From Candidatus Poseidoniales archaeon (GTDB lineage: Archaea; Thermoplasmatota; Poseidoniia; Poseidoniales; Thalassarchaeaceae), in the NCBI GenBank assembly GCA_003602515.1, contig QQSB01000064.1, positions 1,957-50,329 of the forward strand: a stretch of DNA of 48,373 nt, given 5' to 3'. Below the pieces are notes generated by a model. That model ran no database searches. It worked only from the letters and a program-made list of their open reading frames with translations, and was not told where the DNA came from. The translations under genes and the position numbers were made by a program. Shown here piece after piece: positions 1 to 48,373 of the stretch; position 1 is the stretch's first letter; every line of letters starts with the position of its first letter.

Positions 1-3000
1 GCATCCCAGTAAGCCATTATCTCGGAAACCTCTGGGAGGTGAATTCCGGGGTCTAGGGAGTTCTCATCGACGGGACTTATCATTGAGGTCTCGAGTTCGT
101 CTAGCCAGGCGTTCCCGGAGGTATCGACTGAAACAACAGCGACCCACATTGGTACGTCTGGCTGGATTCTCTCTCCGCTAGAAAGTGATTCTATGAGTGT
201 CTGACCGCCCTCTGATCGGTCCAGAACCAATACAGGTTCGAGTCCCCCTGCACTATCGAACGGTGCTCCGGCTACTGCGAACACCCGGTACTCTGCGATG
301 TCGGGCTCGGAACTTGGTGGGAATGAGACGAATACGCCATCGCCAGAGTCCGGTGCCCTGTCAACTAGGGTTGGTGGGGGGACTCTCTCGGGAGGGAACA
401 GGTCGCCTCTGTTGTCTATTGGCGTGACTAGAGCCATATTGTCGCTCAAGTCTGACAGGATCACGTTCCCAGCTAAGTCGTGAATGGTGACTGTGACGTA
501 GAGGGGGACGTCGGGAGATATACCAGATGGCGATAGTGCATCGGCCTCTGTGCCGTAGAGTGCTGAAGAAAGGGTTACTTCGAGACGTGGGGAGTTGCCA
601 ATCTGCCTCTGATCGATTATGACAAGGTTGCATGCGCTGCTTGATTCGCATGCAGAGTTGACTTCGGTCAGGTCGTTCAGGGGAAAGTCTGAGGCCCAAA
701 CCGTGTAGTGGCTGAAGTCTTCTGCCATCGTCCTGTCCCAACTTACGTCGATTGCTGTGCCGTCATCATCGGGATGATCCCATGCCTGAAGCCCTGAGAC
801 CATATCTGGAGGGGTGAATTCAGTTGAGTCGAACTCGGAGTAACTCGCCGTCTCGACCACTAGTACGTCATCGACGTTCTGATTGCCCCAGTCGTCAACA
901 GCAACCACCCCTATCCAGTAAACCACGTCGTTTTCCAGTGTTGAGTTCCCGATCGAGTCGATTACGACCTCATCGGTGGTGCAGTCGGTTACGAACTGTG
1001 CGACGGGCCATCCATCGACCGATGAAGGGGCCGTCCAACCCGAGGCAGGTAAGATGTGAATGACGTGGAATGAGCAATCCTCCTCCTGGTTGGGGTTCCA
1101 TGTTACGATTATCCTGCCTCCCTCGTCATTGGGGGCGTCAGTGGCAGTGGTACCGGTAATTGGTGAGGGGGCTATGCCGTCATTGAGACCTCCCGCTGTG
1201 ACTACCGGTCCAACCACTGTGGCATTAGATGGATCGAATTGTCCGGCTTCGTCTACGCAGACGATTGCGAACCAGTAGGGGACGTTGCCATCTAGTTCGA
1301 GGACGGAGGAGTTGCCTGCTGCGAAGGCGAAGTCTATTGGTTCGGAAAGCGCCAGGGCACTGGTAATCTCTTGTTGGACGGCCCAGATTCTAGTGAACTG
1401 AGGATCTAGTTCCTGACAGGCTGACCACTCCGCCGAGACCGTCCCTGGAGCCCCTCCAGAGATTGGCTGTACGTCCAACCATTCCGGCGGCGAGGGAGTC
1501 TCGTCTGTTGGGGTCGCGTTCCCTTCCCAAGAAATTGGGTCTCCAAGGCTACCATCGGGATACTCGATCGCTACTGCTGCCCTGTATTGCCTCTGGTCTG
1601 AGAGTTGGACCTCGGAGCCATTGCTGTTTCCAGTGGTGAAGACTGCTGTGGTCTGGGACCAATAGGGTACTCTCTGGTAGGCAGGTAGATTGGATAGGTC
1701 TCCCTTGGACGGTTCCCACAGCGGGTTGTCTGTTGAGTCCCACAGGTAGATCCTGTAGGCTGACCACGCCGAGTCCTGGGCTGGCAGCCAAGATGCGTGA
1801 AGGACGCCCCCGCCGTCGTTAGGACGGTCGTGTAGGCTCGTCATCACCGTAGGTGCCTCTAGCCTCTCCCAATCATAGGAGACACGGATCTTGATTCTCC
1901 CGTCCTGTGGGGATTGCATTTGGAGGTGAACTGTCGAGGATAGGGATCCTGGTGGGGTGTTGAAGATGGAATTCTGGAAAGACTCCTCTATTCTGGGATC
2001 TAGTGCTGCAATGTCCCAGCTCCCTGTGTAGTTGAGATGGGTCGACTTGGCCCATACCCACGATCCCTGCGCAGGGGAGGATAATGTAAGTGAGCCTGGG
2101 TAAAGAAGCAAATCTGATGAGTTCGCCTGGTTTTGGTCGATTGGGATCGATATCGGGTTGTCCTGTGAGACAAAAATGGTTGACATCCCAGGCCTGGTTG
2201 TATCAGTAATGTCCAGCGTTCTGTCTGCGAAAATTGCGTTTAGTGGATACGCCCTTCTCTGATTCTCCCTGGGGATCTCCCTCAGGGTCTCCATAGGCTT
2301 GTAGATGTGTAGTCCGTCTTCCCCCAGTACGGCTAATCCCATCCATGGATCGGCATCGGCCACCAAAGCACCCGGCATCTCGCCAATCATGACGACATCG
2401 TGGTCTCCTGTAGCTCTGACGACACTTATCTTGCTCGCGGAAATAGCAGCGAGGTGGGTTCCATCCGAAGCTAGGTCTGTGATGGGCCAGGCCTGCAAGT
2501 CAATTGCTCCCTGGCCGGCCTCCATGGACATGGAAGTTCCATTCCAGTGCATTAGTGGCTGGCTCGAGGTTGCTATGTGGACCCCCCATAGATCTGTTTC
2601 GACGGCACTGACGTCGTTACTGGGTATCATGTCGATGTTGTACGTGCCGTTGTAGCTGTCTGTCGAGACGTCCCAAGCGGCTATACCCGGTCTTGTCACC
2701 CCTTGCCCGTTGTGCGAGATGAAAATGGCTGAGTCGTGATGAAGTGTCATCGTTGAACCGGTGGATGTGTCATTGAAGGTCCTGGATACTGAGTCAGCAT
2801 AAACGATTCCAGAAACAAAGTCACCGACCAAACCGTCTGCCCTCCCTATCGTGCCAACGATTCCTAGGTTCTGGTCTAGGGCGATCAGGCCCGTAGGGCC
2901 GCCTATGAGAACGGTCCCATTGCCGAGAATTGGTGCCGGCGGAACAAATAGGTGGTTGGAGATTGGTGTCGGGAGCCCATCAACAGTGGTAATTGGGTCA

Positions 3001-6000
3001 TCCCAATCGTACTTCGTGAGGTTCCATAGGCCTATACCGCCGTGGGTTGAGACTAGGATGTGCTCGCCGAATTCCACGAAGTCTGTGACTATGTTGCTAG
3101 GGAGACCTGCCAACAGGCTACCCTGACCCCAGGATCGGGTCTCCGGGTCGAAAGTCTGGAAGCCAGCAGAGCTCCCAGCCCAGCCCATTAGCCCTATGAA
3201 CAGGTTCTCCCCATCATGGAGAATGCCATCCATCTGGTTGTGCAATGCAGCTGGGGTCTGCTGGACGGACCTCTGGCTGAGGTTGAATGAGAATAGTCCG
3301 TTTCCAACAGTCGTTGCCCAAATCTCCTGCTCCACCAGCATAATCTCATTGATGGACTCGTCGAGTGCATCGAAGCCATACTGCCAATTGACCGAACCAT
3401 TGTCCAGGAGTTCTCCCTGCAGCACGGTGGATGCAAGGTATGAGTACTCGGATGATCCAACAGTAACCCAGACGTGAGTATCGTTGGAAATCATCTCGTG
3501 AACGACTCCTGAGGGTAGTCCGACCAACTCGTCGAATCCACCCTCGATCAGACCTGTGCTGTCAAGCCTGTCCACCCTGTTGATGCCAGAAAGGTCCCCC
3601 GACCTTCCAATGGCGTAGGACCTGGAGATAGTCGGTGCCCTGACTATTGAGCAAGAGTCCATGCCAAGCCCGATGACCTGCCCAGAGGTTGCTGTTGAGC
3701 CCGAGGTGATTACCCGGGTAACGCCCCCGTTTCCGTCATAATGCGAGACAAGTAAGAGATCCTCGTCGTAAAGCATTCCGCCTGGGAAGACCGGGTTCTC
3801 GGAAACTCCCATATCTGGAGTGAGCGTATCTAGGAAGTTGTTAGCTGAATAGTCGAAGCGATCTATTCCGACGTTGTCGGTATCGAAGCCTACGTACATT
3901 ATTTGGTTCTCTTCGTCACATGCCAGTGCTCTTACATCATTGTCAGCCATGTTTGAGTTGTCATTGGTTATGGGAGTAATCCACTCCTCTGTGATTCCAT
4001 CGCCATCATAGTCACTTAGATCGAATCGTGCAATGCCACCGCCCACTGCCCACCACTGCCATGCGCTGAAGCCGATGGCCACGTGGACGATGTCTTGGCA
4101 AAGCAAGATATCCGCTCCGTATCCATCGGGGATATCGCTCGTATCGACGTCCCAAATGGTCCAGTTGCTGTTGTTACCCGATAGTCGCATCACATGGCCA
4201 TCGTTCCCATATCCGGATGCAGCCCAGAGGTCGTCTCCAACGACTTTCATGGAATAGAAGTCTAGTTCAGAATCAGAAGGAAGACCATCGCCCGGCAGCC
4301 ACGAGGATAGCCATGTCTCATTTGACGGATTCCAGCGGAGGATCCCATTCATGCTGGCGAAGAGGTACTCGCCTTGATACTCTACCATCCCTCTGATCCT
4401 TCCGTCGACGTCGTTCCACTGGCCCAGGAGGGTCATGTTTGAGGCTGAGAATCGCCTGAGGATATTATCCCCGTATGCTACCCACATCTCGCACGAGGTG
4501 TTTAGTGGGAAGCAGTCACCAAGGTATTGCGCGTTGACCCTGCCAACGTCTCCAATTGTCTGGAGATCGTCCTCCCATCCATCCGACGTGGTGTTCCATC
4601 TGAGGATTGTTCCGGGGTCGCCCGAACCACCCCATCCGGATGTCTCTACGACGCTAATCCATACCTCATTGCCGATTAGATTCATCCCGTGGATGACTCC
4701 GTTGAATCCTAGACGTTCTCCAGCATCGATTGTTTGCAGGGTCGAGTTGTTGTCAAGATTGATTCTTGCAACCTCGTCTCTGGAGTTCCAGGGGTTCCCT
4801 CGTTGGGGGGAGTAATACATGACCCCTTCAACAATTAGAATCTCTGCAGGGGAGTAGTTTGGAAGGGTCGGTCCGTCTTGATTGGCGCCTCTGTCCCATT
4901 GAATTAGGGCAGTTTCGTTTACCAAATCAATCAGTGTGAGTCCGAAATCGCCTCCAGCCCAGATTGTTCCCTCTTCCCTCCCCTCTATCATTACGGTGAC
5001 ATCGTCATCCCCTAGGATTCCCTGAGATCCGTCCCAGGGGGTGAGCCACGAACCCGAAGTGAGGTTGAATCTGGCGATTCCTATGTTCTCAAATCCGAGG
5101 TATAGTGTCTCGCCGTACTTGACTACGCGTGCTCTCTCGGTGTCGTCTCCCGCCGTCCAGACCTCGACGACGGTTCCATTTGATGTATTGATGACAGCGG
5201 CACCTTCAGTTGTACCTGCGTAAAGTAGTTCAGAGCCGATTGGTTCCACGGAGATAACGAATCTGGAGGGCATGCCATCGCCTTGTCCCCCTCCACCACC
5301 ACCGCCTCCTGATGTCCAGCAGTCCTCTAGTGTGAATTGTGATTGGGGGTTACTGGGATCGGGCCAGTTCCACATGCATGCCCCCCTGTTTGTACCAGCA
5401 TAGACGCCGTTAGCATCGCTGGAGACATCATAGAACTCGAAGGGGTCGTTGTTCCAACCAGGAATGCTGGTTGGGAGTAGGTCCCATGTAGAGCCGTCCC
5501 ACCGGGCAAGTCCCCCATTCGCATTTGCTCCGGAGTTCTGCACCTCCGAGCCAATCAGTAAACCCCCGTAGAAGTCCAATGAAAGGGTATTGACATCCTC
5601 GTCTGGAATGCCATTCGGATCGTCTGGCGTCCAAAGATCGAGGATATCGCTAGTCAGTCTGTCAATTAGTAGGACCCCAAGTCCTGGTAGGCCGAGATAG
5701 ATGACCTCCCCATCGACTGCAACGGGGGTAGAGTCGAGGTTGTCAACACCCAGAGACTGCCATGAGCCTATGATTGCAGGGGTGCTGAGATCTATCCTCA
5801 TAACCCCCGCTTCCTCTGTGGCGATATACGCTATTCCGAATCTGGTTGCGATATCTCGAATCATGTCCGAGTCCAATCCTTCCGTCTCCGAGTAAGTCTC
5901 GATTACGTTGTTGGAATCAGTCGAGTAGAGTGAGATTCCCGATTCTGAATGTCCGATTACTAGAGTTTCTGAGTTGGAGTCGTATGCCATGCTGGTTATG

Positions 6001-7832
6001 GAGTTGGAGTTCAGTCCCTGGATTGTTTCAAAGTATGAGCCATCCACATTGCTCAACCTGTGAACGCCACTGTTTGTGGTACCAACCCAGACCCAGCCGT
6101 CCTCGTCCTGCTCGATTGATGTGATATCTCCGGGTTCTATCTGCGAGGTCAAGCTGTCTCCGATGTCAATTGGTTCCTTCCATAGGTTATCCTCCTTGTC
6201 CATGATGTCGATGATGCTCCCCGAGGCTATCCAGAACTCTCCCGCTTCTCCATCATCTATGATCGCAGTGACCTCTGCGTCTTCGATTGAAGGACTGCTG
6301 ACAAGATGGAAGGAGCCGTCCGGATTGTCTTCAAGAATCCGACCAAAGGTACCGGATGAATCACCGATTATTGCCATTGACGCTGAGGGGCCCCTTGGTA
6401 GACCCCCGGGCCAAGCAGTGATGCTTGAAGCAGTATCCAGTCCCAAGCTTTGCAATTGAACTTCCGAACTGAATAGTAGTAAATCGGTATCGTAGGGTTG
6501 TACTTGCTCTTCCGCTAGGATGTAGAGCCATCCAGGAGCGGTCGCCAGACCGACTATGTTGTCCGAAGAAAGCCAATTCGAAGAAGTCCAAGAAGGCATC
6601 CATGAGTCTGAAGAGAGGTCGAGTCTGTCTATTCCAGAGTCAGAAGTTGCGATGTATAGGATATCGCCGGAAACGGCGATGTCTGCTATTGAGTTCCCAG
6701 AGAGCAGATTCGAATCGTCCCATACGACGTTCCGTTCAATATCAAGGGACGTGAAGTCGGAGGCTGATATATTGTATTCAATTACACGTACTCCGCTCTC
6801 CTCTGTCGCTAGGAATATTGTCCTATCATCGATATGGATGCCTACCGGTATCTCGATCTCCGAAGATGTACAGAACTCCAATGTCTTCCAAAGGGCTCCC
6901 TTTGATGGCATTAGGTAGTGCATGTAGCACTCGGAGACAGCCCAGAGAACTCCGAATACGTCCACCCCCATCGTCAGGATTGGGTCTGAGAGTGAGGAGT
7001 TGGTATCCACGGGGAAATCCACCAAGGGTCCGGAGTCAGAAAGACTCATCGCGGTGACGTTGCCACTGTAATCTCCAATGTAGAGAAGGCCTCTGTTCGG
7101 GTCTAAGGCAATTGAACGCCCTCCAATGCCAGTTGAGATGTCGATAATGCGTTTGTTCGCGTTTTCATCCAGTTGAAGGAGGTCGTCATCAACGAGGATA
7201 TTCATCCTCCCGTCAATTGGGTTGTAGGCAGTGCCGTAAATCGATACCTCAAGAGGGCTGAATGATAGTTTTGGATCGACGGGCCGGAGGGCCTCCATCA
7301 CCAAATCTGTGATTTCAATTCCCGAGGGAATCTGCCACGAAGCGTCACTGATCGTATTTGGCTTCAATGAAGCGTCCAAGATTCCGTCTACTAGGCTTGG
7401 GAGGTTGTCGGCGAAGTTGTTTTGCCTCCCGAGGTCTCCTCTTCCGCTCCAGTCAAGTACGCTTGTCTGAGTATCCATTACTGCAATCTGGGGCTGATTG
7501 GCCCAATATCCATCGCTTCCATTCACAGAGATCTCCAGAGTGAGGTTGTCAATGACCGCACCGGGTGCGAATTCCAGGAAAAGGTCGGCCAGTGCAGGTG
7601 TCCCATTGGCAGCATCTGCACCAGTGGCTTCCAAGACTATCCACCCTGTGTCATTACTACCATTTACTCCCCAAGACTTGCCGGATGATTCTTCTCGAAT
7701 ATCGAAGTCATTTGAGAGTGATTGGGGGCCGAATGAAGAGGGTAGGCTGGTCCCCCACGGGAGTAGAATCATTAGTGCAACGAGACAGATTGCCTTATTT
7801 CTGCCAGTGTGAGAAATATCTCTAGCGCACAT
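1..7832 (-). CDS. Giant secreted beta-propeller / fibronectin-III-like surface protein (3' end outside window)
   Basis: The minus-strand frame is open from an ATG at 7832 to the left edge (2610 codons plus 2 nt); I read the plus-strand triplets from base 3 to the start and found no stop. The ORF track omits it because the stop lies outside. The N-terminus is a signal peptide (basic MCARDISHTGRNK, then a hydrophobic stretch to about residue 32). Residues about 190-1900 hold many propeller-blade repeats of the two-component-regulator type (ITSIEQDEDGWVWVGTTNSG is one blade). A run of eight glycines lies near residue 845. From about residue 1985 there are four or more fibronectin-III-like domains of about 110-120 residues, with recurrent 'PYWFAIVCVDEAGQ'-like strands. 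There are many Asn-X-Ser/Thr sites. It is probably an extracellular or cell-surface protein for adhesion or substrate binding; the exact role is unknown. A C-terminal anchor would lie beyond the window. Confidence 0.9.
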   Translation of the reverse strand, partial: MCARDISHTGRNKAICLVALMILLPWGTSLPSSFGPQSLSNDFDIREESSGKSWGVNGSNDTGWIVLEATGADAANGTPALADLFLEFAPGAVIDNLTLEISVNGSDGYWANQPQIAVMDTQTSVLDWSGRGDLGRQNNFADNLPSLVDGILDASLKPNTISDASWQIPSGIEITDLVMEALRPVDPKLSFSPLEVSIYGTAYNPIDGRMNILVDDDLLQLDENANKRIIDISTGIGGRSIALDPNRGLLYIGDYSGNVTAMSLSDSGPLVDFPVDTNSSLSDPILTMGVDVFGVLWAVSECYMHYLMPSKGALWKTLEFCTSSEIEIPVGIHIDDRTIFLATEESGVRVIEYNISASDFTSLDIERNVVWDDSNLLSGNSIADIAVSGDILYIATSDSGIDRLDLSSDSWMPSWTSSNWLSSDNIVGLATAPGWLYILAEEQVQPYDTDLLLFSSEVQLQSLGLDTASSITAWPGGLPRGPSASMAIIGDSSGTFGRILEDNPDGSFHLVSSPSIEDAEVTAIIDDGEAGEFWIASGSIIDIMDKEDNLWKEPIDIGDSLTSQIEPGDITSIEQDEDGWVWVGTTNSGVHRLSNVDGSYFETIQGLNSNSITSMAYDSNSETLVIGHSESGISLYSTDSNNVIETYSETEGLDSDMIRDIATRFGIAYIATEEAGVMRIDLSTPAIIGSWQSLGVDNLDSTPVAVDGEVIYLGLPGLGVLLIDRLTSDILDLWTPDDPNGIPDEDVNTLSLDFYGGLLIGSEVQNSGANANGGLARWDGSTWDLLPTSIPGWNNDPFEFYDVSSDANGVYAGTNRGACMWNWPDPSNPQSQFTLEDCWTSGGGGGGGGQGDGMPSRFVISVEPIGSELLYAGTTEGAAVINTSNGTVVEVWTAGDDTERARVVKYGETLYLGFENIGIARFNLTSGSWLTPWDGSQGILGDDDVTVMIEGREEGTIWAGGDFGLTLIDLVNETALIQWDRGANQDGPTLPNYSPAEILIVEGVMYYSPQRGNPWNSRDEVARINLDNNSTLQTIDAGERLGFNGVIHGMNLIGNEVWISVVETSGWGGSGDPGTILRWNTTSDGWEDDLQTIGDVGRVNAQYLGDCFPLNTSCEMWVAYGDNILRRFSASNMTLLGQWNDVDGRIRGMVEYQGEYLFASMNGILRWNPSNETWLSSWLPGDGLPSDSELDFYSMKVVGDDLWAASGYGNDGHVMRLSGNNSNWTIWDVDTSDIPDGYGADILLCQDIVHVAIGFSAWQWWAVGGGIARFDLSDYDGDGITEEWITPITNDNSNMADNDVRALACDEENQIMYVGFDTDNVGIDRFDYSANNFLDTLTPDMGVSENPVFPGGMLYDEDLLLVSHYDGNGGVTRVITSGSTATSGQVIGLGMDSCSIVRAPTISRSYAIGRSGDLSGINRVDRLDSTGLIEGGFDELVGLPSGVVHEMISNDTHVWVTVGSSEYSYLASTVLQGELLDNGSVNWQYGFDALDESINEIMLVEQEIWATTVGNGLFSFNLSQRSVQQTPAALHNQMDGILHDGENLFIGLMGWAGSSAGFQTFDPETRSWGQGSLLAGLPSNIVTDFVEFGEHILVSTHGGIGLWNLTKYDWDDPITTVDGLPTPISNHLFVPPAPILGNGTVLIGGPTGLIALDQNLGIVGTIGRADGLVGDFVSGIVYADSVSRTFNDTSTGSTMTLHHDSAIFISHNGQGVTRPGIAAWDVSTDSYNGTYNIDMIPSNDVSAVETDLWGVHIATSSQPLMHWNGTSMSMEAGQGAIDLQAWPITDLASDGTHLAAISASKISVVRATGDHDVVMIGEMPGALVADADPWMGLAVLGEDGLHIYKPMETLREIPRENQRRAYPLNAIFADRTLDITDTTRPGMSTIFVSQDNPISIPIDQNQANSSDLLLYPGSLTLSSPAQGSWVWAKSTHLNYTGSWDIAALDPRIEESFQNSIFNTPPGSLSSTVHLQMQSPQDGRIKIRVSYDWERLEAPTVMTSLHDRPNDGGGVLHASWLPAQDSAWSAYRIYLWDSTDNPLWEPSKGDLSNLPAYQRVPYWSQTTAVFTTGNSNGSEVQLSDQRQYRAAVAIEYPDGSLGDPISWEGNATPTDETPSPPEWLDVQPISGGAPGTVSAEWSACQELDPQFTRIWAVQQEITSALALSEPIDFAFAAGNSSVLELDGNVPYWFAIVCVDEAGQFDPSNATVVGPVVTAGGLNDGIAPSPITGTTATDAPNDEGGRIIVTWNPNQEEDCSFHVIHILPASGWTAPSSVDGWPVAQFVTDCTTDEVVIDSIGNSTLENDVVYWIGVVAVDDWGNQNVDDVLVVETASYSEFDSTEFTPPDMVSGLQAWDHPDDDGTAIDVSWDRTMAEDFSHYTVWASDFPLNDLTEVNSACESSSACNLVIIDQRQIGNSPRLEVTLSSALYGTEADALSPSGISPDVPLYVTVTIHDLAGNVILSDLSDNMALVTPIDNRGDLFPPERVPPPTLVDRAPDSGDGVFVSFPPSSEPDIAEYRVFAVAGAPFDSAGGLEPVLVLDRSEGGQTLIESLSSGERIQPDVPMWVAVVSVDTSGNAWLDELETSMISPVDENSLDPGIHLPEVSEIMAYWD
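5285..5310 (-). repeat. Poly-glycine tract inside the giant surface protein
   Basis: Plus-strand 'ccccctccaccaccaccgcc' reads on the minus strand as a run of eight Gly codons using GGC, GGT and GGG. It sits between 'CWTS' and 'QGDGMPSRF' and probably forms a flexible linker between two propellers. Mixed synonymous codons argue against recent slippage. Confidence 0.7.
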
Positions 7833-7857
7833 AGAACAATACAAGTCCCTCAATGTG

Positions 7858-7868
7858 CAATTTATGAA
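7858..7868 (-). promoter_or_regulatory. Candidate TATA box for the giant surface protein gene
   Basis: On the minus strand, TTCATAAATTG lies about 30 nt before the ATG at 7832, with no Shine-Dalgarno close to that ATG. The spacing suits an archaeal TATA box driving a leaderless or short-leader transcript. This is position and composition only. Confidence 0.35.
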
Positions 7869-8009
7869 TGGTAGGGGTACTCGTCCATTACTTGCTCACA
7901 GCATTATTCAATGAAGGGGGAGAAAGATGGGAAACACAGCCATATAGGCCGATAATCCCACAATTAGCAATAGGATAGCATCAAAGGAGATGGTCGGCCC
8001 GAAGACATC

Positions 8010-8016
8010 GAGGTGA
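8010..8016 (+). promoter_or_regulatory. Shine-Dalgarno that decides the TTG start of maeB
   Basis: GAGGTGA matches the complement of the archaeal 16S 3' end and ends 4 nt before TTG at 8021. It supports that TTG as the real start. The same motif recurs before rps4, rpoD and the propeller gene at 42517. Confidence 0.7.
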
Positions 8017-8020
8017 CACA

Positions 8021-10309
8021 TTGAGCAACAAGCAACTGCGCGAGGATGCATTGAATTACCACTCTTCTGATCCTCCAGGAAAGGTTACTGTCGTACCGAC
8101 CAAACCTCATGGCACACAACGGGACCTCTCTCTGGCCTACTCTCCCGGAGTGGCATACCCCTGTGAGGAAATAAGGGATAACCCCGATGATGCATACCGA
8201 TATACCTCCAAAGGAAACCTAGTCGCCGTAATTAGCAATGGTACAGCCGTGCTGGGCCTTGGGGACATCGGAGCTCTCGCGAGCAAACCAGTGATGGAGG
8301 GGAAAGGACTTCTCTTCAAGGCATTCGCAGACATTGACGTATTCGATATCGAAGTAGATAGGACTGACGTTGATCAGTTCGTTGAGGCGGTCAAGGCTAT
8401 TGCTCCCACTTTTGGAGGGATTAATCTCGAAGATATTAGTGCCCCCGAATGCTTCGAGATAGAGAAGAGATTGGTAGAAGAGTTGGATATTCCGGTTATG
8501 CATGATGACCAGCATGGAACTGCAATCATTTCAGGGGCTGCTCTTCTAAATGGACTAGAAGTTGTCAACAAGGAAATAGGTGATGTGAAAGTAGCAATCC
8601 TTGGAGCGGGTGCTTCGGCAATCTCATGTGCCAAGCATTATGTCAGACTTGGAGTCAATCCAGAGAATCTAATCATGCTCGACTCGAAGGGGATATTGAC
8701 CTCTAAGAGGATGGCTGATGGGGAATTGAATGAGTACAAATCTGAGTTCGCAAGAGATATCGACGAAGGAGGGATTGAAGATGCTCTGAAGGGTGCTGAT
8801 GTGTTCTTGGGGCTATCAAAGGGAGGATTAGTTTCTCCAGAGGTGGTGATGGGAATGGCAGAAAGACCCCTGATATTCGCCCTTGCTAATCCTGATCCAG
8901 AGATCACTCCTGAGCAGGTTTCTAGCGTTCGAGAAGATGCTATAGTAGCCACTGGCAGATCTGATTATCCCAACCAGATAAACAATGTTCTTGGTTTCCC
9001 GTATATCTTCCGCGGGGCTCTAGATGTGAGAGCTAGCGAGATTACCGAGGGCATGAAGATGGCTGCTACTAAAGCAATAGCTGAACTGGCAAAGGAGCCA
9101 GTTCCCGATGATGTAGCTTCCGCATATGGGGGAGAGCAGATGTCATTCGGTCCGGAATACTTGATTCCGAAGCCATTCGATGCTAGAGTTCTGATCTGGG
9201 AAGCAAGTGCGGTCGCTGAAGCGGCTGTGAATGAAGGAGTAGCGAGAGTAACCAAAAAGGAGTTCAATATTAATGTCTACAGAGAGAAGTTGGAGTCTCG
9301 TCTAGGCCTTACAAGATCAATAATGAGGAGAGTGATCAACCAAGCTAAGAGGGATTTGAAGAAGATTGTTTTCTGTGAAGGAGAGGATCCTACTATCGTA
9401 AAGGCTGCCTCCCAGTGTCTTGCTGAGAAGATTTGCGAGCCGATACTTCTTGGACAGAAGAAGAGGATTGAGGCGGTAAAGGAAGAATTGGGCCTAGAAT
9501 TCGATTGCGAAATTATTGATGTTAGATATGACTCAAGGAGACGTGAGGAGTATGCGGACGAATTGCATGAGCTACGCGGAAGAAGGGGGATGACCAAGGA
9601 GGATGCAGTAAGGGAGTTGAAATCAACGACTTTCTTCGCACCCATGATGGTCAGAATGGGCGATGCAGATGGCTATCTGGGAGGGGTTTCACATCAGTAC
9701 CCAGACATCGTTAAGCCTTGTTTGCAAGTTATTGGTCCGGATCCGGACTCACACAGGATCGTTGGGATGTACATGATGACCGTGAATGGGCAATTGATGT
9801 TTATTGGGGATGCTACAATCAACATATATCCTGATTCGAGGACTCTTGCGGAGATTGCTATTCAGACTGCGAAGGTGGCGAGGAGATTTGGGGTCAAGCC
9901 GAAGGTAGCCATGCTTTCATTCTCTAATTTTGGAACTTCCGCTGAGATGAGGACCGATCGAATTGAAGAGGCTATAGGGATAGTGAGGGAAATTGAGCCG
10001 GATCTGGTTATTGACGGTCCAATGCAAGCCGATACTGCTCTTGTGCCCGAAATTCAGCAAGACTACCCGTTCATGTCCTTCGATGGTCCGGCTAATGTCC
10101 TTATTTGTCCAAATCTTGCCTCGGCAAACATAGCCTACAAGCTTCTACAGAGGGTTGCTGGCGCAGAGATGACTGGCCCTATATTGGAAGGTCTTTCGAG
10201 GCCCGCCCACGTGCTTCAGCGCAGGGACAGTGCTAGAGACGTTGTCCACATGGCTGCGATATGCGCTGTAGATGCTCAAAGAGCAGCCAAGCAGAGATTG
10301 GTGGACTAG
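8021..10309 (+). CDS. maeB: NADP-type malic enzyme fused to a phosphotransacetylase-like domain (MaeB)
   Basis: Oxidatively decarboxylates malate to pyruvate with NAD(P)+, feeding acetyl-CoA and NADPH. At 762 residues it has the length of bacterial MaeB. Residues about 1-160 are the malic domain ([37 protein letters not shown]). About 160-400 is the nucleotide-binding domain with the glycine-rich [10 protein letters not shown] loop. About 430-762 is a phosphate acetyl/butyryltransferase-like domain, which in MaeB proteins is generally regulatory rather than catalytic. The start is TTG at 8021, backed by a strong GAGGTGA. It converges on pckA and shares its final bases with it; the two enzymes act at the same C4/C3 branch point. 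The family is mostly bacterial, so ancient transfer into this archaeon is likely. Confidence 0.95.
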
Positions 10310-11901
10310 ATTGGTCTCGGTCCGGACCTGATTACTTCCTCTGTACAACCCTCACTGTATTGCTCAAAGTTCTCGATGAACATCTGAGCCAGTAGATTGG
10401 CCACGTTATCATACCTTTCCTCATCATCCCAAGTTCCCCTGGGTTGTAGAATACTATCAGGAACTCCCTCACAGGTTGTGGGGACTTCAAAGCCAAACCT
10501 CTCATCTTTTACGAAGACAACGTCAGCCAGATCCCCATTAATCGCAGAATTGAGTAGATTCCTGGTCCAACTAATCTTGATTCGACTGCTCGCATCTGCT
10601 CCTCCTGCAATCCAGCCAGTATTGATTAGCCAGCACTTGGCGTTGTTTTCTCTGATCTTTTCCGAAAGTAAATCGGCGTAAGTGCTTGGATGCCTTGGCA
10701 TGAAAGGGGCCCCGAAACAGGTTGAGAACGTTGCTTGGGGTTCTGTTACCCCCATCTCTGTTCCTGCGACCTTAGCAGTGTAGCCCGACATGAAGTGGTA
10801 TGCGGCCTGCTCTGGGCTTAGTCTGGAAAGGGGTGGCAACACACCAAAGGCATCACAAGTTAGGAAGACCACGTTTTTCGGGTTCCCCGCCATAGAATCT
10901 GGAGTTCGATTCTGAATGAATTCAATGGGGTATGATCCTCTTGTGTTCTGAGTGAGGGAGCCGTTGTCAAAGTCCGGAGTGCCATCAGCATTCAATACCA
11001 CATTTTCTAGAATTGAACCACGCATCTTTGTAGTAGCGAAAATCGCTGGCTCGTCCTCTTCGGACAGTCTAATGAGCTTGGCGTAACAACCACCTTCGAA
11101 GTTGAAGACGCCCCTGTCTGACCACCCATGCTCATCATCACCAATCAGAGCTCGATTGGGATCGGCAGACAGAGTAGTCTTTCCCGTTCCAGAAAGTCCG
11201 AAGAAAAGAGCTGACTCTTTCCCATCTGTATTGGCCGAACAATGCATTGGGAGAAGGCCCCTGGTAGGAAGAATGTGATTCATTATTGTGAATATAGCCT
11301 TCTTAATTTCCCCTGCATAATGAGTTCCACCGATTATCACAAGACCCCTGTCTAAGGCAATAATTACGAAGACATCGGAGTTGACTCCGTCACTCATACT
11401 GGATTTCAACTCAGGAGCATGCAGGATAGTGAATTCTGGGATATGGGCTGCAATTTCATCCTCCGAGGCCCGAACGAACATGTTGTGCATGAAGGCTGCA
11501 TGCCATGCCTTCTCAGTAACCAGTCTGACTGGCATCCTGAATTCTGGATCCGCTCCACAGAATGCATCTTTGACGAACAGGTTCTCTGCAGCGTTTAGGT
11601 GTGCGCGGGTCTTGACCAGTAGTCTCTCGAAAACAGCGGGTGCAGTAGGTCTGTTGACCTCACCCCACCAAACATCCTCTGCCATACCGGCCTCGTCCAC
11701 AATGAATCGATCATTTGGTGAACGGCCAGTCCTCTCTCCTGTAACAGCAAGTAGTACAGAATCAGAAGTTAGTTTTGCCTCTCCGAGATCGACTGCTTGA
11801 GTATGTAGTCCTTCGGAACCCATGTTCCAATGTACATTCCCAGACGGCTCAAGGCCATGTTGGGATAAATCAACGGCCCTACTCTGAGAGGAACTCTGCA
11901 C
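10306..11901 (-). CDS. pckA: Phosphoenolpyruvate carboxykinase (ATP)
   Basis: Interconverts oxaloacetate plus ATP with PEP, CO2 and ADP, the entry to gluconeogenesis. The 531 residues match the ATP-dependent family. Visible motifs are GGTHYAGEIKKA (about 191-202), the kinase-1a P-loop GLSGTGKTTL (about 235-244), the kinase-2 segment GDDEHGW and FNFEGGCYAK. The start is a GTG at 11901 after a purine-rich gggggaag; an internal ATG at residue 27 is less likely because conserved family sequence precedes it. Its TAG stop overlaps the maeB stop on the opposite strand inside a shared CTAG, so the two transcripts must read into each other. It is divergent from the membrane protein at 12006. Confidence 0.96.
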   Translation of the reverse strand: MQSSSQSRAVDLSQHGLEPSGNVHWNMGSEGLHTQAVDLGEAKLTSDSVLLAVTGERTGRSPNDRFIVDEAGMAEDVWWGEVNRPTAPAVFERLLVKTRAHLNAAENLFVKDAFCGADPEFRMPVRLVTEKAWHAAFMHNMFVRASEDEIAAHIPEFTILHAPELKSSMSDGVNSDVFVIIALDRGLVIIGGTHYAGEIKKAIFTIMNHILPTRGLLPMHCSANTDGKESALFFGLSGTGKTTLSADPNRALIGDDEHGWSDRGVFNFEGGCYAKLIRLSEEDEPAIFATTKMRGSILENVVLNADGTPDFDNGSLTQNTRGSYPIEFIQNRTPDSMAGNPKNVVFLTCDAFGVLPPLSRLSPEQAAYHFMSGYTAKVAGTEMGVTEPQATFSTCFGAPFMPRHPSTYADLLSEKIRENNAKCWLINTGWIAGGADASSRIKISWTRNLLNSAINGDLADVVFVKDERFGFEVPTTCEGVPDSILQPRGTWDDEERYDNVANLLAQMFIENFEQYSEGCTEEVIRSGPRPI

Positions 11902-12005
11902 CCAACTTCCCCCGCCTTTCCGACGGGGATTAAGTCTTCAAGCATTACGGCTCGGAAAAAAGTTCATGCTAGGCATTTTCGTTCGAATGTCGACCATCAG
12001 GGGAT

Positions 12006-15000
12006 GTGATTATGCAATACATGCTCTGTTGCGGAGCGATGACAGACGAGGAGGCTCCAGACAAAATCATCCGAGAAAGAGAGTTCAAACTCCCTTCTGG
12101 AATCAATATCGATAATCTCGATGTTCCTACTGAGATGACTACTGGAGAAAATTCTGGAATTTATCCTGAGAAGAAAGATGAGGCTATTGGGGATATCTTT
12201 GATCCATTCTCTGAATCCAGTGAAGACTCACCGGGGAAGGTCAGAGAAGATGGGAGTGTGGATAATTCTCCTGAGAGAGATCTAGTTTCTCTAATTTCCA
12301 TAGAGGGGGAAGAGAGGATAAACTGGGTTATCATGGTCTCGATGATTGTTCTATACAGTGCTATTAGCATTCAAATTGGTAGGACTTTTGACTCAATTGT
12401 TGGAGCTTTCTTGCTCATCACTCTAGCAGCAATGGGCTTTGTATTGGGAGAAATTTGGGTTCCTAGGGATCGAATGAAATTGCTGGGAGTAACTTGGGTC
12501 ATCATTTCAATGAAGGTCTTGTACGGCCTTGCAATAGAGCTCAGATACTGGGAGGTGATTGGAGACGACCTGTCTCTAGGTGTGATTTTGATACTCCTAG
12601 TTGGAGTCAATATTTTTGTCGCCTACAGGCATAATCATGATGCTATCGCAGCACAGTCTACTCTTGTTCTACTTGCGGTTGGGTCCACTGCTGGAACTGA
12701 GTTTGGTGAAGTGGGCGTTGCTGGCATGATTCTGGTTGCGACAGTTGTTCTCCACGTTATTGCCCTGAACAGAGACTCTGGCAACCTAGCCTCACTCGGA
12801 ATAGCGTCGTCTAATCTCTGGATTGGAATGCATGCGGTAACTTCTCGTTTTTCTGTGGGGCCTCTTGACGTTATACCGATTGATGGGCCCCTGCTACTAT
12901 TCCTTCTGTTAATGTCGGTGACAGCAATGAATGCCTACATGGCGACGAAATTCGCCAAGAAAGAGAACTGGTTCTCGAAGGGTTTCGAAACAATTGGATT
13001 AGGTAATCCCGGACTGTGGGGTGTTTCCATTTCACTGGGAATGATTGGAGCGATGTTGGCTGTTGCTTCGAATAAAGAAGATTTAGGATATGCGTTGGGC
13101 ATGGTTACTTTCCTTGGAGGAGCCTTTGGGGGGTCTTATCTTGTCGTTAGGGGCGTCGAGCCTGAACGAGTCTATGCCCCACTAGTTGTTACTGCATCGA
13201 TTCTGACAATTATTTTGCTATATGGGAATTCTGTGAGAGATGCTATCGGCTTGTCCTCTTATCTGGTCTTCACCTTGGTTGGTTCCTCGGTCACAGTTGT
13301 GATAATACTTAGAGATCAGAATAGCGTAACTGATAGGGTTCTTTGGATTGGTGCGATTGCCATATTGGCAATATTGGTCCTTCTTGTGCCGACTGGGTCC
13401 GAGGGGCGTGGAGATGGGGGAATCATGTTGTTGGGGTTCCTCTCTTTGCTGCACATTGGAACTGCTACTCTGGCGATAAAAAGGAATTCTCCCTCACTAT
13501 CTGGAGTGACGGTGCTTCTACCTTGGTCGTGGGTCATTGCTGAGAAGTTGATTGAAGAGTCTGTTCGTACTATCGTGCTAGCTAATGATTTATCAGATTT
13601 CAACGTGGGTATTGAACTCGAAACTACTCCTCTGGCAATTTACCTTGGTTTGGCATCCATCCTTCTGTTTATTGTAAACACAAGAATGGGAGAAACTGGG
13701 GTAAATCTAGCATCTGGCTTCCTGGGAATCACTGAGATTTCGGCTACAATCAGAGATTCTGGGTTGCTCAATCTCTGGAGTATCGGACTCTGGTTACCTG
13801 TGATGACAATTCTGATACTAGCACAATTTGGTGGGTTCACAACGGTTTCTCTTGTGGCTTTACTAGCACTACTGTCTGGGTTGCATGTTACAAGTTTCGT
13901 TCTAGGTCTCAGGACTGGGGGTGCGGATGGAATTATCTGGGTATTAGCACTGAGTTTCTTGATCGTCCAGTGGAGGCATGGTCTCGATGAGGCGATGATA
14001 GTACTAATGTGCATATCAATTGCATTGATTCTGAATTTTGGGGAAGATCGTAATTTCACTCTAGGGATGGGGATGATGTCTGCTCCAATGCTTGTCTTCA
14101 TTACTGGAAGAAGTTCCAATCTAGAATTGGCGACTCCCGTTTGGTTCAATGATCTGTATGAGGAGTCAAGCCTTGGGACAATACCAGAGACCGAGTTTTT
14201 TGCATTATTGAGCAGTTTGGTTATGGTTGCAATTTTCTTACCGAGAGCGGAGAAGATGGAGAGTATTCTGAAACCAGCATCCACTGCATTGATTCTAATC
14301 GTCATCACAAACGTTCTATCGTTTAATTCGGGCAATTTCCTCCTCCAAGTTTCATCTGGGACAGTATTTGCATCTACTTCGGTTTGGCTGATTTCTAGAG
14401 GTGAGCTTAGATCTGAGTTGCGAACCATTGCAAAGAGGGACTCAATTGTCAGTATGGTTTCTGATGGTTCGATTTCACGGAGCGGTTCCTTATCTTCATA
14501 CAATCCCAAAGTAGCGGAAATGGAAGAGCTACGGAAGAGGAAGAGGGAGCTTTCTGAAACTGATGACGTCTCTGAGCTATTGACCTCTGAGATTACCCAT
14601 ATGCCGATCGTTGGGCTAGTAATCCTAGGGATTGTATTGATTATTACCATACTAATTTCCGCAATGGGATCGAGCTCTCTGATACTAATTGCTTCGGGAT
14701 TTTTCTGCTGTATCATAGTTCTACTAATCAGGAATCGAACAATGGGACTGGAGCTCGAATTGCCTCATTTCATTGGCATGGAGATGCCCATTGCGGCTGC
14801 AGTATCGGGACTCTGTATGGCCCTAGTTTCGGGACATGTCTTCCCCCCTGGGAGCAGTCCCTACGAATTGCTAGACATGGCGGTCGTGACTGTTCTAGTG
14901 TTTGTTCTACTAATGACATCACTATTGTACCAGAAGAATCTCCTAGACAGGATTGCAATAGCAATTGATTGGTTCATTCTCCCACTATTGCTGGCCCGCT

Positions 15001-15785
15001 TAGTAGCAATTGCGCTGGGAGGAGCCCTGCCGGCTCCAATGACCGTGGATCCTTTTGCTCACGGTATGTTGGAATGGACAATTCCATGGTTAATTCTTGA
15101 ATCATTGCTAATTCTGTGTGTTTTGGTTGGTTTCTGGGTAGATGAAAAGAAGGATACCCTGGGTAGGAAGCATGGCTTGAATGGATTAGGTATTGGCTCG
15201 CGTAGTTTGGGCATAATGATGATGTCATTCGGGCCGGCGGGATTGCTTGCTGCATCTAGTGCAGCGTTTCGCAGTATTAGGACCGAGCAGCCATCTGGGC
15301 TTGGGATTGCCCTGCCTGTTGGAGTCTTGGCTTGTTTTTCACTAATTCACTGGAATGATGAGTTGTTAGCATCATCTGATTATTTTGAATGGACCGTATT
15401 GCTTCTAGGAATAATGATTATCGTTTCTTGTGGACTTACCGTCCCTCTAAATCTGGAAAAGTGGACCATTACTCTAGCCATTGATGGCCATTTATTCATT
15501 ATCTCAGGAGCAATAATGTTGGGAATGGTGGGTGGCTTCGAAATACCACTACTGCTGATTCTGATGTCTACCACAGTATGGATTGTCGGGATTCTTCAAC
15601 TTAGGAAGTCGCTAAGGATTTGGGGACTTGCGGATTTGATCGCTGCGATCCTCTGTTCATTCGTTTTCGCTTCCAAGGGTTTCGACCAATACGAGATATT
15701 GCTTGGGATGACTGCTCTAGCATTGGAGTTGGGTGTAATTGCCTGGCTTGGATTAACAAATCAGGATGAATTACGCAGAGACTAG
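12006..15785 (+). CDS. Very large polytopic membrane protein, about 38 predicted spans, unknown function
   Basis: 1259 residues. About 100 acidic, hydrophilic residues at the N-terminus are followed by some 25 hydrophobic segments. A charged cytoplasmic-looking linker (about 798-865, with MEELRKRKRELSE) comes next, then about 13 more spans to the C-terminus. I recognise no catalytic motif or transporter signature. The ORF opens at a GTG (12006) with ATG at 12012; MTDEEAPDKI at 12039 could be the true start, because the preceding MIMQYMLCCGA is atypical and ggag sits just upstream. The regular hydrophobic architecture resembles DUF-type multi-span proteins rather than a known carrier. It lies 46 bp before the membrane-anchored FKBP-like gene and may be co-transcribed with it. 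Function is not assignable from sequence. Confidence 0.85.
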   Translation: MIMQYMLCCGAMTDEEAPDKIIREREFKLPSGINIDNLDVPTEMTTGENSGIYPEKKDEAIGDIFDPFSESSEDSPGKVREDGSVDNSPERDLVSLISIEGEERINWVIMVSMIVLYSAISIQIGRTFDSIVGAFLLITLAAMGFVLGEIWVPRDRMKLLGVTWVIISMKVLYGLAIELRYWEVIGDDLSLGVILILLVGVNIFVAYRHNHDAIAAQSTLVLLAVGSTAGTEFGEVGVAGMILVATVVLHVIALNRDSGNLASLGIASSNLWIGMHAVTSRFSVGPLDVIPIDGPLLLFLLLMSVTAMNAYMATKFAKKENWFSKGFETIGLGNPGLWGVSISLGMIGAMLAVASNKEDLGYALGMVTFLGGAFGGSYLVVRGVEPERVYAPLVVTASILTIILLYGNSVRDAIGLSSYLVFTLVGSSVTVVIILRDQNSVTDRVLWIGAIAILAILVLLVPTGSEGRGDGGIMLLGFLSLLHIGTATLAIKRNSPSLSGVTVLLPWSWVIAEKLIEESVRTIVLANDLSDFNVGIELETTPLAIYLGLASILLFIVNTRMGETGVNLASGFLGITEISATIRDSGLLNLWSIGLWLPVMTILILAQFGGFTTVSLVALLALLSGLHVTSFVLGLRTGGADGIIWVLALSFLIVQWRHGLDEAMIVLMCISIALILNFGEDRNFTLGMGMMSAPMLVFITGRSSNLELATPVWFNDLYEESSLGTIPETEFFALLSSLVMVAIFLPRAEKMESILKPASTALILIVITNVLSFNSGNFLLQVSSGTVFASTSVWLISRGELRSELRTIAKRDSIVSMVSDGSISRSGSLSSYNPKVAEMEELRKRKRELSETDDVSELLTSEITHMPIVGLVILGIVLIITILISAMGSSSLILIASGFFCCIIVLLIRNRTMGLELELPHFIGMEMPIAAAVSGLCMALVSGHVFPPGSSPYELLDMAVVTVLVFVLLMTSLLYQKNLLDRIAIAIDWFILPLLLARLVAIALGGALPAPMTVDPFAHGMLEWTIPWLILESLLILCVLVGFWVDEKKDTLGRKHGLNGLGIGSRSLGIMMMSFGPAGLLAASSAAFRSIRTEQPSGLGIALPVGVLACFSLIHWNDELLASSDYFEWTVLLLGIMIIVSCGLTVPLNLEKWTITLAIDGHLFIISGAIMLGMVGGFEIPLLLILMSTTVWIVGILQLRKSLRIWGLADLIAAILCSFVFASKGFDQYEILLGMTALALELGVIAWLGLTNQDELRRD

Positions 15786-15831
15786 TCCTGAAGTGCCAAC
15801 GTTGATGACAGGCGGACAATTCTAGGGACAT

Positions 15832-16794
15832 GTGACGAGGTCGTGGATATCCGATACCCCTGACGAGGTTGAACATCCCCCCATACCTTTGGGGCTGAAT
15901 AAGATGACCATACCTCGGGTATCCCTAGTCCTCTCCATAGTTACTGGTCTGGGGCTGCTATTTTCGTCCATCTGGGTTGGTCTTTCAGCGATGTCATTCT
16001 TGGAAGATCTCGAAGCATCCTTCGGTACTACGGATGTCGAAATTCTCAAGGAGGATGGACGATGGTTGTGGGAAGTTAGTGTCCTTTTTGATACATGTTC
16101 TTCACGTGAAGATGACTGGGAGTGGCCAGAGTCACTAGCGAGCCAAGATGATGTTTTTCTACTACCAGGAGAGGTTCGCTGCGACTGGCAGCATCAGGGC
16201 GAAGGCGATTCGGCGAGTATAGTGGTACACAATAGGGGAAATCAGACACTCAATCTCGTAATGGAAATTAGTGGTGGAGGCGTAGTCTTCGCTGCGAATA
16301 GTCAGCCATACCTAATTATCAATGAATTGAGTGCGAATGACAGCAGTATTATGGAAATCAATCTGGTTGAGGCGGTGTCCGAACGTGAGATTAGCGTCAC
16401 AGCCACCCACATTTCCGTTCTTCAGGCACAGGTTCGGATGGATCTTGCCATCTTCCAAGGCCCTGATAGCAGAGACATTCACATCCAAGATGGTGATTCC
16501 GTGGAGGTTCACTACACGGTTTGGGACGCCGATACAGGTGAGGAGTTGGATGATGGTACGTGGGTAGAAAACGCGGGTGACCCGTGGTTCTCAATCGAAG
16601 GTTTTGGATGGTCTGCAATTGGACTTGATATCGATAATGACAGAGGGGTGGCATTCCCTCTTACTGATACTGGAACAACTCATGTCACTCTTCTACCACC
16701 TCCGATAGCATATGGCAATAGCGAGGGTCACGAACTAGAGGAAACCTGGCTGAGATTCGAATTGAAGTTGGAGAGAGCGCCAGTCTCTGAGTAA
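15832..16794 (+). CDS. Membrane-anchored exported protein with C-terminal FKBP-like domain
   Basis: 320 residues. A hydrophobic segment (VSLVLSIVTGLGLLFSSIWV) near residues 28-47 would serve as signal anchor, placing the rest outside the cell. About 60-215 is a beta-rich region with no family I recognise. About 222-320 reads as an FKBP-type peptidyl-prolyl isomerase fold: VEVHYTVWDADTGEELDDG at its start and LLPPPIAYGN...TWLRFELKLERA at its end match the family's order and spacing. The central 'G.D..P' region is divergent, so isomerase activity is uncertain. The ORF opens at GTG 15832; ATG at 15904 (MTIPRVS) is a reasonable alternative start and still keeps the anchor. It follows the polytopic membrane protein by 46 bp and may act with it in the envelope. 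Confidence 0.75.
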   Translation: MTRSWISDTPDEVEHPPIPLGLNKMTIPRVSLVLSIVTGLGLLFSSIWVGLSAMSFLEDLEASFGTTDVEILKEDGRWLWEVSVLFDTCSSREDDWEWPESLASQDDVFLLPGEVRCDWQHQGEGDSASIVVHNRGNQTLNLVMEISGGGVVFAANSQPYLIINELSANDSSIMEINLVEAVSEREISVTATHISVLQAQVRMDLAIFQGPDSRDIHIQDGDSVEVHYTVWDADTGEELDDGTWVENAGDPWFSIEGFGWSAIGLDIDNDRGVAFPLTDTGTTHVTLLPPPIAYGNSEGHELEETWLRFELKLERAPVSE

Positions 16795-16836
16795 TTGTCG
16801 CGAAAGTGACTTGACTAAGTTCCAACGGGACTGGCC

Positions 16837-18138
16837 ATGGGTGAGGAGGAGCATAAGCCAATTGTTCCTTCTAAGAGGGGTCTAACCTATGCGAAAAGAA
16901 AGTTCGAACCGAAGTCCGCAAGGAAGGGCGAGCCTGAGTTCTTCATGGACGAAGGGATGAGGAGGCTATCCACTCCATGGTCTGTTGCCTCGATAAGGGC
17001 TGGTCAGATTGACCCTCTTTCACTTCCTGCTGGAGTGATCCTGGACGCAGCAGCCGGCTCTGGAATCCAACTAATTGCCTTTTCAAAGATTTTGAAGAGG
17101 CCTGCTCTAGGGATTGAATTAGACGAGGATATTGCCAAGCTTTGTGCTGCAAATATGCAATTGAGCTCCGAGGGTGAGGTTCAACGGTCACTTGATAGAG
17201 TCCTAGTGGGAGATGGGGGGTCCGCTGAATCTGCAATGACTTGTTACTGGACCAGCCTGAGAGATGCTGGCACGCGCGCTCACCCCCCTGTAGCTATGCT
17301 ACATCTTGATCCAGCGAGGCCGAGAGATGCGCAGAACCACAGTCTTGAGGAAATGGAACCAGACATAAAGACGGTTCTGAAGTCCTGGAGCAGTCATTTG
17401 CAGATTGGTCCGAATGGGCCTGCTGTTCTGTTAGATTTGTCTCCCAGACTTGACGCTGTTCAAAGAGCCATGGTTGATGGAATTCTTGAGACGACCTTCC
17501 CCGGATCCTCATGGACATGGGAGTGGCTCAGTAGAGGGGGAGGGAGGGTTGACAGGCTCTCGGTTTGGGTTGGTTCTCTTTCTTCAAGTAGTTCGAACAG
17601 ATGCATGAGGGTGGGGCGAAAGAATATCATTGCAAGTATCGAAGGAGATAGTTCGGGAGCGGTTGAGTCATCGTTCAATAGCGTGATGGAGATCCCTCGA
17701 GGGGCCTATCTAACAATAGTTGATCCTGTACTAATTGAGAGTGGACTCCAGAACTCGTGGCACGATATGGCAGTTGGGAGTGGCACAGGTTCTTCTTGGG
17801 TCAGAATCGAGGGTAGGAGGCCTATGCTTATCCATACAGATGAGTTATCGGGAGATGACGAAGTTAGGGGTTTTGTCGTTGCCACAGGGAAAATAGTACA
17901 ACACAGACTCTCTGCACCAGAACTTCATACCATAGACCAAGTGGCAGCCTCAGTCGCGAAAAAGAGGATTTCTAACCTCACCCTTAGGTGTAGTCTTGAT
18001 CCAGAAATTCATCCAACTCTTCAGAGGAGGATAACTAAGGAGTTGAAAGGGACTGAAGGAACGAAGGGATTCATGGTGGACTTGGATGTATTAAGACCTA
18101 ATGGAAATCATAAGGTGTATGTTGTTTGCAAGGAGTAG
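16837..18138 (+). CDS. Class I SAM-dependent methyltransferase, THUMP-like family
   Basis: 433 residues, ATG start at 16837. The SAM-binding motif I is ILDAAAGSGIQLIAFSK (about 69-85), the acidic motif II is GIELDEDIA, and LHLDPARPRDAQNHS (about 151-165) is the DPAR motif of a methyltransferase family whose members carry a C-terminal THUMP-like domain. The C-terminal third fits that small RNA-binding-type region but I cannot confirm it residue by residue. An RNA substrate (tRNA or rRNA) is therefore plausible but unproven. It is codirectional with, and 61 bp upstream of, the ribosomal protein operon, consistent with a translation-related role. Confidence 0.75.
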   Translation: MGEEEHKPIVPSKRGLTYAKRKFEPKSARKGEPEFFMDEGMRRLSTPWSVASIRAGQIDPLSLPAGVILDAAAGSGIQLIAFSKILKRPALGIELDEDIAKLCAANMQLSSEGEVQRSLDRVLVGDGGSAESAMTCYWTSLRDAGTRAHPPVAMLHLDPARPRDAQNHSLEEMEPDIKTVLKSWSSHLQIGPNGPAVLLDLSPRLDAVQRAMVDGILETTFPGSSWTWEWLSRGGGRVDRLSVWVGSLSSSSSNRCMRVGRKNIIASIEGDSSGAVESSFNSVMEIPRGAYLTIVDPVLIESGLQNSWHDMAVGSGTGSSWVRIEGRRPMLIHTDELSGDDEVRGFVVATGKIVQHRLSAPELHTIDQVAASVAKKRISNLTLRCSLDPEIHPTLQRRITKELKGTEGTKGFMVDLDVLRPNGNHKVYVVCKE

Positions 18139-18173
18139 AGGGGCTTTCATCAAAATGAGGGTGTCCAATCGGT

Positions 18174-18182
18174 TCAAATAGG
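18174..18182 (+). promoter_or_regulatory. Candidate TATA box for the rps13 operon
   Basis: 'ttcaaatag' lies about 20-27 nt before the rps13 ATG at 18200. It is AT-rich against its surroundings and correctly placed for an archaeal promoter. Weak call on spacing alone. Confidence 0.3.
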
Positions 18183-18199
18183 AACTGTATTTCGCGAGG

Positions 18200-18709
18200 A
18201 TGCCGAAAAGGCCACCGAAAGGTGAACACGGGGGAACCGTAATGCCAAAAGTGAACGAAGCTGAACTTGGAGATGACTTCTCGTATATTGTCAGAATCGC
18301 TGATACTGATATTGATGGTTTGAAGCCAATAACCTATGGACTCGCCTCGGTCAAGGGAGTTGGGATAAGGACTTCAATGATGATTTGCAAACTTTCTGGG
18401 ATCGATGGCACTAGGCTCGGTGGGCATTTATCCTCTGATGAGCAAGATCAGCTCAGGAAGGCAATTGACGATTACGCAACTAATGTCCCCTGGTGGATGG
18501 TGAACAGGCAGAGGGATCTGGAGTCAAATGAAGATGCACATATCATTGCCAATGAAGTTGGTATGACGAAAGATGACGATGTGGCTAGGCTGGCTGAAAT
18601 CAAGACTTGGCGTGGGATGAGGCACAGGAGTGGTCACAAGGTCAGGGGTCAGAGGCTAAGATCGAATGGACGAAGAGGCTCTGCATTGGGTGTCCAGAGG
18701 AAGAAGTGA
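18200..18709 (+). CDS. rps13: Small ribosomal subunit protein uS13
   Basis: 169 residues. It binds the head of the 30S subunit and contacts the P-site tRNA. FSYIVRIADTDIDGLKPITYGLASVKGVGIRTS is the archaeal uS13 N-terminal region and the helix-hairpin-helix, and RHRSGHKVRGQRLRSNGRRG is the basic C-terminal tail. The ORF starts at ATG 18200; a second ATG at 18242 (MPKVNEAEL) would also give a full archaeal uS13, so the first 14 residues are uncertain. It is the first gene of the archaeal order uS13-uS4-uS11-RpoD, with the next gene 9 bp downstream. Confidence 0.97.
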   Translation: MPKRPPKGEHGGTVMPKVNEAELGDDFSYIVRIADTDIDGLKPITYGLASVKGVGIRTSMMICKLSGIDGTRLGGHLSSDEQDQLRKAIDDYATNVPWWMVNRQRDLESNEDAHIIANEVGMTKDDDVARLAEIKTWRGMRHRSGHKVRGQRLRSNGRRGSALGVQRKK

Positions 18710-18715
18710 GGTGAT
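18708..18715 (+). promoter_or_regulatory. Shine-Dalgarno of rps4
   Basis: GAGGTGAT, a full match to the complement of the archaeal 16S 3' end, overlaps the rps13 stop and ends 3 nt before the rps4 ATG. It implies translational coupling between the two ribosomal genes. Confidence 0.75.
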
Positions 18716-18718
18716 TCA

Positions 18719-19342
18719 ATGGGCGAGCCAAAATTCTCCAGGCCACGGACACAGACTCCGACGCATCCTTGGAAACAGGCAAGGATTGACGAGGAACACG
18801 ATCTAAAGGAAAGATTTGGATTAAAGAAAGTGGGAGGGATGAGGGAGATATGGAGAGAGAAGTCATCCCTAAGGAGACATCGAAACCAAGCGATGAAGCT
18901 TATCGGAAGGGTTGATTCATCAGAGGGTCACTATGCTAAGGAGAAGGAGCAGTTACTCGATTCTCTTACTAGGAAGGGTCTTTTGCAGACAGGTGCTGAC
19001 ATAGGAGACGTACTGGAGATAAATGTCGAACATATGCTTTCAAGGAGGTTCCAATCAGTGGTATACTACAAGGGGCTTGCACCTTCGATGAGAGCAGCGA
19101 GGAATCTGATTGTGCACGGGCACATTTGTATTGGCGAGCAGCGAATGACCGTTCCTGGTTATCATGTTCTGAAGGAAGAGGAGGATTCGTTACAGTATAG
19201 CCACAACTCTCCTTTTGCTGATCCTGAGCATCCATTCAGGAAGGACTTGGAGACGATGAGATTCCAAGAGGAAGAAGAAGACGAAGAACCCGATGAGTCT
19301 ACTGGAGATGCTGATTCCGATACTGACAAGGAGGAGAAGTAA
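18719..19342 (+). CDS. rps4: Small ribosomal subunit protein uS4
   Basis: 207 residues. Primary 16S rRNA binder that nucleates the 30S body. The N-terminal basic region (WKQARIDEEHDLKERFGLK) is archaeal. The S4 RNA-binding domain lies at about 103-150 (MLSRRFQSVVYYKGLAPSMR, AARNLIVHGHICIGEQRM). The last 30 or so residues are a highly acidic tail (EEEEDEEPDESTGDADSDTD), an addition that departs from the usual basic character of ribosomal proteins and is probably disordered. ATG start with a perfect GAGGTGAT. Its stop overlaps the rps11 ATG by one base. Confidence 0.97.
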   Translation: MGEPKFSRPRTQTPTHPWKQARIDEEHDLKERFGLKKVGGMREIWREKSSLRRHRNQAMKLIGRVDSSEGHYAKEKEQLLDSLTRKGLLQTGADIGDVLEINVEHMLSRRFQSVVYYKGLAPSMRAARNLIVHGHICIGEQRMTVPGYHVLKEEEDSLQYSHNSPFADPEHPFRKDLETMRFQEEEEDEEPDESTGDADSDTDKEEK

Positions 19343-19722
19343 TGGGTCATAAAGCGATTCTGCATATTTACAGCACTTTCAACAACGTGCTAATTACCGC
19401 TACAGATCTAACTGGCGCTGAGACTGTTTGCAAGGTCTCTGGAGGGATGGTGACCAAGGGCGGTAGTGACTCTGGGGGTCAGTTTGCTGCTACTAGGGCG
19501 GCAGAGAAAATCGCCGAGATGCTGTCTGAGAAAGATTTTGATCAAGTCATAGTGAAGTATCGAGGTGCTGGAGGAAATAGATCAAACAGTGCTCCTGGTG
19601 CGACGGCTGCGATTAGAGCTCTAACCCGAGCAGGTGTTAGAATTACAAGAATCGAAGATGTGACGCCAATGCCAACTGACGGTACAAAGAGCAAGGGCGG
19701 AAGAAGGGGCAGAAGAGTTTGA
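19342..19722 (+). CDS. rps11: Small ribosomal subunit protein uS11
   Basis: 126 residues, normal for archaeal uS11. It lines the mRNA exit channel on the 30S platform. Diagnostic segments are AILHIYSTFNNVLITATDLTG, VSGGMVTKGGSDSGGQFAA, VKYRGAGGNRSNSAPGATAAIRAL and the basic tail TKSKGGRRGRRV. Its ATG shares a base with the rps4 stop (taATG), so it is translationally coupled. rpoD follows after 14 bp. Confidence 0.98.
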   Translation: MGHKAILHIYSTFNNVLITATDLTGAETVCKVSGGMVTKGGSDSGGQFAATRAAEKIAEMLSEKDFDQVIVKYRGAGGNRSNSAPGATAAIRALTRAGVRITRIEDVTPMPTDGTKSKGGRRGRRV

Positions 19723-19725
19723 ATT

Positions 19726-19732
19726 GAGGTGA
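19726..19732 (+). promoter_or_regulatory. Shine-Dalgarno of rpoD
   Basis: GAGGTGA 4 nt before the ATG at 19737; it confirms the start and the operon reading. Confidence 0.7.
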
Positions 19733-19736
19733 AAAT

Positions 19737-20624
19737 ATGGTGAAAATCAAGATACTAAATGAGACAGAAGAGAAGATACAGGTTCTTATCTCAAAAACTG
19801 ACAGGAGTTTTGCCAATGCACTGAGGAGATCTCTAATTTCTGATACTCCCAAGATGGCAATAGACAGTGTCACATTCCAACTAGGAACAAAAGAGCAGGA
19901 TGAGGAGATATGGGAAACGACGGGGCCACTCCCCGACGAGATGGTTGCCCAGAGATTGGCAATGATACCAATTCCGACGGTACATGACAAATTCTACTTC
20001 CAAGATGAGTGCCCCAATTGCAAAGATGTGGTTGAGGAAGAAAGGGGTTGTGTGGAATGCCAGATGATTTACACATGTGTTGTATTTGGTTCAGAAGAGG
20101 GCCGATGGGTGACTGCTGGGGACATGAAGTACCTAGGAGAAGGATCTCTGGAGATTCCAGATGAATACAAGAGTATACCAATTACCAAGCTCCTAAAGGG
20201 GCAGATGATCGAATTCTATGCTACTGCAATAATGGGACGTGGTCGAGAGCATACGAAGTGGTCCCCGGTATGTGGTGTGTCATTCCACCCTCGAAGAATC
20301 GGTGTCCTGAACAACAAAAAGAAGTCGAAGATCCTATGGGATATGGACTTGGAGATTAATGCAAAAGACTTCGACAAGGATGGGAAACTGAAAGATATCG
20401 ACAAGGTCGCAGTTCTTACTCATGAGCTGAATCATGTTGGAGAGGGTACCGAGGCATCAAGAGAATTCGGTGATGCAGTGACACTAGAAGAGGTATCTGG
20501 AGAGTTCATCTTGGAGTTTGAAACGGATGGATCGATGGGGCCCAGAGTTGCAATCATGAAGGCAATTGAAGAGCTCTCAGGAAGGTTTGGATCTCTGGAG
20601 CAGGACATATCGGCGGCTCTTTGA
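19737..20624 (+). CDS. rpoD: DNA-directed RNA polymerase subunit D (Rpb3/RpoA-like)
   Basis: 295 residues; D pairs with L as the polymerase assembly platform. SKTDRSFANALRRSLISDTPKMAI is the alpha-like dimerisation motif and GRGREHTKWSPVCGVSFHP the conserved D-subunit segment. CPNC-x9-CVEC-x5-C at about 92-114 falls at the position of the eukaryotic Rpb3 zinc loop, so it probably binds zinc. The region after HTKWSP, where some archaeal D subunits carry a ferredoxin-like 4Fe-4S domain, has the insert but no cysteines; it holds an acidic DFDKDGKLKDID loop instead. It closes the archaeal uS13-uS4-uS11-D block, but the usual L18e-L13-S9-N-K genes do not follow. Confidence 0.97.
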   Translation: MVKIKILNETEEKIQVLISKTDRSFANALRRSLISDTPKMAIDSVTFQLGTKEQDEEIWETTGPLPDEMVAQRLAMIPIPTVHDKFYFQDECPNCKDVVEEERGCVECQMIYTCVVFGSEEGRWVTAGDMKYLGEGSLEIPDEYKSIPITKLLKGQMIEFYATAIMGRGREHTKWSPVCGVSFHPRRIGVLNNKKKSKILWDMDLEINAKDFDKDGKLKDIDKVAVLTHELNHVGEGTEASREFGDAVTLEEVSGEFILEFETDGSMGPRVAIMKAIEELSGRFGSLEQDISAAL

Positions 20625-20657
20625 ATTCCAACATTTCATTACCCGTTCACTGGATGA

Positions 20658-21641
20658 GTGACTATGCCTACTGCACTGGGTAGAGGACATTGTGGCGGAC
20701 ACATTACTCTATTATTCACAGTCGAGGATGATCTGGATGATCCTATTGCACAGGGTAGCAGGGGTGCTGGTCTTTGTCTGAAGGATGGGGTGGAAGCGAT
20801 AGCGAAAGGAGAGAATGGTCGAGGAAAACTGGATGTCAGATTCCAAGATGGCGAATATGACTCTAAAATGTACAACGATGTTCTACAGGAGTTGATTGAA
20901 GAAATTCCAGAAATTGAGACATTCGATTGGGAATTAAACATCAGGATGTCTTTACCCGCATCACAGGGATTTGGAATGTCTGCTTCTGGTGCTATCGCAT
21001 CAGCGATAGCTTTCCAGAGAGCAATAGGAATTCCCCATGAAGAGTGCCTCAGGAGGTCATTCTTGATCGCCCATATTGTTGAGAGAAAGAGGTCTAGTGG
21101 CCTCGGGGATACAACTGCTCTTTCTTCGGGAGGCGTCGAAAGAAGAATTATTGCGGGATCTCCATTTTCTGGCAGTTCTCTCGACCTGGGGCCAGGAATT
21201 TCTGAAGGCTGGACCTCGGAAACACCAGTTCTTCTAGTCTGGAGCAAGAAGACTGGGAAGCATACTTCGAAATATATTGATAATCCTGATTGGAAAATGA
21301 AAATTAGCGAAGGTGGAGCATCAGCAATGGATCAAATTGGAGACGGTGATTGGGACTCAGGAAGGTGGTCTGATCTCATTAATGAATCACTAACTTTTGC
21401 TATTGTTAGTGGATTACAGTTCGATGCGTCCAGAACTGAGATTATCGATGCAGCCAGTCATGCTATCGTTGAATCTGGTCACTCAGAGAGGTTGACAGCA
21501 ATGCTTTGCATGTTGGGGGAAAGTGTCGTAATTGTCCCTAATGACTCTCTGGACGGAGATGATTGGTCAGGTGAACTATCCTCGATTCTCGAAGCTGGTG
21601 GATTCTCAACCTTCCCAAGCAAGATTGGTGCTCTGAGATAG
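20658..21641 (+). CDS. Archaeal pantoate kinase (GHMP kinase family)
   Basis: Phosphorylates pantoate to 4-phosphopantoate in the archaeal route to coenzyme A, together with phosphopantothenate synthetase. 327 residues. The GHMP ATP-binding motif is LPASQGFGMSASGAIASAIA (about 99-118), and GLGDTTALSSGGVERRI is the second conserved glycine-rich stretch. The N-terminus PTALGRGHCGGHITLLF is typical of the archaeal family (COG1829-like). Start is either GTG 20658 or ATG 20664; neither has a clear Shine-Dalgarno. It lies 33 bp after rpoD on the same strand, so it may be the last gene of that operon, linking a cofactor gene to ribosome and polymerase synthesis. Confidence 0.88.
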   Translation: MTMPTALGRGHCGGHITLLFTVEDDLDDPIAQGSRGAGLCLKDGVEAIAKGENGRGKLDVRFQDGEYDSKMYNDVLQELIEEIPEIETFDWELNIRMSLPASQGFGMSASGAIASAIAFQRAIGIPHEECLRRSFLIAHIVERKRSSGLGDTTALSSGGVERRIIAGSPFSGSSLDLGPGISEGWTSETPVLLVWSKKTGKHTSKYIDNPDWKMKISEGGASAMDQIGDGDWDSGRWSDLINESLTFAIVSGLQFDASRTEIIDAASHAIVESGHSERLTAMLCMLGESVVIVPNDSLDGDDWSGELSSILEAGGFSTFPSKIGALR

Positions 21642-21645
21642 TTTC

Positions 21646-22698
21646 TCAGGATTTAGAATTCTCATGAAAATCCTCAAGCGGTTTCAAGTCGAGAGGGCTG
21701 GAATCTAGTTTTATTGCCCCCCTAAGTCTTAGTCCGTCACAGAACCCATGTCGGTAAACAAGAGCCCCCTGGCCGTATTCTGCGACATACCTGTCTACCT
21801 GCTTCTGAGTCTTCTTCTTTGGGAACTTTAGATCGGCACCGAAGAAGTGCTTTGCATCGATCCATGCACAAGGGACTCCATTTATTCTTACATCATCCAA
21901 GAGAAGAAGATCTGGGGTGATTATTGCCCTGCCTTCTTGCTTAGTCTGCTCCTTCAGTAATTCTTCCTGGCGACGGAATCGAATACCTACTGATTCGAAA
22001 TAGCTACACAGGATCTCCTCGAAGACCTCGGCCGCGGTCTGAGTCTCGGTTTGATTTACCGAACTGACCCTATCTACTGACTCTGCCAATTCGAACTGTT
22101 CCCTGTCTCTTTTGTTTAACTTAGAAGGGTTCTTGTTTAGTGTATCCTTGATTCTAGTTTTTGTCCATCCTCTGCCTGTAAGTATGGCTCTGAAAGTATT
22201 TACTGGAGGTGCATCAAACCTCTTGGAAAGGGCAATTACACTTTCTCCGGAGTCGTACCTCCTACTGAGTTCATTGGATCTACGCATCAATTTTGAGTGA
22301 GAATAAACGCTCTTTTCCTGATTTAGCGCCGCTCTTAGAGAAAGAGCCTGTTCGAGGGTAATTGGCATACCGTCGAGTTTAGCAGCAATCTCCTGGACCC
22401 TTTCCTCGGGAAGGAAGCCGAATTCTCCGGGAATACACGCTATCTTCCCGGCCTTTCTTTGAACATCCTTGGTGACTGCTTTAGTTTTCCATTTGATTTC
22501 CACTTTCTCTGGAGGTGGACTGATTTCTTTTGGTATCCCCATAGGCCTAGGATTAGCGGTAAATCTTGCTAGGGCCCTTTCAATCTCCTCCGATTTGGCA
22601 CCTCTTCCGTTCTCCTTTGGAAGGTTATTTTCCTTCCTCGGACGTCGGCGGCGCCTCCGACGCCCCCGGCGTCGCTTGGCACTCTCGTCTTCACTCAA
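21646..22698 (-). CDS. TPD-motif nuclease-fold protein, archaeal homologue of eukaryotic CDIN1/C15orf41
   Basis: 350 residues. The first 22 are almost all Arg/Lys (RRRGRRRRRRRPRK), a likely nucleic-acid-binding tail. About 135-185 resembles a helix-turn-helix unit (SRRYDSGESVIALSKRF, NTFRAILTGRGWTKTRI). About 225-320 is the TPD domain: IITPDLLLL (D263), WIDAKHFFG (279-287) and YGQGALVYRHGF (308-319). These match the order and spacing of human CDIN1 (TPD..., WIESK..FG, ..GLVIYWYGF), whose domain is predicted to be PD-(D/E)xK-like. D263 and D281-x-K283 would be the active-site set. The start is TTG at 22698 with no good Shine-Dalgarno, so the N-terminus is tentative. It follows the DCC gene by 46 bp in the leuS direction. 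Biochemical role is unknown in archaea. Confidence 0.75.
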   Translation of the reverse strand: MSEDESAKRRRGRRRRRRRPRKENNLPKENGRGAKSEEIERALARFTANPRPMGIPKEISPPPEKVEIKWKTKAVTKDVQRKAGKIACIPGEFGFLPEERVQEIAAKLDGMPITLEQALSLRAALNQEKSVYSHSKLMRRSNELSRRYDSGESVIALSKRFDAPPVNTFRAILTGRGWTKTRIKDTLNKNPSKLNKRDREQFELAESVDRVSSVNQTETQTAAEVFEEILCSYFESVGIRFRRQEELLKEQTKQEGRAIITPDLLLLDDVRINGVPCAWIDAKHFFGADLKFPKKKTQKQVDRYVAEYGQGALVYRHGFCDGLRLRGAIKLDSSPLDLKPLEDFHENSKS

Positions 22699-22744
22699 TG
22701 GTCATGGCAGATGTAGGAGCCCCATGAACCCACCGAGTGAAGGG

Positions 22745-23089
22745 TTACTTCCTCATTCGAGCGTAGACGTCGTAGAAGTAATCTCTAATTGGCCATGGTA
22801 CAAGTACCATCGAAGAGGCCAAAGGCCACGGAAATCTCAGCTTTCCACATAATCTCCAGATTGCTGCACTCTTGGAGTACCAATCCCCTCTGCTAGAAAT
22901 TAGGAAAATGGAATCGTGATCAGCGAGCATACTTGGGATCGCTTGCATAATTTCTTCACCTTCAGGGCTATTCTGCCCGATCAGCGTAATACTTGATTCT
23001 GAGTTTCTCCTCCTGATGAATTCAGCCCACCTATTGCATTTCTTACATTGGTCGTCGAAAAGGACGATATCGGATTTTCCAGAAAACAT
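22745..23089 (-). CDS. DCC-family thiol-disulfide oxidoreductase-like protein (DUF393)
   Basis: About 115 residues from ATG 23089. IVLFDDQCKKCNRWAEFI carries the DxxCxxC signature that names the DCC family; the fold is thioredoxin-like with a CxxC redox pair. The conserved WYSKSAAIWRLC segment and C-terminal 'PIRDYFYDVYARMR' also fit the family (YuxK-like). The ORF track starts at 23104, overlapping leuS, but AGGTGT 4 nt before ATG 23089 supports the shorter form starting 8 bp after the leuS stop. It is thus probably in one transcript with leuS. Physiological substrate is unknown. Confidence 0.82.
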   Translation of the reverse strand: MFSGKSDIVLFDDQCKKCNRWAEFIRRRNSESSITLIGQNSPEGEEIMQAIPSMLADHDSIFLISSRGDWYSKSAAIWRLCGKLRFPWPLASSMVLVPWPIRDYFYDVYARMRK

Positions 23090-23092
23090 ACT

Positions 23093-23098
23093 ACACCT
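23093..23098 (-). promoter_or_regulatory. Shine-Dalgarno deciding the start of the DCC protein
   Basis: Minus-strand AGGTGT overlaps the leuS stop and lies 3-4 nt before the ATG at 23089. It favours this start over the upstream one at 23104. Confidence 0.55.
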
Positions 23099-25952
23099 AA
23101 ACAAACGCTATTCCCGGTTCTAAAGGGAAGGATATTCTAGACTTTCCTCCAACATCTTCTCCTTCCCCGGCAACATAAACCTCAACTGATTCAACTTCTA
23201 AGGCAGATGCTATGAAATCAGAGTTATCCTTGATTACTTCTGCCTCGTTAATACCCTTAGAAATTATTTCTCTCTCGCCATCTAACCAGGTGTGTATTCT
23301 GCCCCTAGTCTTCTTCCCCCCAATAGTGATTGAGTTCCAGGTCTGGAAGACTTCGCCTCTCGTTGACTCATCCTTGAATGCCTCCAGCGACTTTACGTGA
23401 GACTGGCCCTTTTCCTTGAAATCAAAATCGTCTTTGTGTAGTTTGATTGCCTCTGATGCTAAGTCTTTTTTCCATTGTGGAGAGGTTTGAATGACCACCT
23501 TGGTGATTTCATTATCCGAGTGTCTTTCTGCAAGAGTTCTGAGATTCCTTCCGCTCGAGATAATTTTTTTGATGAAATTCTCTAATGCTAAGACTAGGGT
23601 ATCACCAGGATTTGGCTCAAGAATAGGCATCACAAGCTTAGCCAGGATATCGGCATGACCGACTTTCCTCCAAAATTCTTCAGCAATATGGGGTGTGGCT
23701 GGTGCTAGCATAGGTATCCATCCCTTCAAGAATGTCATTGCAGTGACTCGATCACGCCCTCCTCTTCGGAGATACCAATTCCAATCTGATAGCATCTCGA
23801 AGTGACTAATCATCACTCCCTCTCGAAGGCTAACATCGGACATGACCTCGATCCATTTCTCCTGACTGGCCCTCATTCTTGACATAAGCCAATCATCAAT
23901 ATCAGAAGGGTAATCTGAGAGTCCTACTGCTGAGTCAACTGCATCGATAAGGGAGAACATCTGACGGTGGTTTGCCTCTAGAGCACTGTCTGACCATTCC
24001 ATTCCTGCCTCTGGGTTTGCTCCAAACAGAATGAAAAGCCTGACTGTATCGGCTCCGAATCTAGAAATCATCTCCTCTGGACTTACCGTATTTCCTAGAG
24101 ACTTACTCATCTTTGCTTGACGTCTTGAGAGGGGTTTTCCACAGGAGGGACAATCTAAATCAAAGTTGTCTACGTGATACTCCGAGTTACAATCGACGCA
24201 GTAAGGAGCAGGGGCGTTGAGCATCCCCTGACACACCAGCCTGCTGAAAGGCTCTCCAACTTCATTCATCCCTGCGTCTCTAGAGAATTTCGTAAAGAAT
24301 CGAGCATAGAGAAGGTGCATTACTGCATGCTCGATTCCTCCGATATAGAGATCAACTCCATCTCCCATCCAGTAGTCGACTACTTCACGGTTGAAGGGAG
24401 ATGTCTCATTTTTTGCATCACAAAATCTCATGAAGTACCATGAAGAGTCGTAGAATGTATCCATTGTGTCAGTCTCCCTCTTTGCATCTCCCCCACAGGA
24501 AGGGCAGTTAGTCTGAACAAAGGAATTGTGAGATTCTAATGGGTTACCACTCTGATCTTCGGAAAAGACGACATCTAACGGGAGTTCCACTGGCAAGTTT
24601 TCTCTGGGGACAGGGACGACACCACAGGACTTGCAATGGATCATGGGGATTGGAGTCCCCCAGAACCTCTGTCTGCTCAGTAGCCAATCCTTCAGTCGGT
24701 ACTCTACGGTCCCATAGCCGTGCTTCTTCACCTCAAGAGCGTTAATCACTGCATTCTTTGCATCATCTCCAGAAAGTCCGTCGAAACCCTCCACTGGTGA
24801 GTTGATCATTGGTCCATAACCTTCGAAGGCCCTGACTGGTGGAGAAGTAGGGGCTAGTTCCTCATTTTCCTGAAGGACTTGTCTAATCTCGAGATTGTAG
24901 GCTTTGGCAAAATCGAAGTCTCTCTGATCATGTCCTGGGACTGCCATTACCGCACCGGTACCATACGAAGCGACCACGAAGTTACCGGCATAGATAGGGA
25001 TCTTTTCACCGTTCATTGGATTTATTGCGTGCCTACCTAGGAATACCCCCTTCTTTTCCTTGAGCATGTTGATTCTCTCGAATTCTGACATCTTTGCACA
25101 TTCGTCTCTCAGGTTCCTCCACTGCTGCTCCCATTCGGTTCCCAAGCACAACTCCTCACAAAGAGGGTGCTCGGGAGATAGAGTTACGAAAGTAGCTCCA
25201 AAAATTGTGTCGGGTCGAGTGGTGAAGACCCCGATTAGTGAGTCGGAGTCTATGACTGGAAAATCAATATGCGCTCCGTGTGAACGGCCGATCCAATTTC
25301 TCTGCATCGCCTTGACATTTTCCGGGAAGGAGATTCTATCGAGTTCGTCGAGTAACTCATCGGAATACTCTGTCATTCTTACGAACCATTGGGCCATGTC
25401 TCTCTGAACTACTTCCAATCCACATCTCCAGCACCTATTGTTCTTGACCTGCTCATTAGCCAGAACTGTATCACAGTCAACGCACCAATTTACTGGGGCC
25501 ATTCGTCTTTCGATCAGTCCACTCTCATTTAGAATGAGAAACATCTCCTGGTTCCAGCGATAGTAGTCGACATTGGATGTAGCTAGGAATCGTCTCCAAT
25601 CGTATGAGTAACCCATCCTTTCCTGATCGGAACGTATGCTTGAGATATTGCTATGAGTGACGTCATTTGGGTGACCTCCATCCTTTTTGGCAGCATTCTC
25701 AGCTGGCATACCAAACGAGTCGTACCCCATTGGGTAGAGTACATTTTTCCCCATTAGCCGTTGAAAGCGAGCCATCGCGTCTCCGATAGAGTAGTTTCTA
25801 ACATGTCCCATGTGCATGTGACCAGAGGGATATGGGAACATCTCGAGGCAGTAGAACTTGGGCTTTGACTCGTCTATTTCGGCCTCGAATACCCCTGCAT
25901 CGGACCATTCCTTCTGCCAACGCAATTCTATCTCTTGTGGGTCGTACACCAT
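23097..25952 (-). CDS. leuS: Leucyl-tRNA synthetase, bacterial type
   Basis: Class Ia synthetase charging tRNA-Leu; 951 residues, longer than most bacterial enzymes. FPYPSGHMHMGHVRNYSIGD holds the HIGH motif (HMGH, about 43-52), and KMSKSLGN is the KMSKS loop. CVDC...CWRC is a zinc knuckle. The editing domain (TTRPDTIFGATF, GTGAVMAVPGHDQRDFDFA) is inserted after that knuckle, as in bacterial LeuRS. MAQWFVRMTEYSDELL and MQRNWIGRSHGA are also bacterial-type signatures, while archaeal/eukaryotic LeuRS differs in insertion point and sequence. This points to replacement of the archaeal enzyme by a bacterial one. It heads a minus-strand unit with the DCC and CDIN1-like genes. Confidence 0.97.
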   Translation of the reverse strand: MVYDPQEIELRWQKEWSDAGVFEAEIDESKPKFYCLEMFPYPSGHMHMGHVRNYSIGDAMARFQRLMGKNVLYPMGYDSFGMPAENAAKKDGGHPNDVTHSNISSIRSDQERMGYSYDWRRFLATSNVDYYRWNQEMFLILNESGLIERRMAPVNWCVDCDTVLANEQVKNNRCWRCGLEVVQRDMAQWFVRMTEYSDELLDELDRISFPENVKAMQRNWIGRSHGAHIDFPVIDSDSLIGVFTTRPDTIFGATFVTLSPEHPLCEELCLGTEWEQQWRNLRDECAKMSEFERINMLKEKKGVFLGRHAINPMNGEKIPIYAGNFVVASYGTGAVMAVPGHDQRDFDFAKAYNLEIRQVLQENEELAPTSPPVRAFEGYGPMINSPVEGFDGLSGDDAKNAVINALEVKKHGYGTVEYRLKDWLLSRQRFWGTPIPMIHCKSCGVVPVPRENLPVELPLDVVFSEDQSGNPLESHNSFVQTNCPSCGGDAKRETDTMDTFYDSSWYFMRFCDAKNETSPFNREVVDYWMGDGVDLYIGGIEHAVMHLLYARFFTKFSRDAGMNEVGEPFSRLVCQGMLNAPAPYCVDCNSEYHVDNFDLDCPSCGKPLSRRQAKMSKSLGNTVSPEEMISRFGADTVRLFILFGANPEAGMEWSDSALEANHRQMFSLIDAVDSAVGLSDYPSDIDDWLMSRMRASQEKWIEVMSDVSLREGVMISHFEMLSDWNWYLRRGGRDRVTAMTFLKGWIPMLAPATPHIAEEFWRKVGHADILAKLVMPILEPNPGDTLVLALENFIKKIISSGRNLRTLAERHSDNEITKVVIQTSPQWKKDLASEAIKLHKDDFDFKEKGQSHVKSLEAFKDESTRGEVFQTWNSITIGGKKTRGRIHTWLDGEREIISKGINEAEVIKDNSDFIASALEVESVEVYVAGEGEDVGGKSRISFPLEPGIAFV

Positions 25953-25980
25953 TTACTCAAACTGACCGCTGAGTATGGCT

Positions 25981-25990
25981 TGTATATGCA
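25981..25990. promoter_or_regulatory. Candidate TATA element between leuS and the MBL hydrolase
   Basis: 'tgtatatgca' lies 29-38 nt before the leuS ATG on one strand and 36-45 nt before the hydrolase ATG on the other. Being nearly palindromic it could serve either gene. The 73-bp divergent gap has no other AT-rich element. Confidence 0.4.
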
Positions 25991-26025
25991 TTACGACTTT
26001 GTTTGATGCCTGCCTCGGGTAAGAT

Positions 26026-26733
26026 ATGCTGTTAGACGGGGAGTTTGATACGATGATTTGGGAAGATGGGATCGAGGTTTGGGTCACTCAGATGGGGTCA
26101 CTCATGAATATGAATACGGCCTTTATTGATAGAGCAAATTCAATAGTTGCAATCATTGATCCATACGATGCAAAAAAATGGATTGGGAAGCTAGATCGGG
26201 AGGGTTTGGAGCCGACGCACCTACTCTACACGCACACCCATAGGGATCATGCAGCGGGTTACCCTGGGATGATTCAGAGGTTTCCGAATATGGAAGTCTG
26301 GGGGCATGAGGATGCCAGGGTTCCTAACTTACTGGGGCACGTAGTGTTCCGGAATGTAGACTTCACCGATACTTGGGTAAGTGCCCCTGGAGAGAGTGTT
26401 GATTGGGAAGCTGGATCAATTTCCCTCACCGTGACCCATTCGCCGGGTCATGCTCCTGGACATGTTACATTCCATGGCCATGGAGTCTACCATGCTGGTG
26501 ATTTACTATTCGTAAGAAGCGCAGGAAGGGTTGATCTTCCCGGAGGCGATCCCCGAGCCCAGCAGATGAGTCTGATAAGGGCAAAAGAAATTCTCCAAGG
26601 ACTACCTCAGGACTGGAGGCTAATACCGGGACATAGGTATGATGACTTCAGAGGAGAGGTTCCCGACTGGATAAGTCTAGGTGACGCGTTGAAGCATAAC
26701 TACTTCCTTTCCAATATCACAATGGTTGACTAG
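26026..26733 (+). CDS. Metallo-beta-lactamase-fold hydrolase (glyoxalase II-like)
   Basis: 235 residues with a di-metal site: THTHRDHAAG gives H70, H72, D74 and H75; THSPGHAPGHVTFH, YHAGDLLF and PGHRYDD supply the remaining ligands in family order. The layout suits thioester or lactone hydrolases of the glyoxalase II / LACTB2-like group. There is no extra domain, so a flavoprotein or nuclease role is unlikely. ATG 26026 has no clear Shine-Dalgarno; ATG 26053 is possible. It sits alone, divergent from leuS and convergent with the LETM1-like gene (stops 1 bp apart). Substrate unknown. Confidence 0.85.
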   Translation: MLLDGEFDTMIWEDGIEVWVTQMGSLMNMNTAFIDRANSIVAIIDPYDAKKWIGKLDREGLEPTHLLYTHTHRDHAAGYPGMIQRFPNMEVWGHEDARVPNLLGHVVFRNVDFTDTWVSAPGESVDWEAGSISLTVTHSPGHAPGHVTFHGHGVYHAGDLLFVRSAGRVDLPGGDPRAQQMSLIRAKEILQGLPQDWRLIPGHRYDDFRGEVPDWISLGDALKHNYFLSNITMVD

Positions 26734-26734
26734 G

Positions 26735-27220
26735 CTATCTTCTGAGTAGTCTCCGAACCAGGCTGCTTTCATCATCGAGAGATGTTGATTCTTCTTCCCT
26801 TACCTTCTTCAATGCACTAATGGGAACCCAATCATCCGGAACCAACCTCCATGGCGTCACTCTTGCCATTATCCCAAGTAGGACTTGGCTTCCAGGGATC
26901 ATGAAAACTCTGAGAGGGGGCACAACCAGGCTCAGTGCAGCTAAGTCATCTCTCGCCCGGATTCTATCCTTCCGGCTAACTCTTCGTCCGATTAGGATAC
27001 TGGATAGCGTAGTCGACGTTTGCTTGAAGTGCTCTGCACCGATTTTCGATGTGTCCCAAGCCTTCTCAATTGAATCGCCCCACTTGCTAGGTTCCTTTGC
27101 TACTTCCTTAATCTCGTTCTGTGATTTATCAGGAAGACTGCGATATACTGCAGCTGTTCCAGTTGCCACCCACGGCAACCACCTCATCATGAATCCTGCG
27201 GATTTTCTGATCCTACCCAT
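26735..27220 (-). CDS. Small LETM1-like protein of unknown function
   Basis: 161 residues. A basic N-terminus with a short hydrophobic stretch (FMMRWLPWVATGTAAVY) is followed by a helical region. The segment ARDDLAALSLVVPPLRVFMIPG...LLGIMARVTPWRLVPDDW resembles the conserved core of LETM1-like proteins (a 'D..rL.P....iPg...llP.....P..lP' pattern). LETM1 relatives are membrane proteins tied to ion homeostasis or ribosome binding, but this short protein lacks most of that architecture, so function is not inferred. It begins 4 bp after the aceE stop and is the last gene of that unit. Confidence 0.6.
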   Translation of the reverse strand: MGRIRKSAGFMMRWLPWVATGTAAVYRSLPDKSQNEIKEVAKEPSKWGDSIEKAWDTSKIGAEHFKQTSTTLSSILIGRRVSRKDRIRARDDLAALSLVVPPLRVFMIPGSQVLLGIMARVTPWRLVPDDWVPISALKKVREEESTSLDDESSLVRRLLRR

Positions 27221-27224
27221 AGAA

Positions 27225-29948
27225 TCACTCGGTCTTGTCTATCCTACGGGACGAGACGCCCCTCGACTGCATTTCTTTCTGTACGGTTCCAGGTGGCAGA
27301 GTCCCATTCTGCTCCAAAGCGGAAAGTGCGGCTATCACTATGCTATTTGTGTCGATTTCAAAGAATGTACGCAGCGCTTCTCTGGAATCTGAGCGACCGA
27401 ACCCCTCGGTTCCTAGGACAACGTATCGTCCACCAACCCATCTTTGAATCATCTCAGGGACTGAGGAGATGTAATCTGATGTTGCTATTGTCGGAGTTTC
27501 ATCTCCAAAACATTCGGAAACGTATGGTATTGATTTACTTCCGGGATTGAGTCGCTTCTTCCTCTCGTGTTCCATTCCTAAGCGTCGAAGTTCCCCGTAG
27601 GAAGTGACCGACCAAACTTCCGATTCGACAGCATGGTCACGCAGTAGTTCTGTGGCGGCCTCTCTTACTAGATTCAGTATCGGACCAGAACCTAGTAATC
27701 TCACCTTAGGGCCATCTCCCGATGTCTCTTCGAGAAGATATGCGCCTCTGATTATTCCTTCATCGGTTCCTGCCGGCTTTGGCATCTGCTGTTGATTCTC
27801 ATTGTAGAGCATTATGTAATGGAACACGTCAAGATTCTTGCCCCACATCTCATCGATACCATGTCTAATTATTGTAGCTAATTCGTATGCATAAGAAGGG
27901 TCCCATGCTCGACAGTGAGGGACTGCGGAGGCCGTAAGGAGGCTGTGGCCGTCTTGATGCTGTAATCCCTCACCATTCAGTGTCGTTCGACCTGCAGTTG
28001 CTCCCATGAGGAAGCCTCTGGCCCTAGCATCGGCGGCACTCCAAATCTGATCACCTACTCTCTGGAAGCCGAACATTGAGTAGAACGTGTAGAATGGAAT
28101 TGTTGGAGAGTTCGCGTTAGAGTAAGAAGTTGCGCTAGATATCCATGAGGCTATTGCTCCAGCCTCGGAGATTCCTTCCTGAAGCACCTGACCAGAATCA
28201 GATTCCTTGTAATTCAGAAGCATCTTATGATCGACAGGCGTATACTTCTGCCCCTTTGATGCAAATATTCCGAACTCGCTGAAGAGGGGGTCCATTCCGA
28301 AGGTCCTTCCTTCATCAGGAATGATAGGGACGACCTTGTCGCCTATCTCCGACTTCATCAGAGTCCTCAAAAGTCGAACGAAGGCCATAGTGGTTGATAC
28401 CTCTTGTCCCTCAGGGGTTCCTCCATCGAATGCTGCATATGTTTCCTCACCTGGAAGATCTGTGATGATTTTGATTGGTCTTCTCGAAGGAAGGTGTCCG
28501 CCAAGTTTTTTTCTCTGCTCTAGCAAGTATCTGATTTCATCTGAGTCTTCTTCCAGAGATACAAATGGATTGTCCTCAAGTCTGGAGTCATCCAAGTTAA
28601 GTCCAAGTGCATCGCGGTAAGCAACAAGATCCTCGAGGCTCATCTTCTTCTTCTGGTGAGTAGAGTTTCTTCCCTCGAATGAGTCGATCCCCCAACCCTT
28701 TACGGTATGTGCTAGGATTACAGCTGGCCCATTGGATGACAGGGCTGCTTGATATGCGGAATATACCTTGATTGGGTCATGTCCCCCTCTGGTCAGTTCC
28801 TCTATTTCTGTGTCAGAGATAGAGGAACCCAACGCTTGGAGTGCTTCGCTCGCGGAGAAAAGCTCATTCCGGAACTCACTAGGAGGTAGCGTACTGAGAC
28901 GTTGCCAGTCTCCATCCGTAATTGTCTCCATCCTGTTCAACAGTTCACCATTTGTATCAAGTTGGAATACTCGGTCCCAACCGGAACCCCAGATGACTTT
29001 GATCACAGTCCATCCTGCACCTCGATATAGCCCCTCCAACTCTTGAATAATGCTGGAGTTTCCTCTAACGGGGCCATCTAATCTCTGGAGGTTACAATTG
29101 ATTACGACAACCAAATTATCCAACTTTTCTCTGCCGGCTACTGCTATGGAGGCGATTGCCTCGGGTTCATCCATCTCCCCATCACCTAGAAATGCAAAAA
29201 CACGACTCTCCGAGGTATCGGCTAGATTTCTCTGGTGGAGATACTTCCAGAATCTGGCCTGCATAACGGCACCAAGTGGTCCAAGACCCATGGAGACTGT
29301 TGGGTACTCCCAGAATTCTGGCATTAGACGAGGGTGAGGGTATGAAGAGAGGCCGTCTTCGAATGCTTCCTGGCGGAAGTTTGAGATTTGGTCAACAGTA
29401 ATCCGTCCCTCTAGGAATGCTCGGGAGTAGATTCCCGGACTAGCATGGCCTTGGATGTAAAGTGCATCTCCTATCCCATTGTGATCCTTACCTCTGAAAA
29501 CATGATTGAACCCGACTTCGTACAAAGTTGAGCTCGAGGCATAAGTGGAAATGTGTCCACCGATTCCATCCATCCTTCTGTTTGCATCAGAGACCATCGC
29601 TGCCGCATTCCAAAGAACATGATTCTGGATTTCCTTCTCAATTCCAAGATTTCCGGGATATGGTTTTTGCTGATCAATAGAAATTGAGTTCAGATATGGA
29701 GTCCTTGAGGTGGAAATGTCAATTCCAAGAGCTGTTGCCTCGGACAATAGTTCCTGAAGGAGGAGTCGGGCTCTGGAACTGCCAGAAGAAGAGGTCATCG
29801 TCCTCAATGACTCGAGCCACTCATCGGTCTCTTCTGGGTCCATATCAGGGAGGGTCTGACGAGGTTTGGATGGGGACATGTCAGCACTACTGCCCCGCAG
29901 GGCAGAATCACCAGCCAAGGCGTGTTTTTTGAATGGGTCGTCGTTCAA
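27225..29948 (-). CDS. aceE: Pyruvate dehydrogenase E1 component, homodimeric type
   Basis: 907 residues, matching the single-chain E1 of proteobacteria and actinobacteria. It decarboxylates pyruvate on thiamine diphosphate and passes the acetyl group to lipoyl-E2. RRMDGIGGHISTYASSSTLYEVGFNHVFRG is the conserved N-terminal block; GDGEMDEPEA (255-264) with NLVVVINCNLQRLDGPVRGN forms the ThDP/Mg site; EGLQHQDGHS and the transketolase C-terminal region complete it. No E2 or E3 gene is in the window. Most archaea use ferredoxin-dependent pyruvate oxidoreductases, so an AceE-type enzyme suggests bacterial ancestry and aerobic metabolism. It lies 6 bp after the GNAT gene and 4 bp before the LETM1-like gene. 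Confidence 0.96.
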   Translation of the reverse strand: MNDDPFKKHALAGDSALRGSSADMSPSKPRQTLPDMDPEETDEWLESLRTMTSSSGSSRARLLLQELLSEATALGIDISTSRTPYLNSISIDQQKPYPGNLGIEKEIQNHVLWNAAAMVSDANRRMDGIGGHISTYASSSTLYEVGFNHVFRGKDHNGIGDALYIQGHASPGIYSRAFLEGRITVDQISNFRQEAFEDGLSSYPHPRLMPEFWEYPTVSMGLGPLGAVMQARFWKYLHQRNLADTSESRVFAFLGDGEMDEPEAIASIAVAGREKLDNLVVVINCNLQRLDGPVRGNSSIIQELEGLYRGAGWTVIKVIWGSGWDRVFQLDTNGELLNRMETITDGDWQRLSTLPPSEFRNELFSASEALQALGSSISDTEIEELTRGGHDPIKVYSAYQAALSSNGPAVILAHTVKGWGIDSFEGRNSTHQKKKMSLEDLVAYRDALGLNLDDSRLEDNPFVSLEEDSDEIRYLLEQRKKLGGHLPSRRPIKIITDLPGEETYAAFDGGTPEGQEVSTTMAFVRLLRTLMKSEIGDKVVPIIPDEGRTFGMDPLFSEFGIFASKGQKYTPVDHKMLLNYKESDSGQVLQEGISEAGAIASWISSATSYSNANSPTIPFYTFYSMFGFQRVGDQIWSAADARARGFLMGATAGRTTLNGEGLQHQDGHSLLTASAVPHCRAWDPSYAYELATIIRHGIDEMWGKNLDVFHYIMLYNENQQQMPKPAGTDEGIIRGAYLLEETSGDGPKVRLLGSGPILNLVREAATELLRDHAVESEVWSVTSYGELRRLGMEHERKKRLNPGSKSIPYVSECFGDETPTIATSDYISSVPEMIQRWVGGRYVVLGTEGFGRSDSREALRTFFEIDTNSIVIAALSALEQNGTLPPGTVQKEMQSRGVSSRRIDKTE

Positions 29949-29954
29949 ATCTGC

Positions 29955-30566
29955 TCAAAGAGGGGATGACCCGGGTCCGACTTCGATGAGATGGCACTCG
30001 TGCATTGTCCTAACCCCGGCTACTGTTATTGCGGAATCGCCCGACACGCACCTCTCTCCCTTCCACTTCCTGACCGTTCTAACCACAGTCTTAGAACCTG
30101 GAGCGTTGTTGGGGTCTACCTTAACCTCAACAATTAGCTCTCCGATCTGCCCCAACCAATCCAAAGCTGCATCAATGCTTCTTCGAGCGTAACCATGTCG
30201 TTGCTCAGAACTGCGTACCCAATATCCTAAGTTCCATGTTGCCCTATTTGATCTAGTCACTCTGTCGAATCCAATCAATCCGATCACATATCCATCCCAG
30301 GGACGTACCATGATCCAATGATGGAGTAGGCCCGTACGTCCCTTACGCTCGGTATCTCTGACAAAATCATCTATCTGTGGCCTAATTTCTTTATCCGGAT
30401 TTATCCAAGGCATAGCCCGGATTACATCTGGCCAAGTCTCTTCAAATGCCTCGACTATTTCTGAGATGTGTGTCTTTGATACTGGCCTAAGCACTAGGCT
30501 CTCATCGACTCGGATGGACGAGGTTGCTCTCCTGTGCATTATTTTAGCCGAGGAGCTCCGACGCAT
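29955..30566 (-). CDS. GNAT acetyltransferase, RimJ/RimL-like
   Basis: 203 residues, ATG 30566 (a second ATG at 30539 is possible). LVLRPVSKTHISEIVEAFEETWPDV opens the RimJ/RimL-type fold, YVIGLIGFDRVTRSNRATWNLGYWV is the beta-4/5 region, and RSSEQRHGYARRSIDAALDW is the acetyl-CoA loop (consensus Q/RxxGxG/A). Relatives acetylate protein N-termini, including ribosomal proteins, or small amines; substrate unknown here. It is the second gene of the minus-strand unit before aceE and shares its short spacing. Confidence 0.82.
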   Translation of the reverse strand: MRRSSSAKIMHRRATSSIRVDESLVLRPVSKTHISEIVEAFEETWPDVIRAMPWINPDKEIRPQIDDFVRDTERKGRTGLLHHWIMVRPWDGYVIGLIGFDRVTRSNRATWNLGYWVRSSEQRHGYARRSIDAALDWLGQIGELIVEVKVDPNNAPGSKTVVRTVRKWKGERCVSGDSAITVAGVRTMHECHLIEVGPGSSPL

Positions 30567-30589
30567 GAGTCCTACGTATCAGGACTTGG

Positions 30590-31750
30590 TTATGAAATGA
30601 GTTTCTCCTTTGCTCTGACTACGTCTGGGTCTTCTGGACTGTTTTCATAGGCTGATTCAACCATCCTTTGAGCCTCATTATTCCTTCCAATTGACATTAG
30701 TAGCTTACCGACGGAGTAGATCAAAGAAGTCCGATTTCCTAAGTGGGGGCCGACTTCATCTAGAAGGACGGTTGTCTGTGCTTTATTCTGATCTTTTGCT
30801 GATCTGAAGGCTGCCTGTAACTGTTTGATAATTTCCGGAACGGGCCATTCGTCTTGTTGCTGCCATGGCCAAAAAGACGAATGGCCTTGGTACGAGATGT
30901 CAACAGGTCCCTCTTCCCCGGGTTGGAGGATTGGTGCGGAAGGAATCTGAACCGGAATTTCGATAGATTCTGGCTTCTTTTCTTCGAAAATTGGGGTTGC
31001 AGAGATTTTCGGGATAGGAATCGACGGGGCAGGTGGAACTGGAGGAGAATCACTTGATGGTGGGTCTACTCTTGCAAAGGCTTCCTCGAATTCGTCAACC
31101 TTTCCATCTCCATCAAAGTCATCCTCTTCTATACCGACAACTTCTCTAGGCGGTGAACCCATTTCGTTAGCCTCGATAATCTCGTTGGATTCCATTGGTT
31201 GTGTGAAATCGGGAGTCTCAGCATTTGGTTGGATTAATTTGATTGGTCTGTGATCCAATATCTCTTCCTCTTCTACAGATCCTCTGGGTACCTCGAATTT
31301 CTGAACGAATTGGGGGATGTCGTCTGCAGTTAGCTCATACTCATCATCTATTTCTTCGCTAGTTGAGTTAAACGGGTCGAAATCTGGTTTTCTGTCCAAT
31401 TGTACTTCATCGTCTTCTCCATATTGCGAGACTTCAACAGTTAAGTCATCAAATGCAAATGAAGGAGTAGTAGGTTCATTCTCCGCTTCGTCCTCTTCAA
31501 TTTCGCTCATCAGTTGGTCCAATAAGTCCGTAGATTCGTCTTCTCCAAGTCCTGTACTCTGCTGAAAAGATGGGCGGTCTATCTGATAGAAGCAGCGCGT
31601 GCAAACCTTGGTTCCCTCTTGATTCAAATGTTGACAGGACGGACAGGAGGTACCCTTGGGGTTAGAATTACTCCATGACTTAAATCTGTCAAATACCAAT
31701 CCCGTCCCCCCAGTATTTCCTTTCGAGAGTGGTGAACGTTTAATTCTCAC
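30590..31750 (-). CDS. Zinc-ribbon, EF-hand and TPR-like protein of unknown function
   Basis: 386 residues with an unusual mosaic. A short zinc ribbon is formed by C36-x2-C39 and C50-x2-C53 (CPSC...CTRC). A long acidic, Pro-rich, disordered middle follows. It contains a canonical EF-hand loop, DFDGDGKVDEFE (211-222), with acidic residues at positions 1, 3, 5, 9 and 12. About 305-386 is helical and TPR-like (PEIIKQLQAAFRSAKDQ, LIYSVGKLLMSIGRNNEAQRMVESAY). It has no transmembrane segment. The combination suggests a scaffold or calcium-sensing adaptor, but no function can be given. It heads the aceE unit, 23 bp before the GNAT gene. ATG/alternative start codon at 31750 not further supported. Confidence 0.7.
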   Translation of the reverse strand: MRIKRSPLSKGNTGGTGLVFDRFKSWSNSNPKGTSCPSCQHLNQEGTKVCTRCFYQIDRPSFQQSTGLGEDESTDLLDQLMSEIEEDEAENEPTTPSFAFDDLTVEVSQYGEDDEVQLDRKPDFDPFNSTSEEIDDEYELTADDIPQFVQKFEVPRGSVEEEEILDHRPIKLIQPNAETPDFTQPMESNEIIEANEMGSPPREVVGIEEDDFDGDGKVDEFEEAFARVDPPSSDSPPVPPAPSIPIPKISATPIFEEKKPESIEIPVQIPSAPILQPGEEGPVDISYQGHSSFWPWQQQDEWPVPEIIKQLQAAFRSAKDQNKAQTTVLLDEVGPHLGNRTSLIYSVGKLLMSIGRNNEAQRMVESAYENSPEDPDVVRAKEKLIS

Positions 31751-31808
31751 TGGGAATGGTTTGTTTTGATGAATCTAGGACTCGTCAAGTAACCGTGATA
31801 GGGGCAGG

Positions 31809-33752
31809 TTGAGACGGGAAGACGTGGGCGACTCAGGGATAACGGTTCCAAGTCGCTTCAAAAAGAGCCAGGACCATCATGAATCTTACCTGCGTCTTAT
31901 TCGGTGGGAGCTGGATGATGAGTTGGCCATGACCGAGGAGAGGCTCAGAAATTGGTCAGAAAAGAAGTTGGAAGCGAATGGAATTGCCCTGTTCGGACTG
32001 AATGCCAAGACAGATGGTTGGTTATTCGGCCAGCAGATCGTTAGGCTTCGACGAGGCGTTGGGAAGTATCTTGGCTCCCATCGATTCAGACAGGGCGACA
32101 TAGTACTTCTCAGCAGAGGGAGTCCACTGACAGAGAAGCCTATTGAGGCCATAGTGAGCAATAGGAGTAGGGACTCTATTCGAATAGTACTTCCTGAGGC
32201 GCCACAGGGCCTTCGTAAGGGCACATGGAGGATTGATAGAGGGGCCAATCGTGTTGCTTTCGACAGGATGAGGGATGCTCTAAATTCTGTCTTCGAGGAA
32301 GATGGAAGTGCCCCTTTGAGGGAGTTGCTTCTCGGTCTAGTTCATGATCCCGTAGGAACTGCTTCACTGGTTCCAGAGCTCGGAGGGGTGAAGCAAAAAA
32401 GAGCGACTCTGCCAAGTGACATGAATAAGGCCCAGAGGGATGCTGCAGAGAGTGCGATAAATAGCAGGCTGACACTGATTCAGGGCCCTCCGGGAACGGG
32501 TAAGACTCATACTGCAGTTAGGGTCCTAGAGAACTGGTCTATACTGGATACTGGGACCGTTCTTGCAGTAGCAGACTCAAATGTGGCGGTTGACAACTTA
32601 TTGGAGGGTTTGCTAGATAGGGGTGTCAGAGCAGTTAGATTAGGTCAGCCAGTGAAGGTGAGAGAGAATTTGAGAAACGCAACAATGGATGCTCGGATGG
32701 AAAGTCACGAATTGAATAGGGATCTTGTGGAAGAGATCGAGAGGAATGAAAAATTGTCTAGGAGAATTAAAGGTATGAGGGGGGGCAAGGAAAAGGGCCT
32801 AGCACACAGGGACCTTAGCAGGGGGTGGAAGGAAGTGAAAAAGCTGGAAAGGCAAATTCGGGATGACATCCTAGATAGGGCTCAGGTTCTATGTTGTACT
32901 TGCATTGGTTCTGGACATGAGTTACTCGATGGGAGAAGGTTTTCCCGAGTACTAATTGATGAGGCAACTCAGGCTACGGAGCCTGCGGCATTGGTGCCCA
33001 TTGTGAAAGGGGCCAGACAGGTCGTATTGGTTGGTGATCACAGACAACTACCTCCGACCGTGATTTCTCGGCGGGCTGAGAATGGAGGCTTGAGTAGGTC
33101 CCTATTCGAACGATTGGTAGACATGGGGATAAAACCTCTACTTCTTAACACTCAATATAGGATGCATCCATCAATTTCTGAGTTTCCAAACTCTCAGTTC
33201 TACGGAGGGATGCTTGAGGATGGGGTGGATGAGTCTGAGAGAGAGGCTCCACCTGGGATGCTTTGGCCCAATTGGGACTCACCGTTAACATTCCTTCCTG
33301 TCGATGGCGATGAGTTACTTTCGCCCGATGGAGCCTCGAAGGAGAACGCAGCAGAGGCATCATGGGTAGTGAAAATTCTGATGGGTTTTGTTGATGATGG
33401 TGGACTTGAGTTAACGGACATTGGAATTGTCACGCCATACGCTGGACAAGTTAGGGCGATTAGGGATATGCTGCCGGAGTCGTTACAGGGTGTCGAGGTT
33501 AGGACTGTTGACGGATATCAGGGAAGAGAGAAGGATGTGATAATATTCTCATGTGTGAGGTCAAACTCGGATGGAAACGTCGGTTTCCTATCTGATAGAA
33601 GGAGGCTTAACGTGGCACTTACCAGATCTAAGCGTGGTCTCGTGGTAATTGGGAACCCGGATACGTTGAGGCATGATGATAATTGGAAATCTTGGATTGA
33701 ACATGTTAGGAGTCGTAAACTTGAGGCTTGGCATCTCCTGGGCACAGCATGA
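31809..33752 (+). CDS. Superfamily 1B DNA/RNA helicase, UPF1/IGHMBP2-like
   Basis: 647 residues. About 90-150 is an SH3-like 1B-type beta domain. Motif I is IQGPPGTGKTHTA (224-236), motif II VLIDEATQATEP (DEAT variant of DEAD), motif III LVGDHRQLPPTV, motif IV region NTQYRMHPSISEFPN, motif V VRTVDGYQGREKDVIIFSCVRS, and motif VI NVALTRSKRGLVVIGN. This set and order is that of the UPF1-like helicases (5'-3' unwinding on RNA or DNA). The start is TTG at 31809, preceded by 'ggggcagg'. It opens a plus-strand run with RDD, TsaC and MetAP2, the RDD gene following after 9 bp. Confidence 0.93.
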   Translation: MRREDVGDSGITVPSRFKKSQDHHESYLRLIRWELDDELAMTEERLRNWSEKKLEANGIALFGLNAKTDGWLFGQQIVRLRRGVGKYLGSHRFRQGDIVLLSRGSPLTEKPIEAIVSNRSRDSIRIVLPEAPQGLRKGTWRIDRGANRVAFDRMRDALNSVFEEDGSAPLRELLLGLVHDPVGTASLVPELGGVKQKRATLPSDMNKAQRDAAESAINSRLTLIQGPPGTGKTHTAVRVLENWSILDTGTVLAVADSNVAVDNLLEGLLDRGVRAVRLGQPVKVRENLRNATMDARMESHELNRDLVEEIERNEKLSRRIKGMRGGKEKGLAHRDLSRGWKEVKKLERQIRDDILDRAQVLCCTCIGSGHELLDGRRFSRVLIDEATQATEPAALVPIVKGARQVVLVGDHRQLPPTVISRRAENGGLSRSLFERLVDMGIKPLLLNTQYRMHPSISEFPNSQFYGGMLEDGVDESEREAPPGMLWPNWDSPLTFLPVDGDELLSPDGASKENAAEASWVVKILMGFVDDGGLELTDIGIVTPYAGQVRAIRDMLPESLQGVEVRTVDGYQGREKDVIIFSCVRSNSDGNVGFLSDRRRLNVALTRSKRGLVVIGNPDTLRHDDNWKSWIEHVRSRKLEAWHLLGTA

Positions 33753-33761
33753 GGTGCATGA

Positions 33762-34334
33762 ATGGGCGATCATGACTCCCCCATCTCGATTCATGGCGGA
33801 GGGACGCTGGCGAAAGCAATTGTTTCCCAGGAGAATGATCATTGGTCTGTTCCAGATGGCTCGATACTGGCCTCTTGGGCTAGGAGGATGGTCGCCTTCG
33901 TTATTGATGTCACAATCGTGTACTCAGTACTGAACCTTTCAACGGGGGGAATGATTGCGAATGCTCTGAACCTAGGGCTATGGGCATCGTCTGATTTTCA
34001 CTACTCTATTGCATTCGCTGCTATATTGCTTGCCAGCCACTGGCTTTACTGGAGAGTAACTGGTTTGGCTTTCTCAAGATCTCTTGGTCAGAAGCTGCTT
34101 GGTATCGCCATTGTGATGGACAACGGAGATGCGGTGACCAGTGAAATGTGGGACAAGAGAGCGGTAGGAAAGCTCCTGTATCTAATACCCGTTTTGAACC
34201 TCTACTTCGGAATCTACGAGTTGGCTCGAATCTCTCAGAGACACACTCATCAATCAAATCTTGATCTTCGGGTGGGGACAATTGTTGCTCATTCTGCTTC
34301 CCTACCTCCCGGAAGTAGAAGACATATCAGATAA
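33762..34334 (+). CDS. RDD-family membrane protein
   Basis: 190 residues. ASWARRMVAFVIDVTIVYSVL contains the Arg-Arg-x5-Asp pattern for which the RDD family is named, followed by two further hydrophobic spans (IAFAAILLASHWLYWRV and the YLIPVLNLYFGIYELA region) and the conserved SLGQKLLGIAIV motif. An N-terminal soluble stretch of about 38 residues precedes the first span. RDD proteins are small membrane proteins; a few have been linked to ion transport, most are uncharacterised. It lies 9 bp after the helicase and 10 bp before tsaC. Confidence 0.82.
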   Translation: MGDHDSPISIHGGGTLAKAIVSQENDHWSVPDGSILASWARRMVAFVIDVTIVYSVLNLSTGGMIANALNLGLWASSDFHYSIAFAAILLASHWLYWRVTGLAFSRSLGQKLLGIAIVMDNGDAVTSEMWDKRAVGKLLYLIPVLNLYFGIYELARISQRHTHQSNLDLRVGTIVAHSASLPPGSRRHIR

Positions 34335-34344
34335 TGGTGGGAGT

Positions 34345-34947
34345 ATGGACGATGTCGTTGAGTGGGTACGTTCTGGAGGATGCATCGTCTATCCAACCTC
34401 CACACTTCCTGCTCTGGGTTGCATCCCTGAACCTAATGCTCTAGATGTGTTGTTTGAGATAAAAGGCAGACCTAGTAGTGCGCCTGTTAGCCTGGGGGTA
34501 GCCGATCTTAGTCAGGCTAGTGAGATTGTGGAGGTCACGGATGATGTATTCGAAATACTAGACTCCTTTCCAGATGGGTCCCTAACCATAGTTCTCAAAC
34601 CGATAGGAGAGATGGACTTTCGTCTAGGATTCAGAGGTGTTGCTGTTCGTGTGGTCTCAGATTCAAGGGCTAGAGATTTGCTCCTCAGGACCGGTCCATT
34701 GACTGCCACCAGTGCAAACCATACAGGTCAAGAGGCCCTTCTTAATTGCATTAAAGCAGCAGATTCCCTATGTACCTCGGAACATACTGTTTTGGGTGTT
34801 GATGGAGAATGTCATGGGGGTCTACCCAGTACTTTGATAGCATGGCATACGGTCTGCAGTTCGCCTGAGTCGCCACAGATAGAGGTAGTTAGAGAGGGGA
34901 AAGTCAGTACCGAGGAGATTTTAGCATGGTGGAAGAAGAGGATCTGA
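34345..34947 (+). CDS. tsaC: Threonylcarbamoyl-AMP synthase, YrdC/TsaC-Sua5 type
   Basis: Makes threonylcarbamoyl-AMP from threonine, bicarbonate and ATP for the t6A modification at position 37 of ANN-decoding tRNAs. The true start is probably ATG 34345 (MDDVVEWVRSGG): it has GGTGGGAG just upstream and begins at the family's N-terminus, whereas the 34261 start in the ORF track only re-reads the RDD gene. That gives 200 residues, the YrdC domain alone without the C-terminal Sua5 domain. FEIKGRPSSAPVSLGVADL and LTATSANHTGQ are family signatures. The usual 'PTDTxYGLG' motif reads YPTSTLPALG here, a notable divergence near the substrate pocket. Its end overlaps map by 22 nt. Confidence 0.85.
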   Translation: MDDVVEWVRSGGCIVYPTSTLPALGCIPEPNALDVLFEIKGRPSSAPVSLGVADLSQASEIVEVTDDVFEILDSFPDGSLTIVLKPIGEMDFRLGFRGVAVRVVSDSRARDLLLRTGPLTATSANHTGQEALLNCIKAADSLCTSEHTVLGVDGECHGGLPSTLIAWHTVCSSPESPQIEVVREGKVSTEEILAWWKKRI

Positions 34948-35939
34948 AGCAATGGAGAGACGCGGGTCACGTTGCTAGAAGGACGCTCGAAGGAATCAAG
35001 GGGGAGATTGTCGCTGGAAAGCAGTGGTCCGAAGTCATAGATTCTGCTGAGAGGTTCATCAGAAGGCATGGTGGGAAGGCCGCCTTCCCCGTGACAATCT
35101 CAGTTAACGATATAGCTGCTCACTATACATCGAATTCAGAATTGACACCTCCGGAGGGTTTTGAGGGTGAGATGGTTTTCCAGAATGGTGATCTTGTCAA
35201 GCTCGATGTTGGAGTTCACATCAAAGGAGCTTTGGGGGACAATGCTCTAACGATTGAGGTCGGAAACGGAGGAGAGCACACCGAGCAAATTAGAGCAGCA
35301 AAAGATGCCAGAGATGCTGCGATAGAGAAGATGCACCCTGGCACTCCTTGGCATGTGATCGGAGAAGCTGCTCAGCAGGCTTCTGTAGATGCTGGTTTTG
35401 AGCCAATCAGAAATCTAAGTGGCCACAAGATGGAGAGGTGGAACTTGCACTCAGGCGTGTCAATACCGATGCATGCATGTGGTCCGAAAAACCCTAGCTA
35501 CAAAGGAGAAGTAGAAGCTGGGGGTGTGTATGCAGTGGAGCCTTTCAATACTAATGGAAAAAGTGGGATGATTGAAAATGTACCACCTGCTGATTCATCA
35601 AATATTCTTCGGGTGACCGGGGATGTTAGGATTAGAAAAGCGCTCTCAAAGGGGAAATTGAAACCTCTTGGGGCAACCATGGCAAGATACATCGAAGAGC
35701 GATACAGCACCCTCCCATTCGCAGAGAGGTGGGCTTCTCCACTGCTTAGCAAGCCGTTTCCAGAAGAGGATGATGAGTCGCTTAAGAGGAAGTGGAATGC
35801 TCTTGTTAAGAAATTGACCTCGATTAGATTTCTTGAGGTATACAGCGCTCTGAGAGATGTCGATGGAGGCGATGTAGGGCAATTCGAGCATACTGTTTTC
35901 ATCACTGAAGGTGGTCCAGAGGTTCTTACAGTGGAGTGA
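34926..35939 (+). CDS. map: Methionine aminopeptidase, type 2
   Basis: 337 residues; removes the initiator Met from nascent proteins with a di-metal site. The ligands are visible: D in VKLDVGVHI, D in ALGDNALTIEV, H in LSGHKMERW, E in YAVEPF and E in FITEGGPEVLT. The roughly 60-residue helical insertion between the His and the last Glu (SKPFPEEDDESLKRKWNAL) marks it as type 2, the archaeal and eukaryotic form; there is no N-terminal extension. ATG 34926 lies inside the tsaC end, so the two are probably translated in a coupled way. Both act in protein and tRNA maturation. Confidence 0.94.
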   Translation: MVEEEDLKQWRDAGHVARRTLEGIKGEIVAGKQWSEVIDSAERFIRRHGGKAAFPVTISVNDIAAHYTSNSELTPPEGFEGEMVFQNGDLVKLDVGVHIKGALGDNALTIEVGNGGEHTEQIRAAKDARDAAIEKMHPGTPWHVIGEAAQQASVDAGFEPIRNLSGHKMERWNLHSGVSIPMHACGPKNPSYKGEVEAGGVYAVEPFNTNGKSGMIENVPPADSSNILRVTGDVRIRKALSKGKLKPLGATMARYIEERYSTLPFAERWASPLLSKPFPEEDDESLKRKWNALVKKLTSIRFLEVYSALRDVDGGDVGQFEHTVFITEGGPEVLTVE

Positions 35940-36089
35940 ACTTCCGGAAAACCAGAGAAAATCTGTAAATTTCTAACAATGATTAACTATTGTCGCCTTT
36001 CTGCCTTAATTGTACAGGACGAAAGGTTCTCGCTGAGTGCATCCCATCCCCTCGCATTTATCTCTCTCCTGTACACCTTACTAGGTCAG

Positions 36090-36107
36090 CCGGATGGCTC
36101 TATCCGG
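36090..36107. terminator. Hairpin at the end of the EamA transporter gene
   Basis: CCGGAT-ggctct-ATCCGG is a perfect 6-bp stem overlapping the stop codon of the minus-strand transporter. It lies in the 160-bp gap where map and the transporter converge. It could slow or end transcription from either side, but there is no U-run directly after it on either strand and archaeal termination does not need hairpins. Confidence 0.25.
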
Positions 36108-37035
36108 ACTCATTACTAGTGGTTTGAGCGGTACCAAACATGGTTACTGCAATTATTGCCGCGAATATCAGTGACATTCCTCCAATCTGCTGAATTGATG
36201 GATTCTCGGAGAGAATTATTACTCCCCATAGAATTGTTAGTACAGGTTGGAGAAGGATTGCGAAAGAGGTGTGTGCGGCTGGGAGCCTTGGTAGGGCGTA
36301 AGTGATGGCGATCCACCCAATTACCTGACAGGAGGCGGCGAGCAAGATGATCCAACCGTGTCCAGGCCAAGTGAACGAGAAGTCAATTGGTTCTATGTCA
36401 AGTCTGGATAGAGGCATTATTCCGGCAATGAGAAGTCCCATTGCAGCCCCTGCGGTAGCATCCAATTGAAGATTTACAGAAGGTGCTTGAATCCTATTCG
36501 AGAATCTGTAAAGGATGAGGAATGAAGAGTAGAATATAGCTGCAACTATCCCTCCCACAACTCCCTTTATTGGATCATCACCATACGGCTCATCGTCCCA
36601 TATTCCGGAAATGAGAATGAGGCCAAGCATTACCATCGGGAGAGCGAATACTATCATCCGATTGGGCCGTTCACCAAACATCCACCAACTAACCAGTGTC
36701 ACTATTACTACCTGGGAGTTTCCAATCAGAGTTGCAATTCCACTTCCAATGTAGTCAATTGCACTGTGATAGCCGACGAAATCTATTGCCAGAAGCAAGC
36801 CTGCGGAAAAGGCGAGTGCCCGATTCCTAATTCCCCTGGGGTCATCTCGATTCAAGTACCATACAAGGAAGATAAGAATGGGGAGAGCATACAACATCCG
36901 GAAGAACGCCCCTGTTACGGGAGAAGTGTCGGATCGAATATACAACAAAGGTGCGAATGAGAGCAGCATCGCTCCGAAGAGAGCAACTAGCATGATGCGC
37001 CGGTCATCGGCCGGCGTTGGCATCCAATCCCTCAC
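36100..37035 (-). CDS. EamA-type drug/metabolite exporter (DMT superfamily)
   Basis: 311 residues with ten hydrophobic segments forming two EamA repeats: the first runs from LVALFGAMLLSFAPLLYIRS to ISGIWDD, the second from GVVGGIVAAIFYSSFLILYRF to SLIFAAIIAVTMFG. GNSQVVIVTLVSWWMFGERPN and HTSFAILLQPVLTILWGVIILSENPS are the paired conserved ends of the repeats. Substrate cannot be predicted. The start is GTG 37035, overlapping the glutaredoxin stop as GTGA; ATG 37023 is an alternative. It is the third gene of the bolA-grx unit. Confidence 0.88.
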   Translation of the reverse strand: MRDWMPTPADDRRIMLVALFGAMLLSFAPLLYIRSDTSPVTGAFFRMLYALPILIFLVWYLNRDDPRGIRNRALAFSAGLLLAIDFVGYHSAIDYIGSGIATLIGNSQVVIVTLVSWWMFGERPNRMIVFALPMVMLGLILISGIWDDEPYGDDPIKGVVGGIVAAIFYSSFLILYRFSNRIQAPSVNLQLDATAGAAMGLLIAGIMPLSRLDIEPIDFSFTWPGHGWIILLAASCQVIGWIAITYALPRLPAAHTSFAILLQPVLTILWGVIILSENPSIQQIGGMSLIFAAIIAVTMFGTAQTTSNESG

Positions 37036-37373
37036 TCTGGAGTAAGAATCTTCTGAAGGTCTCCAGACTGATACATCTCTAGAACTATGTCTGATCCCCC
37101 AATCAGTTCACCGTTGATGAATACCTGAGGAATGGTTGGGAAATCTGACCATGCCTTCAATGCAGGCCTGGCTCTGGGATCTGCGAGGACATTTACGCAG
37201 GCATAAGTCTCCATACCTAGTTCTGCGATTACGCTACTGAGAACCTGTGAGCCTCTTGCGGAGAATCCGCACTGGGGCTGTTCTGGTGTGCCCTTCATAA
37301 AAATCACAATTTTGTTTTCGTCAACAACTTGTTGCAGCTCTTCTGGCGTCCAGTCAAAACTCATCTCAATCAC
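37032..37373 (-). CDS. Monothiol CGFS glutaredoxin
   Basis: 113 residues. KIVIFMKGTPEQPQCGFSARG carries the CGFS active site of monothiol glutaredoxins, and FPTIPQVFINGELIGGSDI the glutathione-binding TVP-like loop and GG motif. Proteins of this class (Grx4/GrxD, Grx5) bind a bridging 2Fe-2S cluster and deliver it to targets, often as a heterodimer with BolA. Its ATG overlaps the bolA stop as ATGA, so the pair is translationally coupled, fitting that partnership. It also overlaps the transporter start downstream by 4 nt. Confidence 0.95.
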   Translation of the reverse strand: MIEMSFDWTPEELQQVVDENKIVIFMKGTPEQPQCGFSARGSQVLSSVIAELGMETYACVNVLADPRARPALKAWSDFPTIPQVFINGELIGGSDIVLEMYQSGDLQKILTPE

Positions 37374-37693
37374 TCCTTCCTTGGTCTGCGGATATGCACC
37401 CCATAGAACTCATGCTCTTGACCATGTGGGTCGAAAGCAGTGTTAGTGGACGCTTCGGCTTGCTCCGGAGTCATACACTTCAGGTCAAGGGCGTGTACGG
37501 TGTTGTTAGAAATATACTCCTTGAAGTGATTCAGTATTGGTTTCTGCCTCTGGAGTGGCAATACCCCCTCATAGCTTCCCGATGTCACTCTTACATGGAA
37601 ATGATCGCCGGACCCGTGCAAATCGGTAGCTTCGACAATTGCATCGGGAACTACCTTGAGAATCTCTTGCCTCATCCACTCTACTGATACCAT
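37370..37693 (-). CDS. bolA: BolA family protein
   Basis: 107 residues. VEWMRQEILKVVPDAIVEATDLHGSGDHFHVRVTSGSYEGVLPLQRQKPILNHFKEYI is the BolA class II KH-like fold, with the conserved H (HFHV) used for Fe-S binding in BolA-Grx complexes. The last 30 residues (CMTPEQAEASTNTAF...) extend beyond the usual domain. ATG at 37693; no Shine-Dalgarno, but an AT-rich TATA-like element lies about 28 nt upstream, so the message may be leaderless. It leads the bolA-grx-EamA unit, suggesting iron-sulfur or iron-status handling. Confidence 0.93.
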   Translation of the reverse strand: MVSVEWMRQEILKVVPDAIVEATDLHGSGDHFHVRVTSGSYEGVLPLQRQKPILNHFKEYISNNTVHALDLKCMTPEQAEASTNTAFDPHGQEHEFYGVHIRRPRKE

Positions 37694-37713
37694 GGATAGT
37701 GGAAGATGTGCCT

Positions 37714-37725
37714 CAGATATAAATT
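37714..37725 (-). promoter_or_regulatory. Candidate TATA box for bolA
   Basis: Minus-strand 'ctaatttatatc' sits 21-32 nt before the bolA ATG, right for an archaeal promoter with a leaderless transcript. It lies just before the rpe stop on the same strand, so bolA likely has its own promoter. Confidence 0.4.
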
Positions 37726-37729
37726 AGAT

Positions 37730-38404
37730 TTATAGAGAGTTTGTGATGGAATCTAAGTTCTTGCTGATTGATGCTTGGTTGTTGATTAGACCTGATCCAA
37801 CTACTGCAATGTCAATACCCCATCCAGCTACCAATGCCGCGTTGTGATCTTTTATTCCACCATCGATCATCAGTTTTGTCTCTCTACCACCATTTTCAAT
37901 CTGAAAGTCGATAGCCTCTCGAAGTGATCTTACCTTCTCCTCTACTTCGGGGATGAAAGATTGGCCGCCCTTTCCGGGTACTACAGACATTACCAGAACT
38001 AAATCAAGTTCAGATAGGAATGGGAGAAGTCCGTCGATAGGAGTGTCGGGATTAATCACGCATCCAGATTTAACTCCTGAGTCATGTATTTCGGAAATCA
38101 TTTTTGGAAAATCATCGACTGCCTCTAGATGTGCAATCACCATATCGACGCCTGCATCTGCATATTGCTCCCAAGTCTCCTCCGCATTTGTAATCATCAA
38201 GTGGCAATCAATGAAAACATCAGTGCCGACTCTTTCTCGGACAGATTTGATCAATGCGGGTCCAAAGGTGATTGTGCGATTGACTACCCAATTTCCATCC
38301 ATGACGTCCATATGTAACCAACCAATTCCAGCATCGAGTGCCTCATCGATGGTTTCACCCAGCCTGCAGAAGTCTGCGGTTAGTATGCTGGGTGTAATTT
38401 CCAT
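37730..38404 (-). CDS. rpe: Ribulose-phosphate 3-epimerase
   Basis: Interconverts ribulose 5-phosphate and xylulose 5-phosphate in the pentose phosphate pathway. From ATG 38404 it is 224 residues, the normal length. ITPSILTADFCRLGETIDEALDAG and WLHMDVMDGNWVVNRTITFGP are the N-terminal family blocks with the metal-binding H/D; DVFIDCHLMI, VLVMSVVPGKGGQSF and LMIDGGI complete the TIM barrel. The 363-residue ORF in the track is too long: residues before MEITPSIL are antisense to the thioredoxin gene. GAGGAG a few nt before ATG 38404 supports the shorter start. Confidence 0.94.
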   Translation of the reverse strand: MEITPSILTADFCRLGETIDEALDAGIGWLHMDVMDGNWVVNRTITFGPALIKSVRERVGTDVFIDCHLMITNAEETWEQYADAGVDMVIAHLEAVDDFPKMISEIHDSGVKSGCVINPDTPIDGLLPFLSELDLVLVMSVVPGKGGQSFIPEVEEKVRSLREAIDFQIENGGRETKLMIDGGIKDHNAALVAGWGIDIAVVGSGLINNQASISKNLDSITNSL

Positions 38405-38407
38405 GCT

Positions 38408-38413
38408 CTCCTC
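38408..38413 (-). promoter_or_regulatory. Shine-Dalgarno deciding the rpe start
   Basis: Minus-strand GAGGAG, 3-4 nt before the ATG at 38404, marks the start that gives a normal-length epimerase. Confidence 0.6.
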
Positions 38414-38516
38414 GTCGATTAGGAAGGGGTGCCGGTTCTCAATACCTTCTAATCCGAACTGATTAATGACACACATGTTGATAGGTTGGGGACGGTCCAG
38501 CGTATTAGGTGGGATA

Positions 38517-38834
38517 TTGGGCAAGGTTGTAGATACTGGTGACACAGACTTTGAATTAACGACAAAGAGTGATGAGTGGGTACTAGCGGATTTCTGGGCA
38601 CCATGGTGTGGTCCATGCAGGATGGTTGCCCCTGTCCTGTCGCAGATTGCTGAAGAAAGAGAGATTACAATTGCAAAGGTGAATACCGATGTCAATCCAC
38701 TTACTTCAGGGAGATTTAGCATAAGGGGTATTCCCGCACTGATTCTATTCAGAGATGGTGAGGTCGTAGATAGGATGACCGGGGCTATGCCGAAGCAGAG
38801 TATGGATTCCTGGCTAGACAAGCATATGTCCTAG
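38517..38834 (+). CDS. Thioredoxin
   Basis: General protein disulfide reductase. [24 protein letters not shown] contains the classic WCGPC active site; [30 protein letters not shown] has the cis-Pro (GIP) loop. From TTG 38517, with AGGTGGG just upstream, it is about 105 residues, the normal thioredoxin length. The track's ATG at 38466 adds 17 residues ([17 protein letters not shown]) that match nothing in the family. It is divergent from rpe and its stop lies next to that of the STAND ATPase. No thioredoxin reductase is in the window. Confidence 0.92.
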
Positions 38835-38835
38835 T

Positions 38836-40416
38836 CTACGCGTTGTTCAGTTTTCTTAGCCTCTCTTCGAATGGCTTTCCAACATCCCTCAGTAGTCTTG
38901 ATCTGAGAGCCTCGTGTAACCACATTCCTTCATCTAACTCAAGCATTAGTCCCCTCTCAATAAGTTGTACTGGAGGGGTGCCATCGATTTCTGCAGCACT
39001 TGCTAACTTCTCCCAGGGAATCGGTCGTTCTGAGGTTGCTAGAATTGAAAGGATATCTCTGTGCTCATCCGGGAGGACATTGAGAATTTCTTCATCCAAG
39101 AATCTGAGCCAGTCCTCGTGTAGTGTCTGTCCATACATTTCCAGTAATTCAACTGCGAGTGGATGCCCTCCTGTCACTCTGTGGATCTCTGATGCAGCAG
39201 CATTTTCTGGAACCTGTATCATTTCTATCCACGCCTCAATTTCTTCTGGCGAAAGTCCCGATAACGCCAATTCAGAAACCTTGTCCAGAGTGTGTACATA
39301 TCTACGATCGTAGAAGGCTAGACTTGTTCGTGAGATCATCAATAGTCTTAGTTGGGTTTTCTCAGCGGTCTGAAGGAGTGCACCGAAGAGGTGGTCTCCG
39401 CTGGTTCCGATATTGTGAACATCATCTAGGACTACAAGAATTTCATTTGATTGGGCTCTTCCTTCAGAGTCGTTTATCTTAGATTTCTCATCTAACAAGT
39501 GTGCTGTTAGTCGTCTCCTAAATGCGTCTATTTCCAATCTAGCTGCAGGCTTGTAGGGAAGGGTGTCCAAGATATTGTAAGGATCCTCTGATTCCTCGGT
39601 GATACCTATTCGATGAAGGAGGCTTGTTGCTATTCCAAGTGGAGAATCCCATGGCTGGCATGGATAGTACATAGTCTCGAGACTTGGATTGGAATCCATC
39701 ATCTCTGAAATCCAATGTGATGCTAGTGTTGTCTTTCCGCAACCAGCGATGCCAGAGATGACTAGAAGTGGTCTTTGAGAATTGAACCACTCATCCAAAT
39801 CATCCAACTCATCCTTTCTTCCATGTATTTTTCGTGTCTTTGGGGGACTTGTATGATAGGTTGAATGGGCTCCAGTAAGAACAGTGGCTAATTCTGGTTG
39901 TGGGTTATCTTCGTTTCTTCTAACTAGCGCCCCGAATCGAATGTCTCCAAAATTTAGGACCCCTTCGTGTTGGGCGTGCATCAGGATTTGAAGCAGGCTA
40001 AGTCCAGCGCGTAACTTATTGGCGGCCTCATCCGCTCTAATTTCCAGAACGTTGCCATCCTTCGATCTTACCAAGACGTGGAGCGAACGTAGTTCAGAAA
40101 TCCTCCCTCTCGTAAACTCCCTACCGTCCTCTGTTAGTTGCCATGTCTTCTGCCTACGGTTGTCTCCTCTGATTGACCTACTGTGCTGAGAGACAAACCC
40201 TTGAGAAATCAGTTGTCTCATCGCTCTTGAGACGTTTGGGGGGTGCAATGCGCAAGATTCTGCGATCCCAGAACGAGTTACTTCGGATGTGACTGTGTAG
40301 TGGTCGGCTTGGAAGTCCTGCTCCCAAAGATGCAGGACTATTCGATCAGGAACAGGCACATTGGGTCTTGAATCATTACGTGCCACAGAATCAACGGTGG
40401 AGGGCCATAGCATCAA
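38836..40416 (-). CDS. Winged-helix STAND-type ATPase regulator
   Basis: 526 residues. About 24-105 is a winged-helix DNA-binding domain of the MarR/archaeal type (VTRSGIAESCALHPPNVSRAMRQLISQGFVSQ). About 195-400 is a STAND-like NTPase: IHGRKDELDDLDEW entry motif, Walker A SGIAGCGKTTLASHW (221-235), Walker B EILVVLDDVHN, sensor LLMISR. It continues with the GLSPEEIEAWI and GGHPLAVELLEMYG (GxP) segment typical of the class, then a helical domain. Such proteins are signal-responsive switches; here the DNA-binding domain suggests a transcription regulator gated by nucleotide state. TTG 40416 or ATG 40413 start is uncertain. Target genes unknown; no sensor repeats follow. Confidence 0.85.
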   Translation of the reverse strand: MMLWPSTVDSVARNDSRPNVPVPDRIVLHLWEQDFQADHYTVTSEVTRSGIAESCALHPPNVSRAMRQLISQGFVSQHSRSIRGDNRRQKTWQLTEDGREFTRGRISELRSLHVLVRSKDGNVLEIRADEAANKLRAGLSLLQILMHAQHEGVLNFGDIRFGALVRRNEDNPQPELATVLTGAHSTYHTSPPKTRKIHGRKDELDDLDEWFNSQRPLLVISGIAGCGKTTLASHWISEMMDSNPSLETMYYPCQPWDSPLGIATSLLHRIGITEESEDPYNILDTLPYKPAARLEIDAFRRRLTAHLLDEKSKINDSEGRAQSNEILVVLDDVHNIGTSGDHLFGALLQTAEKTQLRLLMISRTSLAFYDRRYVHTLDKVSELALSGLSPEEIEAWIEMIQVPENAAASEIHRVTGGHPLAVELLEMYGQTLHEDWLRFLDEEILNVLPDEHRDILSILATSERPIPWEKLASAAEIDGTPPVQLIERGLMLELDEGMWLHEALRSRLLRDVGKPFEERLRKLNNA

Positions 40417-40464
40417 GGTTAGGGACCAATGGAAGTAATATTTTGGTGTTCCAAATCGACTTTG

Positions 40465-40887
40465 CTAATCCTTCAGCATCATCCTCAGTTCCTCGACTGA
40501 ACGCTGTTCATCGAAGTAAACTACTTCTAGTGAGTCGAAGAGCTCAGTATCGCCAATTTTCTCCACCAATGGCAATATCTCACTATAGGTCTCTACGGCT
40601 TTCTTTTCGGTTTCATATGCCTCAGCCAGCATCTCCTTGTAATTCGAAGTATGGAGAATTGGAGTGGCATCACGCTCTGTAATAGCGGTCCCGTCTAGTT
40701 TGACAATGGCCGAACGGACGGTTGCTGCGTGAGTGACGGATTCGTTCACCTCATTGTTGAAATGATCAGCCAGATAGAGTCTGTGAATCCCAGAAACATA
40801 TGCTGAGTAATGTGAATACAATGCTATTGCTCTCAGTTCCCATGCAAGTGCTCTATTGAGTGATTCTACGAGTTCCTTCTCAGACAT
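40465..40887 (-). CDS. Ferritin-like di-iron protein
   Basis: 140 residues from ATG 40887, four-helix bundle. LNRALAWELRAIALYSHYSAYV provides the first E...H-type helix, HFNNEVNESVTHAATV the second (ExxxxH), then YETEKKAVETYSEILPLVEKIGD (E...E) and VVYFDEQRSVEELRMML. This spacing is that of ferritin/Dps/bacterioferritin-like carboxylate di-iron sites. The start is chosen at 40887 because GAGGA lies 7 nt upstream and the family usually begins there; ATG 40923 adds a short MAHHQSDVEETA leader. Likely iron storage or oxidative protection. It diverges from the M32 peptidase gene. Confidence 0.82.
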   Translation of the reverse strand: MSEKELVESLNRALAWELRAIALYSHYSAYVSGIHRLYLADHFNNEVNESVTHAATVRSAIVKLDGTAITERDATPILHTSNYKEMLAEAYETEKKAVETYSEILPLVEKIGDTELFDSLEVVYFDEQRSVEELRMMLKD

Positions 40888-40994
40888 GGCCGTTTCCTCG
40901 ACATCTGATTGGTGGTGGGCCATATCAACGCTCGCTTTTTGACAGGTTTCAGATTAGCCGTAACATATGTGTCATGGTCCTCTTTGGGATGGTC

Positions 40995-42497
40995 ATGGGT
41001 GCATACGAAGAACTACTTTTGAGACTAAAAGATATTGACTTGATTGGACAGATTGGGAGCCTTCTAAGTTGGGATCAGGAGGTTTTGATGCCTCCAAAGG
41101 CCGCACCATTGAGAGCAGAGCAGCTTGCATGGATCTCGAAGACCTCGCACGAGAGGCTGACTGACTCGAAGATAGGGTCTTTGTTGGAACAGATTGAGTT
41201 GGATGATGATCTTGATGATGTTCAGAGAGCTAACATCAGACTGTCCAGGGAGTCTTACGATAGAGCGACCAAATTACCAACAGAATTCGTAGAAGAGATG
41301 GCTAAGCACAGATCAAAAGCGCTTATTTCTTGGACTGAGGCTCGTCAAAGAGATGATTTTTCGATTTTTAGAGATGACCTTGCCTTATCGATAGAGCATG
41401 CCCGGAAGAAGGCGGACTTCTATGGTTATGAGGGCTTGCGATATGATGCGCTTCTTGACTTGTATGAAAGCGGACTAACCGTAAAGAGGTTGGATCCTCT
41501 TTTCTCGGGGCTTCGGGACAATGTTGCCCCGCTGATCAGAGCAGTAGTCAACAGCGGGAATAGGCCTGATATATCATGGGTAGAAGATAACTCATGGAAT
41601 CAAGCTGCCCAAGAAGAGTTGAGCCAGAGAGTTTCAGAGGCGATTGGCTTCGACTTCTCCGCGGGAAGACGAGACCTGTCGACCCATCCATTCTGTGGGG
41701 GGCCAAATCCAGATGACGTCAGATGGACAACTCGTTACAGAGAAGACGAGCCGTTCGGTTCTTTATTCGGTTCGATGCACGAAACTGGCCATGGCACTTA
41801 CGAACAGGGACGTCCCAGGCAATTTGATTTCCAACCGGCCGGAAAGGCGAATGGACTAGGGATTCATGAGAGTCAGAGTCGTCTTTGGGAAAACCAAGTA
41901 GGCAGATCAAGGGAGTTTTGTGATTGGTCACTACCACTTTGGAAGAAGTGCTTCCCGGATAATATGGATGGTATTGGCTCCGAGCAATTGTGGCAGGCAG
42001 TGAATTTAGTTGAGCCTGGGCTAATTAGGGTGGATGCCGATGAAGCCACTTACAATTTACACATCATGATTAGGTATGAGATTGAAAAACAATTAATCGC
42101 AGGTGAAATAGAAGTTGACGAGTTACCCGATGCTTGGGATGAGATGTATCAGGAGTACCTAGGAATTAAGGCTCCAAATCGTTCCCTTGGGGTCCTTCAG
42201 GATGTTCATTGGTCCATGGGTGCTATCGGTTACTTCCCCACGTACACGCTAGGTAATCTATACGCTGCACAACTACTTGAGGCTGCTAGGGAGGATCTAC
42301 CTACGCATGATGATCAAATTAGGAGCGGCGATTTCGAGCATATTCTAGGTTGGATGAGGGAGAATGTGCACAATAGAGGGAGTGTGCTAAGGCCGGCGGA
42401 TCTTATCGAAGAAGCTACGGGTTCGCCCCCTTCACCCGACGCATTCGTGAGATATCTGACTTCAAAGGTAGAGAGGCTGTACGGGGTAATTGCTTGA
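40995..42497 (+). CDS. M32-family metallocarboxypeptidase (Taq type)
   Basis: Zinc carboxypeptidase that trims residues from peptide C-termini in the cytosol. 500 residues from ATG 40995 (MGAYEELL), the standard size; the track's 40860 start adds residues antisense to the ferritin-like gene. HPFCGGPNPDDVRWTTRY is the family block, SMHETGHGTYEQGRP carries the HExxH zinc motif (H262-E-x-x-H266), and GIHESQSRLWENQVGRS supplies the third ligand region (HESQSR). LEAAREDLPTHDDQIRSGDF and WMRENVHNRGS close it. No signal peptide. The PQQ-like propeller gene follows 19 bp later. Confidence 0.93.
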   Translation: MGAYEELLLRLKDIDLIGQIGSLLSWDQEVLMPPKAAPLRAEQLAWISKTSHERLTDSKIGSLLEQIELDDDLDDVQRANIRLSRESYDRATKLPTEFVEEMAKHRSKALISWTEARQRDDFSIFRDDLALSIEHARKKADFYGYEGLRYDALLDLYESGLTVKRLDPLFSGLRDNVAPLIRAVVNSGNRPDISWVEDNSWNQAAQEELSQRVSEAIGFDFSAGRRDLSTHPFCGGPNPDDVRWTTRYREDEPFGSLFGSMHETGHGTYEQGRPRQFDFQPAGKANGLGIHESQSRLWENQVGRSREFCDWSLPLWKKCFPDNMDGIGSEQLWQAVNLVEPGLIRVDADEATYNLHIMIRYEIEKQLIAGEIEVDELPDAWDEMYQEYLGIKAPNRSLGVLQDVHWSMGAIGYFPTYTLGNLYAAQLLEAAREDLPTHDDQIRSGDFEHILGWMRENVHNRGSVLRPADLIEEATGSPPSPDAFVRYLTSKVERLYGVIA

Positions 42498-42506
42498 AAT
42501 TCCATA

Positions 42507-42514
42507 GAGGTGTT
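42507..42514 (+). promoter_or_regulatory. Shine-Dalgarno of the propeller gene
   Basis: GAGGTGTT 2-9 nt before ATG 42517; it supports that start and co-translation with the peptidase. Confidence 0.6.
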
Positions 42515-42516
42515 CA

Positions 42517-43605
42517 ATGACTGTAGTAAGTCTGGAGAGTTATTCCTCCTATGTTAGAGAAGTTGAGGGCGAATGCGCTTTCGTTAGAGTTTCGAATAAT
42601 CTTCTATTCGCTGGATCCAGAACTGGAGAAGTTGCGTGTTGGGATATCTCCAGGGGAGTGGAGTTGTGGAGACTCAATTTTGAAGGACCATGCTCCGACT
42701 CAGACTACGATGATGAGATTTTTTTCCTAACTGAGTCTGATAATATTCATGCAATTGGGAAGCATTCTGGCGAAGTAATCTGGAGTGTTATATTGGAAGG
42801 TTCGAGCGACTTTGTTAGGGTTTGTAATGGATTTGTATGGGTAACGACATCTGTCTACAACTTCGAGATTCAAGACTATTCAGAAGGGGTTGCTTGGCAA
42901 ATTGATTTTGAAGGTGAAGTTAGGAATAGGTGGGAGACGGTTGGCAGGGCTTGGTCATTGTCTGAACAAGAAGGTAAAATGATCTTAGGTCTCAGTCGTC
43001 CTAAATCCGGTTTTGCGATAGTTTCTGAGAATGGAGTAGAGTATCCTGAATTGGAACAACGGCAACCTGTGACAATTGGAATCGGAGGCGAGGAGGGTCC
43101 TGTAGTACTGGGGCACAGCGACGGGACGATCTCAGAAATCATTGAACATAGAGTAATATCTGTCTCTCAAGTTGAGTCTTCGGTTCGAGCGATTGACTAC
43201 TTTGGTGGTTGGGTGGTTGGAATGGAATCGGGAAATGTTTCTTCTAGCGAAGATTTGGGTTCTTGGTCTACTAATCTTAGCGGGGTGATTGATGTCCTAA
43301 GATTTGGACCATCTTTAGTTACCAAAAAAGGGGTTTGGGTATCATCTTCGAGTAATGGTGAATCTACAATATTTCTGATAGATCCCCTAGGAGGGAATGT
43401 GGAATTTGAGATGTCACATCATTCTAGAATTGTATCTGCTTTCAGTGATGAAGGGGTAATTTGCTTTGGAGATGATGCTGGTTGCATCTTTGTTTTGGAG
43501 GGTGAAGTACTTCGGCGTCGTTTCTCTCGGCCAGTGGAAGAAATGTCAGAAGGAGAAGGGAGTTCAGAGATGAGGAGGAAAATACGCGGACTGCGCGGAG
43601 GGTGA
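42517..43605 (+). CDS. Cytoplasmic PQQ/WD40-like beta-propeller protein
   Basis: 362 residues with no signal peptide or membrane span. Repeats of about 40-45 residues such as NNLLFAGSRTGEVACWDISRGVELWRL, DNIHAIGKHSGEVIWSV and GVICFGDDAGCIFVLEGEVLRR follow the PQQ-like blade pattern (v.vGs.dG.v..ld...G...W). The C-terminus is basic (RRKIRGLRGG). Such propellers usually serve as protein-interaction platforms; partner unknown. It is 19 bp after the M32 peptidase and the last coding gene before the structured RNA region. Confidence 0.78.
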   Translation: MTVVSLESYSSYVREVEGECAFVRVSNNLLFAGSRTGEVACWDISRGVELWRLNFEGPCSDSDYDDEIFFLTESDNIHAIGKHSGEVIWSVILEGSSDFVRVCNGFVWVTTSVYNFEIQDYSEGVAWQIDFEGEVRNRWETVGRAWSLSEQEGKMILGLSRPKSGFAIVSENGVEYPELEQRQPVTIGIGGEEGPVVLGHSDGTISEIIEHRVISVSQVESSVRAIDYFGGWVVGMESGNVSSSEDLGSWSTNLSGVIDVLRFGPSLVTKKGVWVSSSSNGESTIFLIDPLGGNVEFEMSHHSRIVSAFSDEGVICFGDDAGCIFVLEGEVLRRRFSRPVEEMSEGEGSSEMRRKIRGLRGG

Positions 43606-43663
43606 TTTGCAGTGGAAAAACACTGTCTGAGACCCTTATTTCCAGTGAACTGCGGCAATATTA

Positions 43664-43680
43664 GCGAAATGTTTATGGGC
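43664..43680 (+). promoter_or_regulatory. Promoter (BRE plus TATA) for the structured RNA
   Basis: 'gcgaaa' followed directly by 'tgtttatggg' looks like an archaeal BRE-TATA pair. A start about 25 nt downstream of the TATA would fall near 43700, just before the first stem of the RNA. The TATA overlaps a small TTATGGG-cta-CCCATAA inverted repeat, which could also be a protein-binding site. Confidence 0.5.
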
Positions 43681-43859
43681 TACCCATAACCCTGTGATCT
43701 TTGCCGCTCCGGGGGAGTGGTGTGAGGGCGCTTCGGCGCGACTCGCGGGCCACAAAAACCGAGCCTCGAAACCGAGGCGGTAGAACCGAGAAACGAAAGA
43801 GTCTCGGGGAAAGGCTGGAGCGTCTGTGGACGCAAAGGTCGCGGCGAATAAATCGGAGT

Positions 43860-43986
43860 AACCGGAGGAAACGAAGGGGAGAGCGAGATAGGAGCTGAAG
43901 AGATACATGTGCGTAGGGGGAAGAGAATAATCCTGGGTCACATAAGTGGGAAACGAAGTGGAGAAAACCGGAGGAAACGAAGGGGA
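43860..43986 (+). repeat. Exact 21-nt direct repeat within the RNA, 106 nt apart
   Basis: 'ccggaggaaacgaagggga', preceded by aa, occurs at 43860-43880 and again at 43966-43986. Shorter relatives (gggaaacgaagtgg near 43948, gagaaacgaaagag near 43789) share the GAAACGAA core, so the motif appears four times. Flanking bases differ, so this is not a long tandem duplication but a reused element. Confidence 0.8.
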
Positions 43987-44216
43987 AGGAAACCGAGGGA
44001 AACACTGGGCAACAAGGGCGGAGAGATCCGTGGAGAAGTCAGTATCGAGACGTGGAAGGAAAAGCGGAGACGAAGTACCTGAAGCGGATGCGGCGATTGA
44101 GAGGGAGATCTCACAAGAGTCGGAAAATGACAAGGGAAGAGCACGAAGTTCCGGAGTCGTCTACCCGGGGAAACCTGGGCCTTCGGGCCCAGGCGACACC
44201 CGGACCCTGCGGAGTT

Positions 44217-44256
44217 AACAGGGGGGGAAGCTCCCCCATGTGCGGAACCCCCTGTT
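44217..44256 (+). terminator. Strong GC-rich 3' hairpin of the RNA with a competing alternative
   Basis: AACAGGGGG (44217-44225) pairs perfectly with CCCCCTGTT (44248-44256). The same G-run can instead pair with CTCCCCC (44231-44237), so two exclusive folds exist. Pyrimidine-rich 'ttcttctt' follows about 25 nt later, a plausible archaeal stop region. Called as a 3' end structure, not a proven terminator. Confidence 0.4.
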
Positions 44257-44314
44257 GCTCCCACCTGATTCGGCCCATATTCTTCTTCAGATTCCAAACG
44301 TAGTCGTACTTTCT

Positions 44315-45916
44315 CTATGAACTCGGACCAGTCATATCCCTGGGTTTCACCCAGTCTGTGAACTGATCATCGCTGAGTAGCTCGAGTTCGATAGCGCTCT
44401 CTCTCAGAGTCAATCCTTTCTCATGAGCGTTCTTCGCTATCTTAGCAGCATTGTCATACCCTATGTGAGGGTTAAGTGCGGTCACTAACATCAATGAGTT
44501 CTCCAAATGGTCAGATATTTTCTCTTTGTTCGCTTCCAAGCCAGCAACACACTTGTCGGAGAAAGACACGCAAGTGTCAGAAAGTAGCCTTATGCTGTGC
44601 AAGAGATTGTGTATCATCATGGGTTTGAAAACGTTCAATTCGAAGTTCCCCTGACTGCCACCAATTGAAATTGCAACGTGATTTCCCATCACCTGGCAGC
44701 AAATCATTGTCATCGCCTCAGATTGAGTGGGATTCACCTTTCCGGGCATGATACTGGATCCTGGCTCATTGGCTGGAAGGGCAAGCTCTCCGAATCCACA
44801 CCTAGGACCAGAGCCTAGCCATCGAATATCATTGGCGATTTTCATTAGAGATGCTGAGAGAGTGTTGAGGGAACCTGAGGCGGCAACGATTGCATCGTGT
44901 GCGGCTAGTTGAGCGAACTTGTTTTCAGCACTAATGAATGGTAGACTCGTCTTTTCAGCTATCTTCTCAGCAACCAGGTCTGCGAAGTCGGGATGTGTAT
45001 TCAGCCCCGTGCCAACTGCAGTTCCACCCAGTGCTAGCTCTAGTAGGTCATTCAGTGATGATTGGATTCTAATTAGATCAGCGTCCAGCATTGAGACATA
45101 TGCTCCGAACTCCTGGCCCAGAGTTAGCGGGACGGCATCCATGAGATGGGTTCGACCAATCTTGACAATGTCCTCGAACTCGTCGGCCTTTTCATCCAGA
45201 GAGGTTCGTAATGTCTGAACGGATGGTATTAGTCGATGTTGGATCTCCTCGGCTGCAGCGATATGCATTGCAGTAGGGAATGTGTCATTACTCGATTGAG
45301 CGCGGTTAACATGATCATTTGGGTGAACTGGAGATTTGCTACCCAGTTTCCCTCCTGAAGACTCGATGGCCCTATTTGCAATTACCTCGTTTGCATTCAT
45401 GTTGGTCTGAGTCCCGGAACCCGTCTGCCAAATTCTTAGGGGGAAGTGGTCATCTAGAGATCCGGAAATTACCTCTTCACACGACTCTGAGATAAGTTTT
45501 CCAATATCATCGTCAAGAGCTCCGAGCATTACGTTTGTGTCCGCGGCTGCCTGCTTAAGGATGCCAAATGCTCTGATGATAGATCGTGGCATTTGGTCCT
45601 CGCCGATATTGAAATTGATTAGCGATCTAGCAGTTTGTGCGCCGAAATACCTATCTGCAGGTACCTCGATTTCTCCCATTGTGTCTGCCTCGATCCTAAC
45701 CTTGCCAGGAATACCCTGAGGATTCCTGGCGACGACGGGTTTGGAAGTGATGTGAGAGGATTTTGACCCTGAGAGGGACGTCTCAATCATCTTCGAGATA
45801 GTTGCTGATCTTCCTTTATCGCGACCCTGTCCAACTCGCGCATCCAATCTTCTAGCCAGATCCTCAGGAATACTAACGGTAATTATTCTACGATCGCCTA
45901 CACGATGCTTTGCCAT
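44315..45916 (-). CDS. fumC: Class II fumarase with N-terminal ribbon-helix-helix DNA-binding domain
   Basis: Hydrates fumarate to malate in the TCA cycle. 533 residues. About 72-533 is a complete class II fumarase (about 462 residues, the normal length): [51 protein letters not shown] (254-263) and the signature [11 protein letters not shown] (386-396). Residues 9-48, [20 protein letters not shown]...[13 protein letters not shown], form a ribbon-helix-helix (CopG/MetJ-like) domain joined by a linker of about 24 residues. The frame is continuous and the ATG at 45916 follows an AT-rich promoter with 11-bp-spaced TTAATAA repeats. An internal start near ATG 45679 (MGEIEV) would cut conserved residues, so the fusion looks real. 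It probably binds its own promoter. Confidence 0.9.
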
Positions 45917-45923
45917 GTTATTT

Positions 45924-45944
45924 TTATTAACAACTTATTAATAA
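45924..45944 (-). promoter_or_regulatory. AT-rich promoter/operator with two TTAATAA repeats 11 bp apart
   Basis: On the minus strand TTAATAA occurs at 45941-45935 and 45930-45924, one helical turn apart, and the first copy lies inside the palindrome TTATTAATAA (45935-45944). This is 8-28 nt before the fumarase ATG, in an otherwise about 48% GC sequence. It can hold the TATA box and also an operator for a ribbon-helix-helix dimer pair, which binds direct repeats on one DNA face. Confidence 0.5.
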
Positions 45945-45962
45945 AATTATCCATTGTCAGTT

Positions 45963-46445
45963 TCAGACCCTTTCTACCTTGATTATCTTCTGAGGTGAGG
46001 ACGGTCTGTCACCTGGTAGCGTCTCTGTGGATTCGATTGCTCGCACTACTTCCATTCCCTTGGCGACCTCTCCGAAAACTGCATGTCTGCCATCTAGCCA
46101 GGGAGTGAGAACTGTGGTGAGGAAGAATTGCGACCCTCCCGTGTTAGGTCCTGCATTTGCCATCGAGAAAATCCCGGGCTTGTCATGCTTCTTCTCCAAT
46201 GCTGAGCGCTCGCAGGGAATTTTCCAACCCGGGCCTCCAGTTCCTGCCCTTCCATTGTTAGGGTCTGTTGAGTGAGGGCATCCTCCTTGTATCATGAAGT
46301 CCTTTATCACACGGTGAAAGTGCATTCCATCATAGAAACCGTCATCTACCAATTTTAGGAAATTCCCGGTAGTCTCTGGGCATTCGTCAGTATACAGCTC
46401 TATGTCTATTTCTCCAGCACTAGTAGTCATCCTCACGTAGGTCAT
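45963..46445 (-). CDS. Cyclophilin-type peptidyl-prolyl isomerase
   Basis: 160 residues from ATG 46445 (MTYVRMTTSAGEIDIELY); the track's TTG at 46472 adds nine residues unsupported by the family. FHRVIKDFMIQGG contains the catalytic Arg and the FxxxQGG motif, GIFSMANAGPNTGGSQFFLTT the Q/N active-site strand, and LDGRHAVFGEV the conserved W/H region. No signal peptide, so it acts in the cytoplasm on prolyl bonds of folding proteins. It is the last gene of pyrE-csaA-ppi, 45 bp after csaA. Confidence 0.95.
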   Translation of the reverse strand: MTYVRMTTSAGEIDIELYTDECPETTGNFLKLVDDGFYDGMHFHRVIKDFMIQGGCPHSTDPNNGRAGTGGPGWKIPCERSALEKKHDKPGIFSMANAGPNTGGSQFFLTTVLTPWLDGRHAVFGEVAKGMEVVRAIESTETLPGDRPSSPQKIIKVERV

Positions 46446-46490
46446 ATTGTGTTTCGGTCGTTCCAAGTTCAATATGGTATGGATGACGTA

Positions 46491-46889
46491 CTATGCTACT
46501 GTTGATCCAGGAGATGTTCCCTCTGGGAGTTCCAGAAGTCTCACGGATCCATCTGGATCGAGGGCTCCAAGAATTAGAAATTGGGACACGAAACCGGTTG
46601 GAAGTGTCTTTTCTCCGAGATTTATCACAGCAACTACTGATTTTCCGATTAACTGGGATCTGGAATAGTTGGTAATTTGTGCAGAGCTCCATAGTTTTCC
46701 GACCACGGGTCCGAAATCCACTCTGATCTTGTAAGACGGTTTCCTCATCTCCGGGAACTCTTGAACATCAACGACTACTCCGGTCCTCATGTCTACGGAG
46801 AAAAATTCTCCAATCCCAATATACTCCTTTCTTTCTATCTTGGATGGATGATACGGTAGGCTCTCTGAGTCTATTTCATGCTGACCCAT
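46491..46889 (-). CDS. csaA: CsaA-like tRNA-binding / chaperone protein
   Basis: 132 residues. FFSVDMRTGVVVDVQEFPEMRKPSYKIRVDFG, LWSSAQITNYSRSQLIGKSVVAVINLGEKTLPTGFVSQFLILGA is the EMAP-like OB-fold tRNA-binding domain in its CsaA form (SSAQIT, MetRS C-terminal-like). Bacterial CsaA is a homodimer reported to bind tRNA and to assist protein export; the archaeal role is not settled. A 20-residue N-terminal extension precedes the domain. ATG 46889 lies 4 bp after the pyrE stop. Next to a cyclophilin, a folding or tRNA-handling role is reasonable. Confidence 0.9.
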   Translation of the reverse strand: MGQHEIDSESLPYHPSKIERKEYIGIGEFFSVDMRTGVVVDVQEFPEMRKPSYKIRVDFGPVVGKLWSSAQITNYSRSQLIGKSVVAVINLGEKTLPTGFVSQFLILGALDPDGSVRLLELPEGTSPGSTVA

Positions 46890-46893
46890 TTGT

Positions 46894-47478
46894 TCAACTC
46901 GAGATTTCTGACTTGAGAGTGAGTGGGGTAAGGGTAATTCCTGCTTCTTGGAATGCGTCTAGTCCTCCCTCCTGTCTATCCAATATGGTGATGCAGGATG
47001 TCACATCGCACCCCATCTCAATTAGTCTCTGAGCAGCCTTCAATGCTGATCCTCCCGTAGTGGTCACGTCTTCCAATAGTACTATTCTATGGCCACTCTG
47101 AAGGCTAGCTCCCTCTATTCCAGGTGGATTTCCAGTCTTCCTGCCTCCTCTTCCCTTAGGCTCCTTCCTGACTATGAATCCCTTGAGCGAAGAGCCTCGT
47201 CCGGCCTTTGCAATTGCAATTCCAGTGAGCGGTACCGCTCCCAGTTCCAGTCCACCAACAGCATCTACTTGTCCTATTTTCTCAATTTGATGATGGATTA
47301 GCACCCCCAATAGATGGGCACATTCGGGATCCATCATCACTGGCTTCATGTCGAAGAAGTGCTTGCTCTTCCTTCCACTAGCAAGGGTAAAGTTCTCATT
47401 TTCGGAGTAAAGATAGGCCAAGTCTCTAATCCTCTCGATCAGTCTTTCTCTCGCCTGCTCTACAGTAGTTGATGTCAT
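46894..47478 (-). CDS. pyrE: Orotate phosphoribosyltransferase
   Basis: Transfers PRPP ribose phosphate to orotate in de novo UMP synthesis. 194 residues. FTLASGRKSKHFFDMKPVMM is the substrate-binding N-terminal block, GGLELGAVPLTGIAIA and FIVRKEPKGRG the flexible-loop region, and HRIVLLEDVTTTGGSALKAAQ the PRPP-binding motif with the two acidic residues (ED). OMP decarboxylase is not fused and not nearby. ATG 47478; it leads pyrE-csaA-cyclophilin and diverges from the DNA polymerase gene. Confidence 0.96.
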   Translation of the reverse strand: MTSTTVEQARERLIERIRDLAYLYSENENFTLASGRKSKHFFDMKPVMMDPECAHLLGVLIHHQIEKIGQVDAVGGLELGAVPLTGIAIAKAGRGSSLKGFIVRKEPKGRGGRKTGNPPGIEGASLQSGHRIVLLEDVTTTGGSALKAAQRLIEMGCDVTSCITILDRQEGGLDAFQEAGITLTPLTLKSEISS

Positions 47479-47606
47479 CCTACCTGAAATGGCCTAGACG
47501 AAATGGCATGAAGGTTGCCTTAGTTGAAGTGGTTTTTCGACGAGAAGTCGGTCAATGTTCTTGGACGGCCGTGTCCGAGTCGAGGATGCTGTAGCGAGGA
47601 AGAGCC

Positions 47607-48373
47607 ATGACCAAAAACCCCAAAATCGCGGAAATGGACATTGACAGGCTCGAGTCAGAGCGGTCCTCTTACTATGAATCGTTAGACGAGGGGATTGAGC
47701 AGGCGTATGCAATTGCCAGTGTTGCAAAGAAGAAGGGTTTGGATTTCTCAGAGTCGGTTGAAATCCCTCGGGCCTCGGATCTGGCTAGCAGGACAGAGAA
47801 GTTGCTCGAAGACCCATATCTATTCATTGACCCAACAAAGAGGAGTCAGGCGCCTTTGAAAATCGAGAGTAAACTCAGGGGTCTTCTTCACAAGCACGAT
47901 AGGGAAACGGCTGCAATCATGATTGCAATTTCTGTGACAAAGGAGATGCATGCAGCAACAGGTGACAGGCGTAGAGCTATTGATTCCGGTCTGAGAGTTG
48001 GTTTAGCAGTACTCACCGAAGCAGTTCTAGTTGCCCCTCTGGATGGGATTGGGGATGTCAGAATCATGAGCAATGCTGATGGTTCTGAGTTTCTTTCAAT
48101 TGACTTCTGTGGTCCGATTCGGGCTGCAGGTGGTACAGCCCAAGCCCTAGGTGTCCTAATTGGGGATATTCTTCGAAGGGAAATAGGAGTAGGCAGGTAT
48201 ATCCCAACGATACCCGAAGTAGAGAGAGTGAAGGAAGAGTTTGGCCTATATCGTGCTAATCTCCAATACAAGCCTCCTCCAGAGGAGACCGAGACTATTG
48301 TCAGAGAGTGCCCGGTGATGATTAACGGCGAAGAGACCGAGAGAATGGAATGTGCTGGCTACAAAGAAGTCAA
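47607..48373 (+). CDS. polC: D-family DNA polymerase, large subunit DP2 (N-terminal part; runs off the window)
   Basis: The frame is open from ATG 47607 to the right edge (255 codons), so the ORF track lacks it. SERSSYYESLDEGIEQAYAIA opens the archaeal DP2 N-terminus. DFCGPIRAAGGTAQALGVL is the highly conserved GPIRxAGGTAQAL block, and VRECPVMINGEETERMECAGYKEV also fits. DP2 is the catalytic chain of PolD, the replicative polymerase of Euryarchaeota and several other archaea. GAGGAAGAG upstream is the Shine-Dalgarno. Catalytic Asp residues and any inteins would lie beyond the window. It diverges from pyrE across 128 bp. Confidence 0.95.
   Translation, partial: MTKNPKIAEMDIDRLESERSSYYESLDEGIEQAYAIASVAKKKGLDFSESVEIPRASDLASRTEKLLEDPYLFIDPTKRSQAPLKIESKLRGLLHKHDRETAAIMIAISVTKEMHAATGDRRRAIDSGLRVGLAVLTEAVLVAPLDGIGDVRIMSNADGSEFLSIDFCGPIRAAGGTAQALGVLIGDILRREIGVGRYIPTIPEVERVKEEFGLYRANLQYKPPPEETETIVRECPVMINGEETERMECAGYKEV

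Follow-up and report, generated by a model that had tools for sequence, protein, structure and literature searches.

A highly derived TPD/CDIN1-family protein, with conserved putative nuclease residues, in Marine Group II archaea

The stretch of DNA analyzed here, a window of 48,373 nucleotides from a Marine Group II (MGII) archaeon whose nearest relatives are MAGs of Thalassarchaeaceae and Poseidoniales, encodes a divergent member of the TPD family, the family of human CDIN1 (C15orf41). The gene (21646–22698, minus strand) begins with a TTG codon immediately behind a stop, specifies 350 amino acids, and is under purifying selection. It appears to have descended vertically, to have undergone one strong change, and to have been frozen thereafter; the heavy change is placed at the base of MGII, and the result is the most derived archaeal form among those sampled. 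In the literature searched we found no description of this divergent subfamily, its distribution, or its contrast with Marine Group III (MGIII), all of which are new. We tentatively favor, at somewhat less than an even chance, the interpretation that the protein is a metal-dependent, structure-specific DNA nuclease of replication or repair that shares fork and flap duties with XPF/Hef.

The assignment to the TPD family, made from motifs in a preliminary description of this DNA, stands. Residues 201–325 match PF14811 (Pfam TPD, "Protein of unknown function TPD sequence-motif", the domain of human C15orf41/CDIN1) with an E-value of 3.4e-19 and a score of 69.5 bits against a curated cut-off of 27, which places the match beyond chance, and no other gene matches this model genome-wide. 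The motifs TPD (residues 261–263), WIDAKHFFG (279–287), and GQGALVYRHGF (309–319) are present as quoted there, and the numbering of D263, D281, and K283 is correct. A profile comparison of MGII with canonical archaeal TPD proteins extends over residues 129–335 (198 columns; E-value 2.2e-21) and aligns both halves of the protein, an N-terminal helix–turn–helix (HTH)-like half with helices at residues 141–175 and the TPD domain joined to it. The predicted PD-(D/E)XK nuclease domain (residues 196–335; 21694–22113, minus strand) includes the PF14811 stretch and lies within this alignment. Its conserved positions, all on the minus strand, are E227 (22018–22020), a candidate first-helix catalytic glutamate found in 27/27 canonical and 17/17 MGII sequences; the T261-P262-D263 motif (21910–21918), invariant in the canonical and MGII sets; D281-A282-K283 (21850–21858), a (D/E)xK motif that reads E-S-K in canonical members; and Q300-V-D-R-Y304 (21787–21801), a QxxxY element whose Q and Y are invariant in both sets. 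These elements are invariant in all 17 MGII representatives and conserved in 26–27 of the 27 canonical ones, with E replacing D281. Judged from sequence, E227, D263, D281, and K283 are the acidic/lysine set expected of the PD-(D/E)XK superfamily.

The MGII protein begins with an Arg/Lys-rich segment (residues 1–35; 22594–22698, minus strand) that is predicted to be disordered (pLDDT 30–46), has a mean R+K fraction of 0.36 in the matching segment of 77 MGII loci, and is found in no canonical TPD protein; the Arg-rich tail of the preliminary description therefore exists and is N-terminal. AlphaFold2, supplied for both the full protein and the domain with an alignment of MGIIb sequences alone, predicts a helical domain (residues 98–189; 22132–22407, minus strand) with helices at residues 98–108, 115–139, 141–149, 154–161, 165–175, and 180–189 and 10-residue block pLDDT values mostly of 71–96. 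The three short helices between residues 141 and 175 (block pLDDT 83–96) are modeled as an HTH-like trio, in agreement with the HTH-like middle noted earlier, and from residue 129 onward the domain can be aligned with the N-terminal half of canonical proteins. The nuclease core is modeled at low confidence (pLDDT 24–41 in the full-length model; mean pLDDT 52.6 in a separate domain model), and Foldseek searches with the predicted models returned no match. Searches of PDB sequences with phmmer and profiles gave no match, and hence no TPD or CDIN1 structure.

Canonical TPD proteins, by which we mean those of other Thermoplasmatota including MGIII and that of Methanosarcina acetivorans, share the two-part architecture and the putative catalytic residues of the MGII protein, but across 293 Thermoplasmatota genomes they score 126–168 bits against PF14811 and the MGII form about 70 (about 68–82 among its members, with 33/33 of those scanned above the cut-off). 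MGIII, which belongs to the same class as MGII and which we recognize as family f3 on the basis of kinship (same class, other order), scores at the canonical level. Canonical members have 47 columns with conservation of 93% or more; MGII keeps the residue in 20 of these and differs in 27, a number that includes the start methionine and a few loosely aligned N-terminal positions; many of the 27 are fixed to another residue. The W-x-E-S-K and V-Y-W-x-G signatures of the canonical CDIN1-like subfamily read WIDAK and VYRHG in MGII, and we therefore class the MGII proteins as a divergent subfamily; D281, A282, and R316 are fixed in 17/17 MGII representatives, and MGIII retains the canonical residues. 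The bipartition that unites MGII and MGIII has a UFBoot value of 98. The estimate for the MGII stem is 2.3 substitutions per site, which, given that such long distances are saturated, means "very long" and is no measured value, and the mean pairwise distance inside MGII is 0.65. Hjc and ERCC4 proteins of MGII score like those from other families, so the change in TPD is not lineage-wide. It had been suggested that an archaeal version may show the ancestral role of the family; this copy, with its long stem and with DAK and YRHG in place of ESK and YW.G, is the most altered of the archaeal forms sampled and so represents the ancestral form poorly.

Within MGII the gene is strongly conserved. The 80 relatives that span all or most of the protein are 67–97% identical to it, and dN/dS against close relatives, where dS is measurable, is 0.09–0.16 in the N-terminus, 0.01–0.02 in the HTH part, and 0.055–0.059 in the nuclease part. 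The gene is present in single copy in 40/40 genomes of the window's own family (f1) and 40/42 of the sister family (f2), or 80/82 MGII genomes, and searches of viral contigs and plasmids gave no relatives. It appears to be a chromosomal, single-copy housekeeping or core gene that is vertically inherited. An anti-phage defense nuclease was considered and rejected, given that PADLOC defense models do not match the protein and that the gene is neither mobile nor patchy. One record titled Chloroflexi bacterium (L025, PBEM01000001.1) carries a typical MGII TPD neighborhood and is probably a mislabeled or contaminated MAG.

The gene lies, as the preliminary description stated, behind leuS (23097–25952, minus strand; named from its sequence) and a gene for a DCC1-like thiol-disulfide oxidoreductase (22745–23104, minus strand; PF04134, E-value 7.5e-18), both of them directly upstream. 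Downstream, and convergent with it, is a gene for a pantoate-kinase-like GHMP kinase (20658–21641, plus strand). The order leuS, DCC, and TPD on one strand, followed on the other by the pantoate-kinase-like gene, rpoD, S4, and S13, is common to both MGII families, except that the DCC gene is undetected at many related loci, which makes a functional link between DCC and TPD improbable. Outside MGII the neighbors of TPD are mainly metabolic or translation genes and are inconsistent between families. The best NCBIfam match of the GHMP kinase is pantoate kinase, at 60 bits (E-value 1.5e-16) against a cut-off of 380, and the protein may be either a divergent pantoate kinase of MGII or a different kinase.

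CDIN1 mutations cause anemia in humans, and the protein has been discussed in a histone pathway. Its TPD domain occupies residues 135–265 of 281 (PMC6077826), and predicted N-terminal HTH domains precede a PD-(D/E)XK nuclease domain (PMC7261414). The MGII protein resembles it in having a TPD domain and in combining an HTH part with a predicted PD-(D/E)XK domain, and differs in an N-terminal extension of about 85–100 residues that begins with an Arg-rich stretch; the substitutions of DAK for ESK and YRHG for YW.G are measured against canonical archaeal members, and the human–archaeal likeness drawn on here comes from Pfam, PMC6077826, and PMC7092493. Orthologs in Euryarchaeota have been published, with a human–archaeal BLAST E-value of 1e-34 (PMC7092493), and archaeal orthologs are also stated in PMC6519365, so an archaeal homolog is not in itself new. 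Assays on many DNA and RNA substrates detected no nuclease activity of the human protein, either alone or combined with Codanin-1 (PMC7261414), a 2026 paper still finds no activity for it (PMC13370696), and the literature surveyed reports no metal-dependent phosphodiesterase activity for any TPD protein. Codanin-1 has been traced to eukaryotes only (PMC7092493), and no such partner is therefore expected in archaea. The histone-fold family is found in only 22/293 genomes and is undetected in the genome of the window, on which grounds we reject a histone link: the archaeal role of TPD cannot depend on a histone pathway. Given that archaeal members occur in cells where histones are undetected and Codanin-1 is not known, the question of the nuclease can be separated from that of the histone chaperone.

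In the mechanism that we favor, the Arg-rich N-terminus and the HTH-like helical domain would bind nucleic acid, and E227, D263, and D281 of the C-terminal PD-(D/E)XK domain would hold one or two divalent metals. K283 would act as the catalytic lysine, with Q300 and Y304 serving in positioning, and the protein would hydrolyze phosphodiester bonds, most likely in DNA that is branched or carries flaps, in the course of replication or repair. We infer metal binding, catalysis, a DNA substrate, and a repair role; the TPD nuclease would work alongside Hjc and overlap with duties that elsewhere fall to XPF/Hef. In support we count the PF14811 matches throughout the MGII members scanned, the profile alignment with canonical proteins, the retained catalytic set, near-universal presence, shared synteny, the absence of mobility, the bootstrap value for MGII with MGIII, an anticorrelation with ERCC4, and weak matches to RmuC, a PD-(D/E)XK family, from 6/23 canonical TPD members. 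Against it we count the inactive human protein, the low pLDDT of the core, the lack of a Foldseek match, the weakness of the ERCC4 anticorrelation, and the metabolic and translation neighbors outside MGII. At the level of families, 10 have TPD only, 18 have ERCC4 (XPF/Hef) only, 13 have both, and 2 have neither (odds ratio 0.14, p 0.02), a weak result that ignores phylogeny and was obtained with several families tried. Both are present in f2, and ERCC4 is absent in 4/4 sampled genomes of the window's genus. Families that lack TPD, Hjc, and ERCC4 alike number zero, with roughly one expected by our estimate from marginal frequencies, which is about chance. ERCC4 is patchy in Thalassarchaeaceae (f1; 12/40 genomes), although nearly all genomes of that family carry TPD and Hjc.

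A further reading, which we regard as unlikely, is that a CDIN1-family nuclease was retargeted in a single burst at the origin of MGII. The putative catalytic residues would have been kept while the Arg-rich N-terminus was gained, ESK became DAK, YW.G became YRHG, and C277, H284, R316, and H317 were fixed near the predicted active site; the resulting nuclease, specific to MGII, would have a new substrate or a new partner and possibly cover for missing XPF/Hef.

The main rival to a DNA nuclease is an RNA-processing nuclease with the same catalytic core, acting for example on rRNA, tRNA, or mRNA ends, whose Arg-rich tail and HTH part would bind RNA. Arg-rich tails are frequent among RNA binders. 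The position of the MGII gene behind leuS and near a ribosomal-protein/rpoD cluster is in keeping with this, as is a locus (L119) in which TPD is flanked by rRNA dimethylase-like and HisRS-like genes; however, neighborhoods differ between families and the MGII ribosomal cluster is encoded on the other strand. Codanin-1 is reported to resemble CNOT1 of the CCR4-NOT deadenylase in Phyre2 modeling (PMC7092493), but the human protein was inactive on the RNAs tested as well (PMC7261414), and we consider an RNA substrate unlikely.

The repeated failure to detect activity in the human protein (PMC7261414, PMC13370696) would be explained if TPD proteins were nucleic-acid binders on a PD-(D/E)XK-like scaffold whose catalysis was lost or never used, and the HTH part is indeed the most constrained region of the MGII protein by dN/dS. 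The full putative catalytic set is nonetheless invariant in canonical and MGII proteins although most other near-invariant positions have changed in MGII; that exactly these residues are kept amid change argues against a dead nuclease, and makes a pure scaffold distinctly unlikely.

A stand-in Holliday-junction resolvase is suggested by a report that C15orf41 resembles archaeal Hjc in sequence (PMC7261414). Families f3, f12, f30, f37, and f38 lack Hjc, largely lack ERCC4, and all have TPD, and PF01870 finds no match in M. acetivorans, the sole control that carries TPD. Hjc and the TPD protein share a (D/E)xK motif and a superfamily predicted in the literature, but no Pfam or profile similarity: PF01870 gives no Pfam match in the TPD protein, and hhalign E-values are 0.24–0.28. 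Hjc is moreover encoded separately in the genome of the window, as it is in 133/160 TPD-bearing genomes, TPD and Hjc are distributed independently of each other when scored per genome (odds ratio 0.92, p 0.87), and some f16 genomes have neither. We therefore reject per-genome complementarity, which at the family level gives an odds ratio of 0.21 (p 0.08); with Hjc co-present and independently distributed, TPD is not simply the resolvase, and a stand-in role is very unlikely. Together with the undetected histones, coexistence with Hjc indicates an archaeal job that is neither that of sole resolvase nor histone-dependent.

Membership in an anti-virus or Cas4-type system is highly improbable and largely refuted by distribution: a Cas4/PDDEXK_1-like gene does follow TPD on the same strand at 17 loci in 13 distinct genomes (f17, f30, f37, f38, f42; 14-base overlap to 69-base gap), but full-length relatives of it occur without TPD in f5, f24, and f29, most f17 genomes, like that of the window, have TPD but not this gene, and TPD itself has no PADLOC match and a core-gene distribution. 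As each occurs without the other, the Cas4-like gene widely so, we reject a general functional link. In the Cas4-like neighbors (L121:3928–4959 and 16 further loci, L084–L124), cysteines are conserved at each end of the protein, and an interior hydrophobic segment probably spans the membrane. Like these neighbors and other Cas4/RecB-type PD-(D/E)XK nucleases, the TPD protein has a Q-x-x-x-Y pair behind its (D/E)xK motif; unlike them, it has no four-cysteine cluster, and no profile similarity connects them.

Canonical members also exist in families that have neither Hjc nor XPF/Hef, and it is there that the strongest phenotype of TPD loss is expected. The canonical member in the genetically tractable M. 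acetivorans is a better experimental subject than the MGII form, and the MGII form reveals which residues are indispensable to the family, every putative catalytic residue among them.

Two other products of the window, judged by eye, are unusual for an archaeon: the leuS product resembles a bacterial-type leucyl-tRNA synthetase, and the 907-residue product of an open reading frame at 27225–29948 resembles bacterial-type AceE (pyruvate dehydrogenase E1).
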